Notes under the pieces: model-generated
Seen by the model: the letters and a program-made list of their open reading frames with translations, nothing else
Databases searched by the model: none
What the model was told of the DNA's origin: nothing
Program-made: the position numbers and the translations under genes
IMG/VR virus record: IMGVR_UViG_3300030102_006960
Span: 65,950 to 129,949 of that record
Strand: one strand, 5' to 3'
DNA from: a virus
DNA length: 64,000 bases
In this document: piece after piece, positions 1 to 64,000 of the stretch
How positions within the stretch are numbered: position 1 is the stretch's first letter
Layout of the letters: each line of letters starts with the position of its first letter

Positions 1-115
1 AGGTAGATGTAATTTAGTTTGGTTCAACGAAGACAACCCAAATTATAAAGTTATCAAATGTGCAGACTATAGTGAACATGTAGATAATATGTTAACTACT
101 TTAATTCCTGCCTAA
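1..115 (+). CDS. C-terminal end of an unrecognised protein (partial)
   Basis: An open frame enters from the left edge and ends at TAA 113-115, giving about 37 residues ending in NMLTTLIPA. Nothing in this tail identifies a family. It stops 40 bases before the gp47-like nuclease and points the same way, so it is probably the preceding gene of the same region. Confidence 0.5.
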   Translation, partial: GRCNLVWFNEDNPNYKVIKCADYSEHVDNMLTTLIPA

Positions 116-155
116 TCGCGTTGTCTTTTTAATAAAAAATCATTATATTTAAGGT

Positions 156-974
156 ATGATAAAAAAATTATTTCACATTGCAGATTTACATTTTAGAACC
201 TATAATAGACATAATGAATGTAAAGAAGTCTGTAATAAATTCCTCAATGAAGTTAAATTTTATATAGAAGATAACAACTTATCTTTTGAAGAATGTAGAA
301 TAGTAATTGCGGGAGATATAGTACACCAAAAGATTACTATATCAAATGAGTTAACAATGTTAGTTTCTTGGTTTCTTAATAAATGTAGTGAGTTATGTCC
401 TGTGGTTTTAATTGCAGGTAATCACGATCTGTTAGAAAATAATAAAGATAGATTAGATTCACTAACACCAATAATAGAAATAATGAATAACCCATATGTT
501 AACTATATGACTGAAAGTAAGTGTTATTTAGATGAAAATATAGTTTGGTGTTGTTATTCTATATTTGAAGAAAACGCTAGACCCGATATTGATGCTTGTA
601 GAAAAGAATATGGTAATGACAAGAAGTACATCGGTTTATTTCATGCACCAGTTAATGGTGCAATAACTTCAGTAGGTTTCGAATTTGATGAATCTGCAGA
701 GTTAAAGCAGTTCGAGGGGTGTGATGCAGTTATTATGGGTGATATACACCATAGACAAAATTTTGTACATAAAGGTATAAATATAACATATTGCGGTAGC
801 TTTATCCAACAAGATTTTGGTGAGAGGGTATCTGAACACGGTTACTTAATATGGGATGTAGAACATTTAGATTACACGGAACACGATATAGATACAGAAT
901 ATGGATATTATGTTTTTAAAATAAACTCTTTAGAAGATTTAGAAGTAGGTAAAGAATATCTAACTAACGCTTAA
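156..974 (+). CDS. 47: SbcD/Mre11-like recombination nuclease subunit (T4 gp47-like)
   Basis: This 272-residue protein is a calcineurin-type metallophosphoesterase of the SbcD/Mre11 class, the nuclease subunit that works with the Rad50/SbcC-like ATPase in DNA end resection and recombination. The metal-binding motifs appear in order: IADLHF near the N-terminus, IAGDIVH, IAGNHD near residue 90, LFHAP and MGDIHHR. Length matches phage gp47 proteins. The start follows an ATATTTAAGG leader with no Shine-Dalgarno sequence. It overlaps the next gene by one base, and the gp46 partner lies one gene downstream, so the three form an operon. The family call is firm; pairing with gp46 is inferred from synteny. 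Confidence 0.9.
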   Translation: MIKKLFHIADLHFRTYNRHNECKEVCNKFLNEVKFYIEDNNLSFEECRIVIAGDIVHQKITISNELTMLVSWFLNKCSELCPVVLIAGNHDLLENNKDRLDSLTPIIEIMNNPYVNYMTESKCYLDENIVWCCYSIFEENARPDIDACRKEYGNDKKYIGLFHAPVNGAITSVGFEFDESAELKQFEGCDAVIMGDIHHRQNFVHKGINITYCGSFIQQDFGERVSEHGYLIWDVEHLDYTEHDIDTEYGYYVFKINSLEDLEVGKEYLTNA

Positions 975-1633
975 TGAGAATACCTAAAAAGATAAGGGAC
1001 GAAATAAAAGAATTTTGTAAACTCAATGGTATTGAAGATATAGACGATTTTATTTTAAAAAATATAAAGACTGGATTTAATATAGAAAAATATGGTAATG
1101 CACCTTTTACTAAAGAAGTAGTAGTTGAAAAAGAAGTTCCAGTTGAAATTATTAAGGAAGTTGTTGTAGAGAAAGAAGTTCCAGTCGAAATTATTAAAGA
1201 GGTGTTAGTAGAAGTACCGGTTGAAAAAGAAATTATTAAAGAAATAACTATTGAGAAAGATGTTTATATTAGTGATGATAAACAAATTAATGAATTAGGT
1301 ATTAAAATAGGTAAATTAGAAAATATTATTAATGAAAAAGAAAAAAATATTATTAATATTAAAAATAATATAAACAAAATAGAAAAAGATAATATAATAA
1401 AAACAACAGAATCTTTAAATAAAGATAAAGAAATAAAAAAGAATAAAAGTATTATAAATAAAAAAGAAAAAGAGATTAAAAAACTTAAAAATACTATTTT
1501 AGATTTAGAAAAAGATATAACAAATTTAAAAAATGAAAGTACTATCTCTAAAGGTAGACCTATTAGAGATATATACGATGAAGATGAGGGAACTGGGGGA
1601 CATTGGGGTTCTAATCTTATAGATAAAAAATAA
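974..1633 (+). CDS. Coiled-coil protein with VEKEVPVEIIKE tandem repeats
   Basis: This 219-residue protein has a short helical N-terminus (PKKIRDEIKEFCKLNGIEDID) followed by about three imperfect repeats of the type VVVEKEVPVEIIKE at residues 50-95. A long Lys/Glu/Asn-rich coiled coil and a Gly-rich tail (DEGTGGHWGSN) complete it. No catalytic motif is visible. It is translationally coupled to gp47 (one-base overlap) and lies four bases before gp46, so it may accompany the SbcCD-like complex. Repeats of Val-Glu-Pro type are common in phage proteins of unknown role. The large opposite-strand frame over this gene is a low-complexity shadow. Confidence 0.75.
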   Translation: MRIPKKIRDEIKEFCKLNGIEDIDDFILKNIKTGFNIEKYGNAPFTKEVVVEKEVPVEIIKEVVVEKEVPVEIIKEVLVEVPVEKEIIKEITIEKDVYISDDKQINELGIKIGKLENIINEKEKNIINIKNNINKIEKDNIIKTTESLNKDKEIKKNKSIINKKEKEIKKLKNTILDLEKDITNLKNESTISKGRPIRDIYDEDEGTGGHWGSNLIDKK

Positions 1634-1637
1634 TAAT

Positions 1638-4019
1638 ATGGAAAATAATATTGAAGTGGTAAGAACAAAGAAAATAGTAGACGTTCCAAAAAACGCACAG
1701 TTAAGGGTTGATTGGCAAGACTATCCTGAAAATAGAACATTAGAAACAATTAGTAGAGTTAAAACATATTTCTCTGATAAATATGGTTTACATAAATCAT
1801 CCATTAAGATAAATTTTATACCTATTTTAAAAAATAGTGTTGGTAAAGTAGTAGATATTACGGATGGTTTAATCGATAACATAATGGACACCGCATACCA
1901 ACGTAAATTATTTACTCAATGGATAGAAATCAATGGTATAGATATAAATTTTGATAGGTTATGTAGATTAGATGATAAAGTCAATGATGTATTAGTAAAT
2001 TTAGGTGAAGAAGATATAAGATATAGAAGATGGAGTATAACTAAATTATGGATTGATAATTTTTTATCCTTTGGTAATGATAATAATATTGATTATAATG
2101 GACTTAAAGGGTTAACAATTGTTAATTCTTTACCTGCAAATCAAGGTGGTAAAACCATTTTTAGTATTGATTCTCTTTTATTTTTGTTTTTTGGTAAAAC
2201 TACTAAGACAGATACTGCATCAGAAATATTCAACACATTTACAGACAAAGATGAAGTAGTAGTAGGTGGTGAAATTAATATAGATGGTGACGAATATATT
2301 ATTGAAAGAAAATTATTTAGAAAAAAGAGTAAATCTGGTAATTATAAAACCTCTTCGGAATTAAATTTCTTTAGGGTATTATCTGATGGTAGTTATGAAA
2401 ATTTAGAGGGAGAACAAAGAAGAGAAACTGATAAACTAATCTCTGAAACTATAGGTACTTTTGATGATTTTATGTTAACTATTGTTGCAACTGCAAAAAA
2501 CTTAGAGGATCTATTAGAAACCAAACCAACCCAAAGAGGTAGACTTTTAACTAAATTTATTGGGTTAGAAATTATTGAGAAAAAAGAAGAGATTAATAAA
2601 GGATTAATGTCGGATTTTAAAAGTAAGATGAAATCTAATATTCATAACACTAAAGAGTTAGAATTGGAAATTGAAGATAATTTAGTAAAAGTTAAAGAAA
2701 ATAAAGAATTAATAAAAGAAAATAATAATAAGTTATTAAAAATAGATGGAGAAATATCTGAAGCTAATTCTAAAAAAGAAATTCTATTATCAGAAAAATA
2801 CGTCATAGATGATGAGGTTAGTAATGTTAATCCTAAAACACTTAAAGATGAAATAGATACTTTAACTGATGAAGGTGTTACTAAGAAAAAATCTTTAGAT
2901 GATATTATAAAAAACATTACTAAGATAGGTGATGTAGATTATGATGAAGACAAACATGATGAGATTAGAGAAGAAGAAAAAGATTTACTATTGAAAGAAA
3001 GTAAAGAATTAAGTAATAAAGAAAGAAAAGAATTATTAATAAAAAATTTGGAGGAGGGAGAAATTTGTCCTACATGTAAAAGAGCATTAGAAGATGTTGA
3101 TCATAGCAAAGAAATAAAAGAGGAAAAGAAAAATTTAAAAAATATAAAAGATTTAATAAAAGTAATACAAAAAGAGTTAGGTGTTACACTTAAGTCTTTG
3201 GATAAACAAAGTAATCTAAAAACTATTTCCGATGAAAAAGATAAGTTAGAATTAAGTAGAGACAGATTAGAAGTAGAGATTGATGGGTTAAGAGTTGATT
3301 TAAAAGAAAAAATGAATCTACATAAGAACTATGAACGTAATATTGAATATATTGAGAAGAATAGAAATTTAGAAAGTAAAATATTAGGTTACAATCAATT
3401 ATTGGAAAAATTAAATAAAAAAAGAGACAGTATTAGAAATGAAATACAAGATTTAAAAAACGATAATAAAGTTAAAAAACAAAACAATATTGATAATCAA
3501 AATATAATAGAACAAATATTAAGAGAAGAAGAAGTATTAAAAATATTTGAGATTTATAATAGGATGATAGGTAAAAATGGTATATCTAAACTAGTTTTAT
3601 CTTCAGTAATACCTATAATCAATTATGAATTAGACAGACTGTTAGATGAAGTATGTGATTTTCAAATACAATTAGAGATTAATGATAAAAATGAAGTAGA
3701 CTTTAATATAGTCAAAAAAGACGTTACTAAAAAGTTAAAGTCTGGTTCTGGTTTAGAAACAACTTTAGCATCCTTAGCATTAAGATGTGTCTTAGGTAGA
3801 ATATCAACATTACCAAAACCAAATGTTATAGTTTTTGACGAGGTATTGGGTAAAGTTGCAAACATAAATTTAGATTATGTTAAAATATTTTTTGATAAAA
3901 TAAAAAAGATGTATGAGGTGATTTTACTGATAACACATAACCCTATTACACAAGATTGGGGTGACAAAATTATTACTATTGAAAAAAATAATGACGTTTC
4001 GTCATTGCAAATTAAATAA
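1638..4019 (+). CDS. 46: SbcC/Rad50-like recombination ATPase (T4 gp46-like)
   Basis: This 793-residue SMC-like ATPase has an extra N-terminal segment of about 130 residues before the ATPase head. The P-loop is NQGGKT with Lys172, which lacks the usual first glycine of GxxGxGKS/T. A long coiled coil follows, carrying a zinc hook with CPTC at residues 477-480. The C-terminal head has an SGSGLETTLASLALR signature and a Walker B VIVFDE. With gp47 it should form the nuclease that processes DNA ends for phage recombination and host DNA breakdown. The N-terminal extension and the altered P-loop are the unusual features. Confidence 0.9.
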   Translation: MENNIEVVRTKKIVDVPKNAQLRVDWQDYPENRTLETISRVKTYFSDKYGLHKSSIKINFIPILKNSVGKVVDITDGLIDNIMDTAYQRKLFTQWIEINGIDINFDRLCRLDDKVNDVLVNLGEEDIRYRRWSITKLWIDNFLSFGNDNNIDYNGLKGLTIVNSLPANQGGKTIFSIDSLLFLFFGKTTKTDTASEIFNTFTDKDEVVVGGEINIDGDEYIIERKLFRKKSKSGNYKTSSELNFFRVLSDGSYENLEGEQRRETDKLISETIGTFDDFMLTIVATAKNLEDLLETKPTQRGRLLTKFIGLEIIEKKEEINKGLMSDFKSKMKSNIHNTKELELEIEDNLVKVKENKELIKENNNKLLKIDGEISEANSKKEILLSEKYVIDDEVSNVNPKTLKDEIDTLTDEGVTKKKSLDDIIKNITKIGDVDYDEDKHDEIREEEKDLLLKESKELSNKERKELLIKNLEEGEICPTCKRALEDVDHSKEIKEEKKNLKNIKDLIKVIQKELGVTLKSLDKQSNLKTISDEKDKLELSRDRLEVEIDGLRVDLKEKMNLHKNYERNIEYIEKNRNLESKILGYNQLLEKLNKKRDSIRNEIQDLKNDNKVKKQNNIDNQNIIEQILREEEVLKIFEIYNRMIGKNGISKLVLSSVIPIINYELDRLLDEVCDFQIQLEINDKNEVDFNIVKKDVTKKLKSGSGLETTLASLALRCVLGRISTLPKPNVIVFDEVLGKVANINLDYVKIFFDKIKKMYEVILLITHNPITQDWGDKIITIEKNNDVSSLQIK

Positions 4020-4026
4020 TTTTACC

Positions 4027-4034
4027 TATATTTG
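4027..4034 (+). promoter_or_regulatory. Candidate promoter -7 element TATATTTG
   Basis: TATATTTG matches the Bacteroidota -7 consensus TAnnTTTG and sits 62 bases before the next start codon. No clear TTTG -33 element is seen at the usual distance, so this is a weak call. It would separate transcription of the sigma-factor pair from the gp46/47 operon. Confidence 0.4.
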
Positions 4035-4095
4035 TCTAAAATTAGGTAATGGTACTTAATTTGTACATATATATTTAATAACTAAAAGTTTTAAA

Positions 4096-4590
4096 ATGGA
4101 ACAAATAAGATTAAAAAAATATTGTTTGATAGGTTTAGACGATATAGAACAAATACAAAAAGATTTAGAGTATATATCAAACGATATTGTAAATTTTGCA
4201 ACAGGAGAAGAAATTATAATCGCAACATTTAAATCGGAATTAAACATTATAGAATTAGAAGAATTTTTAAATATGGAAAAAAGAGCGTACATTGTATTTG
4301 AAATGTTGCCGGCAACATTTTCCGCAAATTTATTAATTGAAAAATTTCAAGAAGCTTTATTTGGGGGGAAAGTAGATAACACAGAGTTTACCCCATTATT
4401 TGAAGCTAGATTAAAAATGGAAAATATAATGACATCTAGTGAGGAAATACCTGATTTAAATAAAATAATTGATATAGAACCAATTAAACCAACTATGGAT
4501 GAACTTTTAGATAAAATTAGTAAAGTAGGGTTAGATAAATTATCTAAAATAGAAAAACAATATTTAAAAGAATATTCTAAACAACAATAA
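4096..4590 (+). CDS. Unrecognised protein with Bacteroidota-type helical C-terminus
   Basis: This 164-residue protein is not recognised with confidence. Residues 1-75 look like a compact alpha/beta domain and the middle is acidic. The last 30 residues (MDELLDKISKVGLDKLSKIEK) resemble a short helical tail that recurs at the C-termini of many Bacteroidota proteins, including some rhomboid-family proteins. It lies 10 bases upstream of the sigma factor and is probably co-transcribed with it. A role linked to the sigma factor is only a positional guess. Confidence 0.7.
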   Translation: MEQIRLKKYCLIGLDDIEQIQKDLEYISNDIVNFATGEEIIIATFKSELNIIELEEFLNMEKRAYIVFEMLPATFSANLLIEKFQEALFGGKVDNTEFTPLFEARLKMENIMTSSEEIPDLNKIIDIEPIKPTMDELLDKISKVGLDKLSKIEKQYLKEYSKQQ

Positions 4591-4600
4591 ACTAAAAATT

Positions 4601-5416
4601 ATGGATTATAGAAGATATATTAACACTAAGGAAGATTCCATGTCTAAATATTTAAAAGATGTGAGAAAAAGTGAACAGATTACACCACAACAAGAAATAG
4701 AAATTGCTAAGAGGATTGCTGCTGGTGATGAAAAGGCTATTGATGAATTAGTTATGGCAAATTTACGATTTGTTATTGCAATAGCTAAAGAATATCAAAA
4801 TCAAGGCATATCACTTGCAGATTTAATATCGGAAGGAAATTACGGATTAATAACTGCCGCTAAAAGATTTGATTACACTAAAGGTTTTAAATTCATATCT
4901 TATGCCGTGTGGTGGGTTAAACAAGCTATACTACAATGTTTAAATGATAATTCCAGAATGGTAAGGATACCTGCGAATATGGTTAATAAATTATCTAAAA
5001 TAAAAAAAGAAATAGAACAATTTGAAAAAGAGTTTGAGAGATTACCTACTGCTGATGAAGTAGAATATGTACATGTGCCCACTTGTGGGTCACTCAACAA
5101 ACAAATTAATGAAGATGGCGATGAATTAGGTGCACTTATAAAAGATGACACTTTTGCTAGTCCAGATTCAAATGTAGATAAAAATGATACATTAAGTGGT
5201 AGACTTAAAAAAGTTATGTCTTATTTAAGTGACAGAGAAAGAGAGATAGTTAATTGTTATTTTGGTATTTATGGGAGCCCTATGACTTTAGAAACTATTG
5301 GAGAAGAATTAGGGTTAACTAAAGAGAGAATACGACAAATTAAAGAATCTGCAATACGAAAAATTAGGAATAATGTAGGAGACATATTTGATTATATGGA
5401 TGAAGATGAACTATAA
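4601..5416 (+). CDS. RNA polymerase sigma-70 family factor (primary-type)
   Basis: This 271-residue factor has regions 1.2 to 4.2 in order. Region 1.2 is the SKYLKDVRKSEQITPQQE segment. Region 2 includes ANLRFVIAIAKEYQNQGISLADLI and GFKFISYAVWWVKQAI, the promoter-melting helix. Region 3 is around SRMVRIPANM. The region 4 helix-turn-helix is TLETIGEELGLTKERIRQIKE. The size and sequence are close to the short primary sigma factor of Bacteroidota and unlike the divergent T4 gp55 type. It should direct host RNA polymerase to phage promoters, probably of the TTTG/TAnnTTTG type seen in this window. A terminator follows. Confidence 0.93.
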   Translation: MDYRRYINTKEDSMSKYLKDVRKSEQITPQQEIEIAKRIAAGDEKAIDELVMANLRFVIAIAKEYQNQGISLADLISEGNYGLITAAKRFDYTKGFKFISYAVWWVKQAILQCLNDNSRMVRIPANMVNKLSKIKKEIEQFEKEFERLPTADEVEYVHVPTCGSLNKQINEDGDELGALIKDDTFASPDSNVDKNDTLSGRLKKVMSYLSDREREIVNCYFGIYGSPMTLETIGEELGLTKERIRQIKESAIRKIRNNVGDIFDYMDEDEL

Positions 5417-5435
5417 AATTTCAACTATTTAATAT

Positions 5436-5462
5436 AAAGGGGGTAAATAACCCCCTTTTTTT
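5436..5462 (+). terminator. Rho-independent terminator after the sigma factor
   Basis: GGGGG (5439-5443) pairs with CCCCC (5451-5455) across a short A/T loop and is followed by a run of Ts. It lies just after the sigma-factor stop codon. Confidence 0.85.
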
Positions 5463-5533
5463 ATATACTTTTTTATGTTTTGCTATTATTTATTGTAACA
5501 GATATTTATATAATATAAAATAAAAAAAAAGAT

Positions 5534-5836
5534 ATGAAAAAATTAGTAGAATTTATTGACAAATGGGGAACTAGATTAACATTCGCTTTAGTTTTAATTA
5601 TTTTTCTTAAAACCTGTACTACAAATGGTAAAATAGAAAAAGTACAAAAAGAATTAAATAATAAAACTGTTACAATCGATAGTACACTAAATAAAATTAA
5701 TAATAAGATTATTACTGAAGAAAAAATGATTAATCTTATTAAAGAAGTCCCTAATTGGAAAACATTGGAATTAGAAGAGTTATCGGATAAAAACAGAATT
5801 CCTATAAATAAACTAAAAAACGATAACGAAAAATAA
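5534..5836 (+). CDS. Small single-pass membrane protein with coiled coil
   Basis: A 100-residue protein with one membrane segment near residues 14-27 (TFALVLIIFLKTC) and a Lys/Glu/Asn-rich helical tail. No family is recognised. The start follows a GATATTTATATAA leader and an A-run. It opens a block of membrane and coiled-coil genes and lies 11 bases before the next one. Confidence 0.65.
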   Translation: MKKLVEFIDKWGTRLTFALVLIIFLKTCTTNGKIEKVQKELNNKTVTIDSTLNKINNKIITEEKMINLIKEVPNWKTLELEELSDKNRIPINKLKNDNEK

Positions 5837-5847
5837 AAATTTAAATT

Positions 5848-6870
5848 ATGAAGCTGATTGGAAATTGGATTAAAAACAATCCTATAAGAACATTGTTTTT
5901 AATTCCTATAATATTAGTGGCAGCGATATCTATTTCTCACGTAGTAACATGGTATAGTATAGCGAACCCAATTAATTGGGCAATATACCTTTCTATTGCA
6001 ATAGAAGTTGGTGCAATGACTGCATTAGTTGCTGCAACTAATAGAGTAAAAGGTGGTGTGTGGTTTATGTTTGGGTTGGTTACCTTCATTCAAATGGTAG
6101 GTAATATATACTTTTCTTTTAAAGAAATAGATACTAGTGGAGAATTGTGGTTATCATGGATAGAATTAACTACACCAGTATGGGAAATGGTTGGTACGGA
6201 TTTAACAGATACATTAGCACTTAAAAGATGGTTAGCATTTTTAGAAGGTGGTTTGTTACCTGTTATTTCACTTACTTCATTACATTTCTTTGTAAGATAC
6301 GATAGAAATCAAAGTGAAGAAATAGATAAAGAAAAAATTATTAAAGAATATTTTGATAATAGAAATAAAAAAATGGTTGATATAGTGGAAAATAGAAAAA
6401 AAGATAAAGAAGATGAAACTGAACACCTTTTGAAATCAGAAAAGAATAAAGAACATTTAGAAGAATCTATAGAACAGGCGGAAGAGATAAGTAAAAAAAT
6501 AGATGAAAAAGATTTTTATGGTGAAAGTGATGAGGAAGTTACGTGGGAAGAAGATCCTGAAGTGCAAGAATTTTTAGAAAAGATGGATGAACCAGGTCCA
6601 TGGTCAGAGGAAGATGATAAAATATATACAGTAGGAGGGTTAACTGCCGATAAAGAAGGAGACTTTATGAAGTTTCAAAAAAAACAAGAAGATTTAGAAA
6701 AAAAAATTAAAAACAAAGAAAAAAAAGAATCTGAAATTCTTAAAAAAGCAATTGACGAGTATCAAACTAAAAAAGAAGAACCAAAAAAAAAAGTAACTGA
6801 AAAATCAAGATTAATACCTACAGAATACGGTAAAGTCAGATCTAAAACCAATATTAAAAGGATTGATTAA
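5848..6870 (+). CDS. Membrane protein with long charged coiled-coil tail
   Basis: The first 150 of 340 residues hold about four hydrophobic segments (around 15-35, 42-62, 66-90 and 130-150). The rest is a very charged Lys/Glu-rich coiled-coil and disordered region ending in a basic tail. No enzyme motif is visible. This layout fits a membrane anchor with a long cytoplasmic or virion-facing arm. It ends on the first base of the next gene, so the two are translationally coupled. Function unknown. Confidence 0.7.
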   Translation: MKLIGNWIKNNPIRTLFLIPIILVAAISISHVVTWYSIANPINWAIYLSIAIEVGAMTALVAATNRVKGGVWFMFGLVTFIQMVGNIYFSFKEIDTSGELWLSWIELTTPVWEMVGTDLTDTLALKRWLAFLEGGLLPVISLTSLHFFVRYDRNQSEEIDKEKIIKEYFDNRNKKMVDIVENRKKDKEDETEHLLKSEKNKEHLEESIEQAEEISKKIDEKDFYGESDEEVTWEEDPEVQEFLEKMDEPGPWSEEDDKIYTVGGLTADKEGDFMKFQKKQEDLEKKIKNKEKKESEILKKAIDEYQTKKEEPKKKVTEKSRLIPTEYGKVRSKTNIKRID

Positions 6871-7478
6871 TGAATATTGATAGATTAACATATGAATTAA
6901 ATAAAGAAAATTACCATAAAAAAGAGTTTGATAAAAAACAAATAGTTATCGGTAATACGTTTAATCAAAAATTATATCATTTTAATGGGTGGTTAACTAA
7001 AATGGATGGGGAATTTACTAAAACTGCTAATTATACCGTTACCACAAAAGGTGAAATTTATGAACATTTTAATCCTAAATATTATTCCGATTTTTTAAAT
7101 GAAAAAAGAAATGATAAAAAAATAATTTCAATAGTTTTAGAAAATAGAGGTTGGTTAAAAAAAGATTTATTATCAAATAAATATTTTGATTGGGTAGGTA
7201 ATATTTATAAAAGAAGAGTTAATGTAGTAGAAAAAAGATGGAGGGGACAACAATATTGGGATCCTTATACACCTAAACAGTTAAAATCTACTATTAATTT
7301 AGTTAAATATTTATGTGAAACACATAATATAAATAAAAAATGTGTAGGACATAATACTTATATTAAAGAAATAGAGGAGTTTGATGGTGTTACGTATAGG
7401 AGTAATTACTATAAAGATAATACTGATGTTAACCCTTCTTGGGATTTTAGAAAATTTAAAGAAAAAATAGAAAATTAA
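6870..7478 (+). CDS. Amidase_2-like protein, probably catalytically degenerate
   Basis: The 202 residues have the order of an N-acetylmuramoyl-L-alanine amidase type 2 (T7-lysozyme-like) domain. An IVIGNT strand lies where IVLHHT is usual, followed by NYTVTTKGEIYEHF, IISIVLENRGWL, a PYTPKQLKSTINLVKYL helix, VGHN and a final NPSWDF. The first zinc-ligand histidine pair is replaced by Gly-Asn while VGHN is kept. It may therefore be a binding protein or a diverged enzyme. It is in a region with two other peptidoglycan hydrolases. Fold assignment is moderate; loss of activity is inference. Confidence 0.5.
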   Translation: MNIDRLTYELNKENYHKKEFDKKQIVIGNTFNQKLYHFNGWLTKMDGEFTKTANYTVTTKGEIYEHFNPKYYSDFLNEKRNDKKIISIVLENRGWLKKDLLSNKYFDWVGNIYKRRVNVVEKRWRGQQYWDPYTPKQLKSTINLVKYLCETHNINKKCVGHNTYIKEIEEFDGVTYRSNYYKDNTDVNPSWDFRKFKEKIEN

Positions 7479-7499
7479 AAAAAAATAAAAACAAAAGAT

Positions 7500-8036
7500 A
7501 TGAGTCAACACGATGAAACTAAAAAAATATTAGAATTAATTAGAGAAGGTGGTAGTAAATCTATTTTAAATAAAACTTTAATTACTGAACAGGATTTAAA
7601 CGTTCAAAAACAAGATGAAAATTCTTTAGATCCTACAGAAATGAAAGAACAAGAAAGATTGTTTAGAGATACTGTAACACAAAGAGTTAAATTTAACCAA
7701 ATGAAACTTTATCCAAAAGCACAAAATGTAGAATGGAGTGGAGAATTTACAGATAATGCAGTAGAATGGTTTTATTCGTTAGACGATACACAAGGTGTTT
7801 ACGTCACTACAGAGTTATTACAACTTAGAGAAGACACAATGAAACTTTTACAAAAATTAATTGCATATTATAAAACATGGTCAGATGATTGGGCTAAAAG
7901 AATTGCGGAAGAATATGAAAATCAACAAACTGATGAAGAAAACGCAGAAGAAGGTCCAGACAGTATGAACTCGCCAGGATTTGGGGAAGAAGGTGAAGGA
8001 GAATCCATGCCTAACCCAACCGAAGAAAATGCTTAA
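7500..8036 (+). CDS. Unrecognised acidic protein
   Basis: A 178-residue soluble protein, helical in the first 140 residues (ETKKILELIREGG, QERLFRDTVTQRVKFNQMKLYPKAQ, a long DTMKLLQKLIAYYKTWSDDW helix). The tail is disordered and rich in Glu, Gly and Pro. No family is recognised. Its end overlaps the next gene by eight bases. The acidic disordered tail resembles virion scaffold or core proteins, but nothing proves that. Confidence 0.65.
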   Translation: MSQHDETKKILELIREGGSKSILNKTLITEQDLNVQKQDENSLDPTEMKEQERLFRDTVTQRVKFNQMKLYPKAQNVEWSGEFTDNAVEWFYSLDDTQGVYVTTELLQLREDTMKLLQKLIAYYKTWSDDWAKRIAEEYENQQTDEENAEEGPDSMNSPGFGEEGEGESMPNPTEENA

Positions 8037-8409
8037 AATTAATATAGACTTAAAGGCGATTTTAATATTAGGTTTAGCAGTAGCTTTAGTCCTTAGTTTT
8101 ATATTTAGACCTAGTGTACCTATAGAGGAATATGAAGAAGAAATTAGTGTTTTACAAAAACAAAATGAAAAACTACTAATATCAAACGATAGTATTATTA
8201 AAGCAAATATAAAATTACAAAAAGAAATTGATGTTATTTTATATGCAATTGACAGTACTAAAGTTGTTCTTAGAAAAACAGAAGATAAATTAAAAGAATT
8301 AGAAAGAAAAAGAAATGAAGTATCTAATATCGTTGATAATATGGATAGCGATGGTGTCACCAACACTCTCTCAGACTATCTCCAAAGGAGAAATCAGAAC
8401 AATCGTTGA
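8029..8409 (+). CDS. Membrane-anchored coiled-coil protein (possible inner-membrane spanin)
   Basis: ATG 8029, overlapping the previous gene, is preferred because the membrane segment then lies at residues 10-28 (AILILGLAVALVLSFIF), as in a signal anchor. A periplasmic-type coiled coil of about 95 residues follows (126 residues in total). The next gene starts inside its 3' end with a cleavable signal peptide. This nested arrangement and the anchor-plus-coil layout recall Rz/Rz1 spanin pairs, which disrupt the outer membrane at lysis. No sequence similarity to known spanins is claimed. Confidence 0.55.
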   Translation: MLKINIDLKAILILGLAVALVLSFIFRPSVPIEEYEEEISVLQKQNEKLLISNDSIIKANIKLQKEIDVILYAIDSTKVVLRKTEDKLKELERKRNEVSNIVDNMDSDGVTNTLSDYLQRRNQNNR

Positions 8410-8770
8410 TAATGGTGATACATTAGTTATTATGAATTTAGAAGACGCTAAGGTAATACTTAACGATCTTTTGGAGTATGAGATTGCAGATAGTTTATTA
8501 ACTGTTTACAAAGAGAAAGATAGTCTTAATACTAATACTATAACACTACAAAAAGAGGTTATTTTTAAGTTAATGGAAAAATCAGATAACCAGCAAAGTC
8601 AAATAGATAATTTCCAACAGATATTAGACAATAAAAACTCTGAGTTAGGTATGAAAGAAGATACCATTAAACAACAGAAAAAAGAATTACGAAAACAAAA
8701 GTTTTTAAAGTTTTTAGGTTTTGGTGGATCAGTAATTCTCCCAATTATAGCAATATTGATTTTAGTCTGA
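8315..8770 (+). CDS. Signal-peptide protein with C-terminal membrane segment (overlapping gene)
   Basis: The 151 residues begin with a signal peptide (MKYLISLIIWIAMVSPTLSQ). A DGDTLVIMNLEDAKVI segment, a coiled coil around residues 60-120 and a C-terminal hydrophobic segment (GGSVILPIIAILILV) follow. It overlaps the previous gene by 95 bases in another frame. There is no lipobox cysteine, so it is not a classical Rz1 lipoprotein. It may be the partner of the preceding membrane coiled-coil protein. Confidence 0.6.
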   Translation: MKYLISLIIWIAMVSPTLSQTISKGEIRTIVDNGDTLVIMNLEDAKVILNDLLEYEIADSLLTVYKEKDSLNTNTITLQKEVIFKLMEKSDNQQSQIDNFQQILDNKNSELGMKEDTIKQQKKELRKQKFLKFLGFGGSVILPIIAILILV

Positions 8771-8814
8771 TTTTTTTCGTAATATCAAATATTTATAAAT
8801 AAACATCTATTATC

Positions 8815-9075
8815 ATGAACGATATCGAATTAAAACACATAATTAAGGAAGCGTTAACTAAAACCGATGAAAATAAAATTGGTGTTATGATACGTAAAGA
8901 GATAAAAGATGCTTTTGGTAGTGATTTAGAGAAGAAAGTTACTAATATTGTTAATAAAGAAATAAAGGGGACTAAGTTCGAAAAAGAAGTAGTTAAAATT
9001 AGTAAAGATGTATTAGAACAACTTTATAGAGAATTATGGATGAGACGTATGTTTTGGAAAAACGCAATAAAATAA
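8815..9075 (+). CDS. Small helical phage protein, unrecognised role
   Basis: An 86-residue helical protein with alternating charged helices and a C-terminus of the form VVKISKDVLEQLYRELWMRRMFW. I recall similar endings in small proteins of marine T4-like phages, but no role is known to me. Its stop codon overlaps the preferred start of the next gene by one base. The leader contains AAATATTTATAAAT. Confidence 0.65.
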   Translation: MNDIELKHIIKEALTKTDENKIGVMIRKEIKDAFGSDLEKKVTNIVNKEIKGTKFEKEVVKISKDVLEQLYRELWMRRMFWKNAIK

Positions 9076-10223
9076 TGGAAAATATTAAAAGAGACTACGA
9101 CAAAGTAAAAGACATTATAATGTCTTGTAATAATACCACCCAACTAAAAGTTGCGGATAAGGTATTAAATAAATTGGTGGATAAACACAGTGATAAAATA
9201 CCATCTAAACAAATCAACATTTTAAAACAACTAATTAAATTAATGAGTTTAAAGTGTAAAAAAGGTAAAGATGAAGATGTAAATGAAATATTTGATAGTG
9301 GAAAAGATTTTAAAACTCAATTAAATTTAAGTGGTGTAGAGTCACTCCAAAAAATTGCACCACAGATGAAAGAAGAAATTAATATTGGTACACAAATAGA
9401 ACAGAATCATTTACCTATTGAACAAGCAAAAGAATTAGCAACTCAAAACGTTAATAATATTTCGGATTATTATACTAATCCCAATTTTTGTATAATTGCA
9501 GTAGAAAGTAAAAATGGAACTAAAAAAACTGTAAGAGTAGAAAAAGAATTATTTGAAAAGAGTAAAGAAGGAAAGTTAGAATTAATAATGGATGATATGG
9601 AAATATTTCATGAAGATTTAGATACTAATGAAATTGCCAATAGACTAAGAGATCAATTAAGACAACAACAAAGGAATAGATTTACTAAAAAAGAAATTTT
9701 TGATAAGATAAGAGAAAAACGTTCTGAAGAATTAGAAAGAAGGAAATCAGAAGATTTTGAAGATGATGAATTAGAAGAAGCTACTGGCGCTGGTAGTGCA
9801 GGTGCATTTGTTGCACCATTAAATCAAGAACCTATAAGTAGAAGGTTTGCAAAAAATAAAATACCGGTTTCTAAAAATGGTATGACAAAACCTATTGGTA
9901 AAATGTTTTCTATGGGTATATTAGAAGAAGATGAAGAATTAGAAGAGGCGGTAGATTATGGGGGTGCGGTAGGTTCATATGTAACACCGGCAATGTGGGC
10001 AAAAAATAAAAAGAATTGGAGAGGGGCAAATAAGTTAGCATATCCGGGAGGTAAATTTGTTAATATAAAAGAAAAATGTAACACATATCCTTATTGTAAT
10101 CAAGGGTATGGAAGTAAAAAAACTTCACCTATTACACTAACAAATACATCAGATATGAAAATAGATAATGTATTTAATGAAAATAAAATAATCAAAAAGA
10201 GTAATTTAAAACTCAAAAAATAA
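9075..10223 (+). CDS. Unrecognised phage protein, possibly virion-associated
   Basis: ATG 9075, coupled to the previous stop, gives 382 residues. The first 80 residues are helical (DYDKVKDIIMSCNN, NILKQLIKLMSLKCKKG). The middle is an acidic coiled region. The C-terminal third is Gly-rich with two similar segments, GAGSAGAFVAPLNQEP and DYGGAVGSYVTPAMWAKN, each preceded by an acidic DELEEAT or EELEEAV stretch. That internal repeat suggests duplicated short motifs. No catalytic motif is seen. Confidence 0.65.
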   Translation: MENIKRDYDKVKDIIMSCNNTTQLKVADKVLNKLVDKHSDKIPSKQINILKQLIKLMSLKCKKGKDEDVNEIFDSGKDFKTQLNLSGVESLQKIAPQMKEEINIGTQIEQNHLPIEQAKELATQNVNNISDYYTNPNFCIIAVESKNGTKKTVRVEKELFEKSKEGKLELIMDDMEIFHEDLDTNEIANRLRDQLRQQQRNRFTKKEIFDKIREKRSEELERRKSEDFEDDELEEATGAGSAGAFVAPLNQEPISRRFAKNKIPVSKNGMTKPIGKMFSMGILEEDEELEEAVDYGGAVGSYVTPAMWAKNKKNWRGANKLAYPGGKFVNIKEKCNTYPYCNQGYGSKKTSPITLTNTSDMKIDNVFNENKIIKKSNLKLKK

Positions 10224-10268
10224 TACATTAACCAATTAATGTATATTTATATATAAACAAACAATAAA

Positions 10269-11123
10269 ATGGAAAATAAATTTTTAACTAAAAAGACTAA
10301 AGTAACCATTAATGAAGAATCTCCTAATGGGTTAAAAACTTATGAAAAAGTTCATAAAGAAGATGCAACTATTAATAAAGATGCTTTAAAGGCTATTGGT
10401 AAAAAATTAGAAGATTATTATGGTGATGAACTAAAAGAATTAGATCCAGTATTAAAAGTAGATAGAGAACAAGATTCACCTAAAGGTATCGATCCTTATG
10501 AAATAGAGGCGTTAGGTTCTGGAATGCAAGGGTTAAAGTATGATGATGAAGGTAGTGAAGTATTTAAATCATTTATGAACCGTATAGAAAAGCTAAATGA
10601 TACTTCTGAGTATGATAAAGAATTTGGTACTAAAGATGGTTTTGGAGAAACTGATGAAAATGATGATACATTTGAAGTTTTGATGAAAAATGGTGAACTA
10701 AAGAAAAAATATAAATATGACGAACCAACAGAATATCAACAAACTCCAAGAGTTAGGGTAACTAAAGGTGTCAATGAATCAAAAAATGAAAAAATGAAAA
10801 GATTAAATTTTAAAACTGAATTCACTTCAGTAGAAGAAGTAAAAGAATTAATACCTGAAAACTATAAGGTTGATGATCACACTTTTTTAATGACAGATGG
10901 TAACCAAACATTTAAAATGAGATGGGATGAATCATTGAATGAGGCTACAGTATTAAATTTTAGAAATGAAAAATCTATAAATGAGAATGTAGAAAAGATG
11001 AAGAAATTATATGATTTCCAATATGGTGATGTTAATACAAAAACTAATGATTATACTGAAGAAACTAAAGTTTTTAAAAACTTAATGGAATCAGTTAAAG
11101 ATAAAAACTTATTATCGGATTAA
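10269..11123 (+). CDS. Unrecognised acidic protein
   Basis: 284 residues, highly charged and probably largely helical or disordered, with a small C-terminal domain around VEEVKELIPENYKVDDHTFLM. It lies after the 382-residue protein, in the same direction, and is followed by a terminator. The leader carries GTATATTTATATATA. No family recognised. Confidence 0.65.
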   Translation: MENKFLTKKTKVTINEESPNGLKTYEKVHKEDATINKDALKAIGKKLEDYYGDELKELDPVLKVDREQDSPKGIDPYEIEALGSGMQGLKYDDEGSEVFKSFMNRIEKLNDTSEYDKEFGTKDGFGETDENDDTFEVLMKNGELKKKYKYDEPTEYQQTPRVRVTKGVNESKNEKMKRLNFKTEFTSVEEVKELIPENYKVDDHTFLMTDGNQTFKMRWDESLNEATVLNFRNEKSINENVEKMKKLYDFQYGDVNTKTNDYTEETKVFKNLMESVKDKNLLSD

Positions 11124-11143
11124 CCACCCACAAACCACTAATT

Positions 11144-11170
11144 AAACCTCCATTTATGGGGGTTTTTTTA
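11144..11170 (+). terminator. Rho-independent terminator
   Basis: AAACCTCC (11144-11151) pairs with GGGGGTTT (11158-11165), with one T-G pair, across a six-base loop and is followed by Ts. It closes the 8.8-11.1 kb transcription unit. Confidence 0.8.
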
Positions 11171-11193
11171 TGCTTTCATTATATTTATATGTA

Positions 11194-11958
11194 ATGGAAC
11201 TAAATTTTAAAAATATATTATTAGAATCGATTATTGATGAATTAGAAACTTTAACTAGAATGGATAAGGCAGTTCTTAAGTTTATCCACCAATCTATGAG
11301 TAAAGAAAAATTTAACCACAGTATTGGTAAAAATACTTATGATATGGAAGCAAGTGATGCATTAAGAATCAATGATTTAATTAATGTTTTTGGGTTAAAA
11401 GATTATGACTATGTTTTTAAAATGTGGAATTTTTATAAAAGGTTTGGGGATGTCTTATTTGATGATGAGATATTTGATGACTTTTCATATAGTATAGAAG
11501 ACTATGATGATGCAACTAAACTTATAATTGCAAAATATTATTTAGATAATTTAGTAGGAAGGGAAATTTATCCGGGATGGACAATAGAAATGATGGAAGA
11601 TCCAATTACTATGGTTGAAGAGAATTTAATGACTATGCTTGTAACTAATGGTAACTATGAACACATATTTCTATATTTATTAGATTTGAAAGGTAATAAA
11701 TTGGCGGGTGATATTATTACTCACAATGAAGATGGTTTAGGTGCGTATTTTTCAGAGGATATTAAAGTGTCTAAATATGCAGATATTATTGACACCATTG
11801 AAATACCAAACCCAATAAAACGTTTAAATAATTTAAGTGATGAAAGTTTGGAAAAATATTTTAATTTCATTATTGAAAATTTACGAGATGAAATTGAAGA
11901 GTGGGATGAAGATATCCGACACTATTATGAAAATATTAAACCAGAAAGAGAAGGTTAA
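11194..11958 (+). CDS. Paralogue family member with capsid-targeting-like N-terminus
   Basis: ATG 11194 is chosen over the in-frame ATG 11170, which lies in the terminator. It yields 254 residues beginning MELNFKNILLES, a short amphipathic leader ending in LLE. The next 60 residues (MDKAVLKFIHQSM, then LRINDLINVFGLKDYDYVFKMWNFYK) match the N-terminal domain shared by proteins at 37594, 38210, 44757, 45865, 47864, 48661, 49680 and 52565. The rest is acidic and unrecognised. It is the only member far from the main cluster and lies just before a peptidoglycan amidase. Role unknown. Confidence 0.7.
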   Translation: MELNFKNILLESIIDELETLTRMDKAVLKFIHQSMSKEKFNHSIGKNTYDMEASDALRINDLINVFGLKDYDYVFKMWNFYKRFGDVLFDDEIFDDFSYSIEDYDDATKLIIAKYYLDNLVGREIYPGWTIEMMEDPITMVEENLMTMLVTNGNYEHIFLYLLDLKGNKLAGDIITHNEDGLGAYFSEDIKVSKYADIIDTIEIPNPIKRLNNLSDESLEKYFNFIIENLRDEIEEWDEDIRHYYENIKPEREG

Positions 11959-11995
11959 TTCGGACAAACCAATAATAGAACAAAAAAATAGAAAT

Positions 11996-12832
11996 ATGTT
12001 ATTAAAAAAAGGAAGTAAAGGTGATGATGTTAAAGAACTACAAAAATTATTAAATATTACTGTTGATGGTGATTTCGGTCCTGCAACTGAACTAGCAGTA
12101 ATGAGATTTCAAGCACAAAACGGTTTAAAAACTGATGGTATAGTCGGACCTAAGACATGGAAAAAGATACAAAGTAGAAACAACAGTATAGAAAAAAGTG
12201 ATGGGTACGTATGGATATTAGATAATGGACATGGAGGTATTATAGACGGTGTATATCAGACACCTGGTAAACGATCACCTAAGTGGGAGGATGGTACACA
12301 GTTATTTGAAGGAGAGTTCAATAGGGCGGTTGTAAATAGAATTATTAAGATGTGTGAAAAAGATGGTATTGAGTGTATTAATTTAGTTGATACAGAAAAA
12401 GATTTATCATTAAGATGGAGAACTGATAAAGCAAATGACATATACAGAGAAAGACAACAAAGTGATGGTAAGAAATGTATTTATGTTTCAGTACACGCTA
12501 ATGGATTTAACAAAGAATCCGCACACGGTTGGTCAGTATATACAACTGTAGGTGAAACTAAATCTGATAAAATTGCTCAAATATTACATGAAAAGGCAAA
12601 AGTAGAATTCCCAACACATAAAATGAGGGTAGATACAAGAGATGGAGACGCAGATAAAGAATCTAATTTTTGGGTTCTACGTAAAGTAGTTATGCCTTCC
12701 ATATTATCAGAAAACTTCTTTATGACTAATAGAGAAGAAAGTAAACTACTTTTAAGTGAGGAGGGAAGAGATAGGATAGCTAAAATACACTACCAAATGA
12801 TAAAAGAAGTAGAATCCAAAAAAATTATTTAA
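11996..12832 (+). CDS. Endolysin: peptidoglycan-binding domain plus Amidase_3
   Basis: ATG 11996 gives 278 residues starting right at the PG_binding_1 domain (MLLKKGSKGDDVKELQKLL, then DGDFGPATELAVMRFQ and DGIVGPKTW). From about residue 70 an Amidase_3 domain follows. Its zinc-binding set is His in NGHGG, Glu in EGEFNRAV and His in SVHANGF, with the catalytic-type Glu in LSENFFMTN. This is an N-acetylmuramoyl-L-alanine amidase that cuts the stem peptide from glycan, either for lysis or as a virion hydrolase. An earlier ATG at 11837 would overlap the preceding gene and add only a basic, non-conserved extension. Confidence 0.88.
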   Translation: MLLKKGSKGDDVKELQKLLNITVDGDFGPATELAVMRFQAQNGLKTDGIVGPKTWKKIQSRNNSIEKSDGYVWILDNGHGGIIDGVYQTPGKRSPKWEDGTQLFEGEFNRAVVNRIIKMCEKDGIECINLVDTEKDLSLRWRTDKANDIYRERQQSDGKKCIYVSVHANGFNKESAHGWSVYTTVGETKSDKIAQILHEKAKVEFPTHKMRVDTRDGDADKESNFWVLRKVVMPSILSENFFMTNREESKLLLSEEGRDRIAKIHYQMIKEVESKKII

Positions 12833-12878
12833 TAATAACTCTTTATTAGAGTAATAAGTGTTATTATATTAGTGTTAT

Positions 12879-13346
12879 ATGAATAGTGCAGAGTTTATAC
12901 AGTACATTACTAAGGAGTTAACAATGGAAGAAATGACATTGTTATATAAAGCAAATAATATAAATTATGATAAATGTAATTTATATTATGAGTTTATTAT
13001 GACTCTTAATAGAAAAGTTAATAATACTTTTTTAGGTGATGACGTAATAAATAACGAAGAAGATATAAAAAATCATTTTAATTGGTGTTTTAATCATACA
13101 ATTAAAAATTTTAGTAAAGAGGGTATATTATTTATGGAAACCGATTTATTAAAAGAATATTTTTTTAATTTTTATGTGGAATTATTTTACTACACCCCCA
13201 CCAAAAAAGATATTTTAGATAAGTTAGATAAATTCCCTAATATGTCTTTTGATTATTATAGGTTAAAAACTAGATCTGATATGGATGTATTATTAGAATT
13301 ATATAGAATTTTTGAAAAAAGTTTAGATTATAAGTTAAAAATGTAG
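12879..13346 (+). CDS. Unrecognised helical protein
   Basis: 155 residues, helical and rich in Asn, Tyr and Phe, without a membrane segment or recognisable motif. The leader holds TTATATTAGTGTTAT. It lies alone between the amidase and a run of four small genes. Confidence 0.6.
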   Translation: MNSAEFIQYITKELTMEEMTLLYKANNINYDKCNLYYEFIMTLNRKVNNTFLGDDVINNEEDIKNHFNWCFNHTIKNFSKEGILFMETDLLKEYFFNFYVELFYYTPTKKDILDKLDKFPNMSFDYYRLKTRSDMDVLLELYRIFEKSLDYKLKM

Positions 13347-13391
13347 GTTTTAGTATTTATTTTATCATAAAATAGTTTTATAGTTACATAT

Positions 13392-13640
13392 ATGAATAAT
13401 AAAATTAAATTTTTAGAAATAGTTTTATCAGATTTAATATCTGAAAGAGATACGTTAGAAATGGATTTAAATTATATTTTAAATAATTCTTTATTTGAAG
13501 CCAAAAAGAAAAAGAAAAAATTTGAAAGGGTTTTAGAGTCTATAGTTAATGTAAATAATAAAATAAACACTCTCACAGAATACTTAGCACAAATAACTGC
13601 TGCTAGTAGTGTTACAAATGAAAGTGTAGAAGAAAAATAA
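13392..13640 (+). CDS. Small coiled-coil protein
   Basis: 82 residues, almost entirely predicted coiled coil (IKFLEIVLSDLISERDTLEMD) with a basic KKKKKFER stretch in the middle. No family recognised. Starts 46 bases after the previous gene and is followed 20 bases later by another small helical gene. Confidence 0.6.
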   Translation: MNNKIKFLEIVLSDLISERDTLEMDLNYILNNSLFEAKKKKKKFERVLESIVNVNNKINTLTEYLAQITAASSVTNESVEEK

Positions 13641-13660
13641 CAAAAATTAAAATTAAAAAA

Positions 13661-13849
13661 ATGGAAAATTTTGAATCATTAAAAACATTAGTAACAAATT
13701 TAGAAGAAGATGTAGTAAAATTTTATGAAAAAAATAATAAAGCTGCTGGAACCAGAGTAAGAAAAGGGTGTCAAGATATTAAAAATCTTTGTCAAACCAT
13801 AAGGGTAGAAGTTTCTGAATTGAAAAAAACAGATACTGTAGCAGTATAA
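13661..13849 (+). CDS. Small basic helical protein, possibly nucleic-acid binding
   Basis: The 62-residue protein is laid out as FESLKTLVTNLEEDVVKFYEKNNKAAGTRVRKGCQDIK. This resembles the small bacterial and phage histone H1-like proteins of Bacteroidota, where a helix is followed by KAAGTRxRK. Those are known as Hc1/histone H1-like proteins and bind DNA. The match is by eye over the middle 30 residues, so DNA binding is a reasonable but unproved inference. It sits in a cluster of small genes with A-rich leaders. Confidence 0.65.
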   Translation: MENFESLKTLVTNLEEDVVKFYEKNNKAAGTRVRKGCQDIKNLCQTIRVEVSELKKTDTVAV

Positions 13850-13860
13850 AAATAATTAAT

Positions 13861-14058
13861 ATGATGATAGACATTCTTAATAAAGTATTTTTGTTTTTAT
13901 TAATTCTATCTATTTTAAACGTAATAAGAAATTCGTTTTTTTTGGTTAGGAGTTTTAAAGATGGTGATAGATTTAAATTAAATAGACCTTCTTTATTGAT
14001 TTTAGGGATGTCTATATCATATATAATACTAACATTAATAGAAGGTATAAAAATTTAA
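13861..14058 (+). CDS. Small membrane protein
   Basis: 65 residues with two hydrophobic segments (about 3-22 and 41-62) separated by a charged loop (RSFKDGDRFKLNR). No family recognised. It starts 11 bases after the H1-like gene and ends two bases before the next. Confidence 0.6.
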   Translation: MMIDILNKVFLFLLILSILNVIRNSFFLVRSFKDGDRFKLNRPSLLILGMSISYIILTLIEGIKI

Positions 14059-14059
14059 A

Positions 14060-14527
14060 ATGATACAAGAAAAATTAAATAGTTTAAGACCTTATGTAAC
14101 AGGATTGAGATTTGTAAAAGATTTAGCCGTTGTTGATTTAGTCTTAAAAGAAGGTTGGAATATGTTTGAGTCTGATAAGGTATCTTATAAACCTAGTAAT
14201 AATAACAAAAATTATTTTATGGTTTTCCCTAAAGATCCTAAAGACTCTATAGATGATGTGGTTATACATGTAGAAAATGTTATAAATGTAAACATAGAAA
14301 AAGAGAATAAATTAGTTTTACTTAAAGCTAAAATAGAAGAATTAAAGAGGTTATTTACGGATAAAACTTTAAAGGATTTAGAAAGATTAAAATTTGTAAT
14401 TCCAGAACTTACAGAACCAACCCTAAAAGACATTGAAATACCGCAAAGTAGTAGGCACCTAAATAGTAAAATAGAATTACCACCCAAAGAGGAAGTTAAA
14501 AAAGAATTAGAAAAAGAGGAAAATTAA
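14060..14527 (+). CDS. Unrecognised protein with helical C-terminus
   Basis: 155 residues. The first 70 look like a small alpha/beta domain (VTGLRFVKDLAVVDLVLKEGW, YFMVFPKDP). The second half is helical and charged, ending in a Glu/Lys tail. I recall similar N-termini in uncharacterised phage proteins but cannot name a family. It converges with the minus-strand gene at 14539 across a shared terminator. Confidence 0.65.
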   Translation: MIQEKLNSLRPYVTGLRFVKDLAVVDLVLKEGWNMFESDKVSYKPSNNNKNYFMVFPKDPKDSIDDVVIHVENVINVNIEKENKLVLLKAKIEELKRLFTDKTLKDLERLKFVIPELTEPTLKDIEIPQSSRHLNSKIELPPKEEVKKELEKEEN

Positions 14528-14540
14528 TTCCTCTTTTTTT
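14511..14540. terminator. Bidirectional terminator between convergent genes
   Basis: GAGGAA (14516-14521) pairs with TTCCTC (14528-14533), flanked by an A-run on the left and a T-run on the right, so it can work on both strands. It separates convergent genes ending at 14527 and 14539. Confidence 0.8.
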
Positions 14541-14859
14541 ATACCTCAAAATGTTCTTGTAATGTATGAATTAACCAAGTCGTACCTGAAAAAAAACAAG
14601 CGTCAAAAAATATAGAAATATAACAATTATCTAACCCATTCAATGAAAGAGGTGAAAATTGATTATATCCCAATAAATGTACACTAGTAGATATAAAAAT
14701 ACCAACCCAAAAAGGTAAACACATCATACAACTAAACAATTTTCCCCAAAAATCTGGTGAGTATAGATTTAGTTTATCTCTTAAACCTTCAAATATACTC
14801 CCATATACTATTATGTTACAAATTCCATAACATACTAAAATACTAACTAAAATACTCAT
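14539..14859 (-). CDS. Phage membrane protein with CxxC motif (DUF1360-like)
   Basis: 106 residues with hydrophobic segments at about 3-22, 43-63 and 85-100. A characteristic CMMCLPFWVGI follows a KLFSC stretch. Small proteins with this CxxCxPFWVG signature are common in phages and bacteria (DUF1360 type) and have no known function. It is the first minus-strand gene here and is flanked by a terminator, so it may be transcribed alone. Confidence 0.75.
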   Translation of the reverse strand: MSILVSILVCYGICNIIVYGSIFEGLRDKLNLYSPDFWGKLFSCMMCLPFWVGIFISTSVHLLGYNQFSPLSLNGLDNCYISIFFDACFFSGTTWLIHTLQEHFEV

Positions 14860-14905
14860 TTTTTATATTTTTTAAACTATTTATTATATAGTAAAGATAG
14901 TGAAA

Positions 14906-15331
14906 ATGAAATTAATTGTCAATAATAATCAGTATAAACGTTTAATACGACAACAGAATAAAGAAAATAATTTTCTTAATGAATGGGGTGTTTATATAAA
15001 AGATAATATAATTAAAAAAATAGAAGATAAAAATCTAAATGAAAATGTAATTTCACTCAATAATCTTAATTTAAAATTAAGTAAACACAAATTTTTTAAT
15101 TCATTACCAATGGATAACTTAATTTTAAATATTTATAATGAAAGGTTAAATGAAACTATTATTGAATTAGATAATAATACTATGTATTTAGATGAGTCTA
15201 ATAAAATTAAGGATGTATTTATTAATATTATCCACAATAATAGTAAAAATTTAAATGAAACTATTAATAGTAGTGAAATAGGTATAAAATTGATGAAAAT
15301 AAAAGAATGGTATGAGACTAAAAATAAGTGA
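14906..15331 (+). CDS. Unrecognised protein with KLxxxNxxQYKRLIR N-terminus
   Basis: ATG 14906 is preferred to the upstream GTG 14900. It gives 141 residues beginning MKLIVNNNQYKRLIRQQ, a variant of the N-terminal signature found at 15312, 37594, 38210 and 39453. The rest is Asn-rich and helical, without motifs. It overlaps the next gene by 20 bases, and that gene carries the same signature and a lysin domain. The signature suggests targeting into the prohead, which is inference. Confidence 0.65.
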   Translation: MKLIVNNNQYKRLIRQQNKENNFLNEWGVYIKDNIIKKIEDKNLNENVISLNNLNLKLSKHKFFNSLPMDNLILNIYNERLNETIIELDNNTMYLDESNKIKDVFINIIHNNSKNLNETINSSEIGIKLMKIKEWYETKNK

Positions 15332-16325
15332 GAGACAATTAAGAAGAATTAAAGAAGACAGTGAATCTTCAGAAACTTTAACTACATTATCTAATTTATC
15401 TGATACTGCAGATAAATTTCAAGATGATTTAGGTGGTAAATATTTACGTAGGTATAGAAAAAACGATAAAAATTCGGTAAAAAGAGTTCAAACTATGTTA
15501 ACTCTTTTAGGATATGATGTAGGACATTATGGGGATGGTGAACCGGTTATTGACGGTATTTATGGTCCAGACACTGCAGAAGCGGTAAGACATTTTCAAA
15601 AAAACACCTTTATTGAACCAATTGAGTGGGATTCAATAGTGGGTCCAAAAACCTATACAGAATTATATGACGATATAGAAGAATTAGGGGACGAACACGC
15701 TATGTCAGTAGAAGAGGTATTATTATTAGGGTTAGATGATGAAAATATTATGGGTGATGATGATGAACCCCACTATAATGACGAAGAAGAGGAAGAAGAA
15801 GAGAAAAAAGAATTGGATTGGGATGATGTTGAAGATGGTGACTATGAAATAAGTGATAAAGTAATTAAGTTAGGAAGAGAAGTCGTAGATAAAGCATCAG
15901 AAAGACTAGGTGAACCATATGTGTGGGGAGGTGAGTTTGATGGTGTCGGTGGTGATTGTAGTGGTTTGGTAGATTGGACGTTTAGACATGTTGATGGTCT
16001 CGATTCACCAGGAAGAGATACTACTTCTACATTAAAAAGAGAAGAAGGTTTTAGAGGGGGTAGAAATAACTATGACGAAGTAAAACCAGGTGATATTTTA
16101 TTATTTGATGGTAAAAAGGTTAAACATACAGGAATTGTATCTGATGTAAATGGTAACAAAATTAGTATGATTCATTCGGCAGGTACTGGTTGGGATAAGG
16201 GTACTAAAAGGGGAGTCCAAATAACAAAAGATACGTTTAATGATTACAAGTATTTTAGAAATAATTATTTAGGTTATGTTCCTTTAGAGTATTTTATGGT
16301 TGACAAAGAAGATATAATGACTTAA
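15312..16325 (+). CDS. Peptidoglycan-binding plus NlpC/P60 endopeptidase
   Basis: The 337 residues start with MRLKISERQLRRIKED, an N-terminal signature shared with other proteins here and ending in IKE. A PG_binding_1 domain follows at residues 45-105 (VKRVQTMLTLLGYDVG, DGIYGPDTAEAVRHFQ, VGPKTY). Then come an acidic linker with a poly-Glu run and an NlpC/P60 domain from about 195. The catalytic Cys is in GGDCSGLVDW, with His in KHTGIVSD and a second His in MIHSAG. It should cleave peptide cross-links of peptidoglycan. The leader peptide suggests packaging in the virion rather than a free endolysin. Confidence 0.87.
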   Translation: MRLKISERQLRRIKEDSESSETLTTLSNLSDTADKFQDDLGGKYLRRYRKNDKNSVKRVQTMLTLLGYDVGHYGDGEPVIDGIYGPDTAEAVRHFQKNTFIEPIEWDSIVGPKTYTELYDDIEELGDEHAMSVEEVLLLGLDDENIMGDDDEPHYNDEEEEEEEKKELDWDDVEDGDYEISDKVIKLGREVVDKASERLGEPYVWGGEFDGVGGDCSGLVDWTFRHVDGLDSPGRDTTSTLKREEGFRGGRNNYDEVKPGDILLFDGKKVKHTGIVSDVNGNKISMIHSAGTGWDKGTKRGVQITKDTFNDYKYFRNNYLGYVPLEYFMVDKEDIMT

Positions 16326-16335
16326 ATTTATTATT

Positions 16336-16713
16336 ATGAGAAAATACGGAGGAGTTTTATTAATTTGTAAGGAAACAAATAATTTTTTATTATTAAAAAG
16401 ATGTGAACAGGCTAGTTATCCTAAAACGTGGTCTATAGTATCTGGTGGTATTGAAAGAGGTGAAAAACCATTAGAGGGTATAAAAAGAGAGTTAAAAGAA
16501 GAAACCGGTATTAGTGATGATAATATTCGTTATGAATTTTTTGAACATCAAAATCAACTAATTCCTTATTTTGATTTTTACATTGGTTATTGTGAAAAAG
16601 AATACGAATGTAAATTAGATGATGAAAACATAGATTGGGGTTGGTTTAATATGAAAAATTTACCTAAACCCTTATTTCCTACACTTTATTCTTCACTAGT
16701 TAGAATTATTTAA
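16336..16713 (+). CDS. Nudix hydrolase
   Basis: 125 residues with a complete Nudix box beginning at about residue 38: GGIERGEKPLEG, then REL and EETGI, matching Gx5Ex7REUxEExGU. Nudix enzymes cleave nucleoside diphosphates linked to another group, such as oxidised nucleotides, NAD or mRNA caps. The substrate cannot be told from sequence. It starts 10 bases after the NlpC/P60 gene. A housecleaning or RNA-cap role would both fit a phage. Confidence 0.88.
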   Translation: MRKYGGVLLICKETNNFLLLKRCEQASYPKTWSIVSGGIERGEKPLEGIKRELKEETGISDDNIRYEFFEHQNQLIPYFDFYIGYCEKEYECKLDDENIDWGWFNMKNLPKPLFPTLYSSLVRII

Positions 16714-16726
16714 TTATAATTGTAAT

Positions 16727-16918
16727 ATGGATGAAATAGAAAGAGAAAGATTTGGTATTGAGATGGATCGCGAAAAAACCCAACTCAAAAAAGAACAATT
16801 TATTCGTGAGATAAAAAATGGTTTAGGAGAACACATCAAAAAAAATGGTAATAAAGTTAAAAAAATTAAGAGAAGTAAGTGGGAAAACTTTTGGTTAAAA
16901 TTAAAAAAAATATTTTAA
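16727..16918 (+). CDS. Small basic helical protein
   Basis: 63 residues, charged throughout, with a strongly basic C-terminal third (KKNGNKVKKIKRSKWENFWLKLKK). No family. The next gene starts two bases after its stop codon, suggesting coupling. Confidence 0.55.
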   Translation: MDEIERERFGIEMDREKTQLKKEQFIREIKNGLGEHIKKNGNKVKKIKRSKWENFWLKLKKIF

Positions 16919-16919
16919 A

Positions 16920-17141
16920 ATGAATTTAGAAAAAGTTTTAGAGATTGCCAATGAATGTGTAAGTAATGAAGTAATACCAACTGAAGAACTTACCCTCACA
17001 TATTTTTTAGATTCTAAAACTCACAGACATTTAGACGAAGAGTTATTTTATAAAACTAATAATAATAACTCCACTTTCAATCACAATAAAGAAATAGAAG
17101 TTAATATTGCAGGTGTAACTTTCATTTTTAAACAAAAATAA
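16920..17141 (+). CDS. Small unrecognised protein
   Basis: 73 residues with a helical start (LEKVLEIANECVSNEVIPTEE) and a beta-rich end (EIEVNIAGVTFIFKQK). No motif recognised. It closes the small-gene run that begins with the Nudix hydrolase. Confidence 0.55.
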   Translation: MNLEKVLEIANECVSNEVIPTEELTLTYFLDSKTHRHLDEELFYKTNNNNSTFNHNKEIEVNIAGVTFIFKQK

Positions 17142-17184
17142 TTTACATTCTCATTTTTTTTAATTAAGTTTAAAAAAAAAGTAT

Positions 17185-18246
17185 ATGCAAAAATCCGATG
17201 ATATAAATGACTTTGTTAATTTTATTTTAAATGACGAAGTAAAAGAAAACGAAAAAGAATTAGGTTTAGAACACCCTAGTGTAGAGTACGAAGCTAAAGA
17301 AAGAGAAGTAGTAGATAAAGTTTTAGAAGAACGTAGTATCGAAGAGAGATTATCTTACTATACCTGTAAAAGATTTCAAGGCGAAGAAAGAGGTGTTTGT
17401 GATAAATTAAATGTATTAGGTAGGTGGTTAAAAGAAAAAGATGGGTTAGATATGCAACCTATTATAGATACCTTATTGTTACCTCGTAAAGATGATAGGG
17501 ATATGAATCCTAATTTTCAAGAACCTTTAAAGTATTTGTACGAAACTGGTAAATTTAAAGATATAAGTGAAAAAGATGGTTATTACACATCTCAAAGACT
17601 ATTAAGTTGTGAGTTAGTTAGGGATGAAGAAGGTGAATGGGTATTTGTAAACAAATTAAATACGAGTTGGAGTGATCTTGCAGAACTACTTACTACATTG
17701 TTTATGAGGGGTGGTAAAATAGAGGAACTTAAACATATGAATGTTACTGAAATAAAAAACTTTCTTTTAAATTTAAGAAACAGTGGAAACCCAACCAGAA
17801 AAAATCCTAAGTCATCACATCTTTATAGATTATTAGAAAAATACTTTACTGTGGATGAATATGACGATTATACGTATAATACTCGAAAGAATACTATCAT
17901 TGGAGATGAAATAGAAGATTTAACAATTAAGTTATTGGAAAAACAAGGTTTTAAATTACTGTATCACGGTAATAATGGTAACTTTATTGATATGAAGTAT
18001 GGTATTGATATGATTATGGAGTTAGAAGGTAAGGTTTATTTAATACAAGTTAAAAGTAAGTCTAACGCAGCTAAAATGGCAATGGACTATCCTAATTATA
18101 GATATATCGATTTATTTGCTGGTGAAACATCAGATAAGAATGGTATAATGTTATACGACAGAGAATCTATGAAAGAAGGTGAGTTCATCGCCAAAGATAT
18201 CCTACAAGATAATTTAGATTATCTTATTAATAAGTATTCCAATTAA
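17185..18246 (+). CDS. PD-(D/E)XK-like nuclease fold protein
   Basis: 353 residues. The N-terminal 200 are helical and unrecognised. The C-terminal part looks like a restriction-endonuclease fold: a helix with Glu (IGDEIEDLTIKLLEKQGF), then YGIDMIMELEGKVYLIQVKSKS, where Asp followed by QVK matches the D-(E/Q)XK core seen in several nuclease subfamilies. It could be a phage endonuclease or an inactive relative. It sits alone with its own A-rich leader, 18 bases before a large gene. Fold call is moderate. Confidence 0.6.
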   Translation: MQKSDDINDFVNFILNDEVKENEKELGLEHPSVEYEAKEREVVDKVLEERSIEERLSYYTCKRFQGEERGVCDKLNVLGRWLKEKDGLDMQPIIDTLLLPRKDDRDMNPNFQEPLKYLYETGKFKDISEKDGYYTSQRLLSCELVRDEEGEWVFVNKLNTSWSDLAELLTTLFMRGGKIEELKHMNVTEIKNFLLNLRNSGNPTRKNPKSSHLYRLLEKYFTVDEYDDYTYNTRKNTIIGDEIEDLTIKLLEKQGFKLLYHGNNGNFIDMKYGIDMIMELEGKVYLIQVKSKSNAAKMAMDYPNYRYIDLFAGETSDKNGIMLYDRESMKEGEFIAKDILQDNLDYLINKYSN

Positions 18247-18264
18247 AGGGATATTTATTAATAT

Positions 18265-20319
18265 ATGGATAAAAAATCATTAGACATAATAGTAGAAGAA
18301 TTCTTTGATACAGGTAAAGTATCTTTAAATGAAATACATGCAGCTCCTTGGTATAAAGCAGTTGAAAGGAGCATCTCTAAAACTTCGTTGGATCTCTTTA
18401 CTAGGAACACAAAAGGAATAGATTTAGTTAATGGTTATATAGATATGGTGGGTAACTTTATAACACTGCCGAAACAAGGTAGGAAAAATATCGACCAACA
18501 ATATTGGTGGACCCCTTCTAAATATATTGAAAAAATATATGAGTTTTTTCTTTATAATCCTAAGTATAGAAAGGAAATTGCGGAAAAACTTAAAAATATT
18601 AAAGATAAGTTCCCAAACCTCACCCAACAAACTCCTTTAAAACATATTAATGATATTATATTATTAGATAAAATAGATGATAAAACTAATGAAAGTAAAA
18701 AAATTTATAAGGGGATAGGAAATGTTGATAAAAGTACGGCTAAATACGAAACAGTAAATGAATTAAACAAAGAAATTTTAAATCTGTATGATCAGTTAGA
18801 TGATGATTTTAAACCTAGAGATTACAAAGACATCAAAACTAAAATAGAAGGTTGGATTCAAAATAATGATCAATATATATGGAGTATTAATAGAGAAACT
18901 AGTTTTTCTAATTTTTCTGAAGCATTTAAAATTAAAATACAGGAATTAAATCCTGACACACCCATCGGAGAGTTCAATAAAATTTTTAAGAATTTTAATC
19001 CACAGAATGAAGTAGAGGTTGAAAGTTTAGTAAAAAAGGATTGGGAAAAGTTTAAAGATTTATTAATAAAACAAATACGAGAGGATGGTTCGTATAGATA
19101 TGGTAAGTGGGTTGCTGGTGAAGTAGAAGATGATGTATTTAAAAATTTAACTAGAATAGAAAAATTCAGTAAACCCAAAGGTGAAAAACAAATAGAAACT
19201 ATATTCCCATTAAGTGATGTTGTGGAAAGTGTAATGAAAGTAATTGTGTCAGAGGAAGGAAGAATTATAATTGCTAGAAGTATATTGATTCAAAGGGACA
19301 ATATCAAGCTTACCGCACAAGGAGGTATTATGAAAAAATTAGTGGACGCAGAATTAATTAATCTTGGGCAACTTAGGCTGATGAAACAGAAAACTACATT
19401 AAATATTGTAAAAAATAAATTTAACGAAATAAGAGATAAATACGAAAAGTCAAATCTTAACACACCATTTAAATTTTTAGAATGGTTAGGTTTTAAAGAA
19501 TTAGATATTTTACCTATACAATTTGTTTCTACAAAAAAACCTTCCGAAGCAACTGAGTATGAAGAAAGTTTTGGTAATATATGTGACGACATTAAATATT
19601 TTCAAGTAACTAAAGGAGAGGGTAATACTTCTAGAATTTCCAAAACAAAGAGTTACAACAAATCATTACTGGGGTTAGTTGGTGATTCTAATATGAGTGT
19701 CAATTATATTACAGGAGTCACATATAATGAAATTATAACTAATGAGACACTAAAATATGATATTAAAACACTAGAACCAGTCACACTAAACAGTTTGAAT
19801 ACCGATCAAAATTTTACTTTAAACGTTGATGACCCAATAGAAGTTAAAAAATCATCTTATGAAAAAGGGTTTCATTTAATTGAGTTTTATGGTGCATTTA
19901 AAAACATAAAAAAACCTGTTGTAGACGAATACGAACATATGGATAAATTTACTGAAGTTTTAGAAGGATTAAGAAAAAAATTACAAAGTGAATTAGAATC
20001 TGAAAGTGGTAAGGGTTGGGAGATAATTAAAAGTATTAATGATGTCACAAAAGGTGTATTTTTTGAAGATTATATCTTTCTACCTAAAGATAGTTACACA
20101 TTAAGATGGTCATTAGAAGGGGCTAGGAATAGAGAACCTAGACTTACAATAAGGGTAGATTATATTCCAAATGCACCAGTTTATTATTGGAAAGAAGGTA
20201 ACCCCAATTGCGGAGAAAAGTTCAAATACCCTAACTGTGAAACAGATTCAGGATGTGTTTCCGATAACTTAGAAGAATCAATAACCAACTTTTTCGACAC
20301 AGGTAATTTTGAATTTTAA
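18265..20319 (+). CDS. Large unrecognised protein with FFDTG motifs at both ends
   Basis: 684 residues without recognisable domain, membrane segment or signal peptide. It begins DIIVEEFFDTGKVSL and ends ESITNFFDTGNFEF, so a short motif of the form (I/V)xxFFDTG occurs within 20 residues of each terminus. The C-terminal region has a small Cys-containing segment (NCGEKFKYPNCETDSGC). The size suggests a structural or injected protein, but no evidence proves it. The leader has GATATTTATTAATAT. Confidence 0.7.
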   Translation: MDKKSLDIIVEEFFDTGKVSLNEIHAAPWYKAVERSISKTSLDLFTRNTKGIDLVNGYIDMVGNFITLPKQGRKNIDQQYWWTPSKYIEKIYEFFLYNPKYRKEIAEKLKNIKDKFPNLTQQTPLKHINDIILLDKIDDKTNESKKIYKGIGNVDKSTAKYETVNELNKEILNLYDQLDDDFKPRDYKDIKTKIEGWIQNNDQYIWSINRETSFSNFSEAFKIKIQELNPDTPIGEFNKIFKNFNPQNEVEVESLVKKDWEKFKDLLIKQIREDGSYRYGKWVAGEVEDDVFKNLTRIEKFSKPKGEKQIETIFPLSDVVESVMKVIVSEEGRIIIARSILIQRDNIKLTAQGGIMKKLVDAELINLGQLRLMKQKTTLNIVKNKFNEIRDKYEKSNLNTPFKFLEWLGFKELDILPIQFVSTKKPSEATEYEESFGNICDDIKYFQVTKGEGNTSRISKTKSYNKSLLGLVGDSNMSVNYITGVTYNEIITNETLKYDIKTLEPVTLNSLNTDQNFTLNVDDPIEVKKSSYEKGFHLIEFYGAFKNIKKPVVDEYEHMDKFTEVLEGLRKKLQSELESESGKGWEIIKSINDVTKGVFFEDYIFLPKDSYTLRWSLEGARNREPRLTIRVDYIPNAPVYYWKEGNPNCGEKFKYPNCETDSGCVSDNLEESITNFFDTGNFEF

Positions 20320-20361
20320 TTATAAATTACTATATTTACAAAAAATTAAATATTTATAAGT

Positions 20362-21000
20362 ATGGGATGTGATATACATATGTATGTGGAAAAGAAAAAT
20401 CCAGTTACACATAATTGGGATAAGATGGGAGATGTATTTTTCCAATCTTATGGTGCAAGTCTTATAGTAAGACATTTAGTGACTAATATGGGTATAACTG
20501 AGGATGAAGGATGGACTATTTTACAAAAATGGAGAGATGGTGAAGAACCCTCTAATAAATTAGAAGAGTACATTATTGGTAATTATATCCCAAAAAATAT
20601 GGCAGATGAACATCTACATTGGTATGAGGCAGATCAAAAAGGATTATTTCCATATCCTTATAGTGATCAACCCTATGGTGGTAGGTGTTATAGACTATTT
20701 GGTGCATTGGCAGGTGTAAGAGATACATCAATAGATATGATAGTGCCTGGTAGGTGGGATGCGTTACCTGATGATGTGAGTGATGAAGTAAAAGGTATAT
20801 CAGATGAGTGGGGAATGGATGCTCATTCACATAGTCACTTAACATTAAGAGAATTAATGAATAGTAAGTATTATAAAATGAGTACCAAAGAGTTATATGA
20901 TATGGGTATAGATGCGTATTTCTTTAAAACTCTAGTACCTGATTTACAGAAATTTGGTAATCCAGATGATATAAGAATAGTATTTTGGTTTGATAATTAA
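20362..21000 (+). CDS. MGCDIHMYVE family phage protein, function unknown
   Basis: 212 residues starting MGCDIHMYVEKK, with later CYRLFGALAGVRD, GRWDALPDDVSDEV and DAHSHSHLTLREL. This is a widespread family in phages and bacteria, with an invariant MGCDIH start, a RLFxxxAGVR segment, a LPDD segment and an HSHSxL segment. I know of no assigned function. The conserved Cys, His and Asp residues suggest metal binding, which is inference. The stop is two bases before the response regulator, so they are likely co-expressed. Confidence 0.75.
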   Translation: MGCDIHMYVEKKNPVTHNWDKMGDVFFQSYGASLIVRHLVTNMGITEDEGWTILQKWRDGEEPSNKLEEYIIGNYIPKNMADEHLHWYEADQKGLFPYPYSDQPYGGRCYRLFGALAGVRDTSIDMIVPGRWDALPDDVSDEVKGISDEWGMDAHSHSHLTLRELMNSKYYKMSTKELYDMGIDAYFFKTLVPDLQKFGNPDDIRIVFWFDN

Positions 21001-21002
21001 TT

Positions 21003-21701
21003 ATGGAGGAAAAAAATAGAATATTAATAATTGGTGTAGATAAAGAAATCCATTCATCAATTACTGAACAATTCGACACCCAAAATTTTGAGTGTGTTGC
21101 CGTAATACATGGAAAAGAGGGACTTACAAAAATAAGAGAATCTAGATTTGATGTTGTAATTTTAGATGAAAAATTAGTGGATATCGAAGGGTTAGACTTA
21201 GTTCAAACCATAAGATTAGAGGATAGTAAAACACCTATTATATATATTAGTTTTCACGATCATGAAAACAAAATGTTACAATTATTACGGAATGGTGTAA
21301 ATGATTACTTAGTAAAACCTTTGTCTTATGAAGAAATAAAATATAAAACCATAAATTATATTAAATTATTTGGTAAAAACGTTAGTAATATGACTACTGA
21401 TAAAATAGAAATTGGTGATCATAGTATTGACTTTAAATCATTTATTGTCAGTAATGAGGTGGGTGATGAATTTAGATTAACTCAAAGACAAGTTAAATTA
21501 TTAAAACTTTTAATTAGTAAAAATAATGAAGTTGTGTCGAGAGAAGAAATTTTAGAAAAGATATGGGGGTATGATGTTTACATAAAAACTAGAACAATAG
21601 ATAATGTTATACTGTCTTTAAGAAAAATATTTGAGAAGGACAAAACCCCTAATACTTTCTTTAAATCTGTAAGAGGGGTAGGTTATAAATTAACTTTTTA
21701 A
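21003..21701 (+). CDS. OmpR/PhoB-type response regulator
   Basis: The 232 residues form a receiver domain (about 1-120) and a winged-helix DNA-binding domain (about 135-232). The receiver has the phospho-acceptor Asp55 in VVILD, a switch Ser in IIYISF and Lys in VKPLS. The acidic pair near the N-terminus (usually DD) reads GVDKE, so it is altered. The effector has LTQRQVKLLKLL, SREEILEKIWG, TRTIDNVILSLRKIF and SVRGVGYKL, which are classical OmpR features. It should bind direct repeats in promoter DNA. No histidine kinase gene is in the window, so phosphorylation would need a host kinase or another signal. Such regulators are uncommon in phages. Confidence 0.92.
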   Translation: MEEKNRILIIGVDKEIHSSITEQFDTQNFECVAVIHGKEGLTKIRESRFDVVILDEKLVDIEGLDLVQTIRLEDSKTPIIYISFHDHENKMLQLLRNGVNDYLVKPLSYEEIKYKTINYIKLFGKNVSNMTTDKIEIGDHSIDFKSFIVSNEVGDEFRLTQRQVKLLKLLISKNNEVVSREEILEKIWGYDVYIKTRTIDNVILSLRKIFEKDKTPNTFFKSVRGVGYKLTF

Positions 21702-21718
21702 AAAAAATTAAAAAAAAA

Positions 21719-21750
21719 TTTGACTTTTAAATATATTTGCCCTATATTTG
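21719..21750 (+). promoter_or_regulatory. Bacteroidota-type promoter of the Ro60-like gene
   Basis: TTTG at 21719-21722 (within TTTGAC) and TATATTTG at 21743-21750 are separated by 20 bases, matching the TTTG / TAnnTTTG promoter of Bacteroidota. A second TATATTTG copy lies at 21732-21739. The start codon used is 40 bases downstream. Confidence 0.75.
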
Positions 21751-21790
21751 TATCACACTTTTAAAGAACAATATAAAAACAACCAAAATT

Positions 21791-23242
21791 ATGGCTAATT
21801 CAATGACTAAATACAGAGAAATGGAGGAAGAAAAAACGCAATTAACCGAAAACGGTATGTCTACAAATAATACTACACTAAATAACTGTGTAGATTTATT
21901 TTTCTCTATTGGGGCTATGAGAGGGAAAAATAAAGTTACCTTAATTGAAAAATTTTCCAAAGCATATAGTGAAAACCCATTAGTTGCAACTCGTATCCTT
22001 TTTTGGGTAAGAGATGTTAGAGAAGGTGCCGGTGAGAGACAAATCTTTAGAGATGTTATTTCTCACTTAGTAAAACTTTCACCAGATGTCGTTAAAAAGA
22101 ATGTTCATCTTATTTCTGAATACGGAAGATGGGATGATGTATTTACATTAATTGGTACTGACTTAGAAGGTATGGTTATAGACTTAATCGTAACTGCCTT
22201 AGGTAACGAAGACGGTTTATGTGCTAAGTGGATGCCTCGTAAAGGTGAAGTATTTAATAAAGTTAGAAGAGCTTTAAAAGTTTCCCCGAAAGAATTAAGA
22301 AAAAGATTAGTAGGTTTGACAGATGTAGTGGAAACTAAGATGTGTTCAAATCGATGGAAAGAAATTGACTACTCTAAAATACCTTCATTGGCATCGGCAA
22401 GATATCAAAAAGCGTTTTGGAGAAGAGATGAAAAGGGTTATAATCAATTTGTAGAAGACCTTAAAGAAGGTAAAACTACAGTTAATAGTGGAGCACTATA
22501 CCCTTACGATATTTTAAAGACTTTGTATACTGGTGTTGATGAAACAGTTTCTCAAAATCAATGGGATAATTTACCTAACTTTATGGAAGGTAATGAGGAT
22601 AGAGTTTTACCAATGGTTGATGTTTCAGGTTCAATGAGTTGTTCCGCAGGTAGTAATGATTCACTTACTTGTATGGATGTAGCAATCTCATTAGGTATCT
22701 ATATTTCAGAAAGGAATGAAGGAGCATTTAAAGATAGTTTTTTAACTTTTTCTTCAACACCGAGTTTACAGTACTTAACTGGTGATTCACTAAAAGGTAA
22801 ATTACAACAGTTAAGAAGTGCACATTGGGGAATGAGTACAAATTTAACGGCAACATTTGATTTATTGTTAAATCAGGCAGTAACTCATAATATTCCTTTA
22901 GGGGAAATGCCGACAAAAATATTAATATTATCAGATATGGAATTCGATGCAGCGACAGGAAATTGTTGGGAAGAATCTGATAGTTGGAATCCTACTGCAA
23001 TGGAGATGATTAAAACAAAATATGAAGAAGCTGGTTATGAAATGCCAACAATAGTATTTTGGAATCTTCATTCCAGAGGTAATGATAATTTTCCTGTTAG
23101 ACAGGATGAGATGAACACCGCTTTAATCTCAGGATTTAGTCCATCAATACTAAAGTCAGTATTGAATGGGGAGAATTTAACTCCTTACTCAGTAATGATG
23201 AAAACTGTTGATAGTACTAGATATGAGAATATAACGGTATAG
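21791..23242 (+). CDS. Ro60-like protein (TROVE domain plus vWA/MIDAS domain)
   Basis: ATG 21791 lies 40 bases after a well-formed promoter; the frame opens earlier but upstream residues are not needed. The 483 residues contain a TROVE-type HEAT-repeat region (NNCVDLFFSIGAMRG, RILFWVRDVREGAGERQIFRD, YGRWDDVFTLI, RYQKAFWRRD). A von Willebrand A domain follows with a complete MIDAS: DVSGSMS near residue 277, Thr in GMSTNLTATFD and Asp in LILSDMEFD. Ro60 proteins are ring-shaped RNA chaperones that bind Y RNAs and misfolded RNAs, and bacterial forms guide exonucleases such as PNPase. A structured non-coding stretch follows immediately, as expected for a Ro60/Y-RNA locus. Confidence 0.87.
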   Translation: MANSMTKYREMEEEKTQLTENGMSTNNTTLNNCVDLFFSIGAMRGKNKVTLIEKFSKAYSENPLVATRILFWVRDVREGAGERQIFRDVISHLVKLSPDVVKKNVHLISEYGRWDDVFTLIGTDLEGMVIDLIVTALGNEDGLCAKWMPRKGEVFNKVRRALKVSPKELRKRLVGLTDVVETKMCSNRWKEIDYSKIPSLASARYQKAFWRRDEKGYNQFVEDLKEGKTTVNSGALYPYDILKTLYTGVDETVSQNQWDNLPNFMEGNEDRVLPMVDVSGSMSCSAGSNDSLTCMDVAISLGIYISERNEGAFKDSFLTFSSTPSLQYLTGDSLKGKLQQLRSAHWGMSTNLTATFDLLLNQAVTHNIPLGEMPTKILILSDMEFDAATGNCWEESDSWNPTAMEMIKTKYEEAGYEMPTIVFWNLHSRGNDNFPVRQDEMNTALISGFSPSILKSVLNGENLTPYSVMMKTVDSTRYENITV

Positions 23243-23268
23243 TTCTTTGACATAAAAATGGTATAGAG

Positions 23269-23421
23269 GAATGGTTTCGGCAAATTTAAAAAACTAAAAC
23301 CAAGATCGAGAAAGTGGGAGTTTGACCCACCACCTTTCAGTGATGAGGGGGAGAAAAAAACAAACACATACAATTCCGCTACCGTTTTTTATATTGGTGT
23401 AAAACGAATGGTTTCTGCAAA
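23269..23421 (+). repeat. Two copies of GAATGGTTTCnGCAAA within the RNA region
   Basis: GAATGGTTTCGGCAAA at 23269-23284 and GAATGGTTTCTGCAAA at 23406-23421 differ by one base. In the first copy GGTTT can pair with AAACC at 23297-23301. In the second the ATGGTT can pair with AACCAT near 23492. Each may nucleate a stem of a repeated RNA module. Confidence 0.7.
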
Positions 23422-23667
23422 CTCTAACTTAAAAATAGAAAGTAGAACAGAGGTTTTATTATCCCTTTTACCCAAAATTTATAAAGGGATCAACCATAGG
23501 TAAGTTTAAACGTGAGATAGTCTCACACTTTAGGTTGTAAAACATACCTCTTGATTTTGTCTCAAGTAAAACAAAGACACTCAGTGGGGCTGAGTTACCA
23601 AATCTACCGTAGGGACAGACCCTCCGTTAATGAAATCTGAATCATCATTCCGACACCACATTATTGA

Positions 23668-23702
23668 AAGAGGATATTTTAATTAGTATCCTCTTTTTTT
23701 TT
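23668..23702 (+). terminator. Strong Rho-independent terminator after the Ro60/RNA unit
   Basis: AAGAGGATA (23668-23676) pairs with TATCCTCTT (23687-23695) across a 10-base loop and is followed by a long T-run. Confidence 0.9.
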
Positions 23703-23737
23703 GTTAAAACTTTAGTATATTTAATAATAAAAATATT

Positions 23738-24034
23738 ATGGGAAAATTTGATGAGTTGATAAAATCCGAAAAACCTACACTAGTAGATTTTTATGCTACT
23801 TGGTGTGGACCCTGTAAAATGATGTCACCATTATTAGAACAAGTTGCATCAGAAATGGGTGACGATACTAAAATTATAAAAGTGGATATAGATAAGAATC
23901 ATGATGCAGCAACAAAATATGGTATTAGGAGTGTACCTACACTATTACTATTTAAAGAAGGTAAAATAGTTTGGAGACAAAGTGGTTTACCACCTAAAAA
24001 TTTAATAACAGAATCTATAAAAAAGTTTATCTAA
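23738..24034 (+). CDS. Thioredoxin
   Basis: 98 residues, a minimal thioredoxin fold with the active site WCGPCK after VDFYATW, the cis-proline in SVPTLLLF and a C-terminal helix. It reduces disulfides with the help of host thioredoxin reductase. In phages thioredoxins serve ribonucleotide reduction or polymerase processivity; no reductase gene is in this window. It starts after a terminator, with its own leader holding TATATTTAATAAT. Confidence 0.92.
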   Translation: MGKFDELIKSEKPTLVDFYATWCGPCKMMSPLLEQVASEMGDDTKIIKVDIDKNHDAATKYGIRSVPTLLLFKEGKIVWRQSGLPPKNLITESIKKFI

Positions 24035-24101
24035 ACATTTACAGTATCAAAAAAAATAACTAATATTATACTATAATAATAAAAAAGTATAAATATATGT
24101 A

Positions 24102-24566
24102 ATGAAAATAGTAACTAAAAATTATTCACTTAAAAACGGAAAGAGATCGTATTTAGTGTATTTGAAAGATCAAAATGATAACTCCTTAGAATGTTATGAC
24201 ATTTATGGTGATGAAGAAAGGTTGAGAAAGGAAGAAGAGTTAAGTGAAAAATATGAAATTGATACAATCAATATTAGTTACGTTTCATTAGAAAAGTTTA
24301 AAGAAGACGAAGATCCGATAGAAAAACCATTATTTTTAGTATTTTATTTAAGTAAAGATTTATTCACTAATAAAGAATTAGTTGCCGCATATGGGGAAAA
24401 TGTTAAAAAATATTTAGATGAAAAAGGAGACAATGTAAGATTATTTTTTATGCCGACAGATGGTGAAGAAAAAATAGTGTGTATTAATCCTTTATATATT
24501 AACACTAAAGATGAGTATAATAAAATAGATTCTTTAATTAAAGAATTAGAAAACCAATTGGTTTAG
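24102..24566 (+). CDS. Unrecognised soluble protein
   Basis: 154 residues, acidic, probably alpha/beta, with a thioredoxin-unrelated LFLVFYLSKDLFTNKELVAAYGENV segment. No family recognised. It converges with the minus-strand gene at 24563 and overlaps it by four bases. Confidence 0.65.
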   Translation: MKIVTKNYSLKNGKRSYLVYLKDQNDNSLECYDIYGDEERLRKEEELSEKYEIDTINISYVSLEKFKEDEDPIEKPLFLVFYLSKDLFTNKELVAAYGENVKKYLDEKGDNVRLFFMPTDGEEKIVCINPLYINTKDEYNKIDSLIKELENQLV

Positions 24567-25210
24567 GGTCTGGTTTTAGTCCTATATAACTTAAACTCAT
24601 CCCATCCAGTCTTATCTTTAATAAGTTTATATGTTTCTTTTTTATTTTTACTTATTTTTCCGGTAAACATTATATTATTTAAATTATTATTTTCATAAAA
24701 ATCTTGTAATAAATAATATAATTTTTCACAATCTTTTTGACATTTACAAAGTATTATATCAAAGTCGTTGTTTTGATGTATGAGTAATTTGTTATTTATG
24801 TAGTTTACTTGTTTAATAGTTAAACCTTTTTCTTTCTTCATTAAAATAGATTTAATTATTTCTATAGTTGTTAATCTTTTGTTTGAGTTAAAGACAGTAA
24901 ATCTTTCCTCAAAATAGTAATCACATTTTTCAATCATAGTCCATCTATTATTTTTATCTATAATCTCAATATTCCTACCCATACTGTCTCTTGTAGTATA
25001 TATTTTATCGTTTTTTTCCCATTCTTTCACTAATATAAGTTCATAATGTACTGGTTTCACTTTTTTATAAGCAATATGATCTCTACTAAATAATACTTTA
25101 TTAGTATCTTTATATTTAAAATATTTTTTACGTGCAAATGATAAATCACTACCTTTAAATAATATTTTTTTCTTTTTATTATTACTAGTTATAATAATTT
25201 TATACTGCAT
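24563..25210 (-). CDS. Unrecognised basic protein
   Basis: 215 residues, Lys-rich, beta-rich at the start (YKIIITSNNKKKKILFKG) and ending in TYKLIKDKTGWDEFKLYRTKTRP. I recall that type of ending in uncharacterised marine phage proteins. No function can be given. It is divergent from dnaJ, with only 52 bases between the starts, so both promoters must lie there. Confidence 0.65.
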   Translation of the reverse strand: MQYKIIITSNNKKKKILFKGSDLSFARKKYFKYKDTNKVLFSRDHIAYKKVKPVHYELILVKEWEKNDKIYTTRDSMGRNIEIIDKNNRWTMIEKCDYYFEERFTVFNSNKRLTTIEIIKSILMKKEKGLTIKQVNYINNKLLIHQNNDFDIILCKCQKDCEKLYYLLQDFYENNNLNNIMFTGKISKNKKETYKLIKDKTGWDEFKLYRTKTRP

Positions 25211-25262
25211 TTCTTTATTTTTATTAAAATAAGTGTTATTATTTATAAATAAATAATATATA

Positions 25263-26285
25263 ATGACAAAAGATTATTATAAAGTTTTAGGGGTTGATAA
25301 AAATGTTGATGACTCAACACTCAAAAAAGCTTATAGGAAACTATCTAAAAAGTATCATCCAGACGTAAATAATGAGCCTGCGGCGGAAGAAAAATTTAAA
25401 GAAGTAGCAGAAGCGTATGATGTTTTATCAGATTCTCAAAAAAGACAAAACTATGATACATATGGTACACCTGATGGTAGAGGGGGTAACCCATTTGGTG
25501 GTGGGTTTGATATGGGCGATATCTTTAGTTCTTTTTTCGGTGAAGAGGGAAATCCATTTGGTGGTAGATCTCAAAGACCAAAAAGATTTAAAGGTACAGA
25601 TATTAGAGTTAATATGAAATTATCTTTAGAAGATATCCATAGTGGTATATATAAGAAGATAAAATATAAAAGGAATGATTCATGTAATGATTGTAATTCT
25701 CAAGGAGGAGAAACATCGACATGTAACGCATGTAGAGGTACAGGACAAGTGGTTAGAATTACTAGTACCCCATTTGGAAAAATTCAAAATACGACTATTT
25801 GTCCAAAATGTAATGGTGAGGGTAGTGTTATAGTAAAACCTTGTAAAAAATGTAATGGGTTAGGTGTCAAATTAAAAGAGGAAACCATAGATTTTGAAAT
25901 CCCTAAAGGTGTTATGGATGGTGAATATATTACCATACGTGGCAAAGGCAACTCAATTAAGAGGGGGGTTAGTGGTGATTTAATTATTAATATGGTAGAA
26001 ATACCTCATAATGTTTTTAAAAGAAATAATCAAGATATACACCAAAGAATTAAGTTATCATATAAAGACTTAGTTTTGGGTTGTTCTCCAGAATTAGAAA
26101 CTTTAGACGGTAAAATAAGAATTACCATTAAAGAAGGAACAGATGTTGGGCATATACTTAGAGTACCTAAAAAGGGTTTGGAGAGAGCTGGTAACATAGG
26201 AGATATGATGGTAGAAGTTTGGGTAGACATCCCTAAAGAAATAAGTAAAGAAGATAAAATAATAATTGAGTCTTTAAATATTTGA
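25263..26285 (+). CDS. dnaJ: DnaJ (Hsp40) co-chaperone
   Basis: The 340 residues hold a J domain with HPD in KYHPDVNNEP, a Gly/Phe-rich stretch (GGNPFGGGFDMGD), and a zinc domain. The zinc domain has three clear pairs (CNDCNSQG, CNACRGTG, CPKCNGEG) plus CKKCNGLG. The two C-terminal substrate-binding domains complete it. It is shorter than host DnaJ (about 375-390) but complete in order. It would recruit host DnaK for folding or replication-complex remodelling. It fits with the ClpP, SlyD and tmRNA genes nearby as a protein quality-control set. Confidence 0.93.
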   Translation: MTKDYYKVLGVDKNVDDSTLKKAYRKLSKKYHPDVNNEPAAEEKFKEVAEAYDVLSDSQKRQNYDTYGTPDGRGGNPFGGGFDMGDIFSSFFGEEGNPFGGRSQRPKRFKGTDIRVNMKLSLEDIHSGIYKKIKYKRNDSCNDCNSQGGETSTCNACRGTGQVVRITSTPFGKIQNTTICPKCNGEGSVIVKPCKKCNGLGVKLKEETIDFEIPKGVMDGEYITIRGKGNSIKRGVSGDLIINMVEIPHNVFKRNNQDIHQRIKLSYKDLVLGCSPELETLDGKIRITIKEGTDVGHILRVPKKGLERAGNIGDMMVEVWVDIPKEISKEDKIIIESLNI

Positions 26286-26330
26286 TTTTGTAGAATAAAA
26301 AGATTAAATTAGTAAAAAAATATATTAATT

Positions 26331-26786
26331 ATGGCAAAATTTCAAGAAGTATACGAAGAAACGAAAGAGGTGTTTAATACACATATAAATAATAGTGGGA
26401 TACCTGGATTCGTTAATATTAAGATTCTATCAAATGAATCTTTAAAAGATTGTTTTGGTCAAGTGACAAAAGCACAAGATATAGTTAAGTTTATGACTGA
26501 CTACGATGTGATAATTCAAATCAATGAACCTATATTCGATCAGTTAGAAAATAAACAAAAAGAATATGTAGTAAAAGATTTATTGGCTCAGATAGTATAT
26601 AGTTTAGAATCTGATAAATTATCTATAACTAAACCTGACATTACTACATTTAGCGGTGTTTTAAGACAATATAGTATTGATGAGTACATTGGTATTTGTG
26701 AAACTATAAAAACATTACAAGAACAAAAGAAAATACAGGAAGATTTGGCTAAACAAGCCGCTAAAAAAAATAGTGTAACTGTATAA
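26331..26786 (+). CDS. Unrecognised phage protein
   Basis: 151 residues, a mixed alpha/beta domain (FVNIKILSNESLKDCFGQVTKAQDI, YDVIIQINEPIFDQLENKQKEYVVKDLLAQI) with a Lys/Ala-rich C-terminal helix. The pattern is reminiscent of phage metallopeptidase-like folds, but no HExxH motif is present. It lies 45 bases after dnaJ. Confidence 0.65.
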   Translation: MAKFQEVYEETKEVFNTHINNSGIPGFVNIKILSNESLKDCFGQVTKAQDIVKFMTDYDVIIQINEPIFDQLENKQKEYVVKDLLAQIVYSLESDKLSITKPDITTFSGVLRQYSIDEYIGICETIKTLQEQKKIQEDLAKQAAKKNSVTV

Positions 26787-26827
26787 TTAAAAATGTTTAA
26801 GATATTTATAGATAAAATATAAACATT

Positions 26828-27127
26828 ATGAAAGAAAAAAATACACCTAAAAACTATTTACAATGGGTTTTTACTGATCATTATTTTAATAATAAACAAG
26901 GGGTACTTAAATTTATAGGGACTCTATTTGGTTTCTTTATGGCATTTTATGTTCCTAGACCTGTAATGGAAGAGTATTGGGGTGGTTGGATACCTATATG
27001 GCCAGTTATTGGAACTTTTATTGCAGTATATGGTTTTTTAATTGGAATTATTTTACAACCATATGGAATTTACAAAAGACTTAAAAGAATGAACTGGTGG
27101 GATAGAATAAATAATGATTTTAAATAA
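26828..27127 (+). CDS. Small two-pass membrane protein
   Basis: 99 residues with hydrophobic segments at about 25-42 (FIGTLFGFFMAFYV) and 56-78 (IWPVIGTFIAVYGFLIGIIL). The aromatic-rich ends suggest interfacial helices. No family recognised; holin-like size but no supporting context. Confidence 0.6.
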   Translation: MKEKNTPKNYLQWVFTDHYFNNKQGVLKFIGTLFGFFMAFYVPRPVMEEYWGGWIPIWPVIGTFIAVYGFLIGIILQPYGIYKRLKRMNWWDRINNDFK

Positions 27128-27132
27128 AAAAT

Positions 27133-27780
27133 ATGTTAATAAAATTAGAATACATTTGGGTAGATTCAGAAAATACTTTAAGAGGTAAAACTAAAATATG
27201 GGATTTTGACCCACATAAATACCCTAAATATAATACATTAAGAAAAAACGGTCCTTGTCCTGAAGAATTACCTATATGGGGAGATAAAAGTGTGAAATCT
27301 CTTTTAATTCCTAATAGAGTAGTAGTAGACCCCAAAAGAAAACAATCATTCTTAGTTATGTGTGATACATCAATGACTGATGAAAGATTAGATAATAATG
27401 AAAAAGAAAAGTTTTTGTTTGGGTTTAAACAAAAATATACTCTACGAAAAAATAATAGTCCCTATTTTGATATAGAAGAAGGAATATATTGTGGGTTAGG
27501 TTACGGAAGAGTTTTAGGTAGAGAAATAATGGAAGAGCATTTAGATTCGTGTTTATCTGCAGGTTTAAAAATTACTGATATAAACGCTGAAGAATTATTA
27601 GGACAGTGGGAATACAATTTAATGAGTGAAGGTAATTTTGTTAACGAAAATGATTTATGGTTATCTAAATATTTTTTAAGTAGGATATGTGAAAAACATG
27701 ATATGTTTGTTGAGTTTGATAAACCAGAAAGAAAAGAAATAATTGAAGATACTAAAAAAGTAGAATATGAAAACCAATAA
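27133..27780 (+). CDS. Glutamine-synthetase-like fragment
   Basis: The 215 residues resemble the N-terminal region of eukaryotic-type glutamine synthetases. The visible order is LEYIWVDSENTLRGKTKI, PEELPIWGDKSVKSLLIPNRVVVDP with FLVMCDT, FGFKQKYTL, YCGLGYGRVLGREIMEEHLDSCLSAGL and NAEELLGQWEYNL. The C-terminal catalytic part of a full enzyme (about 350 residues) is not in this gene, and the next gene seems to carry related C-terminal features. GS makes glutamine from glutamate, ammonia and ATP. It is probably a two-gene or diverged GS; activity is uncertain. Confidence 0.65.
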   Translation: MLIKLEYIWVDSENTLRGKTKIWDFDPHKYPKYNTLRKNGPCPEELPIWGDKSVKSLLIPNRVVVDPKRKQSFLVMCDTSMTDERLDNNEKEKFLFGFKQKYTLRKNNSPYFDIEEGIYCGLGYGRVLGREIMEEHLDSCLSAGLKITDINAEELLGQWEYNLMSEGNFVNENDLWLSKYFLSRICEKHDMFVEFDKPERKEIIEDTKKVEYENQ

Positions 27781-28411
27781 AGATTTTGAAGATTATATTT
27801 GTAGGGTACATGGGTTAAGTAGACATATGAAAAGACCTAGATTATATTGGTCTGGTGAAGGAAAAAGTAATATTGATAAATTATGTAGTTTAGATAAATG
27901 TCCTAAAAAATTTAAACCTATACTTAGTGAATCTAAATTTGTTAAATGTGATGCAATAGATGAAGATGGTAATCTATATGAAATAAAAAAGTATAATTTA
28001 AATCAACTAAAAAAATATAGATTATATTCCGAACCAATAATAAAAGTATCACCTAGTAGAAGTAACTGGGGAGAAGGACACCCTTACTATGATAATTTCA
28101 CCAATGCAGATGAGTATAATAAATTTATTGATAATTTAATGAAAACGGATTGGTGGAAAAGATATAGTAATATTATTATGGATAGTATAACCCATTCGAA
28201 TAGAGGAATTTATTGTAAAGATGGTTTTATACCACATAATCAATTAAAATTTAAATGGGTAGTAAATAAAGGAGACTATGCACCTATATTTGATGGATAT
28301 CATAGGTTATGTATTGTATTCAAAACAAAAGAAAAGTGTAACGAAGATATTGAATTTATCAAACCTAAAAGATCAATATTAGAGTATGTTAAAGAATTTT
28401 TTAAAGTATAA
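27767..28411 (+). CDS. Unrecognised protein overlapping the glutamine-synthetase-like gene
   Basis: 214 residues, basic and aromatic-rich, with Cys residues in SLDKCPKKFKPIL and a KTDWWKRYSNIIMDS helix. It overlaps the previous gene by 14 bases, so the two are translationally coupled. Clear GS C-terminal motifs such as NRxxSVRIP are not visible, so it is probably a separate unknown protein rather than the missing GS half. Confidence 0.6.
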   Translation: MKTNKDFEDYICRVHGLSRHMKRPRLYWSGEGKSNIDKLCSLDKCPKKFKPILSESKFVKCDAIDEDGNLYEIKKYNLNQLKKYRLYSEPIIKVSPSRSNWGEGHPYYDNFTNADEYNKFIDNLMKTDWWKRYSNIIMDSITHSNRGIYCKDGFIPHNQLKFKWVVNKGDYAPIFDGYHRLCIVFKTKEKCNEDIEFIKPKRSILEYVKEFFKV

Positions 28412-28422
28412 AAAAATAAGAA

Positions 28423-29133
28423 ATGATGAATTTAGATTTTTACAGTGAATTTAAGAATTATGCTATGAAGCATTTAGGTATTAGTGGGATACAGTTTCAC
28501 TATTGGGAAAAACTACAAGATAGTGTCTACAATAATAGTATGGTAACTTCTAGTCTCACACCTTATATATTAGAGGAAAGAGAAATGAGAGTAACTCAGA
28601 TGGACATTTTTTCACGATTAATGATGGATAGGATATTATGGGTTGCGGGTCCGGTGAATGATCAAATGAGTACTGTTGTACAAGCACAATTAATGTTTTT
28701 AGATAACGTTGAATGTCGAGATATAATTGTACACGTAGATTCGCCAGGTGGGTCAGTTAAGTCAGGATTAAGTATGGTAGATGTTATGAATTATGTTAAA
28801 TCCGATATTGTGACTATTAATACTGGTATGGCAGCTTCTATGGGATCTATTCTATTAGGTAATGGTACAAAAGGGAAAAGATTTGCACTACCTAATTCTA
28901 AAGTAATGTTACATCAAGTATCTGCAGGTGCACAAGGACACGTAGAAGATATGAAAATTAGTCTAGCAGAGGCAGAAAAGTATAATGACAAATTATTTCA
29001 GATGTTAGCAGATTTTTGTGGTAAAACTAAAAAAAGAGTCTTAGCAGATTGTAATAGAGATAATTGGTTAGACTCCGAAGAAGCTTTGGAATATGGAATT
29101 ATTGATGAAATAATTGAAAAACTCGAAAAATAA
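28423..29133 (+). CDS. clpP: ClpP-like Ser protease subunit
   Basis: 236 residues with the ClpP core: RILWVAGPVND near residue 70, HVDSPGGSVKSG, the catalytic Ser139 in GMAASMGS, the catalytic His164 in VMLHQVS, and a C-terminal GIIDEIIEK. ClpP forms tetradecamer chambers fed by ClpX or ClpA. No Clp ATPase is in the window, so the host unfoldase would be needed, or the protein works as a prohead-type protease. An N-terminal extension of about 60 residues precedes the usual start. The phage also encodes tmRNA, whose tagged products are normal ClpXP substrates. Confidence 0.9.
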   Translation: MMNLDFYSEFKNYAMKHLGISGIQFHYWEKLQDSVYNNSMVTSSLTPYILEEREMRVTQMDIFSRLMMDRILWVAGPVNDQMSTVVQAQLMFLDNVECRDIIVHVDSPGGSVKSGLSMVDVMNYVKSDIVTINTGMAASMGSILLGNGTKGKRFALPNSKVMLHQVSAGAQGHVEDMKISLAEAEKYNDKLFQMLADFCGKTKKRVLADCNRDNWLDSEEALEYGIIDEIIEKLEK

Positions 29134-29201
29134 TCGTATATTTAAAAAAAATGTACGGTTTATACTTGACATTTACACAAATTAAAGTAATTTTATAATA
29201 G

Positions 29202-30110
29202 ATGATAAGTTATATTGGCGGTAAAGCACGAATAGGTAAATGGATTGTACCATACATACCTAGAGATATAGAAACATATGTAGAAACATTTGGTGGAATG
29301 TTTTGGGTATTTTTTAATATGGATTTAAAACAATTTCCTAACCTTAAGACAGTTGTTTATAATGACTTTAATGGGTTAAATACAAACTTATTTAAATGTA
29401 CTTTAGAATATGACAGACTTTGGGATGAATTGAACAAATATCCATGTCAGCAATTAGGTGTAGAAGATACACCACAAGAATACGTTGATATGTTTAACGA
29501 ATACCAACAAGAAATATTTCACACTGATTTTGAAATAACTGATGATAATAAATTTGAGATTGCAGCAAAATACGTCTATGTCCTCACTCAAATATTTTCG
29601 GGTTCTAAACCAGAAACATCTAGTTATACAGATTATAAAGGTAAATATAGATGTAAGGTTCTAATATTTATGGATAAACTAAAGAATCCTAAATATAGAG
29701 AACATTTTGATAAAATTACTTTTGTAGAAAATATGGATTTTCAAGAAGTCATAGAAAAATATGATTCTGAAAAAACTTACTTTTATATCGATCCACCATA
29801 TTGGAAAACAGAAAACTATTATTCTAATCACGATTTTGATAGAAACGATCATGAAAGACTGGCAGACTGTATAAAAGAAATGAAAGGGATGTTTTCGTTA
29901 AGTTATTACGATTTCGAACTCTTAAGAAAATGGTTTCCAAAGCATGAGTATGTTTGGGAGAAAAAAGAATTTGCAAAAGCAGCTGCAGCAAAAAGTGGGG
30001 TTAAACAAAATATGGGGGAAGAGTTGTTGATTATGAATTATGGGGATAACGTATTAGATGCCCCTTGTTATGGGATGCAGTTGGATTTATTTAAACACGA
30101 TTATCTATGA
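29202..30110 (+). CDS. Dam-like N6-adenine DNA methyltransferase
   Basis: 302 residues of the D12 class: SYIGGKARIGKWI (AdoMet-binding FxGxK motif) at the start, ETFGGMF near residue 30, NDFNG, and the catalytic DPPYW in YFYIDPPYW near residue 205. This enzyme would methylate adenine, probably to shield phage DNA from host restriction. No cognate endonuclease is adjacent. The gene follows a TTGACATTT leader and overlaps the next gene by four bases. Confidence 0.9.
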   Translation: MISYIGGKARIGKWIVPYIPRDIETYVETFGGMFWVFFNMDLKQFPNLKTVVYNDFNGLNTNLFKCTLEYDRLWDELNKYPCQQLGVEDTPQEYVDMFNEYQQEIFHTDFEITDDNKFEIAAKYVYVLTQIFSGSKPETSSYTDYKGKYRCKVLIFMDKLKNPKYREHFDKITFVENMDFQEVIEKYDSEKTYFYIDPPYWKTENYYSNHDFDRNDHERLADCIKEMKGMFSLSYYDFELLRKWFPKHEYVWEKKEFAKAAAAKSGVKQNMGEELLIMNYGDNVLDAPCYGMQLDLFKHDYL

Positions 30111-30649
30111 AAAAATTTTTTATTTGTATGTTTTCTTTTCTATCTTGTAGTAAGATAGACGAAAATGGATTTAAAACATTCACTATTAAAGAGGGTAAAC
30201 ATCGATCAGGTTATAGATATAAAACTTCTAGAGAAAATAAATTTAAAGTGGAATGCATTTTCGATAATAGTGCAATATACACTACTGAAGACCCTGTTAA
30301 TCAGTGGGACGTAAATAAATTGTGGGGAGTATCGGACTGTGGTAATAACCATATGGATAACTCAATTAGATTTGGTTGGAGATGGTTAAACGATAGTTTA
30401 GAAATATTATGGTTCAGACATTTAAATGGTAACTTTGATTTTGATAAAATAACATCTGTGGAGATTAACGAAGTAATATATTTAGATTTAGAATTAAAGG
30501 ATGATAAGTACATTTTAGGGGTTAATGGTGTGGTAGTAGAAGTAGAAAGACCTTGTACACAAGACTTCAAAAGGTATTATCTATACCCTTATTTCGGTGG
30601 TGATGAAAGAGCACCACACAATATTAAAATTAAACTTAAGGGTGTATGA
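30107..30649 (+). CDS. Putative lipoprotein
   Basis: 180 residues with a short signal peptide and possible lipobox (FICMFSFLSCSK, lipidated Cys in FLSC). A beta-rich domain follows, containing SDCGNNHMDNSIRFGWRW and LDLELKDDKYILGVNGV. Exported lipoproteins in phages may exclude superinfecting phages or modify the host surface. The beta-sandwich look is not tied to a known family. It overlaps the methyltransferase by four bases. Confidence 0.6.
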   Translation: MKKFFICMFSFLSCSKIDENGFKTFTIKEGKHRSGYRYKTSRENKFKVECIFDNSAIYTTEDPVNQWDVNKLWGVSDCGNNHMDNSIRFGWRWLNDSLEILWFRHLNGNFDFDKITSVEINEVIYLDLELKDDKYILGVNGVVVEVERPCTQDFKRYYLYPYFGGDERAPHNIKIKLKGV

Positions 30650-30682
30650 TAAATGTCACACTTTTGTCACAATTTGTCTAAG

Positions 30683-30714
30683 TTTGACATATAGGGTTAA
30701 TTTAATTATATTTA
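30683..30714 (+). promoter_or_regulatory. Promoter with TTTG and TATATTTA elements
   Basis: TTTG at 30683-30686 (in TTTGACAT) and TATATTTA at 30707-30714 have the 20-base Bacteroidota spacing, with A in place of the final G. It precedes the start at 30732 by 18 bases. Confidence 0.6.
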
Positions 30715-30731
30715 TAAATGAATGAGTAATT

Positions 30732-31091
30732 ATGAAAATAGGTATACAAAAAATAGAAACTTTTAGTGTAACACAAACCACTAAAGAATTTGTTTTCGAA
30801 ATGGATGAATTTAGAAAATGTACACCTGCATTTATTGGTAAAAAACATAAAGAATTTATGGACTATATCACTAATGATATTGAAGATATGAAATCTTTTT
30901 TAAATGACAATATGGATATTTTATCTAAAGAGACATATAGAAAATTATACCTTTTAGAAATAGATCCTGTTTATGATGTATTAGAAGACAGTAGAAACCA
31001 ATATGAAGATAGTTGGTTTACTATGAATAAAAATGTAGATGTAAAAGAAAAAGTATTAACTAACGCTAAATCTAAAGTAATTAATGACTAA
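30732..31091 (+). CDS. Unrecognised small protein
   Basis: 119 residues, acidic, mostly helical (IGKKHKEFMDYITNDIEDMKSFLND), with no motif. It starts 18 bases after the TATATTTA promoter element and lies 22 bases before the second methyltransferase, probably as its operon leader. Confidence 0.6.
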   Translation: MKIGIQKIETFSVTQTTKEFVFEMDEFRKCTPAFIGKKHKEFMDYITNDIEDMKSFLNDNMDILSKETYRKLYLLEIDPVYDVLEDSRNQYEDSWFTMNKNVDVKEKVLTNAKSKVIND

Positions 31092-31112
31092 GTGTTATTA
31101 AATTAAAGTTTT

Positions 31113-32036
31113 ATGAAAAGACCCAAAAGAAAACAATCTTCGAATGTTCAGTACCTACTATTTGAAGATATGATAGTAGATGTTGAGAAAACAGACGAAA
31201 GTGTAATAGATGTGCAAAATTCTCTCCTTACTAAATATTCAACCAAATTAATTGATAGTAGTGATGTAGGTTTAGAAACCAATAAAATATATTGTGGAGA
31301 TACAGTAGAAACTATGGGTAAAATTAATGAGGGCACTGTTGACTTAATTTTAACTTCACCACCTTACTTAGCATCTATAAGACAAGATAATCACAAATAT
31401 CCCGGCGCTAAAGATCAGATTAAAGATAATCAATCTGTAGACGATTACTTAGAATGGATTGTAGAAAATTTTAAACAATATGAAAGAATATTAAAAAAAG
31501 ATGGTGTTGTTGTATTTAATTTTAGTTATACTACTTTTAACCCATCACTACCTTATTTCCTCATTAACGAGGTATTTAAACATACTGATTTTAGAATATA
31601 TGATACATTTGCTTGGAAAAAGAAATCTGCAATGCCTGTATCTGGGCACCCAAATAGGGTAACCAGAATTGTAGAAATGGTTTATATATTCGCAAAGACT
31701 CCTTATTTTAAGGCGAACAAAACAGTGTCTTCAGTGTCAAGAACAGGTCAAAAGTACTACAATAATTATTATAATTTTATTGAGGCACGAAATAACGATG
31801 GTAAAGTTGAGGGTCATGAAGCTACTTTCTCCACAGACTTTGCGTCCTTCTTCATAGATTTATATTCTAAAGAAAATGAAATTGTGTTAGATAATTTTTC
31901 AGGTACTGGTACAACACCATACGCTTCTTCTAAAATGAATAGACAATATATTGGTATTGATTTAGTGGAAAAGTTTTGTGATTATGCAAGAAACAGAATA
32001 TCTAAACTATACAAAGAAGAGGGGTTAATTTCTTAA
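31113..32036 (+). CDS. DNA methyltransferase of the TSPPY class
   Basis: 307 residues with motif IV DLILTSPPYLASI near residue 80, preceded by GDTVETM. Near the C-terminus motif I reads DNFSGTGTTPYASS, followed by RQYIGIDLVEKFCDYA. This motif order is beta-class, which includes N4-cytosine and N6-adenine enzymes. The TSPPY sequence leans to N4-cytosine but does not settle it. It is the second orphan methyltransferase within 2 kb, consistent with protection against several restriction systems. Confidence 0.88.
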   Translation: MKRPKRKQSSNVQYLLFEDMIVDVEKTDESVIDVQNSLLTKYSTKLIDSSDVGLETNKIYCGDTVETMGKINEGTVDLILTSPPYLASIRQDNHKYPGAKDQIKDNQSVDDYLEWIVENFKQYERILKKDGVVVFNFSYTTFNPSLPYFLINEVFKHTDFRIYDTFAWKKKSAMPVSGHPNRVTRIVEMVYIFAKTPYFKANKTVSSVSRTGQKYYNNYYNFIEARNNDGKVEGHEATFSTDFASFFIDLYSKENEIVLDNFSGTGTTPYASSKMNRQYIGIDLVEKFCDYARNRISKLYKEEGLIS

Positions 32037-32046
32037 AACCTATCCA

Positions 32047-32259
32047 ATGGAAAATATTAGAACTAAGGTTAATGATATTAAAAATAATATTAAATTATTA
32101 ACTGACGAATTAATTGAATTACAAAATAAATGTTTACATGAAGATACTTCATTAAAATATTATGAAGATAAAAAACACGTATTAAAAATATGTAATGATT
32201 GTGGAAAAATTATAGGTTACCCCACAAACGAAGAATTAAAAGAAAACGATTATTTATAA
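32047..32259 (+). CDS. Small coiled-coil protein with possible zinc-binding tail
   Basis: 70 residues: an N-terminal coiled coil (TKVNDIKNNIKLLTDELIELQNK) followed by CLHED and CNDCGKIIGYP. Together these could bind one zinc ion. Similar layouts are common in small phage proteins. Starts 10 bases after the methyltransferase. Confidence 0.6.
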   Translation: MENIRTKVNDIKNNIKLLTDELIELQNKCLHEDTSLKYYEDKKHVLKICNDCGKIIGYPTNEELKENDYL

Positions 32260-32301
32260 CATAATTTGTTTTATCCATATATTTTTACTATATTTACAAT
32301 T

Positions 32302-32682
32302 ATGAAAAACATACCAACAGATATAATAAAATATATTAAAGATAAAGATGCCTTACAAGCCTACAGTGAGTTGGTAGAGTTAATGGGTTTTACTGAAGAC
32401 GAAGCCTCAGATATCTTAGGTGTTAAAACATTTAAAGATTTAAAATTTAAACCTCATCATGTTGTACCTAAAGGAGTTGCTGCAGTAGAATACTTCCCTT
32501 TAAGTGATAAAGGAGAAGGTGGTTGGTTCTCAGTAGTTGGGGGTGGAAGTGGATTATATGGTGATGGGCTAACCTCGTTTGAACTATACGCAGAAGGTAT
32601 GGATAACCCATTAACCTATTTAAGTAAAGAACAAGTAACTAAAGAAATGTTGGAAAGACAAAAAACAAAATATGAACTATAA
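32302..32682 (+). CDS. Unrecognised protein
   Basis: ATG 32302 follows CTATATTTACAATT and is preferred to the in-frame ATG 32266, which lies in that promoter-like leader. It gives 126 residues. An N-terminal helical unit (LQAYSELVELMGFTEDEASDILGV) is followed by a beta-rich Gly segment (WFSVVGGGSGLYGDG). No family recognised. Ends 11 bases inside the next gene. Confidence 0.65.
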   Translation: MKNIPTDIIKYIKDKDALQAYSELVELMGFTEDEASDILGVKTFKDLKFKPHHVVPKGVAAVEYFPLSDKGEGGWFSVVGGGSGLYGDGLTSFELYAEGMDNPLTYLSKEQVTKEMLERQKTKYEL

Positions 32683-33022
32683 ATTATTAGGTATAGGTGT
32701 GTTTATGTTTCTTATCGCACAGATAATAACATGGTTTCAATTAAACTCACAATTCATTTGGAAATGGGCTAGAGATAATGAATGGGTAATTGCCTTAATA
32801 GGTATACCTTTATCATTTGCATATTTATGGGCAACTAAATATACTGTACAAGCTTTCGGTGGTTATTTTTGGCCTGTTAGATTTGTAGGTTTTGGGGTTG
32901 GTATTATTGTGTACACTATTTGTGTGGGTCATTTTTTCAATGAAAGTATTAGTAGTAAAACAATAATATCATTAATGTTATGTTTAATATTAATTTGTAT
33001 ACAAGTTTTTTGGAAAAATTAA
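32672..33022 (+). CDS. Small multi-pass membrane protein
   Basis: 116 residues with four hydrophobic segments (about 4-20, 37-55, 67-90 and 96-113). The segment layout, including EWVIALIGIPLSFAYLWATKY and VRFVGFGVGIIVY, recalls uncharacterised phage membrane proteins I have seen in T4-like cyanophages. Function unknown. Confidence 0.65.
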   Translation: MNYKLLGIGVFMFLIAQIITWFQLNSQFIWKWARDNEWVIALIGIPLSFAYLWATKYTVQAFGGYFWPVRFVGFGVGIIVYTICVGHFFNESISSKTIISLMLCLILICIQVFWKN

Positions 33023-33033
33023 AATAAAAAATT

Positions 33034-33360
33034 ATGAGTAAGATAAAATTTCAAGTACCGACACATGATCCCCATACGGGAGAATTAAATCCTTATTATG
33101 AGGAAATTACAGGTAAAAAAAATCCATTAGAGTTAACTGAACAAGATAAAATAAAACTTAAAGTGTGGGGTTATATGCCTGATTCAACTGAGAATAAAGA
33201 TATAGATAAGATGCCCAACCAAAAATGGCATCAGATAGTTTCTTTTATTAAAAGTGGTATAAGGATAATAGGGTATATATTAATCCCCTTCGATTTAGTA
33301 ATTGCAGCATCTGTATTAGTTGTAAGTGAAATAATTGGTATAGTAGAAGAATTAGTTTAA
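33034..33360 (+). CDS. Small protein with C-terminal membrane segment
   Basis: 108 residues. The N-terminal part is soluble (FQVPTHDPHTGELNPYYEE), with a hydrophobic hairpin near the end (IIGYILIPFDLVIAASVLVVSEIIGIVEEL). No family recognised. Follows the membrane protein by 11 bases. Confidence 0.6.
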   Translation: MSKIKFQVPTHDPHTGELNPYYEEITGKKNPLELTEQDKIKLKVWGYMPDSTENKDIDKMPNQKWHQIVSFIKSGIRIIGYILIPFDLVIAASVLVVSEIIGIVEELV

Positions 33361-33385
33361 TAATTTACCTCCATATTTATATTAT

Positions 33386-34072
33386 ATGGAGAAATTAGAT
33401 AAGGACTGGTTAACTAAAGATAATACTGATTTTGAGTATAAAAAGTATATTCTTTTAGATTACTTACAAAGAGTAAATAACCAATTTAAAGAAAATAAAA
33501 TATATCCTTATCTTTCCGATTGTATAGAAGAGTTTAGATCACTAAAAGATTTATTAGAACAAAAGGACAAACTCACCCCCAAAGAACTAACATCTATAGA
33601 CTTTAAAAATATGGAGTTAATTTATACAACAATAGAAGACGATATCTTTTTTGAAATTCAAAAACTAATTAATTACGCCCTTCGTAGAATAAAAGGTACA
33701 ATAGAAGAGGGTAGAAAGATATGTGATAACATAGAAAAAGATATTACATTTAATAGTGTAGGTGTAATTACAGAAAAAAAAGATGAAGGGTACTTAATAC
33801 TTACCACCAAAAGTAGTATCATCTATAAATACAAAATGGACAGTTTAATATTAGAAGGTAATAAATATAAAATGTTAAAAACTGAACCTATTACTACACA
33901 AAATATATCTGAGTTTAGTAGTCACGAAGACATTAAACAAGAATATCTTAACCATAGAGACGATATCCCTATGATGACATATGGTGCACACAGTAAAAAA
34001 GAAATACCTTTTGAAAATACTTTCCTACCTATTGTAAAAAGAATTTTAATTAGAGAAATAAATAAAGATTGA
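33386..34072 (+). CDS. Unrecognised protein, Bacteroidota-like
   Basis: 228 residues. The helical N-terminal half (FEYKKYILLDYLQRVNNQFKENKIYPYLSD) contains conserved-looking aromatic positions. The C-terminal half is beta-rich. I have a sense of similar uncharacterised proteins in Bacteroidota but cannot name a family. The leader has CATATTTATATTAT. Confidence 0.65.
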   Translation: MEKLDKDWLTKDNTDFEYKKYILLDYLQRVNNQFKENKIYPYLSDCIEEFRSLKDLLEQKDKLTPKELTSIDFKNMELIYTTIEDDIFFEIQKLINYALRRIKGTIEEGRKICDNIEKDITFNSVGVITEKKDEGYLILTTKSSIIYKYKMDSLILEGNKYKMLKTEPITTQNISEFSSHEDIKQEYLNHRDDIPMMTYGAHSKKEIPFENTFLPIVKRILIREINKD

Positions 34073-34146
34073 CTTTTTTATATTCTTTATTTATATTTAA
34101 AGTTGTTATAATCTATAATGACAAAATAAAATAAAAAATAGAAATT

Positions 34147-34539
34147 ATGGAAACAATTTTAGTAACAGTATCAGTTTTATCTACGTTATTGGTGGTTGGG
34201 ATCGTATTAGCGGTTGTGATCGTTTTTAACAAATTTAAAGGTAAGGTTGATGTAGAAAAATATAAAATGTATAAATATGATAACGAAAGACAAATAGAGA
34301 GAATCTATAATGAAATATCTTCGATGGAGAATGATATTAATAAAAAATCACATGAGGTGGAGAGAGCTTTGTGGGGTGAATATGAAACGAACTCTGAAAA
34401 AACAGAAAGAGAGTTTGATGAGATGAGACGTATGATTGATAGTAGAACAGATAAATTATACGATAAAATACATAGTTTGGAAGGTACTATTGCCGGACTA
34501 ATAGACAAAAAAGATAATAAACAGTTATTAACTGATTAA
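34147..34539 (+). CDS. Membrane-anchored coiled-coil protein
   Basis: 130 residues with an N-terminal anchor (LVTVSVLSTLLVVGIVLAVVIVF) and an acidic coiled coil of about 90 residues. No family recognised. It converges with the SlyD-like gene across a shared terminator. Confidence 0.65.
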   Translation: METILVTVSVLSTLLVVGIVLAVVIVFNKFKGKVDVEKYKMYKYDNERQIERIYNEISSMENDINKKSHEVERALWGEYETNSEKTEREFDEMRRMIDSRTDKLYDKIHSLEGTIAGLIDKKDNKQLLTD

Positions 34540-34562
34540 AATAACAATAAAATAGATTATAA

Positions 34563-34588
34563 CAAAAAACCCTCATTGAGGGTTTTTT
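34563..34588. terminator. Bidirectional terminator
   Basis: AAAAACCCTC pairs with GAGGGTTTTT across a three-base loop, with A and T runs on the outer sides. It serves the convergent genes ending at 34539 (+) and 34588 (-). Confidence 0.9.
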
Positions 34589-35013
34589 TATTTTACACTA
34601 ATAATTTCTAGTTCTAAATCTAAAGTTTTATCTACTAAAGGGTGATTACAATCTACTATAACACTTTCTTTATCTACTTTTTTAATTTCTCCTCTTCGTG
34701 TAGTGTCATCTTTTAATTTTATTAATACATAATCTCCTACTTTACAATCTTCATATAATAATGTTTTAGGGACAGTACCCATTAATTTTTTATTATGTTT
34801 ACCATATGCTAATGATGGAGGAATTGATGTTTTCTTCACAACAATTTCTTTGGGGTCTATTTTTAAGTTGATATCATCTAAGTCTGACAATAATACATTA
34901 ATACCGTCAATATTATCTGGATGATCTGAAACTAAAGTAAAATCTTTTTTTTCTTCTACTAATTCTTCGTTAATATTTATTTTATAATTAACTGTATATT
35001 TTTTCTTTTCCAT
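34588..35013 (-). CDS. SlyD/FKBP-like protein, degenerate paralogue
   Basis: 141 residues aligned by eye with the FKBP-type protein at 35588. Shared elements are PPSLAYGKHNKKLMGTVPKTLL (versus PTEAYGEYLDGLVTVVPKTQM), VGDYVLIK, VIVDCNHPLVDKTLDLELEIISV (versus VKVDANHPLAGKKLMFEVELLEV). The N-terminal FKBP catalytic strand (YTGKFEDGTVFDTS) is replaced by an unrelated acidic segment. It probably keeps the IF/flap fold and chaperone activity but not prolyl isomerase activity; that is inference. It is divergent from the small gene that runs into the tmRNA. Confidence 0.75.
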   Translation of the reverse strand: MEKKKYTVNYKININEELVEEKKDFTLVSDHPDNIDGINVLLSDLDDINLKIDPKEIVVKKTSIPPSLAYGKHNKKLMGTVPKTLLYEDCKVGDYVLIKLKDDTTRRGEIKKVDKESVIVDCNHPLVDKTLDLELEIISVK

Positions 35014-35061
35014 ACTAATAAATATTTGTTTTTATGAATTTTATTTATTATATTTACCATT

Positions 35062-35253
35062 ATGGGAAGAGTTAAACAACTTTACGAAGAAGTGTACGTT
35101 GAAGAAATGGAAAAACATTATCAACAATTATATATGGAAGAAAAACTATATAGTCAACGATATGGGGATGACACGGAATTGATTGACGTAGAGAAGTGTG
35201 AAGATTCAGGTATGGGTGATGACCTTCATCAAAACCTTAGCCGGAAACGCTGA
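35062..35253 (+). CDS. Small MGRVKxLY-type protein overlapping the tmRNA gene
   Basis: 63 residues; the first 34 (MGRVKQLYEEVYVEEMEKHY onward) look like a genuine small acidic phage protein. The leader TATTATATTTACCATT supports the start. From residue 35 the frame runs into the tmRNA acceptor and D-arm region and stops inside the tag-reading segment at 35251-35253. Either the coding region is shortened by insertion of a tmRNA gene, or the frame is a real overlap. The first explanation is more natural. Confidence 0.55.
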   Translation: MGRVKQLYEEVYVEEMEKHYQQLYMEEKLYSQRYGDDTELIDVEKCEDSGMGDDLHQNLSRKR

Positions 35254-35503
35254 GTATGCTATGGCAGCCTAATTAGATTAGATGTTAAGCACATCATGTA
35301 ACTGAGTATACTTGTAGGTTGCTAAGATGTAAAAGGAAGTAGATGGTGATGTTTGGTAATGATAGTGATTTGCCAGTGACGACCTTACAGTTAACGAAAA
35401 CCTATCAATTTTCGGAAGTTTAGAAAAACTTGTCCTAAACCTGTAAAAAGATCTCATATGGATGACGGGCAAGACGGGGGTTCGAATCCCCCCATCTCCA
35501 CCA
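35164..35503 (+). ncRNA. ssrA: tmRNA (transfer-messenger RNA)
   Basis: A complete tmRNA of 340 bases. The acceptor stem pairs GGGGATG (35164-35170) with CATCTCC (35493-35499) and includes the G3-U70 alanine identity pair. A discriminator A and an encoded CCA (35501-35503) follow. The T arm is GGGGG TTCGAAT CCCCC (35476-35492). The tag frame begins at GCC 35240 and reads AGNAEYAMAA before TAA 35270-35272. A tag ending in YAMAA is the kind of signal ClpXP uses. The tmRNA rescues stalled ribosomes with SmpB, which is not encoded in the window. The single-piece form and tag style fit a Bacteroidota source. Confidence 0.95.
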
Positions 35504-35587
35504 AAAATAAATCTTAAATACCTTTACTACTACATAAATAAATGTTATCATTGTATGTATTAATAAAAAAAATAAAATTTTAAAAAA

Positions 35588-36013
35588 ATGTCAAAAGTAG
35601 AAACAGGGAAAACAATTAAAGTTAACTATACTGGAAAATTTGAGGATGGGACAGTATTTGATACTTCTTTAGGTGAAGGTAGAGAACCACTAAAAACAAT
35701 ATTAGGACAAGGAAACTTAATTCCTGGTTTTGAAAAGGGTTTATTAGGTATGAATGAGGGTGAAAATAAAACTATTGAGATTGAGCCTACTGAAGCATAT
35801 GGTGAGTATTTAGATGGTTTGGTGACAGTCGTACCAAAAACACAAATGCCTGAAGGAGTTAAGGTAGGTGATGTATTACAGTCTTCTGGTGATAGAGGAA
35901 CTATCAATGTTACTGTTACTGAAATTAATGAAAATGATGTAAAAGTAGACGCAAATCACCCATTGGCTGGTAAAAAATTAATGTTTGAAGTAGAATTATT
36001 AGAGGTAGAGTAA
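35588..36013 (+). CDS. FKBP-type peptidyl-prolyl isomerase, SlyD-like
   Basis: The 141 residues have the FKBP half (VNYTGKFEDGTVFDTSLGEGREPL, GQGNLIPGFEKGLLGM) and an IF/flap insertion domain. The second FKBP strand set follows (DVKVDANHPLAGKKLMFEVELLEV). SlyD-like enzymes isomerise prolyl bonds and act as folding chaperones. The His-rich metal-binding tail of SlyD is missing. It begins 84 bases after the tmRNA, and a degenerate paralogue lies on the other side of it. Confidence 0.9.
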   Translation: MSKVETGKTIKVNYTGKFEDGTVFDTSLGEGREPLKTILGQGNLIPGFEKGLLGMNEGENKTIEIEPTEAYGEYLDGLVTVVPKTQMPEGVKVGDVLQSSGDRGTINVTVTEINENDVKVDANHPLAGKKLMFEVELLEVE

Positions 36014-36100
36014 TTTTTTTTAATTTAGGGGTTGATTATTAAAAATAAAATCACTAACATTGTGTAATAATAATAACAAAAATAAAAAATCAATTTCAAA

Positions 36101-36283
36101 ATGAGTAAAACATTGAAAAAAACAAGAGAAGAGTCTTTAGTAACTCTTTTTGGACCTTCAGGAAATGAAGTACCAACTGAATCATTAACTTATATCAGAA
36201 AAAACCCTAAAAGGTTTATCAATAAGATTACTGAAATCTATGGTTTAGAGTCAGTAGTTAAATGGGTAGGGGAATCAGTTTAA
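36101..36283 (+). CDS. Small basic protein
   Basis: 60 residues: basic start (SKTLKKTREESLVTLFGPSG), then a helical end (KRFINKITEIYGLESVVKWVGESV). No family recognised. Its leader is A-rich with no Shine-Dalgarno, and a strong terminator follows. Confidence 0.6.
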   Translation: MSKTLKKTREESLVTLFGPSGNEVPTESLTYIRKNPKRFINKITEIYGLESVVKWVGESV

Positions 36284-36300
36284 AGACTAAATAACAATTA

Positions 36301-36325
36301 AAGGGGACTGACAGTCCCCTTTTTT
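36301..36325 (+). terminator. Rho-independent terminator
   Basis: AAGGGGACT pairs with AGTCCCCTT across a three-base GAC loop and runs into Ts. Confidence 0.9.
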
Positions 36326-36338
36326 AATTTAAAGAAAT

Positions 36339-36929
36339 ATGGCTAATCACGTATATACAACAATTAACATCACAGGAAATAAAGAAGTGATGGAAAAATT
36401 AGAAGAAATAAAAATTAAAGTAGAAGAAAATAATAATAATAATCATACTGCACTAATAAGTGGATTTTATGATAATATGGAAAATACATATGCATGGTAT
36501 GGTGATAATGTTGGTGCTAAATGGTGTTATCATGATGAATTTTGGGTAGATATTGAAGGTGAGGTTGCAGAAATAATAACAACTTCAGCGTGGTATCCAC
36601 CATTAGAATTTGTACAACACATATATAATATATGTTCTTCACTCGATCCAGAATGTGAGATAGACGGTGATTATGAAAATGAGGCGACTACACCTATAGG
36701 TGGATTCGTAATCAATAAAAACGGTTTTAATCATGAAGAACATAATGAAGAAATAGAATATCCTGATGAAGATGATTATGAAATTCCAGAGGGTGAATAC
36801 CATAGTCAAGAATATGATTATGCAATGGAAGAATTTTATGAGAAGGTAAGTGAAATCAGAAGTGATATGAAAAGTTTGGCTCATAATAATTTAAGAAATA
36901 AATTAGAGTCGGAAACTACCGAAGGGTAG
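36339..36929 (+). CDS. Api92-like ferredoxin-fold phage protein
   Basis: 196 residues. MANHVYTTINITG, a WYGDNVGAKWCYHDEFWVD segment and AWYPPLEFVQHI match the order of the DUF1281/Api92-like phage proteins (MANxVxNxxxxxG, WGTKWD, WxPP). Those are typically 100-200 residues with a ferredoxin-like fold and no known activity. An acidic, Tyr-rich extension follows. It is a common accessory gene of phages and mobile elements. Confidence 0.65.
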   Translation: MANHVYTTINITGNKEVMEKLEEIKIKVEENNNNNHTALISGFYDNMENTYAWYGDNVGAKWCYHDEFWVDIEGEVAEIITTSAWYPPLEFVQHIYNICSSLDPECEIDGDYENEATTPIGGFVINKNGFNHEEHNEEIEYPDEDDYEIPEGEYHSQEYDYAMEEFYEKVSEIRSDMKSLAHNNLRNKLESETTEG

Positions 36930-36947
36930 ATAATAACATAAACAAAA

Positions 36948-37112
36948 ATGAATATTATGGATAAAGTAATAGAAATAGTAAACAAGTCTTGGTTTAAAGC
37001 AGCTTGTTGTGGAGGAATTGCAGTAGCATTATTTATTAATGGAAGTATCAATTATGCTTTTTTTGCTGGTGGTTTTGGCGTTAGAGAATTCTTCTTAGCA
37101 TTTAAGAAGTAA
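36948..37112 (+). CDS. Small membrane protein
   Basis: 54 residues from ATG 36948, after an A-rich leader. There is a hydrophobic stretch over about residues 17-50 (ACCGGIAVALFINGSI then YAFFAGGFGVREFFLAF) that can form two short membrane segments. No family recognised. A UUCG-loop terminator follows. Confidence 0.55.
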   Translation: MNIMDKVIEIVNKSWFKAACCGGIAVALFINGSINYAFFAGGFGVREFFLAFKK

Positions 37113-37135
37113 AATATTCACCAATGCGAACAACT

Positions 37136-37160
37136 AACCCATCTTCGGATGGGTTTTTTT
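37136..37160 (+). terminator. UUCG-loop terminator
   Basis: AACCCATC (37136-37143) and GATGGGTT (37148-37155) enclose a TTCG tetraloop and are followed by Ts. Confidence 0.9.
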
Positions 37161-37193
37161 ATGCTTACACTATATTTATTAATAAACATAATT

Positions 37194-37625
37194 ATGAAAT
37201 TTTTAAGAAGATGTTGTGACTCAAAAAGAGAATGTTTAACATATGTTATAATATTACTTTGGGTTGGTATTGGTGTATTAGGTACATATTTTGATACTAA
37301 TTTTAATGAATTAGCTGCTTACTTCATATCATTAACAGGATTTGCAGGAGCGTATATGTATGGTGAAACCAAAAGAAGTAGCGATGATACCTCTATATTT
37401 AAATCGGGTAAATCTAGTAAAAGAGAAATAATAATATATGTAACTGTTGGTTTATGGTTATTAATTGGTGTATTTACAATTATTAATCATGCAGACTTAA
37501 TGGGTATGAGTGCATATTTTGCAGCACTTACACCATTTGTTGGTTCGTATATAATAGGTGAGACACTTAAAAAAGAAACTGAAGACGAAGACTATGAGGA
37601 TCAAATTACGGGAGAGCCAATATAG
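37194..37625 (+). CDS. Membrane protein with duplicated two-helix unit
   Basis: ATG 37194, after AATAAACATAATT, gives 143 residues; the earlier ATG lies in the terminator. Two similar halves follow each other: LLWVGIGVLGTYFDTNFNEL then AAYFISLTGFAGAYMYGET, and GLWLLIGVFTIINHADLMGM then SAYFAALTPFVGSYIIGET. Each half ends in YxxGET. This is an internal duplication of a two-helix membrane hairpin joined by a charged loop. Function unknown; a holin-like or membrane-remodelling role is only possible. The 3' end overlaps the next gene by 32 bases. Confidence 0.7.
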   Translation: MKFLRRCCDSKRECLTYVIILLWVGIGVLGTYFDTNFNELAAYFISLTGFAGAYMYGETKRSSDDTSIFKSGKSSKREIIIYVTVGLWLLIGVFTIINHADLMGMSAYFAALTPFVGSYIIGETLKKETEDEDYEDQITGEPI

Positions 37626-38208
37626 TAGATTATTAAAAGAAAATGATAAAGATTTTCTTGATGGTAGTGTTAACTTTAAAGAGATAGGTAATAAGGTTGA
37701 TAAGTTTATTATAAAATGTTACAATTTTATGAGGAAACACTACCCTAGTTTTAATAACTTAAGAAATATACCTACGGTCTCACAAAAGGTGGCACAAGAT
37801 TTAGCAATACCAAACGCAGTATCTTTAGTTATCTGTTATAACTATCTTTTACTATGGGATAAACTCAACCCTAAAAATTATGAGGGAGATTTTAGTGAAA
37901 TGTTGGGTGAGCCATTAGAGTTTTATGGAGAGTTTGAAGTTGTAGAAGAAATTCCTATGAGAGGATATTTAAATGGATACCAAACAGGTAAGTATATAGG
38001 ATATGCACGTAATGAAGAAGAGTTTTTAGATCAATTAGAAGACGGTGAATACTATAATTATGATGTAGATCATAACGATTATATAGACTATCATTCGGCG
38101 GATATTGACTGGGAGGTAGATGAGGGATATGTCGATGATCACGTTGCTCAAAGAGTAGGCGATTTAAGAGATGATTTAATAGATAATGTAGAATTAGTAA
38201 ATAAATAG
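37594..38208 (+). CDS. Paralogue family member with RLRESQYSRLLKEN leader
   Basis: ATG 37594 is chosen because MRIKLRESQYSRLLKEN then matches MKVKLTEEQYSRLLTEN of the next gene. The 204 residues continue with a helical domain (KVDKFIIKCYNFMRKHYP, then AQDLAIPNAVSLVICYNYLLLW) of the shared family. A domain related to the next protein follows (EFYGEFEVVEEIPMRGYLNGYQTGKYIGYARNEEE). It overlaps the upstream membrane-protein gene by 32 bases. Tandem duplication with 38210 is clear; packaging in the virion is inference from the leader. Confidence 0.75.
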   Translation: MRIKLRESQYSRLLKENDKDFLDGSVNFKEIGNKVDKFIIKCYNFMRKHYPSFNNLRNIPTVSQKVAQDLAIPNAVSLVICYNYLLLWDKLNPKNYEGDFSEMLGEPLEFYGEFEVVEEIPMRGYLNGYQTGKYIGYARNEEEFLDQLEDGEYYNYDVDHNDYIDYHSADIDWEVDEGYVDDHVAQRVGDLRDDLIDNVELVNK

Positions 38209-38209
38209 A

Positions 38210-38896
38210 ATGAAAGTAAAATTAACAGAGGAACAATATAGTAGATTACTAACTGAGAATACCGGTGATGAATGGGGTAGAGTTAGTAAAACTGTTGATG
38301 CTTTCACAATAAAGGTATTCAAACAAATTAGAGACAAAATTCAAAACGGTGGATTGAAAATGAATTCGGATATTGTAGACTACATAGTGAATAGTTTGGT
38401 ATTTACACAAGAAGAAGCAATTATTTTAGCTCATAACTTTAAAGTTATGGTAGATTTTCATTCACAAGATGATTTAAATGAGTTATTGGGTAAACCTATG
38501 GAGTTTATGGGTATATGGCAAATACCTACTCACATACCTACAGTTGTTGAATTGACAGGTAGAGGATATCCTTCAGGTAGAGTTTACGCAATGGGTAAGA
38601 CACCAGAAGAAGCATTAAGAACAATTAGAGATGGTGCAGAAGACGATTTTGAAGTGGGTGATATGAATGAATTGGATTTGGATGCGGTACTGGATGAATT
38701 TGATATTGATATTGTAGATGATATATCCCCACAAAAAGGGATGGTACAAAATGATTTCTATGAAGATGAGGATGGTCGTGGTAATAAATTTGAGGTTTTA
38801 CCATATATAAAAGATGATGTTAGTATGGGCGTACAATCACTCCAACACGACTTATCGAGAAAAAAAATAAATAATTTATTAAGAAATATAGGATAA
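38210..38896 (+). CDS. Tandem paralogue with KLTEEQYSRLLTEN leader
   Basis: The 228 residues begin with the QYSRLL leader. The shared N-terminal helical domain (TVDAFTIKVFKQIRDK, then DYIVNSLVFTQEEAIILAHNFKVM) follows, then PMEFMGIWQIPTHIPTVVELTGRGYPSGRVYAMGKTPEEAL, aligned with the preceding protein. Both are acidic at the C-terminus. It starts one base after the previous stop, so the pair is coupled and arose by tandem duplication. No enzyme motif is visible. Confidence 0.75.
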   Translation: MKVKLTEEQYSRLLTENTGDEWGRVSKTVDAFTIKVFKQIRDKIQNGGLKMNSDIVDYIVNSLVFTQEEAIILAHNFKVMVDFHSQDDLNELLGKPMEFMGIWQIPTHIPTVVELTGRGYPSGRVYAMGKTPEEALRTIRDGAEDDFEVGDMNELDLDAVLDEFDIDIVDDISPQKGMVQNDFYEDEDGRGNKFEVLPYIKDDVSMGVQSLQHDLSRKKINNLLRNIG

Positions 38897-38917
38897 AATA
38901 AAATAAAAAAAATAAAA

Positions 38918-39445
38918 ATGGGACGATTAGCAAAATTAAAAAGAGAAATAATATTAGAATCTAATAAAAGATTATTAGGGGAAACTAAAAGTTATTTAAC
39001 TGAAGAAGAAAAGGAAAAGATGAAATTACCTTTCATTAAATTAGTAACTAAATATAAAGATGGATTAAAAGGTTTTATAGAGAAACTAAACACAGTAGTT
39101 TCAGACGAAAAACAATTTTGTGCGAATCCTAAAGAGGCAGCTAAACAAGCTGCAGAATCTTTAGATGATTTTATCACTAGAATGTCTTTAGATATGAAAG
39201 TTAAACCAGAACAAGTTTTAGAAGCATTATATGATAAAGCGAATGGTGGATTACTTCAGACAGTTCTTTCGGTTGCAAAACCATTAGTTAGTAAATTTGG
39301 TGGTGGATTACTTTCTAAAGAAATCTTAGATGAAATAGAACAACATATGAGAACAAAATATGGTGCAGTTGGTAGAGGTATAAACTCAATGATGACTGAA
39401 ATTATGTCAAAATTAGGTGTTACAGTGGATGATATATGTAAATAA
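38918..39445 (+). CDS. Unrecognised helical protein, MGRLxKLKRE start
   Basis: 175 residues, mostly helical, with a Gly-rich segment (GGLLQTVLSVAKPLVSKFGGGLL) that may touch membranes. The N-terminus (RLAKLKREIILESNKRLLGE) has LGE and ILE tripeptides that could be prohead-protease sites, though it differs from the QYxRLL leaders. It sits between proteins that carry that leader and may share their fate. Confidence 0.65.
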   Translation: MGRLAKLKREIILESNKRLLGETKSYLTEEEKEKMKLPFIKLVTKYKDGLKGFIEKLNTVVSDEKQFCANPKEAAKQAAESLDDFITRMSLDMKVKPEQVLEALYDKANGGLLQTVLSVAKPLVSKFGGGLLSKEILDEIEQHMRTKYGAVGRGINSMMTEIMSKLGVTVDDICK

Positions 39446-39452
39446 ATAGGTA

Positions 39453-39932
39453 ATGAAGATTAAACTTACAGAATCACAATATAAGAAAATTGTTCTAAGA
39501 GAGTTTGGGGAGACAGTTACTGACCCTAAACAATGGTATCTTAATATATTATCTTGGGTAGACTCACCCAATGATTTAACATTTCAAAGTAGTGCACATG
39601 AAGTAGTTGTTTTTGATCAAGATGGTGTATACTTAGGATATTATGATAAAGAACAAGGTTTTGGATTTGTGGTTAATGAGTATAATATAGATACTATAGA
39701 TGATGATGAAGAATTAATTGACGAACAAGAAGAAGGTGGTACTTCTGATTCCGGTGGTTCAAGTGGTGGTGGATCAGGTTCAGTTTGGAGTGTTTCACCC
39801 AATAGAGGTCCTGCAAATACATTAGATAATACTCCTTGGAGTGTTAGTCCCACAAGAGGTCCTGCAAATACATTAGATAATAGTTCGTGGTCGGTTAGTC
39901 CCAATAGAGGACCAGCGAATGAATTAAACTAA
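39453..39932 (+). CDS. KLTESQYKKIVLRE-leader protein with C-terminal tandem repeats
   Basis: The 159 residues begin with the leader MKIKLTESQYKKIVLRE, have a small alpha/beta domain of about 60 residues (EVVVFDQDGVYLGYYDKEQGFGFVV) and a Ser/Gly linker. They end in almost three copies of a 17-residue unit, WSVSPNRGPANTLDNTP. The repeats look like a flexible display or binding tail. No family recognised. The gene ends directly against a minus-strand mini-gene. Confidence 0.7.
   Translation: MKIKLTESQYKKIVLREFGETVTDPKQWYLNILSWVDSPNDLTFQSSAHEVVVFDQDGVYLGYYDKEQGFGFVVNEYNIDTIDDDEELIDEQEEGGTSDSGGSSGGGSGSVWSVSPNRGPANTLDNTPWSVSPTRGPANTLDNSSWSVSPNRGPANELN
39786..39929 (+). repeat. In-frame 51-base tandem repeat
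   Basis: Units at 39786-39836, 39837-39887 and a partial 39888-39929 encode WSVSP(N/T)RGPANTLDN plus two variable residues. DNA of the first two units is nearly identical, which indicates recent expansion. Confidence 0.85.
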
Positions 39933-40019
39933 TTACTTAGATTTTGGTTTTGGTGTTGTTGTATTAGCTGGCTTTGGTTTAGCTGGTGCTGGTTTTCTTT
40001 TTTTACATCCACATCCCAT
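39933..40019 (-). CDS. Mini-protein MGCGCKKRK with Pro/Ala/Lys tail
   Basis: A 28-residue frame on the minus strand, ATG 40017-40019: MGCGCKKRKPAPAKPKPANT and a further TTPKPKSK. The Cys-Gly-Cys start plus Lys/Pro/Ala tail is non-random, and tiny MGCGC proteins recur in marine phages as I recall. The leader on that strand is A-rich (AAAAAAACAAATATT). It ends exactly against the convergent plus-strand stop. Metal or DNA binding is possible but unproved. Confidence 0.5.
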   Translation of the reverse strand: MGCGCKKRKPAPAKPKPANTTTPKPKSK

Positions 40020-40119
40020 AATATTTGTTTTTTTTAAATTTTTTTATTAACTTTAATAATAAATACACCCAAAACCATTAATTGTAAATAAAATTTGTCA
40101 TAAATTTGTTACATAATAA

Positions 40120-40151
40120 TTTGGTTTTTTAATATATTATACCTATATTTG
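40120..40151 (+). promoter_or_regulatory. Bacteroidota-type promoter
   Basis: TTTG at 40120-40123 and TATATTTG at 40144-40151 are 20 bases apart, the expected spacing. The start codon of the peptidase is 15 bases downstream of the -7 element. Confidence 0.78.
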
Positions 40152-40166
40152 TATAAATTAATTGTT

Positions 40167-41141
40167 ATGGATAAGAAATTTTTAAAAGACGTACTATCAA
40201 TACCATCAATATCGGGTAATGAAAGTATGTTGAGAGATTATATCGTAGAATTTGCAATAGATAACGACATTGATTATGTATTAGATAAGAAGGGTAATGT
40301 ATATCTAACTAAAGGTAAGGATAGAGTAACTTTAGGTGAATACTATCCTTGTGTAGTTTCACACATCGATACTGTACATAGATCACATATAGATTTAATT
40401 AACGAGAAAAGAAGGTTAGACATTGTAGAGAATGTTAAAGGTGATTTAATTGCGTATAATCCATTAACTAATGAACAAACAGGTATCGGTGGAGATGATA
40501 AGTGTGGTGTATTTGTTTGTTTATCACTTTTTTTAGAAATGGACATATTAAAGGGGGCATTTTTCGTTGAAGAAGAAATAGGTATGTTAGGATCTAGAGA
40601 AGCTTGTGATGAATTCTTCAAAAATGTGGGGTATGCAATACAATTCGACGCACCATCGGCTAATTGGATTACTGAAGTATGTAGTGGTGTTAAAATTTTT
40701 GATGATGAATTTAAGGATAATGTAAAAACAGTTTTAAGTGAAGGTGGTTATACAAAATTTAGTAATGATCCTTTTACAGATGTAAATCAGTTAGCTCAAA
40801 AATTTGACTTCAACTGTATAAACTTAGGTTGTGGTTATTACCAACAACATAGAGATACTGAATATGTTGTAATTGAGGAAGTAAAAAAATCTTTACATAT
40901 GGGAATTAAATTAATACATCATTTAGGTATTAACGATTATAAAAGAAATGATGTTCAATATGAAGAAGAAGTAGAAGACATTAAGGAATATGATAATTGG
41001 TTTAAATATATTGAAAATGATTATGATATCGTATCAGATAAAATAGTAGATTCTGTTATAGATATGTATGAGGATGGTTTTAATCCAGAAGATATTAAAA
41101 TGTATATATCCGATCTTTTACAAATAGAAAGTTATGAATAA
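40167..41141 (+). CDS. M20/M42-like metallopeptidase
   Basis: ATG 40167 follows the promoter; an earlier ATG at 40149 overlaps the promoter spacing. The 324 residues show the di-zinc aminopeptidase pattern: His-Asp in VVSHIDTVH, the metal-bridging Asp in GGDDKCG, catalytic Glu pair in FVEEEIGMLGS, Asp in QFDAP and a late His in YYQQHRDTEYV. The start MDKKFLKDVLSIPSISGNE matches M20-family enzymes. The lid/dimerisation domain is short. These enzymes trim peptides or act as aminopeptidases, and are rare in phages. Role could be peptide recycling or degradation of a host signal; both are inference. Confidence 0.85.
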   Translation: MDKKFLKDVLSIPSISGNESMLRDYIVEFAIDNDIDYVLDKKGNVYLTKGKDRVTLGEYYPCVVSHIDTVHRSHIDLINEKRRLDIVENVKGDLIAYNPLTNEQTGIGGDDKCGVFVCLSLFLEMDILKGAFFVEEEIGMLGSREACDEFFKNVGYAIQFDAPSANWITEVCSGVKIFDDEFKDNVKTVLSEGGYTKFSNDPFTDVNQLAQKFDFNCINLGCGYYQQHRDTEYVVIEEVKKSLHMGIKLIHHLGINDYKRNDVQYEEEVEDIKEYDNWFKYIENDYDIVSDKIVDSVIDMYEDGFNPEDIKMYISDLLQIESYE

Positions 41142-41295
41142 ATCAGAAATACAAAAAATAATATTATGGTGTATTATTGCCATATCCACCTTTATTGGTG
41201 TTTTAACTATATTACCTGTGGTTGGGTATATTTTAATAATTTGTGGGATAGTTATTCCTAGCTATCTTTTATATGTAAACTATTACGAAGAATGA
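41134..41295 (+). CDS. Small two-pass membrane protein
   Basis: 53 residues from ATG 41134, overlapping the peptidase end by eight bases and the next start by four. The middle is two hydrophobic segments (IILWCIIAISTFIGVLTIL and VGYILIICGIVIPSYLLYV). The tight double overlap supports it as a real gene in a three-gene unit. Function unknown. Confidence 0.6.
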   Translation: MNKSEIQKIILWCIIAISTFIGVLTILPVVGYILIICGIVIPSYLLYVNYYEE

Positions 41296-43421
41296 AAAAC
41301 CTATTAGAAGAGAAAGACATTGCATTAAAAATATTAAAAGAACTAAATAAATTAGTAACAATTCCTGACAGAGGATTTTTGGCTGGTGGTGCAGTTGCAA
41401 ATACACTATTGAGAATGAAGAATGGTAAAGGTGTACATGATGATAACCTTTACCCCATAAACGATTTAGATATATTTGTAGAGGCGGACCATGAAAATAT
41501 TCAGGGTAATACACCATTAAGAACAAAAGAATTAGTTATACAAGAAGGTTATTATGCCGGTGATATCGGTTATGATGACGCATCTAATTACAGAATATTA
41601 GAAGTTTTAAGGGATGGGTTATTAAATACAATAGTCATATCTCAAATAATTGATTTACAAAATAATAGAGATTATATGTATATCTTAAATGGGTTTGATT
41701 TCAATTGTTGTCAGATAGGTATTGATTTATCAACAGGAAATCTTTATTATACACCTCAGTTCGCAGAGTTTTTTAGAACAAATCAGTTAGATATTTCCGC
41801 TATGTATACTCCGGGTCATACCGCAATCAGACTATTCAAAAAGATAAAAGAATTAAATTGTTATTGTGATGTAGATAAGTGCATGGAAATACTTTCACAA
41901 CCATTAATACATTCTATTAGGTGGAGATTGATGCCAAGACAATGGGGTTTTTATTTTAGTCATAAATACAAAGATATGTTTATGGAGTATTTTCCTAAAA
42001 TAAAACCATATTTTAAAATGGTAAAATTTTTTGATGATAAAAAAGAAATGTGGTTTAAACGACATGAAGAAATTAATGGTACTAAAAAGTCACAAGATAG
42101 TAAACATATTTCTAATTGGTTAAATCCTGAAGTTAGTATTCCTGAAGGAGACTTAAGTAAATGGTCAGAATATAATGATAGACTTTGGGCACTGCATCCA
42201 GTAAAGTATACTGAACCTAACATGAAAATAATGGATAAAGCTTATTTGGGGTATAGTTCTCCCATTGCATTTATTAATGCGTACCACTATGTAAGTGGTA
42301 AGATAAAAAAATCGTTACATAAAAAATGTGATTTAATTATTAATAATTCAAAGTATCTTCAAAAGATTGTAATGATAGATTTAGAGTTCGCTAATTGTGA
42401 TTTTAGTGTGACACAAATAAAAGAATTAGATGAGTACTGTAAAAGAGAAATAGATTTTATATTTGCAATACAAAAATACGGATTAAATTTACAAGAGTCA
42501 TTAGTGTTATTCAAAGACATTAAAAAAATACAAAATAAAGAAGGCGAATGGTTAAGATATATTATTGTAGATTCGTTAAAAAAGAATAATAAAAATATTA
42601 AACCTACTTATGAAAGTATTTCAAAAGACATTAAGGTATATAAAGAAATGATGTCTAAACCACTAACTCAACCACTTATAGATTCTAATAAGTTATCTTT
42701 ACCTTCAGGTATTACTATAAAAGAAATACTTAGTGAGACAGAAATGCAATGGGCAGGGAACAAACTTAAAAATTGTATTAACAATCAGAGTCAGGGTTAT
42801 AAAGAAAAAATAGAAAGTGGTTTAGTAAGAATATTTATCATTATGACTAAAGGTAGTACCTCAGCTTTAGAGTTACATTTAGATAATAAAGATTCAATAG
42901 ATATTAAAGAAAGACAGTTGTTATCATCTTGTAATAGAAAACCTAGTAGGTTTCACAGAATAATTGCAGATATGTTGATAAATTACATTAGTATAGAATT
43001 GTTAGAGAGTAAATATATTAATAGAAAAAAACTACATAGTGATTTACTAACTTTACACACCGGTTTATTAGCAACTACATCTGATGATACTACAGATAAC
43101 AATGAAGAAGTGTTTGGGTTAGATGACTTAGGTGATGTGTTTGGTAATCCTCCTGTTGATGATGAGGTTGAGGATGAGGGGGAATACAATGATGACTACC
43201 AATTTGACTTCGTAGATGATATATTTACTGATAGACCAACAAGACCTGAAGGTATAGATCCTACAACTAGGGATAGGGAAACAAGACACATTAGAGAATG
43301 GGTTAGTAGAACTATAACCCCCCAACCAGTGGACTACACAGTTAATACTACTTTTATAAGAAATCCTCGTGTTGAATATCCTTTGGATAACGATATATTT
43401 AACGATCTATTTAGTGAATAG
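41292..43421 (+). CDS. Nucleotidyltransferase-PcfJ-like fusion protein
   Basis: The 709 residues start with a nucleotidyltransferase-fold segment. GFLAGGAVANTLLRM near residue 30 is followed by DLDIFVEAD near 65, the GG and DxD pair of polymerase-beta-like NTases. It then runs through RLFKKIKELNCYCD and a long helical region. At about 470-570, EMQWAGNKLKNCINNQSQGYKEKIESGLVRIFIIMTK and TSALELHLDNK resemble the PcfJ domain. The C-terminus is acidic and disordered. The combination suggests an RNA- or nucleotide-modifying enzyme, but substrate is unknown and catalysis unproved. Confidence 0.65.
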   Translation: MKNLLEEKDIALKILKELNKLVTIPDRGFLAGGAVANTLLRMKNGKGVHDDNLYPINDLDIFVEADHENIQGNTPLRTKELVIQEGYYAGDIGYDDASNYRILEVLRDGLLNTIVISQIIDLQNNRDYMYILNGFDFNCCQIGIDLSTGNLYYTPQFAEFFRTNQLDISAMYTPGHTAIRLFKKIKELNCYCDVDKCMEILSQPLIHSIRWRLMPRQWGFYFSHKYKDMFMEYFPKIKPYFKMVKFFDDKKEMWFKRHEEINGTKKSQDSKHISNWLNPEVSIPEGDLSKWSEYNDRLWALHPVKYTEPNMKIMDKAYLGYSSPIAFINAYHYVSGKIKKSLHKKCDLIINNSKYLQKIVMIDLEFANCDFSVTQIKELDEYCKREIDFIFAIQKYGLNLQESLVLFKDIKKIQNKEGEWLRYIIVDSLKKNNKNIKPTYESISKDIKVYKEMMSKPLTQPLIDSNKLSLPSGITIKEILSETEMQWAGNKLKNCINNQSQGYKEKIESGLVRIFIIMTKGSTSALELHLDNKDSIDIKERQLLSSCNRKPSRFHRIIADMLINYISIELLESKYINRKKLHSDLLTLHTGLLATTSDDTTDNNEEVFGLDDLGDVFGNPPVDDEVEDEGEYNDDYQFDFVDDIFTDRPTRPEGIDPTTRDRETRHIREWVSRTITPQPVDYTVNTTFIRNPRVEYPLDNDIFNDLFSE

Positions 43422-43511
43422 TAAATTAAATGTTTAACTTTTTTTTCTAAAGTTTAAACAAATCTAGTAGAACATATTATTATTTTCAGATATTTATAGT
43501 AAAAGATAAAT

Positions 43512-43709
43512 ATGCCTATATATAGTGATGAATATGGAAATGAGAGTAGTTTATTGTTCTTAGGGAAACATACAGTCAAAGAATTTGAAGATAACTTTGA
43601 TATGTACTACGATAAATATAGAGATATATCTAACAAAAGGGGATTTTTTGGGGAAATTAAATTTGTAATTTCTTACGGTGTCGTTTGGATATACGTTATA
43701 ATAGAATAA
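43512..43709 (+). CDS. Small unrecognised protein
   Basis: 65 residues, soluble start (YSDEYGNESSLLFLGKHTVKEF) and a hydrophobic end (IKFVISYGVVWIYVIIE). It starts after GATATTTATAGTAAAAGATAAAT and ends adjacent to the convergent ferritin gene. No family recognised. Confidence 0.6.
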   Translation: MPIYSDEYGNESSLLFLGKHTVKEFEDNFDMYYDKYRDISNKRGFFGEIKFVISYGVVWIYVIIE

Positions 43710-44249
43710 TTACTCTTCTTCAGTAAGTGAACCTAATTGTTTATTAAGTTCATATAAACCACTACCACTGTCTCCAATTATTTTAATATCATCAATAATA
43801 GACTTAAATTTATTTTCTTCTTCTCTTTGCTCGATAACAAACCATTGCATAAAGTTTTCAGTTTTAATATCTCCTTTTTCTTTACACTTAGATACTATAT
43901 CATTAATAGAGCTACTCACTCGCTTCTCATTCATTAAAGAATTTTCAAAATGACTTAATATATTAAATTTTTCATCTAAATCTTCTAAGTAATTATAGTT
44001 AGGTATTTGTGGTGTAACATCTTCATCTAATAAATACTCAACTAATTTTAACATATGTTCTCTTTCTTCATCAGATTGATCTAAAAAGAATTTAGATATA
44101 CCAGAATACCCGTTAATACTAAATTGTGTGGATAAGTATAAATAATAGAATGATGCGTTATTTTCTAACCAGATCTGTTCGTTGATTAAATTTACAATTT
44201 CTTTATCTAATACATTAGATATCTTCTTCAGTTCTTTTCTTTTGTACAT
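43710..44249 (-). CDS. Non-heme ferritin
   Basis: The 179 residues form a four-helix ferritin bundle. Ferroxidase-type ligands are in helix A (Glu24, near NEQIWLENNASFYYLYLS), helix B (Glu62 and His65 in EEREHM) and helix D (Glu140 in FVIEQREEE, with Glu143/144). SGLYELNKQLG matches bacterial ferritin C-termini. It should oxidise and store iron in a 24-subunit shell. Ferritin genes are unusual in phages. It overlaps the bS21 gene by 35 bases, downstream on the same strand, so the two are co-expressed. Confidence 0.9.
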   Translation of the reverse strand: MYKRKELKKISNVLDKEIVNLINEQIWLENNASFYYLYLSTQFSINGYSGISKFFLDQSDEEREHMLKLVEYLLDEDVTPQIPNYNYLEDLDEKFNILSHFENSLMNEKRVSSSINDIVSKCKEKGDIKTENFMQWFVIEQREEENKFKSIIDDIKIIGDSGSGLYELNKQLGSLTEEE

Positions 44250-44406
44250 ACTGTGCTTTACCTATTTCTGCTCTTCTTATTACAGATGGTTTAGTAAACT
44301 CTTCTCTTTTTCTACATTCTCTAGCAACTTTAGTTTTAATGAATTTACTTTTCATTTCTTTAAGTGCTCTCTCTATATTTCCTTTTTTTACGTTTACTTT
44401 TAACAT
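44215..44406 (-). CDS. rpsU: Ribosomal protein bS21
   Basis: 63 residues, basic, with the bS21 layout: MLKVNVKKGNIERALKEMKSKFI, then KVARECRKREEFTKPSVIRRAEIGKA. The R(E/R)xRxREFxxKPSxxRR core is characteristic. bS21 sits next to the anti-Shine-Dalgarno end of 16S rRNA; in Bacteroidota it helps hide that sequence. Phage copies are known in large phages and may replace the host protein on ribosomes. It is the first gene of the bS21-ferritin unit on the minus strand. Confidence 0.92.
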   Translation of the reverse strand: MLKVNVKKGNIERALKEMKSKFIKTKVARECRKREEFTKPSVIRRAEIGKAQYVQKKRTEEDI

Positions 44407-44472
44407 CTTTTTTATAATTATATTTCTTTTTTGGTAATAATAAAGTATATTTGTATAAATATCAATAAAAAT

Positions 44473-44724
44473 ATGAAAATTTTTAATATATTTAAGAAAT
44501 CTTTAGTAGTTAAAGTAGTAGATAAAGAATTTAATGTAATTAAAGATAATATTAAAATAAAAAAAATTCCTGTTGTTGGAGAAAAGATTTATTTTGATGA
44601 AAATATCATATATATAGTTTCCGATATTATACATTATGTTGGTAATCACCAAGCTATATGGTTAGTAGTAAATGAACAATCTGAAGAAAATTCAATAAAA
44701 GCGACATTAAACGTATCTTTATAG
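44473..44724 (+). CDS. Small unrecognised protein
   Basis: ATG 44473 after TATATTTG (44446-44453) and A-rich leader gives 83 residues; the earlier ATG 44431 precedes the promoter element. It has a basic start (KIFNIFKKSLVVKVVDKEF) and a beta-rich domain with GEKIYFDENIIYIVSDIIHY. No family recognised. It precedes the paralogue cluster. Confidence 0.6.
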   Translation: MKIFNIFKKSLVVKVVDKEFNVIKDNIKIKKIPVVGEKIYFDENIIYIVSDIIHYVGNHQAIWLVVNEQSEENSIKATLNVSL

Positions 44725-44756
44725 TAAATTTTTATATATTTATATAAAAAAATATT

Positions 44757-45863
44757 TTGTATAAATTAAGAGACTATATAATTGAATCTGAAAATACTGA
44801 ATTAAGTAAGGTAGACAAAAAAATGTTAACCCTTATTCATAATAAGGTATGGGAAGAACATGCTGATAATCCTAAATTAAATTATGATATAATAGAAGAA
44901 TTAAGAAATTTAGATGAAAATTTTTTATACCGTATATATGATTTTTTAAAAAATATAATGGGGTTTGATGATCCAAAGCAAATAGAGTATTATATAAAAT
45001 TATTTATAAATAACTTTCAAGAAGACGGAGATTATAATAAACTAACAACACAAGGAGAAAATATAATACCCGGCCCTAATTACCACCATCAGGCAGTTGC
45101 AAATAATTTAAATCTACCACCTATACTGGTTATAGATATGAAAGAAACTTGGGATAGAGACATGTCAGTTTTTTATGATATAGTAAATGATGATCATTAT
45201 GAAGTGGGTACTGAAGATGAAACATTGGGTGCAATAAATGATGCGTTACAAGATAGATACTATAATTTTAGTGAGGCAGCCCAATTCGAAGGTACTGTGC
45301 ACGGATTAATAAGTTATTTATATATTGATGATGCAGATAAAAGAATTATTGCTAGTGAATATGCAGAAGATATAGAATCTAATACTCGTATTAATGATAT
45401 AATTCGTATGATAAAGGATTATGATAATAGTGATGAAGTTATAAAATTAATTAAAAGATATTATCAGTTAGTACAGAATGAAGATGATCCAATGAATAGT
45501 GGTATCCCTAAAAAAGTAGAAATGGATCAAATAGAGGATTCTCTAAGGGAACGTTTAAGAGAATTAATATATAATCATGAATACAATAAAATGGCTAACT
45601 ACATTGGTGATTGGTTAATTGATCATGGTTATATAAGACAAAATCAAAAGTGGGGTGATTATGAATTCACTGAACCCTATTTAAATAAGTGGAAGGAAGT
45701 AGATACCAGTAAACTACCAAAGTGGTTAAATTTCGATAGAGAAGAGTTTATTGAAGATCAGACTAATATTGATAGGGCAGGTGAATTAAGTAATATAGAC
45801 GACTATTATGATACGGAAACGATAGATGGTGATACTTATTATATAATACAGATAGATTATTAA
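44757..45863 (+). CDS. Paralogue cluster member 1 (TTG start)
   Basis: The first codon appears to be TTG 44757: the protein then begins MYKLRDYIIESEN, a leader like those of the following genes, with IIE as a possible prohead-protease site. The 368 residues carry the shared N-terminal helical domain (VDKKMLTLIHNKVWEEH, then PKQIEYYIKLFINNF), a long acidic middle and an end IDDYYDTETIDGDTYYIIQID. That end matches the C-termini of 45865 and 49680. No catalytic motif is visible. It is coupled to the next gene with one base between stop and start. Confidence 0.72.
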   Translation: MYKLRDYIIESENTELSKVDKKMLTLIHNKVWEEHADNPKLNYDIIEELRNLDENFLYRIYDFLKNIMGFDDPKQIEYYIKLFINNFQEDGDYNKLTTQGENIIPGPNYHHQAVANNLNLPPILVIDMKETWDRDMSVFYDIVNDDHYEVGTEDETLGAINDALQDRYYNFSEAAQFEGTVHGLISYLYIDDADKRIIASEYAEDIESNTRINDIIRMIKDYDNSDEVIKLIKRYYQLVQNEDDPMNSGIPKKVEMDQIEDSLRERLRELIYNHEYNKMANYIGDWLIDHGYIRQNQKWGDYEFTEPYLNKWKEVDTSKLPKWLNFDREEFIEDQTNIDRAGELSNIDDYYDTETIDGDTYYIIQIDY

Positions 45864-45864
45864 A

Positions 45865-47028
45865 ATGAAATTATTTAAACTATACGAACAAGTAGAAGAA
45901 GAACAAAAGGAAACACAAGAACCTAAATTGATTACTCTTACTCCTTTAGATAAGAGGTTTCTTAAACTGATGCAAAGTAAAGATTTGGATTGGTCTGATG
46001 GTGCAGAGATTTGGAGATTTTTAACTGATACATTATATATTGAGGATATGGAACTTAAAATGAGATTAACATATCTTTATATGGAACAACTTGTTGATGA
46101 GGATGAGGGAGAAACCTACGATGATTTAGAAAAGGTTGATTTAGATATGGAAAAGATTAACTCTGAATTTGATGACAAACAATTAGCACTAGCAGAATAT
46201 TTTGACTTACCACCATTTTTAATGGAAGAGGGTGGTTATAGTCACTATGGTTTAGATCAGTATGAAAACGAAGATGATGGTGGAACATATGCAATAGGTG
46301 ATGAAGATGAGATGGATGACGCAATGAATGATTACGCACAAAATAGAATAGACGATGGTGTTGAATATATGGAAGATTGGTATTTGGAAAATCATTTAGA
46401 ACCAAACGATTCCGCCATTGAACAATTTGCGGAAGAAGAGGCTGATCATAGATTAAGTGATATGACAGATGAAGAGATATTAGAAGAAGCTGGTTATGAT
46501 AACATGGATGATGCCAAAGAGCAATGGGAAGAAAAAGACAGTGAAAAAGATGATATCGAAGAACGTATGAATGACTTAGAGTCGGAAAAAGAGGAGTTAG
46601 AATCAGAGCAAGGGGACTTGGATTATGAAGAAGATGAAGATGAGTACAATAGATTAGAAGAGGAGATAGATTTGAAACAAGAAGAGATTAATGATTTACA
46701 AAGTGAGTTAGATGACTTAGAAACTGAGATGGAAAACCTACAAGAAATTTATCAAGGAGAATTTGTAGAACAAGCCAAAGATGAGTTAAGAGAAAATTAT
46801 ACCCAAAATACTGTGGATGAAATTAGAAGTGATGGTTTTAGTTATTTTGTTGATAATCTAGGTTTTGATAGAGAAAGTGCTATAGATAGTTTTTTCTGGT
46901 TGGATGAAGATAGTCTCAAAGAATCAATTAAAGATGATGAAGGTTATGAAGCCTTAGCTAGTTATGATGGCAACTACGATGAAATAAATATGAATGGAGT
47001 CCTTTATCTCATAATTAGAACTGATTAA
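45865..47028 (+). CDS. Paralogue cluster member 2, very acidic coiled coil
   Basis: The 387 residues begin MKLFKLYEQVEEE, followed by TPLDKRFLKLMQSKDLDW and EIWRFLTDTLYIEDMELKMRLTYLYM (shared domain). Next come LAEYFDLPPFLMEEGGY, then an Asp/Glu-rich coiled coil and ASYDGNYDEINMNGVLYLIIRTD. Domain order equals that of 49680. The heavy negative charge recalls DNA-mimic or scaffold-core proteins. Function unknown. Confidence 0.75.
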   Translation: MKLFKLYEQVEEEQKETQEPKLITLTPLDKRFLKLMQSKDLDWSDGAEIWRFLTDTLYIEDMELKMRLTYLYMEQLVDEDEGETYDDLEKVDLDMEKINSEFDDKQLALAEYFDLPPFLMEEGGYSHYGLDQYENEDDGGTYAIGDEDEMDDAMNDYAQNRIDDGVEYMEDWYLENHLEPNDSAIEQFAEEEADHRLSDMTDEEILEEAGYDNMDDAKEQWEEKDSEKDDIEERMNDLESEKEELESEQGDLDYEEDEDEYNRLEEEIDLKQEEINDLQSELDDLETEMENLQEIYQGEFVEQAKDELRENYTQNTVDEIRSDGFSYFVDNLGFDRESAIDSFFWLDEDSLKESIKDDEGYEALASYDGNYDEINMNGVLYLIIRTD

Positions 47029-47058
47029 TTATAATTCTATTAAGATATTTATTCGTAT

Positions 47059-47847
47059 ATGAAGAAGAAGCACATTATTAAATCAGGAAAAAGATTGATT
47101 AAGAAAAAAATTAAATCAATCAAAGAAAGTAATCAACCTAAATTTTTATTTGAGGGCAAGTTAGAAGATTTAAGAAAATCTTGGGCTGAATTTGTCAATG
47201 GTGCAAGAAGAGAAGGTAAAGAAACTACTGAAGCAGCAAAGATACTAGCAAAAATTATTAATAAAAAAGATGTAACTGAAGAAGATAAAAAATTTCTTAA
47301 AGAACAATCTAAAGATTTAGCTCGTATAGTGGCATTGATGGGGTTAGGTGCAGTATCTATGGCACTACCTATTGCTTTAGAAAAAGTTTTGAATAAGTGG
47401 AATATAAGTATTATGCCTAATAGTCATAGTGAAGAAGAGGAGGTAGAAGAATTAAATGAATCTACAGGTAATCTGTTATATTCTGCGGTTGTGTTAGACG
47501 ATGATGATCAAGATAACTTAATTATGTTTGTAGATAATTATGTGGATATACCATTAAATTGGAAAAAGATTGCTCACCATATGACTATGGGTTTTAAACA
47601 ACCAGTACCACAACACTTAAGAGATGATATAGGTAAGACAGTACAATTAACAGTTAAAGAGATTGGTGTTTCAGAAGACGCAATTGCCGTAAAAGTAGAC
47701 GGTTATCATACTAATAATAAAATCCCACATATTACTATTGCAATACCTAAAGATGGTAAACCATATAACTCTAACCTTATTACCGATTGGAAACCTGTAG
47801 ATGAAGAAATCATTATTAAAGGAAAGGTGAGAGAAATCTATTCTTAA
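47059..47847 (+). CDS. Hydrophobic-segment protein with 2H phosphoesterase domain
   Basis: 262 residues. Residues 25-125 resemble a LETM1-like unit, a helical part plus FLKEQSKDLARIVALMGLGAVSMALPIAL, common in marine phages as I recall. Residues 138-262 carry two HxT motifs, HHMTM (His174, Thr176) and HITIA (His224, Thr226), the hallmark of 2H phosphoesterases. Such enzymes open 2',3'-cyclic phosphates in RNA repair, or degrade cyclic nucleotide signals, as T4 Acb1 does against CBASS. The fusion to a membrane-like segment is unusual. It sits in the cluster with a RNA-repair-like HAD protein. Confidence 0.72.
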   Translation: MKKKHIIKSGKRLIKKKIKSIKESNQPKFLFEGKLEDLRKSWAEFVNGARREGKETTEAAKILAKIINKKDVTEEDKKFLKEQSKDLARIVALMGLGAVSMALPIALEKVLNKWNISIMPNSHSEEEEVEELNESTGNLLYSAVVLDDDDQDNLIMFVDNYVDIPLNWKKIAHHMTMGFKQPVPQHLRDDIGKTVQLTVKEIGVSEDAIAVKVDGYHTNNKIPHITIAIPKDGKPYNSNLITDWKPVDEEIIIKGKVREIYS

Positions 47848-47863
47848 TCATATTTATTAGTAT

Positions 47864-48661
47864 ATGATTAAATTCAAAGACATACTAAAAGAATCCGAAG
47901 ATTTAGATACGTTAGTTAATAGAAAACTATTGGATATAGTTGCAAAAAGATTCGATTTAAATTTTAATTATACTAATTATAGTAAACCAATAATAGATCA
48001 GATAAGACAAGAAGGTATTATTACCTTTATGGAAGAGATAATGGCTTTAGATTATCAAAAAATTGCGGAATTGTGTTGGTTAATATTTTTAAATGGTTCA
48101 ATAAATTATTTAACTGATCCTATAAAAACAGATGAAACTTTTTATGTGTATGAAATAGGTTACTATGGTGAATTATCAGAAGATGAGGTAGAGATTGATG
48201 GTGATTGTGGAGATTGTGACGGAATGGGTACACAAAATAATGACTGTCAAACTTGTCAGGGTTCAGGGGAATACGATTATGGTGAAGGTGAGGTAGAGTG
48301 TGAAGACTGTGGTGGTGGTGGAGAAGTAGAAGATGACTGTTGGAACTGTGAAGGGACAGGTATTGATTACTTTCAAGAAACAGAATATCATATAACAGAT
48401 AATACACTAATATTATATAGTAACGAACCAAATTTAGATAGACCTATAGTGAATGAAACAAATTTTGAATTGTGGTATGATGAAAATGAGGCACTTTTAA
48501 TACCAATGCAGGATAATTGGGAAGAGACGGTAAGTAGTTTTGATAGTGATGATTTGGAAAGTAAAGAAGGAACAGTTAGTGTGTATTATCCACAAGAAGA
48601 TATACATTTTGAAAATGCAAGATACAGAACGTATTTTAGAAATTTAATTGAACATAGATAA
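47864..48661 (+). CDS. Paralogue cluster member 3 with DnaJ-type zinc repeats
   Basis: The 265 residues start MIKFKDILKESED (LKE a possible cleavage site). The shared helical domain follows (LVNRKLLDIVAKRFDLNF, then FMEEIMALDYQKIAELCWLIF). CGDCDGMG, CQTCQGSG, CEDCGGGG and CWNCEGTG then match CxxCxGxG zinc repeats of DnaJ. There is no J domain, so zinc-dependent binding or redox is the likely use. The stop overlaps the next start by one base. Tandem duplicate of 48661. Confidence 0.78.
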   Translation: MIKFKDILKESEDLDTLVNRKLLDIVAKRFDLNFNYTNYSKPIIDQIRQEGIITFMEEIMALDYQKIAELCWLIFLNGSINYLTDPIKTDETFYVYEIGYYGELSEDEVEIDGDCGDCDGMGTQNNDCQTCQGSGEYDYGEGEVECEDCGGGGEVEDDCWNCEGTGIDYFQETEYHITDNTLILYSNEPNLDRPIVNETNFELWYDENEALLIPMQDNWEETVSSFDSDDLESKEGTVSVYYPQEDIHFENARYRTYFRNLIEHR

Positions 48662-49680
48662 TGATAAAGTTTATTAACATAATGGAAGAATACGGTGCAA
48701 ACTTTAGAAAAGATAATTACACCGCACCAAAATTAGATACTCTAATTAATAGAAAGTTAATGAATATAATTTCACAAAAATTTGATTTTGATTATTTTAG
48801 GGGTGCGGCAGATAAGTGGGGTTGGAGTAGTAAAAGACATATATTTTTTAATAGGTATTTCAAAGGAGGGTTAACAAATGACCATGATTTACCATATAAT
48901 AATATCTATCAATTTATGAAAGATTCGTTATTTTTAGATGAAGATAAAATAAATGAATTGGCGTTTCTTTTGGCAACTAATTTAAAGGTTAAGGATTGGA
49001 TGACAGATCCTATTTTAGAACCGTATGATTATTACTATTATGATATTCGCTATTATGACGATTATGTAAGTGATGAAGAAGAGGAAGAATGTGAGACTTG
49101 TGAAGAATGTGGTGGTAGTGGATATGAAGATGAAGATTGTGGGTATTGTGATGGTGAAGGAGAACAAAGATTAGAATGTGGGTATTGTGACGGTGAAGGA
49201 AGTTTTAGAGATGATGAAGGAGAAGAAGAACAATGTGACGAATGTAATGGTGATGGATACGAAGAAGTAGAATGTGATGAATGTCATGGTGATGGTAGAT
49301 CTGATGAAGATTGTCATTGGTGTGGTGGAGACACAGAGATATGTGAAACTATGTATTATAAAGAAATTAGTGAAATGAGAATTAAATTAATATCACCAGT
49401 AAAGTTACCATCTCCGGGCACACAAATACGTAATTACTACACTGAGAGTTATACTGATTGGAGAGATAAGATTGAGAACGATAAAGGGTTAATTGTTTTA
49501 ACTGATGAAGTTTTTGATACCGAACAAGATGAATATAATCCAGATAATGATAGTTATGAGAGTCCTTTATATGAACAGGCGGATAAAATTAAATATTTTG
49601 AAGAGAGTACTCTTAGAAATGAAATGGAGGAGTGGAGATTCGGTCAATTAAATCACCCATTTAAATCAGTATTAAGATAA
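48661..49680 (+). CDS. Paralogue cluster member 4 with expanded zinc repeats
   Basis: The 339 residues start MIKFINIMEEYG, then LINRKLMNIISQKFDFDY and YQFMKDSLFLDEDKINELAFLLATNL. The central part has six CxxC repeats: CETCEECGGSG, CGYCDGEG twice, CDECNGDG, CDECHGDG and CHWCGGD, against four in 47864. The repeat expansion is the main difference between the two. It overlaps both neighbours by one base. Confidence 0.78.
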   Translation: MIKFINIMEEYGANFRKDNYTAPKLDTLINRKLMNIISQKFDFDYFRGAADKWGWSSKRHIFFNRYFKGGLTNDHDLPYNNIYQFMKDSLFLDEDKINELAFLLATNLKVKDWMTDPILEPYDYYYYDIRYYDDYVSDEEEEECETCEECGGSGYEDEDCGYCDGEGEQRLECGYCDGEGSFRDDEGEEEQCDECNGDGYEEVECDECHGDGRSDEDCHWCGGDTEICETMYYKEISEMRIKLISPVKLPSPGTQIRNYYTESYTDWRDKIENDKGLIVLTDEVFDTEQDEYNPDNDSYESPLYEQADKIKYFEESTLRNEMEEWRFGQLNHPFKSVLR

Positions 49681-50969
49681 TGAAACTATATAACCTCATA
49701 TCGGAATCTAATGACAGTAACGTAACGTATACTGAACTAACTCCTATAGATAGAAAGTTATTGCAGTTTATGTTAGGAAAAGGTATTAACTATAAGGATG
49801 ATAAATTAATATATAAATTTATTAAAGAGACGTTGGCGATAGATGATTTAGAAACACAAATTAGATTAATTAATTTATATAAGTTAAATGCTCATACTGC
49901 ACAGAAATTAGAAAAAGGTTTTTTAGAAATGGATAAGGTAGTAGATTTAGATACTACTGATAGTAACGATTATACTAAAGTATTGGCAGAATTTAAAGGA
50001 CTACCAGAGACATTTGTTGTTGAAGAATATAGGGGAGATATAAGGGATTACTATAACACTTATTTACCAGAATATAGAATTTTTGATGTTGCAAGAAATG
50101 GTTATGAGTCCTATCAAATTGCTAGAAATTATGATGAAGCGTGGAACGCAGCACAAACTAGAGTGTATGATATAATTCAAAGTGAAGGGTACGATGCATT
50201 AAATCAAGAATGGTTAATGGGGTACGTAGAACCAGATAAAGAACAAATAGAGTTATATGTAAGAGAAACTACAGAAGAAAGAGCTAGAGACTACGATGAA
50301 GATGAGTTAAGAGAGGAATTGCTGGGTTATAATAGTGAGGACTGGAATGAATATGAAGGTGCAGAGGATGACACTAAATTATATAAAGACGAGATAAAAA
50401 AATTATCATTAGAAATTCAAGAGAAAGAGTTTAAAAAAGATAATATTGAGTCAGAATTAATAGTATTAGAAAAAGATATTGAAAGATTAGATTATTATAG
50501 TGATGACGAAACTAACTATAGGGATATGGAATATAGTGAAGAGATTGATGAGTTACAACAACAATATAATAATTACAAACGAATTTTTGACGAATTAGAA
50601 TTATATTTGGAGGAATCTTATAAAGAATTAGATAAGTTACAAACTAATTTAGAAGAAAGTAAAACCTTATTAGAAAAATATAGTGGTGAAAGTCTTATTG
50701 AAATGTATATTGAACAAGTAACTGCCGATAGAACAGAAGAATTCGTAGATGATATAGACAGTTTTTTAGATTATGTAAGTATGGAAATTTCTGAAGCATA
50801 TGAGTACGGTTATATAGACATTGATTCTGATGAGGTTATGGAAGGAGCAGTCAGTGATGATGGGTTAGGACATTGGTTAGCGGGATACGATGGAGGATAT
50901 GATGAAGAAACAATTACGCAAGAAGATGGTAATTATTCCGATACTTTTTATTTGTTTAGGAATCATTAA
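49680..50969 (+). CDS. Paralogue cluster member 5, acidic coiled coil
   Basis: The 429 residues begin MKLYNLISESNDS, a leader with ISE, then the shared domain (PIDRKLLQFMLGKGINYKDDKLIYKFIKETLAIDDLE). LAEFKGLPETFVVEEY, a long Glu/Lys coiled coil and an end GYDGGYDEETITQEDGNYSDTFYLFRNH follow. It matches 45865 over the whole length by domain order. No catalytic motif. Confidence 0.75.
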   Translation: MKLYNLISESNDSNVTYTELTPIDRKLLQFMLGKGINYKDDKLIYKFIKETLAIDDLETQIRLINLYKLNAHTAQKLEKGFLEMDKVVDLDTTDSNDYTKVLAEFKGLPETFVVEEYRGDIRDYYNTYLPEYRIFDVARNGYESYQIARNYDEAWNAAQTRVYDIIQSEGYDALNQEWLMGYVEPDKEQIELYVRETTEERARDYDEDELREELLGYNSEDWNEYEGAEDDTKLYKDEIKKLSLEIQEKEFKKDNIESELIVLEKDIERLDYYSDDETNYRDMEYSEEIDELQQQYNNYKRIFDELELYLEESYKELDKLQTNLEESKTLLEKYSGESLIEMYIEQVTADRTEEFVDDIDSFLDYVSMEISEAYEYGYIDIDSDEVMEGAVSDDGLGHWLAGYDGGYDEETITQEDGNYSDTFYLFRNH

Positions 50970-51018
50970 TTGACATTTAAATAAAATATTATTATATTTA
51001 ATCAAAATTAATAATAAT

Positions 51019-51225
51019 ATGTCGGAAAGAGTAAAACATCCTAAACATTATAATAGAGGAATTGAAATGTGGGACTATTCACATTCACATAATCTAGATT
51101 TTTTTGAAGGTAATATAGTAAAATATGTTACAAGATGGAAAGATAAAAATGGTATAGAAGATCTCTATAAGGCAAAACAGTATTTAGATAAACTTATTTC
51201 ACTAAATGAAGTTTTAGGAAAATAA
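51019..51225 (+). CDS. DUF3310 family phage protein
   Basis: 68 residues with the family pattern VKHPKHYNRG, then FFEGNIVKYVTRWKDKNGIEDLYKAKQYLDKLI. DUF3310 is a frequent small phage protein, sometimes fused to nucleotide kinases. Its function is not established. It follows the acidic cluster after a TATATTTAATC leader. Confidence 0.88.
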   Translation: MSERVKHPKHYNRGIEMWDYSHSHNLDFFEGNIVKYVTRWKDKNGIEDLYKAKQYLDKLISLNEVLGK

Positions 51226-51249
51226 ACATATTTATTTCCAAAAAAAGTT

Positions 51250-51582
51250 ATGGAAAAATATTTTATTAACGAAGTTTTGGAAATGGATTGTGATGATAAT
51301 GGAAATCTAACTGTTAAATTTGTTTTAGAAGAAGATGAAGAAAATACATATAGGTTGTTAGAAACAAATGAATATTATTATTGGGTTGATGAAAACTATA
51401 ACGATGAAATAAGTGGTGAACCACTTACAAATGATTGGGATGAAGAAGAATACCATTCAGACGAAGGTTTTAATTTTGTACAATGGAAAGATTATAACCA
51501 CAGTGAAGAAGTTGTTATAGATTTTATAAAAGATAGTTTTTTAAGTAAAGAAGAATTACCAAATAAAATAAAAATAGAATGA
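51250..51582 (+). CDS. Unrecognised acidic protein
   Basis: 110 residues, strongly acidic with Tyr and Trp, no family recognised. The leader has ACATATTTATTTCC. Its stop overlaps the next start by four bases. Confidence 0.6.
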   Translation: MEKYFINEVLEMDCDDNGNLTVKFVLEEDEENTYRLLETNEYYYWVDENYNDEISGEPLTNDWDEEEYHSDEGFNFVQWKDYNHSEEVVIDFIKDSFLSKEELPNKIKIE

Positions 51583-51779
51583 AAAGATTAACAATACATT
51601 TAAAAAGAGTCAATAAAAAAACAGAGGTTATTGAAGGTAAGAGTAAAAGTAAAATTTTTAACACTTTATCTTATAGAGTTAAAGATGAAGATGAAGCAAA
51701 TATTATAGTAAATAACATCAACGAAAACGAAAAGCCACGTAACAATGTAAAAAAGTGGTACTTATCCGGTATTAGATAA
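51579..51779 (+). CDS. Small basic protein
   Basis: 66 residues, basic (RLTIHLKRVNKKTEVIEGKSKSK) with an acidic helix in the middle. The four-base ATGA overlap with the preceding gene supports coupling. No family recognised. Confidence 0.55.
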   Translation: MKRLTIHLKRVNKKTEVIEGKSKSKIFNTLSYRVKDEDEANIIVNNINENEKPRNNVKKWYLSGIR

Positions 51780-51819
51780 TTTATTAAGTTTTTTATATAT
51801 TTATATATAAAAGACGCAA

Positions 51820-52239
51820 ATGAGCAATATTGACAAATTAAGACAACTAGTTGAGGATTTATCACTACGAGATCAAGATTTAATACAAAAAGTTCAACAT
51901 TTCGATATTTTAGAACACGTATTTTTAACTTCTCCTCGTCCTATGGCTATTATGGCAGAAGATTGGAAATATCTGTTAGTAAATGAGTTGTTTGCTGAAC
52001 TTTATGGGTTTGAAAACCCTAATGATATGGTGGGGAAAAGACATTATGAATTATTCCTTAAAATTCCTGAAAGACCTATTGATGAAATTAATAGTAAGTT
52101 AAATAATGAAGGGAGTTGGCAAGGTGTTATAAAATGTCCACATAAATCAGGACAAGATTTTATATCTAAAATTACATTAAAAAAAGTTGATGGTAAGGAT
52201 GTATTACTTTGTACTTGTGAAGTAGTAAAAGATAATTAA
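51820..52239 (+). CDS. Stand-alone PAS domain protein
   Basis: 139 residues: a short coiled helix (IDKLRQLVEDLSLRDQDLIQKVQ), then one PAS fold with HVFLTSPRPMAIMAEDWKYLLVNELFAELYGF, VGKRHYELF and a C-terminal beta strand set (GSWQGVIKCPHKSGQDFISKITLKK). PAS domains sense ligands, redox or light and usually sit in kinases or cyclases. No output domain is present here, so it may act by protein contact. The same phage encodes an OmpR-type response regulator at 21003. Confidence 0.83.
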   Translation: MSNIDKLRQLVEDLSLRDQDLIQKVQHFDILEHVFLTSPRPMAIMAEDWKYLLVNELFAELYGFENPNDMVGKRHYELFLKIPERPIDEINSKLNNEGSWQGVIKCPHKSGQDFISKITLKKVDGKDVLLCTCEVVKDN

Positions 52240-52241
52240 TA

Positions 52242-52583
52242 ATGGGTAATAACGGAAATCAAAATGGGTGGAATGAATATTCACGACTTGTCTTAGCAGA
52301 ATTAGAGAAATTGAATAATAAAGTAGATTCACTAACTGAGGAAAATAACGATATTAAACAAGAACTATCTAAATTAGAACAATTTAAAGACGAAATATCT
52401 TCATTAAAAGATTGGAAAGGTAATGTAGATGAAGTATCTTCACCTACACAATTAAAAGAATTACAAAAAGAAGTTAGTGATTTAAAAACATTTAAAACTA
52501 TGTCTACTACTGTATGGGTGGTAGTACAGATTATTTTTGGTATTGTCGCAACTTTATTTGGGCTTTATTTAAAATCTAGTTGA
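52242..52583 (+). CDS. Coiled-coil protein with C-terminal membrane anchor
   Basis: 113 residues with a coiled coil (about 20-90) and a C-terminal transmembrane segment (VWVVVQIIFGIVATLFGLYL). This layout is common in phage small membrane proteins. It follows the PAS gene by two bases and overlaps the convergent HAD-domain gene by 19 bases. Confidence 0.65.
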   Translation: MGNNGNQNGWNEYSRLVLAELEKLNNKVDSLTEENNDIKQELSKLEQFKDEISSLKDWKGNVDEVSSPTQLKELQKEVSDLKTFKTMSTTVWVVVQIIFGIVATLFGLYLKSS

Positions 52584-54445
52584 GGTTTAGTAACTAAGTT
52601 TACTTTTAGATTAACCCCATTTTCTTTACCCCACTCTTCAAACGCAATAGCGTGAGGTTCTCTATCTTCATACATTTCTATTAACTCCGTATTTGGAAAC
52701 CTATTTAATAGACTTACAATAGTATTTAACTTACTATTTAAAGTATCTCCATCATCTTTATAATGGTATTCATCAAAAACAATATCATTACTGTGTAATA
52801 TATCTTCTACTTGATCTTTCTGATTTGGAAGTCTACCAGTTAACATAACCACATAAGTGTTAGGTGTATCACTTTCAATAACATAATCACTTATTGTAGA
52901 TTTAATTGGTTGAATATCGAATACCTCAGTATCTAAAGATTCTCTTTTACTCCACCAACCTCTATGTGGATATGGTGAACCAGTTTTTTCTTCCCATTCT
53001 CTTTTACCTTCTTCTGCGTGTGGTGTGTCCATCAACGTACCATCAAAGTCAAAGATTGCAATCTTGTTAATATCTAAAGGGTCTCCTACTGTTTCCATAA
53101 TTAATCTGAATTTACTTACTGTTACACATTCGTTTAAATCTAATACACTACCTTGTACCCAAGGGGTGAAATCTTCTAACGGAGTTTTATGTTTTTCTCC
53201 GTTATATGTAAAAGTAATCATTTTTTCGTCAAAATCCAAATCTCTATCTAAAAATTCTAATTTTCCGTCACTACTAGTCCATTTTTTCATCCAACTATGA
53301 TGATTAAACCCACTTTTTTTAAGGAATGATTCAAACTCCCTTTTTTGTTTTATTTTTTCTGCGTAATTTTCATCATCCTCTAATTTATGTAATTTTCGCT
53401 CTAGTTCCGCATTTAATACTTCTTTAACATATTTTGCACCTGCTTCATCAATAAAGTCACCACCCCAATATGCATCATCTAAATCACAATTACTACAAGG
53501 GTTTAGTTCTTCTTCTAAATCTTGTAAATCACTAAATGTAAAAATACCATGTTCTTTAATTTTCTCTAATAAATCTTCATATGGAATCTTTATGGTGTAT
53601 GGTCCATAAGAAAATTGACTGATATAAGGAACGTAAGTAATTTCATCTTCATAGATTTCTTTTACTTGTTCTGTTCTAAATCTACCAGTTTCACCATTTA
53701 ATGCCCAAACATATTCATTTACTACATCGTCTTTATCATCTTTAGTAAGAAAGTCATCTAAATATTCGTATAGTCCACCATCGTTGTCCATACCACCATA
53801 TTTAGGATCATCAACATAAACACCTACTATATCACCTATCTTTTTTATAATATCTAATGTCTTATCATTATACATTACATAGTTGAATTCTTCATGATCA
53901 TAATCTTCTGAACCTGCTCCGTCATCACCAATTCTCCACGCCTGCTCTCCAACACCAGATATAAATTGTTCAAAGTCGTCACTATCACCCGCAATTTCTA
54001 ATCCATCTCTTTCAAAATTAACACAAGGTGTTTTTGGATATCCGTTAGAATTACAATAATAAAAATTGTCACCTAATAAAGTCTTAACTAATTTATTGTG
54101 TTCATCACTAGGATAATAAACTTCTAATACTTCATCTTCATCACCATCTTTTTCTTTAAGTCTCTCAACAAATTTATATAATGCATCTCCTCTATTAACA
54201 TTTTCAATAGTTTCCCATGGAATTCTATATTTATTATCCCCAAACTCATCATTTCCAACCTTAACTGCGGATTTGGTATCTTTATTTAAAACCCATAATG
54301 CGTACCATTGTTTAGCTTCTTCATTGGTAAAGGCTAATGTAGTTTTTAACCACTTTATCACCTTTGCTTTACTAGGGTAAGTACCAACAAACTCTTTATT
54401 GATAAAATCTATTATTTTTATTTCTAATTTAGAAAATTTGTCCAT
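52565..54445 (-). CDS. Shared-domain protein fused to a HAD RNA-repair-like domain
   Basis: 626 residues. The N-terminal 55 residues (LEIKIIDFINKEFVGTYPS, then VIKWLKTTLAFTNEEAKQWYALWVL) match the family domain of the neighbouring cluster, without a leader peptide. The middle is acidic and unrecognised. The C-terminal 160 residues are a HAD fold: FDFDGTL with Asp466 and Asp468, GWWSKRESLD, MLTGR, and YEDREPHAIAF. The GWW...SL and DR..H features match the HAD domain of Swiss Army Knife RNA-repair proteins. It probably dephosphorylates a nucleic-acid end or small metabolite. The only minus-strand member of the family. Confidence 0.75.
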   Translation of the reverse strand: MDKFSKLEIKIIDFINKEFVGTYPSKAKVIKWLKTTLAFTNEEAKQWYALWVLNKDTKSAVKVGNDEFGDNKYRIPWETIENVNRGDALYKFVERLKEKDGDEDEVLEVYYPSDEHNKLVKTLLGDNFYYCNSNGYPKTPCVNFERDGLEIAGDSDDFEQFISGVGEQAWRIGDDGAGSEDYDHEEFNYVMYNDKTLDIIKKIGDIVGVYVDDPKYGGMDNDGGLYEYLDDFLTKDDKDDVVNEYVWALNGETGRFRTEQVKEIYEDEITYVPYISQFSYGPYTIKIPYEDLLEKIKEHGIFTFSDLQDLEEELNPCSNCDLDDAYWGGDFIDEAGAKYVKEVLNAELERKLHKLEDDENYAEKIKQKREFESFLKKSGFNHHSWMKKWTSSDGKLEFLDRDLDFDEKMITFTYNGEKHKTPLEDFTPWVQGSVLDLNECVTVSKFRLIMETVGDPLDINKIAIFDFDGTLMDTPHAEEGKREWEEKTGSPYPHRGWWSKRESLDTEVFDIQPIKSTISDYVIESDTPNTYVVMLTGRLPNQKDQVEDILHSNDIVFDEYHYKDDGDTLNSKLNTIVSLLNRFPNTELIEMYEDREPHAIAFEEWGKENGVNLKVNLVTKPQLDFK

Positions 54446-54525
54446 AAAGTTAAATTTATATCTATAAATATTAAAAATAAAGTAATAAATTTGGATAATT
54501 AAAAAAAATATTATACTTTTATGGT

Positions 54526-55011
54526 ATGAATATTTTTATATTAGACGAAGACCCAAAAAAATGTGCTGAGTATCACAACGATAAGCACGTAGTTAAAATG
54601 ATATTAGAAAGTGCACAACTTCTATGTGGTGTCCATCATATGGTAGAATCAGGTTTAGATGTACCTTATGGTTTATCCCATAAGAACCACCCTTGTTCTA
54701 TATGGGCAAGAGAATGTATAGAAAATTATGTATGGTTATGTGATTTAGGTATTGAGTTATGTAAAGAATATACCTACCGTTATGAAAAAAGACACAAATC
54801 ACAAGATATAATCGAATGGTGTATGATTAACCACCCACCATTAAAAGAGTTGGGTAAACTAACACCATTTAGACTTGCAATGCCAGATGAATGTAAAATT
54901 GGTAATGCAGTTGAGTCATACAGAGAGTACTATATTAGAGAGAAAAAATACTTTTCTAAGTGGAAAAAAAGAAATATTCCGCATTTTATGGTAAAATGTT
55001 TGGCAGTTTAA
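54526..55011 (+). CDS. Pyrimidine-dimer glycosylase-like phage protein
   Basis: 161 residues starting with MNIFILDEDPKKCAEYHNDKHVVKMILESAQLLC. This pattern (DxDPxxxAxxxxDKHVxKMxLESAQLL) belongs to a widespread phage family often annotated as pyrimidine dimer DNA glycosylase (Pyr_excise-like). HPCSIWAREC and a final KYFSKWKKRNIPHFM agree. The enzymatic activity is not proved for this branch. DNA repair of UV damage would suit a phage from sunlit water. Confidence 0.65.
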   Translation: MNIFILDEDPKKCAEYHNDKHVVKMILESAQLLCGVHHMVESGLDVPYGLSHKNHPCSIWARECIENYVWLCDLGIELCKEYTYRYEKRHKSQDIIEWCMINHPPLKELGKLTPFRLAMPDECKIGNAVESYREYYIREKKYFSKWKKRNIPHFMVKCLAV

Positions 55012-55051
55012 AATATTTGCAGTATATTTGTAATAACAAAAATAAATAACT

Positions 55052-55843
55052 ATGGAATACTTAAATTTAGAACAAATCGGAGCACAGTGTCCTTCGGCAT
55101 TAACACAGACACAATCAAGACATCTTTCACACATTTACAAACACATTCCTACTACTAAGGTAATTGATATCTTAGAAGAAAAGAATTGGAAACCAACCGC
55201 AGCGATGCAAACTGGTACTCGTACAGGATATGAAGATACCGTACCATTTAAGAAACACATTTTACGTTTCAGAAATACGGAGATGGATAACCTTTCCAAT
55301 GAGATTGGGGATACACATCCAGAGATTGTATTAACCAACTCTCACAATGGTAGATCATCCTTTAAATTTCACGTAGGACTTTTTAGATTAGTTTGTAGTA
55401 ACGGATTAGTAGTTGCAGATAAGACTTTTGATAGTTACACTATTCGTCACAAAGGATTTAAAAAATCTTCTATATTAGATACGGTAGGACAAATTACTAC
55501 ACATATCCCACAAGTTGTTGGTAAAGTACAAAGTATGATGGGTGTGGAACTAACACCTCAACAACGAAGAGATTTCGCACAACAAGCGGTAATCGAAAGA
55601 TGGGGTAAAGACAGACACGTTAACTTAGACGAATTACTAACCATTAACAGAGCCGCAGACAAAGGAAATGATTTGTGGACAGTATTCAACAGAATACAAG
55701 AGGGAATGATTAGAGGAGGTTTAAATACCTACGTTAAAAAAGACGGAAAAATTAAATATAATAAAACCAGAGCAGTTAAGTCGATAGATGAAAATCTAAA
55801 GGTTAACAAAATGTTGTGGAGTTTATCAGAGACTATGGTGTAA
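55052..55843 (+). CDS. DUF932 family protein
   Basis: 263 residues with the DUF932 order: KHILRFRN and PEIVLTNSHNGRSSFKFHVGLFRLVCSNGLVVADKTFDSYTIRHKG, then a helical C-terminal half. DUF932 proteins are found in phages and plasmids; function is unknown. The start follows TATATTTG at 55023-55030. A terminator follows. The gene is visibly richer in G and C than its neighbours. Confidence 0.87.
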   Translation: MEYLNLEQIGAQCPSALTQTQSRHLSHIYKHIPTTKVIDILEEKNWKPTAAMQTGTRTGYEDTVPFKKHILRFRNTEMDNLSNEIGDTHPEIVLTNSHNGRSSFKFHVGLFRLVCSNGLVVADKTFDSYTIRHKGFKKSSILDTVGQITTHIPQVVGKVQSMMGVELTPQQRRDFAQQAVIERWGKDRHVNLDELLTINRAADKGNDLWTVFNRIQEGMIRGGLNTYVKKDGKIKYNKTRAVKSIDENLKVNKMLWSLSETMV

Positions 55844-55869
55844 TAGTGGTTTGATTTGTTTGTAAAATT

Positions 55870-55897
55870 AGGGGGAAGAAATTCTCCCTTTTTTTTT
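55870..55897 (+). terminator. Rho-independent terminator after DUF932
   Basis: AGGGGGAA pairs with TTCTCCCT (one G-U pair) across a four-base GAAA-type loop and is followed by a long T-run. Confidence 0.85.
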
Positions 55898-55925
55898 GTT
55901 TATTAAATTATTTTTTCTATATTTG
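55895..55925 (+). promoter_or_regulatory. Bacteroidota-type promoter of the CCA-enzyme gene
   Basis: TTTG at 55895-55898 and TATATTTG at 55918-55925 are 19 bases apart. The start codon is 16 bases downstream of the -7 element. Confidence 0.75.
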
Positions 55926-55941
55926 TATAAACAAATTAATT

Positions 55942-56676
55942 ATGCCACAGATATATGAAGTAGGAGGATGTGTAAGAGATGAAATCATAGGGGTACACAC
56001 CAACGATATTGATTTCACATTCGTTTTAGATAATACCGATCAAACAGTAGATGAGGGATGGGACGAAATGTTAACCCACTTAAAAACTGAAGGGTTCAAA
56101 ATATTTTTGGAAACCAAAGATTGTTTTACTGTTAGAGCTAAGTTCCCTAAAGGACATGTGAATGAAGGGTTGGTTGCAGACTTTGTAATGGCTCGTAAGG
56201 AAGTAGGTTACATCTTAGGTACTAGAAAACCTATATTAGAGTTAGGTACATTGGAAGATGATTTAAGGAGAAGGGATTTTACTCTTAATGCATTAGCAAA
56301 AGATTTAGATGGAACTATCGTTGATTTATTTGAGGGTAGAAAACATTTAGAGGAAGGTATTTTAGTTACCCCACTAAATCCAATTAAAACTTTCTTTGAT
56401 GATCCGTTAAGGATGATTAGAGCATTAAGGTTTTCAATTACTAAAGGTTTTGAGATTGATTCTGAAGTTTGGGATGCAATGTTTGAACCGGGATTAATTG
56501 AACACTTAAAGAACGTAGTATCAAAAGAAAGGATACAAGGTGAGGTTTCTAAAATGATGAAACACGATACAGTATCTACTTTAAGGTTACTGGCGAAGAT
56601 TGATAAAATTGAACCTAAACTATTAGAGGTTATGTTTGGTGGTGACATATGGTTACTACCATCAACAAAGAAATAA
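55942..56676 (+). CDS. Compact CCA-adding/poly(A) polymerase-like nucleotidyltransferase
   Basis: 244 residues with the class II NTase head: VGGCVRDEIIG at residue 6, catalytic DID in NDIDFTF, RRRDFTLNALA near 110 and DPLRMIRALRF near 155. It lacks the C-terminal body and tail domains of full CCA enzymes (about 400 residues), ending soon after the neck helices. CCA enzymes add or repair the 3' end of tRNA. A structured RNA begins at the stop codon. The sequence composition is less A-rich than the surrounding genes, suggesting separate acquisition together with the DUF932 gene. Confidence 0.88.
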   Translation: MPQIYEVGGCVRDEIIGVHTNDIDFTFVLDNTDQTVDEGWDEMLTHLKTEGFKIFLETKDCFTVRAKFPKGHVNEGLVADFVMARKEVGYILGTRKPILELGTLEDDLRRRDFTLNALAKDLDGTIVDLFEGRKHLEEGILVTPLNPIKTFFDDPLRMIRALRFSITKGFEIDSEVWDAMFEPGLIEHLKNVVSKERIQGEVSKMMKHDTVSTLRLLAKIDKIEPKLLEVMFGGDIWLLPSTKK

Positions 56677-56913
56677 GAGTACACAACGGACAAGGCTATG
56701 GCGAGTGAGTTGTGACATAATAAGGGTAGGAGATTAAAAAGGTTTGTTACATTCAGATATAAAAGTGTAACAGAGGAAGTAGCGGAAGGGTACATAAGAA
56801 AACCTGAAAATTCTAGACAGTCAGGAGGCCAAAACCCTTTTTAATCGTTTGAACTAACATTATGGACAACAACAAATCGGTGGGATGCGAGTGGTTGACC
56901 AGTACTCTTATTT
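56671..56913 (+). ncRNA. 243-base closed structured RNA behind the CCA enzyme
   Basis: AAATAAGAGTAC (56671-56682) is perfectly complementary to GTACTCTTATTT (56902-56913), enclosing 219 bases and followed by a T-rich tail, so the outer stem also acts as terminator. Inside are ACAAC/GTTGT (56683-56713), GATTAAAAAGG/CCTTTTTAATC (56732-56846), TGTTACA/TGTAACA (56745-56772) and CCTGA/TCAGG (56803-56825). All are compatible in one nested fold. No tRNA, tmRNA or RNase P core motif was recognised. The outer stem overlaps the stop codon of the upstream gene, so it is probably processed from that transcript. Confidence 0.75.
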
Positions 56914-56959
56914 TTTATTTTTTTTTCTACATATTTATTTAATAGAAACCTTTTAATTT

Positions 56960-57472
56960 ATGAAAAATGTGCCAAGTAAATTTAATTTGTGCACTCGTTT
57001 GACACTGGTAATATTGGGTATACTGTCCATAATTTTATTGCCTATAATCTACGGGTGGGAAGGTAGTTATAGTCAATACTATCAATACATACCTATTGGT
57101 TTTACTATTATTTTTTCTACGTTGTCTGTTGGTTTATATGTACATAGTAATAATGAATGGAAAATATCTGCAATGGCATTAATATGTTTATCTATTTTTG
57201 ATATGTACCGGTTTCCACTCTTACATTATAGTTGTGCAATATTCTTTTTTGTATTTGCAACATTTGCGATGTGGAATGATAAAAGAGTAAGTGGTTTTGG
57301 TAAACTTTCCTTATCTCTTTACCCACTAATATTTTTTAGTTTAATGATTTTTGAGTTGGTACAAGTTTTAATTATATGTACTTTTCATTTAATATATGTT
57401 ATAAGATTACTTAACACTAAAATAGAAAAAAAATTAATTCAAGATGTTATTATAGAAGATGGAGATATTTAA
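56960..57472 (+). CDS. Multi-pass membrane protein
   Basis: 170 residues with five or six hydrophobic segments (about 12-30, 42-60, 68-82, 88-106, 112-130, 132-150). No family recognised. It starts after AATAGAAACCTTTTAATTT, downstream of the structured RNA. Overlaps the next gene by 14 bases. Confidence 0.68.
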   Translation: MKNVPSKFNLCTRLTLVILGILSIILLPIIYGWEGSYSQYYQYIPIGFTIIFSTLSVGLYVHSNNEWKISAMALICLSIFDMYRFPLLHYSCAIFFFVFATFAMWNDKRVSGFGKLSLSLYPLIFFSLMIFELVQVLIICTFHLIYVIRLLNTKIEKKLIQDVIIEDGDI

Positions 57473-57764
57473 TAGTATGTTACCCAAAACGTTTTACAAA
57501 CAGAATATTAAAAATAAAAATGATATATCATCTAAAGTGAAACTATATACTATTACATATGATTACACATTAAACCCATATTTTGGTGAATATATAAAAG
57601 AATCTTATAATAAATTTGGGAACGTTATAGATAATTTAGGATTAATGAAATTAACTGGGTATAGTAAAGATGAGGTGGAATATAATTTTCATCAGTTAAT
57701 GAAGATGTATTATATATTACCTAAAAAAATAAATGAGTATAGTATAACAGATATTACTCATTAG
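57459..57764 (+). CDS. Unrecognised small protein
   Basis: 101 residues; the second half (IDNLGLMKLTGYSKDEVEYNFHQLMKMYYILP) looks helical and may be a small helix-turn-helix or helical bundle. Start ATG 57459 overlaps the membrane gene; ATG 57477 is an alternative. It converges with the UVR-motif gene and overlaps it by 11 bases. Confidence 0.58.
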   Translation: MEIFNSMLPKTFYKQNIKNKNDISSKVKLYTITYDYTLNPYFGEYIKESYNKFGNVIDNLGLMKLTGYSKDEVEYNFHQLMKMYYILPKKINEYSITDITH

Positions 57765-58494
57765 TAAATCCATTCTGTAATCTATCTAAAATCTTTTTTA
57801 ATTGGGCAGCCTCTTCAAAGTTTTGTATTTCTACTGCTTCTTCCTTTTGTTCCTCTAACATATCAATAATATTAGTGTTACCTAAAATCTGTATAAATTT
57901 TTCTTTAGCAGAATTTCTTCCTTTAGGATCTTTATGTATAGTTAAAATGTATAAAATTGTACCTAATAACTCAAATAACAATATAAAAGAGTTACCCCTA
58001 AAAAATAATTCTTCCCCCCTTAAATTAGAAACAGTTCTATAAATAGACATATTATTCGCAATAACTATAGGTATATTTTTTAACTCATTTAGGGGTATAA
58101 ATTCTAAATTATATAATTGATCTTCATTCCCAATACCGTCAAAATCTACTCTAATATCTATAAAATCTTTTTCTTCATTTAGTTGGATATAATCAAATAT
58201 TTTATAAGCTTTTAGGTGTTGTATTCCTTTTGTGGGGTTGACAGTTTTACCTTTTTTATCCCATTCATCTAAAAATAAATCTAAAGACGAACCCTTCATC
58301 GTTTCTTTAAAAATTATATTTAATGATTCTTTTTCTTTAATCACGTGATTAAAGAATGTTTTAAAAGTTATACCATCTTCTAATTGTACAGGACAATCTA
58401 AATAGTTTATAATTGTATCCACTTTCTCTACTTCCTTACTAACCTTATCTATTAAGTGTAAAGATCCATTTTTTTTAAATAGTATTGTTCTCAT
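57754..58494 (-). CDS. Protein with C-terminal UVR motif
   Basis: 246 residues. The last 35 (IDMLEEQKEEAVEIQNFEEAAQLKKILDRL) are a clear UVR motif, the helical hairpin that links UvrB and UvrC and also occurs in McsA and ClpC-type proteins. The rest is unrecognised and has one hydrophobic stretch (SFILLFELLGTILYILTI). It could recruit a UvrC- or Clp-like partner. The second minus-strand gene follows upstream by one base. Confidence 0.72.
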   Translation of the reverse strand: MRTILFKKNGSLHLIDKVSKEVEKVDTIINYLDCPVQLEDGITFKTFFNHVIKEKESLNIIFKETMKGSSLDLFLDEWDKKGKTVNPTKGIQHLKAYKIFDYIQLNEEKDFIDIRVDFDGIGNEDQLYNLEFIPLNELKNIPIVIANNMSIYRTVSNLRGEELFFRGNSFILLFELLGTILYILTIHKDPKGRNSAKEKFIQILGNTNIIDMLEEQKEEAVEIQNFEEAAQLKKILDRLQNGFTNE

Positions 58495-58495
58495 C

Positions 58496-58717
58496 TTAAT
58501 TATAAATAGGCAATATTTGAGATAAATTATCTAATTTATACATTCGTCCATTTACTGTTGCACAAATATCCCACCCAAAAAAGTCATTCCTACCTAATTT
58601 TTCTAATACACCTTCTATGTCAGTATAACCTTCAGTTGTAATTCCCTTATCTGTGTCAATATTATATACGTTTTTTAGCAATACTTTTTTGCCAACTAAC
58701 TTTAACTTACGATCCAT
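58496..58717 (-). CDS. Small unrecognised protein, operon leader of the UVR gene
   Basis: 73 residues, beta-rich (LKLVGKKVLLKNVYNIDTDKGI, WDICATVNGRMYKLDNLSQILP), which suggests a small SH3- or OB-like domain. It sits one base from the UVR-motif gene and is divergent from 58877 across an inverted-repeat region. Confidence 0.6.
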   Translation of the reverse strand: MDRKLKLVGKKVLLKNVYNIDTDKGITTEGYTDIEGVLEKLGRNDFFGWDICATVNGRMYKLDNLSQILPIYN

Positions 58718-58746
58718 TTTATATGAAATTAATAAATAGTCTTTTC

Positions 58747-58824
58747 TTTTTGTACTATTTTTTTGTTTTCTATAATATAAGTATATATTATTTATTTAAA
58801 AGATATACAAAAATAGTACAAAAA
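58747..58824. repeat. Perfect 16-base inverted repeat in a divergent intergenic region
   Basis: TTTTTGTACTATTTTT (58747-58762) and AAAAATAGTACAAAAA (58809-58824) are perfect reverse complements separated by 46 bases. The spacer is almost pure A/T (TATAATATAAGTATATATTA). It lies between divergent genes starting at 58717 (-) and 58877 (+), the place for a paired operator or a control hairpin. Confidence 0.75.
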
Positions 58825-58876
58825 ATCTAATATGTCAATATTTGACTATATTAAAAAAATAAAGTATCTTTATTAA

Positions 58877-59296
58877 ATGAATGATAAAGTAAAAGAAGCT
58901 ATCATATCTTTTTTAGAAAAAAGAGATTTAATCAATGAAAATACTTATAATGAATTATTAAGTGATAGTGAGAAATTAAAAACAATAAGAGAGGTTATAA
59001 ATAATTCTCTGTTGGAGTGTAAAAGAAATATAATTAAGTCTAATATTAACCTTTTAAACGAAAGAATATTCAAAGACGATTATGAAGGTGCAATTGAAGT
59101 AATAACAAATACTAAGGATAAAACTTTTTTTTATGATTATTTAGATTCACTCAATGATTTACTACTTAAATTTCAAGATTATGAAAAGTGTTTTGAAGAC
59201 GAAACAGTACATTTATCTGTTGTAAAAGATAACTTTTTTTTAAAAGATGATCAAGTAGTTGATATATTAAACGAAATATATTTGGATAATAAATAA
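58877..59296 (+). CDS. Unrecognised helical protein
   Basis: 139 residues, helical and charged, no motif. The leader contains TTTGACTAT and ATCTTTATTA. It begins a plus-strand run of five small genes. Confidence 0.6.
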   Translation: MNDKVKEAIISFLEKRDLINENTYNELLSDSEKLKTIREVINNSLLECKRNIIKSNINLLNERIFKDDYEGAIEVITNTKDKTFFYDYLDSLNDLLLKFQDYEKCFEDETVHLSVVKDNFFLKDDQVVDILNEIYLDNK

Positions 59297-59316
59297 TTTT
59301 TTTGTACTTTTATAAT

Positions 59317-59661
59317 ATGTTAACAGAGAAACATATTAAACATTTCGTAGAAAAAGGTAAAAGTTTTTTCGATAAATACATTTCATATACTACTAATCCT
59401 TTAGGTATACCATCAGTAATCAAAGTAAAAAAAGTTAATACAAGTATATTTCAAGTAACTGTTTTATCACCAGATCCTGTTACTTCTTCCGATGTTTCCT
59501 TTTGTGTAACCCAATCAGTAGAGAGACATTACGCTTCATTAAATATCGCTAACTTATTAGAGTCAAATATGTACTTACCTCAAAAGGATTGTCATCAAAT
59601 TGCAGAATATATCGTACAAAAAAAGTATGAACAATATATAGATTTTGTGATGTCTTCATAG
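59317..59661 (+). CDS. Unrecognised small protein
   Basis: ATG 59317 (after TTTGTACTTTTATAAT) gives 114 residues with alpha/beta character (FQVTVLSPDPVTSSDVSFCV, then a helical end). An upstream in-frame ATG at 59302 is less well placed. No family recognised. Confidence 0.6.
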   Translation: MLTEKHIKHFVEKGKSFFDKYISYTTNPLGIPSVIKVKKVNTSIFQVTVLSPDPVTSSDVSFCVTQSVERHYASLNIANLLESNMYLPQKDCHQIAEYIVQKKYEQYIDFVMSS

Positions 59662-59688
59662 TTTTTTCATATTTATGAAAAAAAAGAC

Positions 59689-59907
59689 ATGATATATTTT
59701 ATTTTTATTATCCCCACCCTTATATTTGGTTTAGTAATTTATTTACTATTAAGAAAAAAGAAGAAAAATATGAATTCTATTCACAATGATGAAAGGGTAA
59801 TGAACGACTTAAAATTTTTAAGAGAACAGTTATTAACTGAAACAAATCCTAATGTTCGTTTAGAAATAATGAAAAAGATTGAAATTATATCAAGTTTTTA
59901 TAATTAA
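59689..59907 (+). CDS. Small membrane-anchored protein
   Basis: 72 residues with an N-terminal anchor (IYFIFIIPTLIFGLVIYLLL), a basic stop-transfer KKKKKN and a charged helical tail. The leader has CATATTTATG. Overlaps the next gene by one base. Confidence 0.62.
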   Translation: MIYFIFIIPTLIFGLVIYLLLRKKKKNMNSIHNDERVMNDLKFLREQLLTETNPNVRLEIMKKIEIISSFYN

Positions 59908-60212
59908 TGTCTAAATTACCAACTATACATATTAATAGTGAGTCTGAAGAACAAGACTACCTTAGAAACTATAAAACACAATTACATATTAAAATTATGG
60001 ATACTGTAGAATTTGCATATGATAATGATGTGAACTCAATAGAGGTAGTAAAAGTAATTAATAATTTTAGAGGTATTACATTTGTATTGTGTGTTACAAA
60101 AGATAATTGGGAAGATAGTTTAAATAAATCTTTAGATCATTTTTTAGAAGAGGAAGAGTATGAATTATGTAATAAAGTACATAAAATTTTAAAAAAAATA
60201 AGTGATGAGTAA
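59907..60212 (+). CDS. Unrecognised small protein
   Basis: 101 residues, alpha/beta (LHIKIMDTVEFAYDNDVNSIEVVKVINNFRGITFVLCVTKDNWEDSLNKSLDHF). The pattern of two strands and a C-terminal helix pair suggests a small regulatory domain, not identified. Its end overlaps the Smr gene by eight bases. Confidence 0.6.
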   Translation: MSKLPTIHINSESEEQDYLRNYKTQLHIKIMDTVEFAYDNDVNSIEVVKVINNFRGITFVLCVTKDNWEDSLNKSLDHFLEEEEYELCNKVHKILKKISDE

Positions 60213-60423
60213 ATTAGATTTACATGGTATAAGACATCATGAAGTACCTAGAAAAGTAGATGTATTTTTAGGTGAACATCTACAAAAAGGTACGAATGAA
60301 GTTACTATTATTACAGGTCATAGTGATAACATGAAAAAAATTGTAGATGAAGTTTTAGTAGATTATGGTTTAACATCTGAATATGGATTTTTATCTAAGG
60401 CAGAATTAATAGTTAAACTTTAA
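60205..60423 (+). CDS. Stand-alone Smr domain protein
   Basis: 72 residues, essentially a single Smr domain: LDLHGIRHHEVPRKVDVFL, then VTIITGHSDNMKKIVDEVLVDYGL and a final AELIVKL. Smr domains occur at the C-terminus of MutS2 and act as RNA or DNA nicking nucleases, including cleavage of mRNA at stalled ribosomes. The usual LDLHG is complete, while the TGxG motif reads TGHS. ATG 60205 is preferred over GTG 60202. Confidence 0.83.
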   Translation: MSKLDLHGIRHHEVPRKVDVFLGEHLQKGTNEVTIITGHSDNMKKIVDEVLVDYGLTSEYGFLSKAELIVKL

Positions 60424-60489
60424 TAACATTTATTTGACAAAACTCTACTAAGTTTAAAAAATGTTTGGTTATTTATATATAAACTATAT

Positions 60490-61074
60490 ATGAAAAACAC
60501 CGAACTATTAAATGATCTAAATAATTATATGAAAAATTTTAGATCAGAAGACACTGTAAGTACTAAAAAAAGTAAGTACAAATATTCTTTAAAATCTGTA
60601 GCATTTACTTATGGTAGTACACCACAAGAAACATTTCAAAGTTTATTAAATAATTTAAAAATAAAACCTAAAAGATTAGTGGTGGTGGGTTCCAGTATTG
60701 GTTGGATTAATTTTTATTGGAATGAGTTATATCCTAATATTGAAACTATTGGTATTGACATACATTCTTTTCGCGTTAATTTTGCAAAAAAAATGGTGGA
60801 CAAGTTTAATCTAAAAAATATTACTTTCTCGGAAACCTCTTTTTATGATTTTGAATTTTCTGAGGGGGATTTAATATGGCAAAGTAATTTGTGTTTTAAT
60901 GGTAAAGATGTTTGTAATGCAAACGAAGATTTACTAAAAAAAACGCCTAAAGTAAGTATAATTAGTTATAGACCGATTAGTAAGAATAAAGAACATAGAA
61001 AATATATTACCCCACATTACTATCCTGTAAGTTGGATGGAAAAACAATCTTTCTATATCTATGAAAAAATATGA
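60490..61074 (+). CDS. SAM-dependent methyltransferase-like protein
   Basis: 194 residues with a Rossmann-type AdoMet-binding region: RLVVVGSSIGWINFYWNEL near residue 62, then TIGIDIHSFRVNFAKKMV, where Asp closes the second strand. A DLIWQSNLCF strand 4 follows. Substrate unknown. It opens a four-gene unit with overlapping ends (14 bases with the next gene) that also carries an FAD-fold protein, a SET protein and an ATP-grasp protein, so a common pathway is likely. Confidence 0.72.
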   Translation: MKNTELLNDLNNYMKNFRSEDTVSTKKSKYKYSLKSVAFTYGSTPQETFQSLLNNLKIKPKRLVVVGSSIGWINFYWNELYPNIETIGIDIHSFRVNFAKKMVDKFNLKNITFSETSFYDFEFSEGDLIWQSNLCFNGKDVCNANEDLLKKTPKVSIISYRPISKNKEHRKYITPHYYPVSWMEKQSFYIYEKI

Positions 61075-62032
61075 TATAACATACATTTCTTCTAATATTT
61101 CTTTTTTATTAGATTGTTATATTAATTCATTCAAAGACTTAAACCTTTGTTTAATCGATAAAGAAGATAATTTAGGAGGTGCTTGGCAAATATCAGACGC
61201 TAGAGTACATTTGCAATGGGTTGGTGAAGAAAATAAAAAATATATTGACATTATAAATAATGACTTAAAAAAAGTTGATAGTAAGTTTGAAATAAAAGGA
61301 CCACTACCATATGTTTATACAATAACAGAAAAAATATATACTACTTTTTCCCTTTATCACATCAATTTAGGTTCTAATTTATTTATGAAAGAGCTAATAG
61401 AAAAAATTAAAAGTAGATCTAACGTTGATATAATCAAAGATGACATTAAAGAAGTTAAATTAAAAAATAATGTTTTTAATATTATTGGTGAGGAAAAATA
61501 TATATCTAATAAATTATATTTAACTAATAATTTAAAATTAGATAAAATAAGTTTAAATTATGTAAACTATAGACTTAAGTATTTGGATAGAAAATATAGA
61601 CACCTTTTCATAAAAGTTAAATCTACACAAATAAAACCATTAAATGTTTTAATATGTCAAGCTAATGGGTTTAAGTGGGATGACAACATGATATTTGATG
61701 ATTACAATAAACAGAAAATTCATAAAAATTTAGATAAATCTTTAAATTTTTTAGTAAATGTCTCTTCGTTATATGATACCGAAAAAAACACACAATTTTT
61801 TTCTTGTAGAATAAAGAATGACAGTTTTGTTAAACATTTCAAAAACTATTTAATATATAATAAAATAACTAATAAAGATGTAGAAATAGAGATATTAGAA
61901 GATGATGAGTACACCCAACATAGACTTATTAATGTATATACAATACCAAAAACTAAAAATTTAGAAGTATTTACAAAAATGAACTATTTTTATTATTTGA
62001 TGAAGTTAAATGAATTAAGAAATGAACATTAA
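61061..62032 (+). CDS. FAD/NAD-dependent oxidoreductase-like protein, degenerate
   Basis: The 323 residues start DITYISSNISFLLDCYINSFKDLNLCLIDKEDNLGGAW, which has the strand-helix-strand and GGAW pattern of amine-oxidase or UDP-galactopyranose-mutase-like flavoproteins. The GxGxxG loop is replaced by SSNIS. A later FIKVKSTQIKPLNVLICQANGFKW may be the substrate side. It may bind a dinucleotide weakly or have lost FAD. Overlaps its neighbours by 14 and 11 bases. Confidence 0.55.
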   Translation: MKKYDITYISSNISFLLDCYINSFKDLNLCLIDKEDNLGGAWQISDARVHLQWVGEENKKYIDIINNDLKKVDSKFEIKGPLPYVYTITEKIYTTFSLYHINLGSNLFMKELIEKIKSRSNVDIIKDDIKEVKLKNNVFNIIGEEKYISNKLYLTNNLKLDKISLNYVNYRLKYLDRKYRHLFIKVKSTQIKPLNVLICQANGFKWDDNMIFDDYNKQKIHKNLDKSLNFLVNVSSLYDTEKNTQFFSCRIKNDSFVKHFKNYLIYNKITNKDVEIEILEDDEYTQHRLINVYTIPKTKNLEVFTKMNYFYYLMKLNELRNEH

Positions 62033-62654
62033 AAAAGGATATAACATACCAAAGTGTGTAGAACTTAAAAAGTCACCATTACATGGGTTGGGTTATTTTG
62101 CAACAGAATTTATCCCAAAAGGAAGTAATTTAGGTATATGTCATTATTACGATTATAGTGAAACACCGGTTAAACATTTAAGAAACCCTTTTGTGGGTTT
62201 TTTTAATTACTCAGTCAATAAAAACGCATGGTTACCCATAGTAAAAAAAGAATTTTCTAACGGTAAAGGATATGTTACTGAATTAATAACCACAAAAGAT
62301 ATTAAAAAAGGTGAAGAGGTTTTACTAAAATATAGTTGGTATGACCCTACAAAACCTGACACTGACAAAAATAAACATTACATTCCTCTACCAGATTGTG
62401 TTTCTATAGAAGAAAGAAATGGGAATTATGTTCTTTATGCAACTAAAGATATTATAAAAGATTTTGATTTTGGACATTCCCACAGTTATTATAGTAAAAC
62501 AGATTGTTATGAACCTAACCCTATCGGTGGGTATTTATTAGAGTCTGGTAACCCAAATTCTCTACTTATTAAAAAAGGTAAAGAAATTTTTTTGAGATCT
62601 AAAAAAATAATAAAAAAAGGTGAACCAATATCTGTTAGTTATGAAAAAATTTAA
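62022..62654 (+). CDS. Tandem SET-domain protein
   Basis: The 210 residues hold two SET-like halves. The first has KKSPLHGLGYFATEFIPKGSNLG, FNYSVNKNAW, then TTKDIKKGEEVLLKYSWYDP. The second has NGNYVLYATKDIIKDFDFG, GGYLLESGNPNSLLI and SKKIIKKGEPISVSYEKI. Both follow the SET order of a start loop, a pseudoknot N-x-S/G region and a GEExxxxY ending. SET enzymes methylate protein lysines using AdoMet. Phage SET proteins are rare, and a tandem pair is unusual. It shares an operon with a second methyltransferase-like gene. Confidence 0.75.
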   Translation: MNIKKGYNIPKCVELKKSPLHGLGYFATEFIPKGSNLGICHYYDYSETPVKHLRNPFVGFFNYSVNKNAWLPIVKKEFSNGKGYVTELITTKDIKKGEEVLLKYSWYDPTKPDTDKNKHYIPLPDCVSIEERNGNYVLYATKDIIKDFDFGHSHSYYSKTDCYEPNPIGGYLLESGNPNSLLIKKGKEIFLRSKKIIKKGEPISVSYEKI

Positions 62655-63405
62655 TACTAAAAACTTAATTAACTGGCAACCCCAATTTGATTATGATTAT
62701 GTTGATGATAAATATAAAACTTCAATAGAATATAGTTATCGTAAAACTTTGACACATAAAAATAGTGTTGAGTGTGAAACTATTAAAAAACTTTACAACA
62801 AGTATGAAGTTAAAAAGTTTTTTGAAAAGTTTGAGTTGAACGTTCCAAAACTTTATTATTATACAAATATAGAGAGAGATATTGCACACATTTTATCATA
62901 TCACAAAATATACGTTGCAAAACCAGCACATATGTCTGAAAGTGATGGAGTTTTCATAAATGATAGGAATTATGAAAAAGTTAATAAAAGTCTTAATGAT
63001 AATCTAAAAAAAACATCAAGACCAACAGAACCTAAAATGATGAAAGAAACAGAAAAAGGAATGTTAGTAGAAGAGTTTATAGACTATGATTATGAGTTTA
63101 AAGTATTTGTATTATATGGTTGTCCTATTGTTGGTGATTTAAGAGACGGATCAAAAGAATGGGATAGGGTAGATATCATAGATAAAAATAATAATTATTT
63201 TAATTGGGATAAAGAATATGACATTTGTAAAAAAATTGCAAAAGAACTTAGAATAGACTTTTTTAGAATAGATTTCTTTTACAGTAAAAAAGAAAATAAG
63301 TTTTATGCGGGCGAAATGGCATTTAGACCTTCTACATTATTGGGGGTAACAATAGAAAATTTTATACTTTCTAAATGGAAAAAAATGACACCTATTAAGA
63401 AATAG
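62641..63405 (+). CDS. ATP-grasp protein (TupA-like)
   Basis: ATG 62641 overlaps the SET gene by 14 bases and gives 254 residues. ATP-grasp features are YVAKPAHMSESDGVFI, MLVEEFIDYDYEFKVFVLYG, ELRIDFFRIDFFYSKKENKFYAGEMAFRPS, with the Asp and Glu metal ligands in RIDFF and AGEMAF. TupA-like ATP-grasp enzymes join a carboxylate to an amine in cell-surface polymer synthesis. Here it likely joins an unknown acid and amine within the four-gene unit. Confidence 0.8.
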   Translation: MKKFNTKNLINWQPQFDYDYVDDKYKTSIEYSYRKTLTHKNSVECETIKKLYNKYEVKKFFEKFELNVPKLYYYTNIERDIAHILSYHKIYVAKPAHMSESDGVFINDRNYEKVNKSLNDNLKKTSRPTEPKMMKETEKGMLVEEFIDYDYEFKVFVLYGCPIVGDLRDGSKEWDRVDIIDKNNNYFNWDKEYDICKKIAKELRIDFFRIDFFYSKKENKFYAGEMAFRPSTLLGVTIENFILSKWKKMTPIKK

Positions 63406-63465
63406 GGTTACAAAACTTTTACAAATCTATCTAAATAATGGTAATCATACTTCCTATTTATTTAT

Positions 63466-64000
63466 ATGAAATGGAGTGGATACGAATGGATAAAACAAGA
63501 AAGATGGGGAAACATTCATCCTGACAAACCTATTTGTTGGTATGATCCTTCCGCAGTGTCTATTGATGATAATGGACACTTAAACCTCAAAACACATCAC
63601 AACCCTAAAGAATTTGAATCATTAAACCTAACTAGTAATATTGGTGTTGGTTTAGTATCTTGTACTGAAAAATTTGGGTATGGATATTTTGAGATAGAAG
63701 CTAAACTACCGAGAGGTAAGAATTTATGGCCAGCGTTTTGGATGTGGTCTTGGGATTCTTGGCCACCAGAAATAGATATTTTTGAGGGTTACACAAGAAG
63801 AACTAATGGGTATTTTTCTTTTGATTTTTTAAACCCCTTTGGGTTTTGGAATGTCCAAACTAATTTTCACTATGGTGATGTACCTAATAATACTAGTGAG
63901 GGTGCAGAAACTCATTGGATGGGATTTAAAGATCCTTCTAAAAATTTTATAAAGTATGGGTGTTTATGGGATAGAGACAAAATACAAATATTTTATAATG
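63466..64000 (+). CDS. Glycoside hydrolase family 16 (partial, C-terminus outside window)
   Basis: 178 residues before the window ends. LTSNIGVGLVSCTEKFGYGYFEIEAKLPRGKNLWPAFWMWSWDSWPPEIDIFEGY has the GH16 order, with the catalytic E-x-D-x-x-E in PPEIDIFEGY. GH16 enzymes cut beta-1,3 or beta-1,4 glucans and galactans such as laminarin, agar or carrageenan. There is no signal peptide, so a virion depolymerase is more likely than a secreted host enzyme. It follows the ATP-grasp gene, 60 bases away. Confidence 0.85.
   Translation, partial: MKWSGYEWIKQERWGNIHPDKPICWYDPSAVSIDDNGHLNLKTHHNPKEFESLNLTSNIGVGLVSCTEKFGYGYFEIEAKLPRGKNLWPAFWMWSWDSWPPEIDIFEGYTRRTNGYFSFDFLNPFGFWNVQTNFHYGDVPNNTSEGAETHWMGFKDPSKNFIKYGCLWDRDKIQIFYN

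What the first reader, a model, noticed from the sequence alone, without database searches (positions are those of the whole stretch)
35164..35503. Complete phage tmRNA with a legible tag AGNAEYAMAA
Acceptor stem with G3-U70, T arm, encoded CCA and a tag frame are all readable. Phage tmRNAs are known but rare. This one could replace host tmRNA late in infection, or give a phage-specific tag.
Basis: seen in the sequence. Interest (0 to 1): 0.75.

Follow-up and report, generated by a model that had tools for sequence, protein, structure and literature searches.

The report
Phage tmRNA with stop-less leader gene
A phage carries a complete ribosome-rescue RNA (tmRNA), which is a known kind of phage gene, but in front of it sits a conserved tiny gene with no stop signal before the tmRNA begins, so cutting the tmRNA out of its transcript would leave exactly the kind of broken message that tmRNA repairs.

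Summary
Window 35164-35503(+) is a full-length one-piece tmRNA (ARAGORN; Rfam RF00023 81.4 bits, cut-off 47) with G3-U70, T arm and encoded CCA. Across seven phages its helices, including a pseudoknot, covary. The window is 64 kb of a 145.8-kb tailed-phage contig without smpB, so host SmpB would be needed. Phage tmRNAs are published: the RNA itself is a new member of a known kind.

Two things look new. (1) Directly upstream, 35062-35163, a 34-codon ORF runs into the tmRNA with no stop. It is under coding constraint (pN/pS 0.12-0.18), its N-terminus recurs before tmRNAs of divergent phages, its continuation inside the tmRNA is not conserved, and a promoter-like element abuts it. RNase P cutting at the tmRNA 5' end would turn it into a non-stop mRNA, a substrate for this tmRNA. 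That step is inferred. (2) Other phage tmRNAs encode 21-31-residue tags, mostly without the usual ALAA end, including a recurrent 21-mer.

Host is unproven: Bacteroidota-type promoters precede relatives' tmRNAs, but the nearest named contigs lie in a Prochlorococcus single-cell genome.

The parts
35164..35503 (+). one-piece tmRNA (ssrA)
   Evidence: ARAGORN; Rfam RF00023 81.4 bits; covariation
35243..35272 (+). tag reading frame GNAEYAMAA + TAA; resume codon GGA preceded by UAGCC
   Evidence: only synonymous tag changes in G079/G081; same tag in all viral contigs found by the upstream PK1 sequence alone
35164..35170 (+). acceptor stem 5' strand (pairs with 35493-35499; G3-U70; two pairs with double changes)
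35476..35492 (+). T stem-loop GGGGG-UUCGAAU-CCCCC
35501..35503 (+). encoded CCA (not encoded in all relatives)
35214..35232 (+). pseudoknot PK1 region GGGUGAUGACCUUCAUCAA
   Evidence: stem UGAUG/CAUCA nearly invariant in 7 phages, so not testable by covariation
35292..35341 (+). pseudoknot PK2 (two nested helices crossed by a third)
   Evidence: compensatory changes in all three helices
35365..35388 (+). PK3 crossing helix GUGA/UUAC
   Evidence: 2 of 4 pairs with double changes
35414..35435 (+). PK4-region hairpin
   Evidence: weak, no compensatory change, broken in G079
35062..35163 (+). stop-less leader ORF, 34 codons MGRVKQLYEEVYVEEMEKHYQQLYMEEKLYSQRY, abutting tmRNA G1 in frame
35164..35253 (+). 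in-frame continuation of the leader ORF inside the tmRNA up to TGA (29 codons and stop); not conserved as protein
35026..35056 (+). promoter-like TTG-N20-TATATTTA just before the leader ATG; kept in G003 although the spacer diverged
   Evidence: sequence; some relatives carry perfect TTG-N17/22-TAnnTTTG
34588..35013 (-). divergent gene of unknown function, bounds the intergenic region
   Evidence: no Pfam match
35588..36013 (+). FKBP-type peptidyl-prolyl isomerase downstream
   Evidence: PF00254 78 bits; syntenic in close relatives

Best explanation
A functional phage-encoded one-piece tmRNA that works with the host's SmpB, alanyl-tRNA synthetase and proteases: it enters ribosomes stalled on broken messages and adds Ala-GNAEYAMAA, a degradation-type tag, which keeps ribosomes usable during infection. 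It is most likely transcribed from its own promoter just upstream as a precursor that begins with a translated 34-codon ORF lacking a stop. RNase P cleavage at the tmRNA 5' end would release that ORF as a non-stop mRNA whose ribosomes are rescued and tagged by this tmRNA, giving a built-in link between translation, tmRNA maturation and tmRNA use. Shown here: tmRNA anatomy, covariation, tag frame, conservation, coding constraint on the leader, absence of a stop before the tmRNA. Inferred: use of host SmpB, transcription start, RNase P cutting, leader translation, self-tagging and its regulatory meaning. My estimates: functional tmRNA 0.95; leader really translated 0.75; non-stop link matters biologically 0.35.
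For: tmRNA; 97.6% identity over 327 nt in the single-cell-genome phage against 75-79% in flanking DNA; identical tag in divergent phages, with synonymous changes only, also when relatives were found by a tag-independent pattern. Leader: no stop before the tmRNA in WIN, G001, G002, G003, G018, G021, G020, G022 and L304, always in the same frame; pN/pS 0.12 (WIN/G002, Fisher p 0.0012), 0.18 (WIN/G003), 0.40 (G021/L304, p 0.015); chance of being open 3% for the window and below 1% for the G018/G020/G021 leaders; its N-terminus ranks 1st-2nd among 183-234 ATG ORFs per relative locus and 1st-2nd of 1,437 in its own genome; the motif regex finds no other convincing ORF in the sequences scanned. The continuation inside the tmRNA shows 2 amino-acid changes and 1 frameshift and no silent change in G002/G003, so selection on this frame seems to stop at the tmRNA boundary. 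Bacteroidota-type promoters lie upstream of tmRNA in 6 of 18 phages against 0.45 expected, and in G018/G021 they sit just before the leader ATG (87).
Against: No expression, processing or translation data. The contig may be incomplete, so a missed smpB cannot be excluded. Leader evidence rests on a few related sequences and short stretches; BLASTP sees no similarity between leaders of the two groups. ATG ORFs open into the tmRNA occur, apparently by chance, in 3 of 30 cyanobacterial loci, and a similar open stretch in L283 is out of frame in its relative L288. More distant phages with the same tag (G079-G081) have no such leader.
Confidence: 0.85

Rival explanations
1. The leader is an ordinary small phage gene whose 3' end overlaps the tmRNA: the real product is the 63-residue protein ending at TGA 35251-35253, made from unprocessed transcripts, with no non-stop biology.
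For: The frame does end in a stop inside the tmRNA in every case; overlaps are common in compact phage genomes.
Against: The part inside the tmRNA differs completely between phage groups and in length (29, 14, 21 codons), and within the window group it shows amino-acid changes and a frameshift in G002 while the upstream part is constrained.
Confidence: 0.3
2. The upstream ORF is not translated: the DNA is conserved for promoter and 5'-processing signals, and openness is chance.
For: A promoter-like element and, in relatives, a boxA-like GTTCTTTGAAA ending just before the tmRNA overlap this region; chance openness happens.
Against: Silent changes exceed amino-acid changes per site (pN/pS 0.12-0.18), the length differences are multiples of three, and the N-terminal motif recurs in divergent phages.
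Confidence: 0.2
3. The phage tmRNA's main purpose is a phage-specific tag that changes the fate of tagged proteins (no degradation, or degradation by another protease).
For: Other phage tmRNAs carry 21-31-residue tags ending VTVA, VAVA, VVFA or ELV, with silent changes exceeding amino-acid changes per site in most close pairs.
Against: The window's own tag is a short YAMAA tag of the usual degradation type.
Confidence: 0.15
4. A tmRNA remnant picked up from a host chromosome and not functional.
For: Host ssrA genes are frequent integration sites (PMC11915505).
Against: Full-length, covarying, CCA-ending, conserved tag and position in several phages; more conserved than flanking genes.
Confidence: 0.03

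Closest known systems
Phage one-piece tmRNAs (mycobacteriophages Bxz1, Wildcat and others, Bacillus phage G; PMC4131195; 402 of 18,146 phage genomes, PMC9004378; huge phages with tmRNA and SmpB, PMC7162821)
   Same: complete tmRNA gene in a tailed-phage genome, here as often without smpB
   Different: no stop-less upstream ORF is described in the passages read; the tag GNAEYAMAA and the sequence are new
Mycobacteriophage Wildcat tmRNA (PMC7474061: most highly expressed lytic gene)
   Same: phage tmRNA; shows that such genes can be massively expressed
   Different: different phage group and host; used here only as precedent
Bacteroidota tmRNAs (tags such as GENNYALAA, GETNYALAA; from memory)
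   Same: Gly resume codon, 9-residue tag ending in AA
ArfA-type stop-less genes controlled by tmRNA tagging (established knowledge)
   Same: an ORF that becomes a non-stop mRNA by RNA cleavage and whose product would be tagged
   Different: here the non-stop message would be made by maturation of the tmRNA itself; no similarity to ArfA was shown

Membership tests
tmRNA (RF00023) | covariance score above the curated cut-off over the full model | tested here: met
   81.4 bits vs 47, model 1-374
tmRNA (RF00023) | tRNA-like domain with G3-U70, T arm and no anticodon arm | tested here: met
tmRNA (RF00023) | internal tag frame with resume codon and stop | tested here: met
   GNAEYAMAA*
tmRNA (RF00023) | pseudoknots | tested here: met
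   PK2 with compensatory changes; PK1, PK3 consistent; PK4 weak
tmRNA (RF00023) | alanine charging, SmpB binding, tagging activity | not testable with these tools
   needs biochemistry
tmRNA-SmpB two-gene phage system | smpB in the same genome | tested here: not met
   PF01668: none in the 145.8-kb contig; the contig may be incomplete
stop-less ORF rescued by tmRNA (ArfA-like logic) | open reading frame without a stop before the RNA's processed end | tested here: met
   35062-35163; assumes RNase P cuts at 35164
stop-less ORF rescued by tmRNA (ArfA-like logic) | product is tagged by tmRNA | not testable with these tools
   needs mass spectrometry
ArfA family | sequence similarity to ArfA | not tested
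   only PHROGs was scanned for the leader: no family for the window's leader

The most novel reading that the evidence does not exclude
Phage tmRNA genes of two groups carry their own built-in non-stop message: maturation of each tmRNA releases a conserved stop-less leader mRNA that traps ribosomes and is tagged by the same tmRNA, forming a self-contained sensor or feedback loop between ribosome supply and tmRNA production.
Probability: 0.33. Interest if true: 0.8.

Novelty: new variant of a known kind. Interest (0 to 1): 0.55.

Why it matters
Why phages carry tmRNAs is open. A conserved stop-less ORF fused to the tmRNA gives a concrete, testable clue: it would couple tmRNA maturation to translation and give every infected cell a defined tmRNA substrate. 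The recurring 21-31-residue tags in related phages suggest that phages evolve tags of their own, which can be tested with reporters.

Tried and rejected
The tRNA-like match at 63 kb of the contig is an ordinary tRNA-Arg, not a second tmRNA. psbA was sought as a cyanophage marker and not found in any of 23 records. The Bacteroidota promoter motif is not clearly enriched over the whole window, only upstream of relatives' tmRNAs. A similar stop-less stretch in L283 was rejected because its relative L288 has it in another frame. Wider viral scans for leader plus tmRNA returned mainly chance hits plus the known group. A search of papers for the tag strings gave only noise.

Full report
What was checked. 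ARAGORN finds one RNA gene in the window, a tmRNA at 35164-35503(+) with tag GNAEYAMAA. Rfam's only match in the window is RF00023 at the same coordinates, full length, 81.4 bits against a cut-off of 47. The window is 65950-129949 of a 145,802-base IMG/VR virus record that encodes a tape measure protein, DnaB-like helicase, primase, exonuclease and ribonucleotide reductase, so it is a tailed phage.

Structure and tag. Seven phage tmRNAs with the same tag, ranging from near-identical to about 74% alike over matched stretches, were aligned. A structure with pseudoknots, written by hand from helices found in that alignment, gives 96.7% paired cells, against 40-51% with partners slid by one to three columns, and 15 of 53 pairs have changes on both sides. 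The acceptor stem (with invariant G3-U70), T stem and PK2, including its crossing helix, carry compensatory changes. PK1 is nearly invariant, PK3 partly supported, PK4 weak. Because the helices were picked from this alignment, the absolute figures lean towards the structure. The resume codon is GGA: the preceding UAGCC resembles the UAGUC of E. coli (from memory), and the triplet before it is Ala in most relatives but Ser in G079. All differences within the tag among G079, G081 and the window are silent, though those two were found through the tag; a scan with the upstream PK1 sequence alone, which ignores the tag, again returned only GNAEYAMAA phages.

Conservation. In a phage contig of the Prochlorococcus single-cell genome AG-409-L21, the tmRNA (L119, cut at its first bases by the contig end) is 97.6% identical over 327 nt, while flanking DNA of this phage is about 75-79% identical. 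IMG/VR record G004 is 100% identical over 2 kb to another contig of that same cell.

Host. The single cell also has a normal cyanobacterial permuted tmRNA with tag ANKIVSFSRQTAPVAA, so if the phage infects Prochlorococcus its tmRNA is not copied from that host. The data paper warns that such assemblies may hold infected or co-sorted material (PMC6122165). Against a cyanobacterial host: no psbA, and a Gly-starting short tag unlike 30 cyanobacterial tags. For Bacteroidota: upstream of related phage tmRNAs the promoter TTG-N17-22-TAnnTTTG, which I know as the Bacteroidota type, occurs in 6 of 18 loci against 0.45 expected, and only 1 of 79 window genes has a Shine-Dalgarno-like motif. I lean to Bacteroidota, about 65%, but this is open.

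SmpB. PF01668 is absent from this contig and from 18 of 19 relatives searched; relative G029 has a complete smpB (148 bits; NCBIfam equivalog), and 33 IMG/VR contigs encode relatives of it; of those searched, two (G029 and G051) also hold a standard tmRNA. The window phage would use host SmpB (inferred).

The stop-less leader. Immediately upstream lies ATG 35062 followed by 34 codons that reach the tmRNA's first base without a stop and in frame. The same holds in G001-G003, in the divergent G018/G021 and G020/G022, and in L304. Evidence that it is coding: silent changes per site exceed amino-acid changes per site (pN/pS 0.12 for WIN/G002, Fisher p 0.0012; 0.18 for WIN/G003; 0.40 for G021/L304, p 0.015); the length difference between G018 and G021 is three bases; the N-terminus M-x3-K-[QK]-[LI]-[YF]-E ranks first or second among all ATG ORFs in each comparison and was found nowhere else convincing in the sequences scanned. 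G020/G022 differ too little to be informative (ratio 0.54). The reading frame inside the tmRNA is not conserved between groups, and within the window group it shows two amino-acid changes and one frameshift with no silent change. The chance of an open stretch of this length is 3% for the window and below 1% for the others; 3 of 30 cyanobacterial loci have an unrelated open ORF there.

Mechanism. tmRNA 5' ends are made by RNase P (PMC3985003, abstract). Cutting at 35164 would leave the leader as a message that ends in a sense codon. Ribosomes on it would stall with an empty A site, the substrate of tmRNA, and the product would be leader-A-GNAEYAMAA. Possible uses: feedback on tmRNA level; ribosome traffic that delays folding and cleavage, so that maturation reports ribosome supply; or a deliberately short-lived peptide. 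The promoter-like TTG-N20-TATATTTA ends five bases before the ATG, so the leader would start almost at the 5' end of the transcript. None of these steps was shown.

Wider survey. Thirteen of 50 relatives carry a standard tmRNA over the cut-off; tags outside the window's group are 21-31 residues long. A scan with the boxA-like sequence GTTCTTTGAAA placed before GGGGNTG returned 31 viral stretches. Of 17 of these scanned with Rfam, 13 hold a tmRNA and two more (L287, L303) a group I intron behind a tmRNA-like 5' end and tag. Fourteen loci share a 21-residue tag type, with silent changes exceeding amino-acid changes per site in the close pairs (pooled ratio over all pairs 0.66). Long tags also occur in cyanobacteria (15-24 residues), so length alone is not new.

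Literature. Phage tmRNAs are established (PMC4131195, PMC9004378, PMC7162821, PMC7474061, PMC11915505). The searches made and the passages read turned up no stop-less ORF upstream of a tmRNA, but most subscription papers were not searchable.

Noticed in passing
L283, L285, L287, L288, L290, L291, L293, L296, L297, L301, L305: Recurrent 21-residue phage tmRNA tag family, e.g. GETFAKLQAVGLLRTEEVTVA and GNVLNNMAACGLFREEASVVA, ending in VA rather than ALAA.
   Followed up: partly
L088-L100 (relatives G006-G031): Other long tags of 21-31 residues, e.g. ANAYNTEDMMSIPTSITRSAVVEEIELMELV and GNDTNMGLALNENILLNGTVGTIAKEEVVFA.
   Followed up: partly
L118:692-1111(-) and L127-L159: Complete phage-encoded SmpB; 33 IMG/VR contigs encode relatives, two of them also with a standard tmRNA.
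   Followed up: partly
14 bases upstream of tmRNA in G018, G020, G021, G022, G031, G080 and others: boxA-like GTTCTTTGA(AAA) at a fixed place before the tmRNA 5' end (inside the tmRNA at about +29 to +32 in G024, G025, G029, G051); absent from the window. Possibly rRNA-type antitermination.
   Followed up: partly
L287:602-818 and L303:7242-7458: Group I intron about 380 bases after a tmRNA-like 5' end with tag GNTFEKLQAVGLLTTEAVTVA: probably an intron-bearing phage tmRNA.
   Followed up: no
window 21737-23242: DUF2828/DUF7788 protein of the phage 'RNA-binding protein' family phrog_850, widespread in large phages; possibly TROVE/Ro60-like (from memory).
   Followed up: partly
window 25263-26285: Phage-encoded DnaJ-type chaperone; with the FKBP isomerase and tmRNA the phage carries several protein-quality genes.
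   Followed up: no
window 52565-54445(-): Protein with a HAD domain of 'Swiss Army Knife' RNA repair proteins.
   Followed up: no
L064, L073: Phages with permuted two-piece tmRNAs (tags ANDERFALAA, ANDNNAYGAYALAA); L064 also has many tRNAs.
   Followed up: no
L119:328-4005: About 3.7 kb extra DNA between tmRNA and the FKBP gene compared with the window.
   Followed up: no
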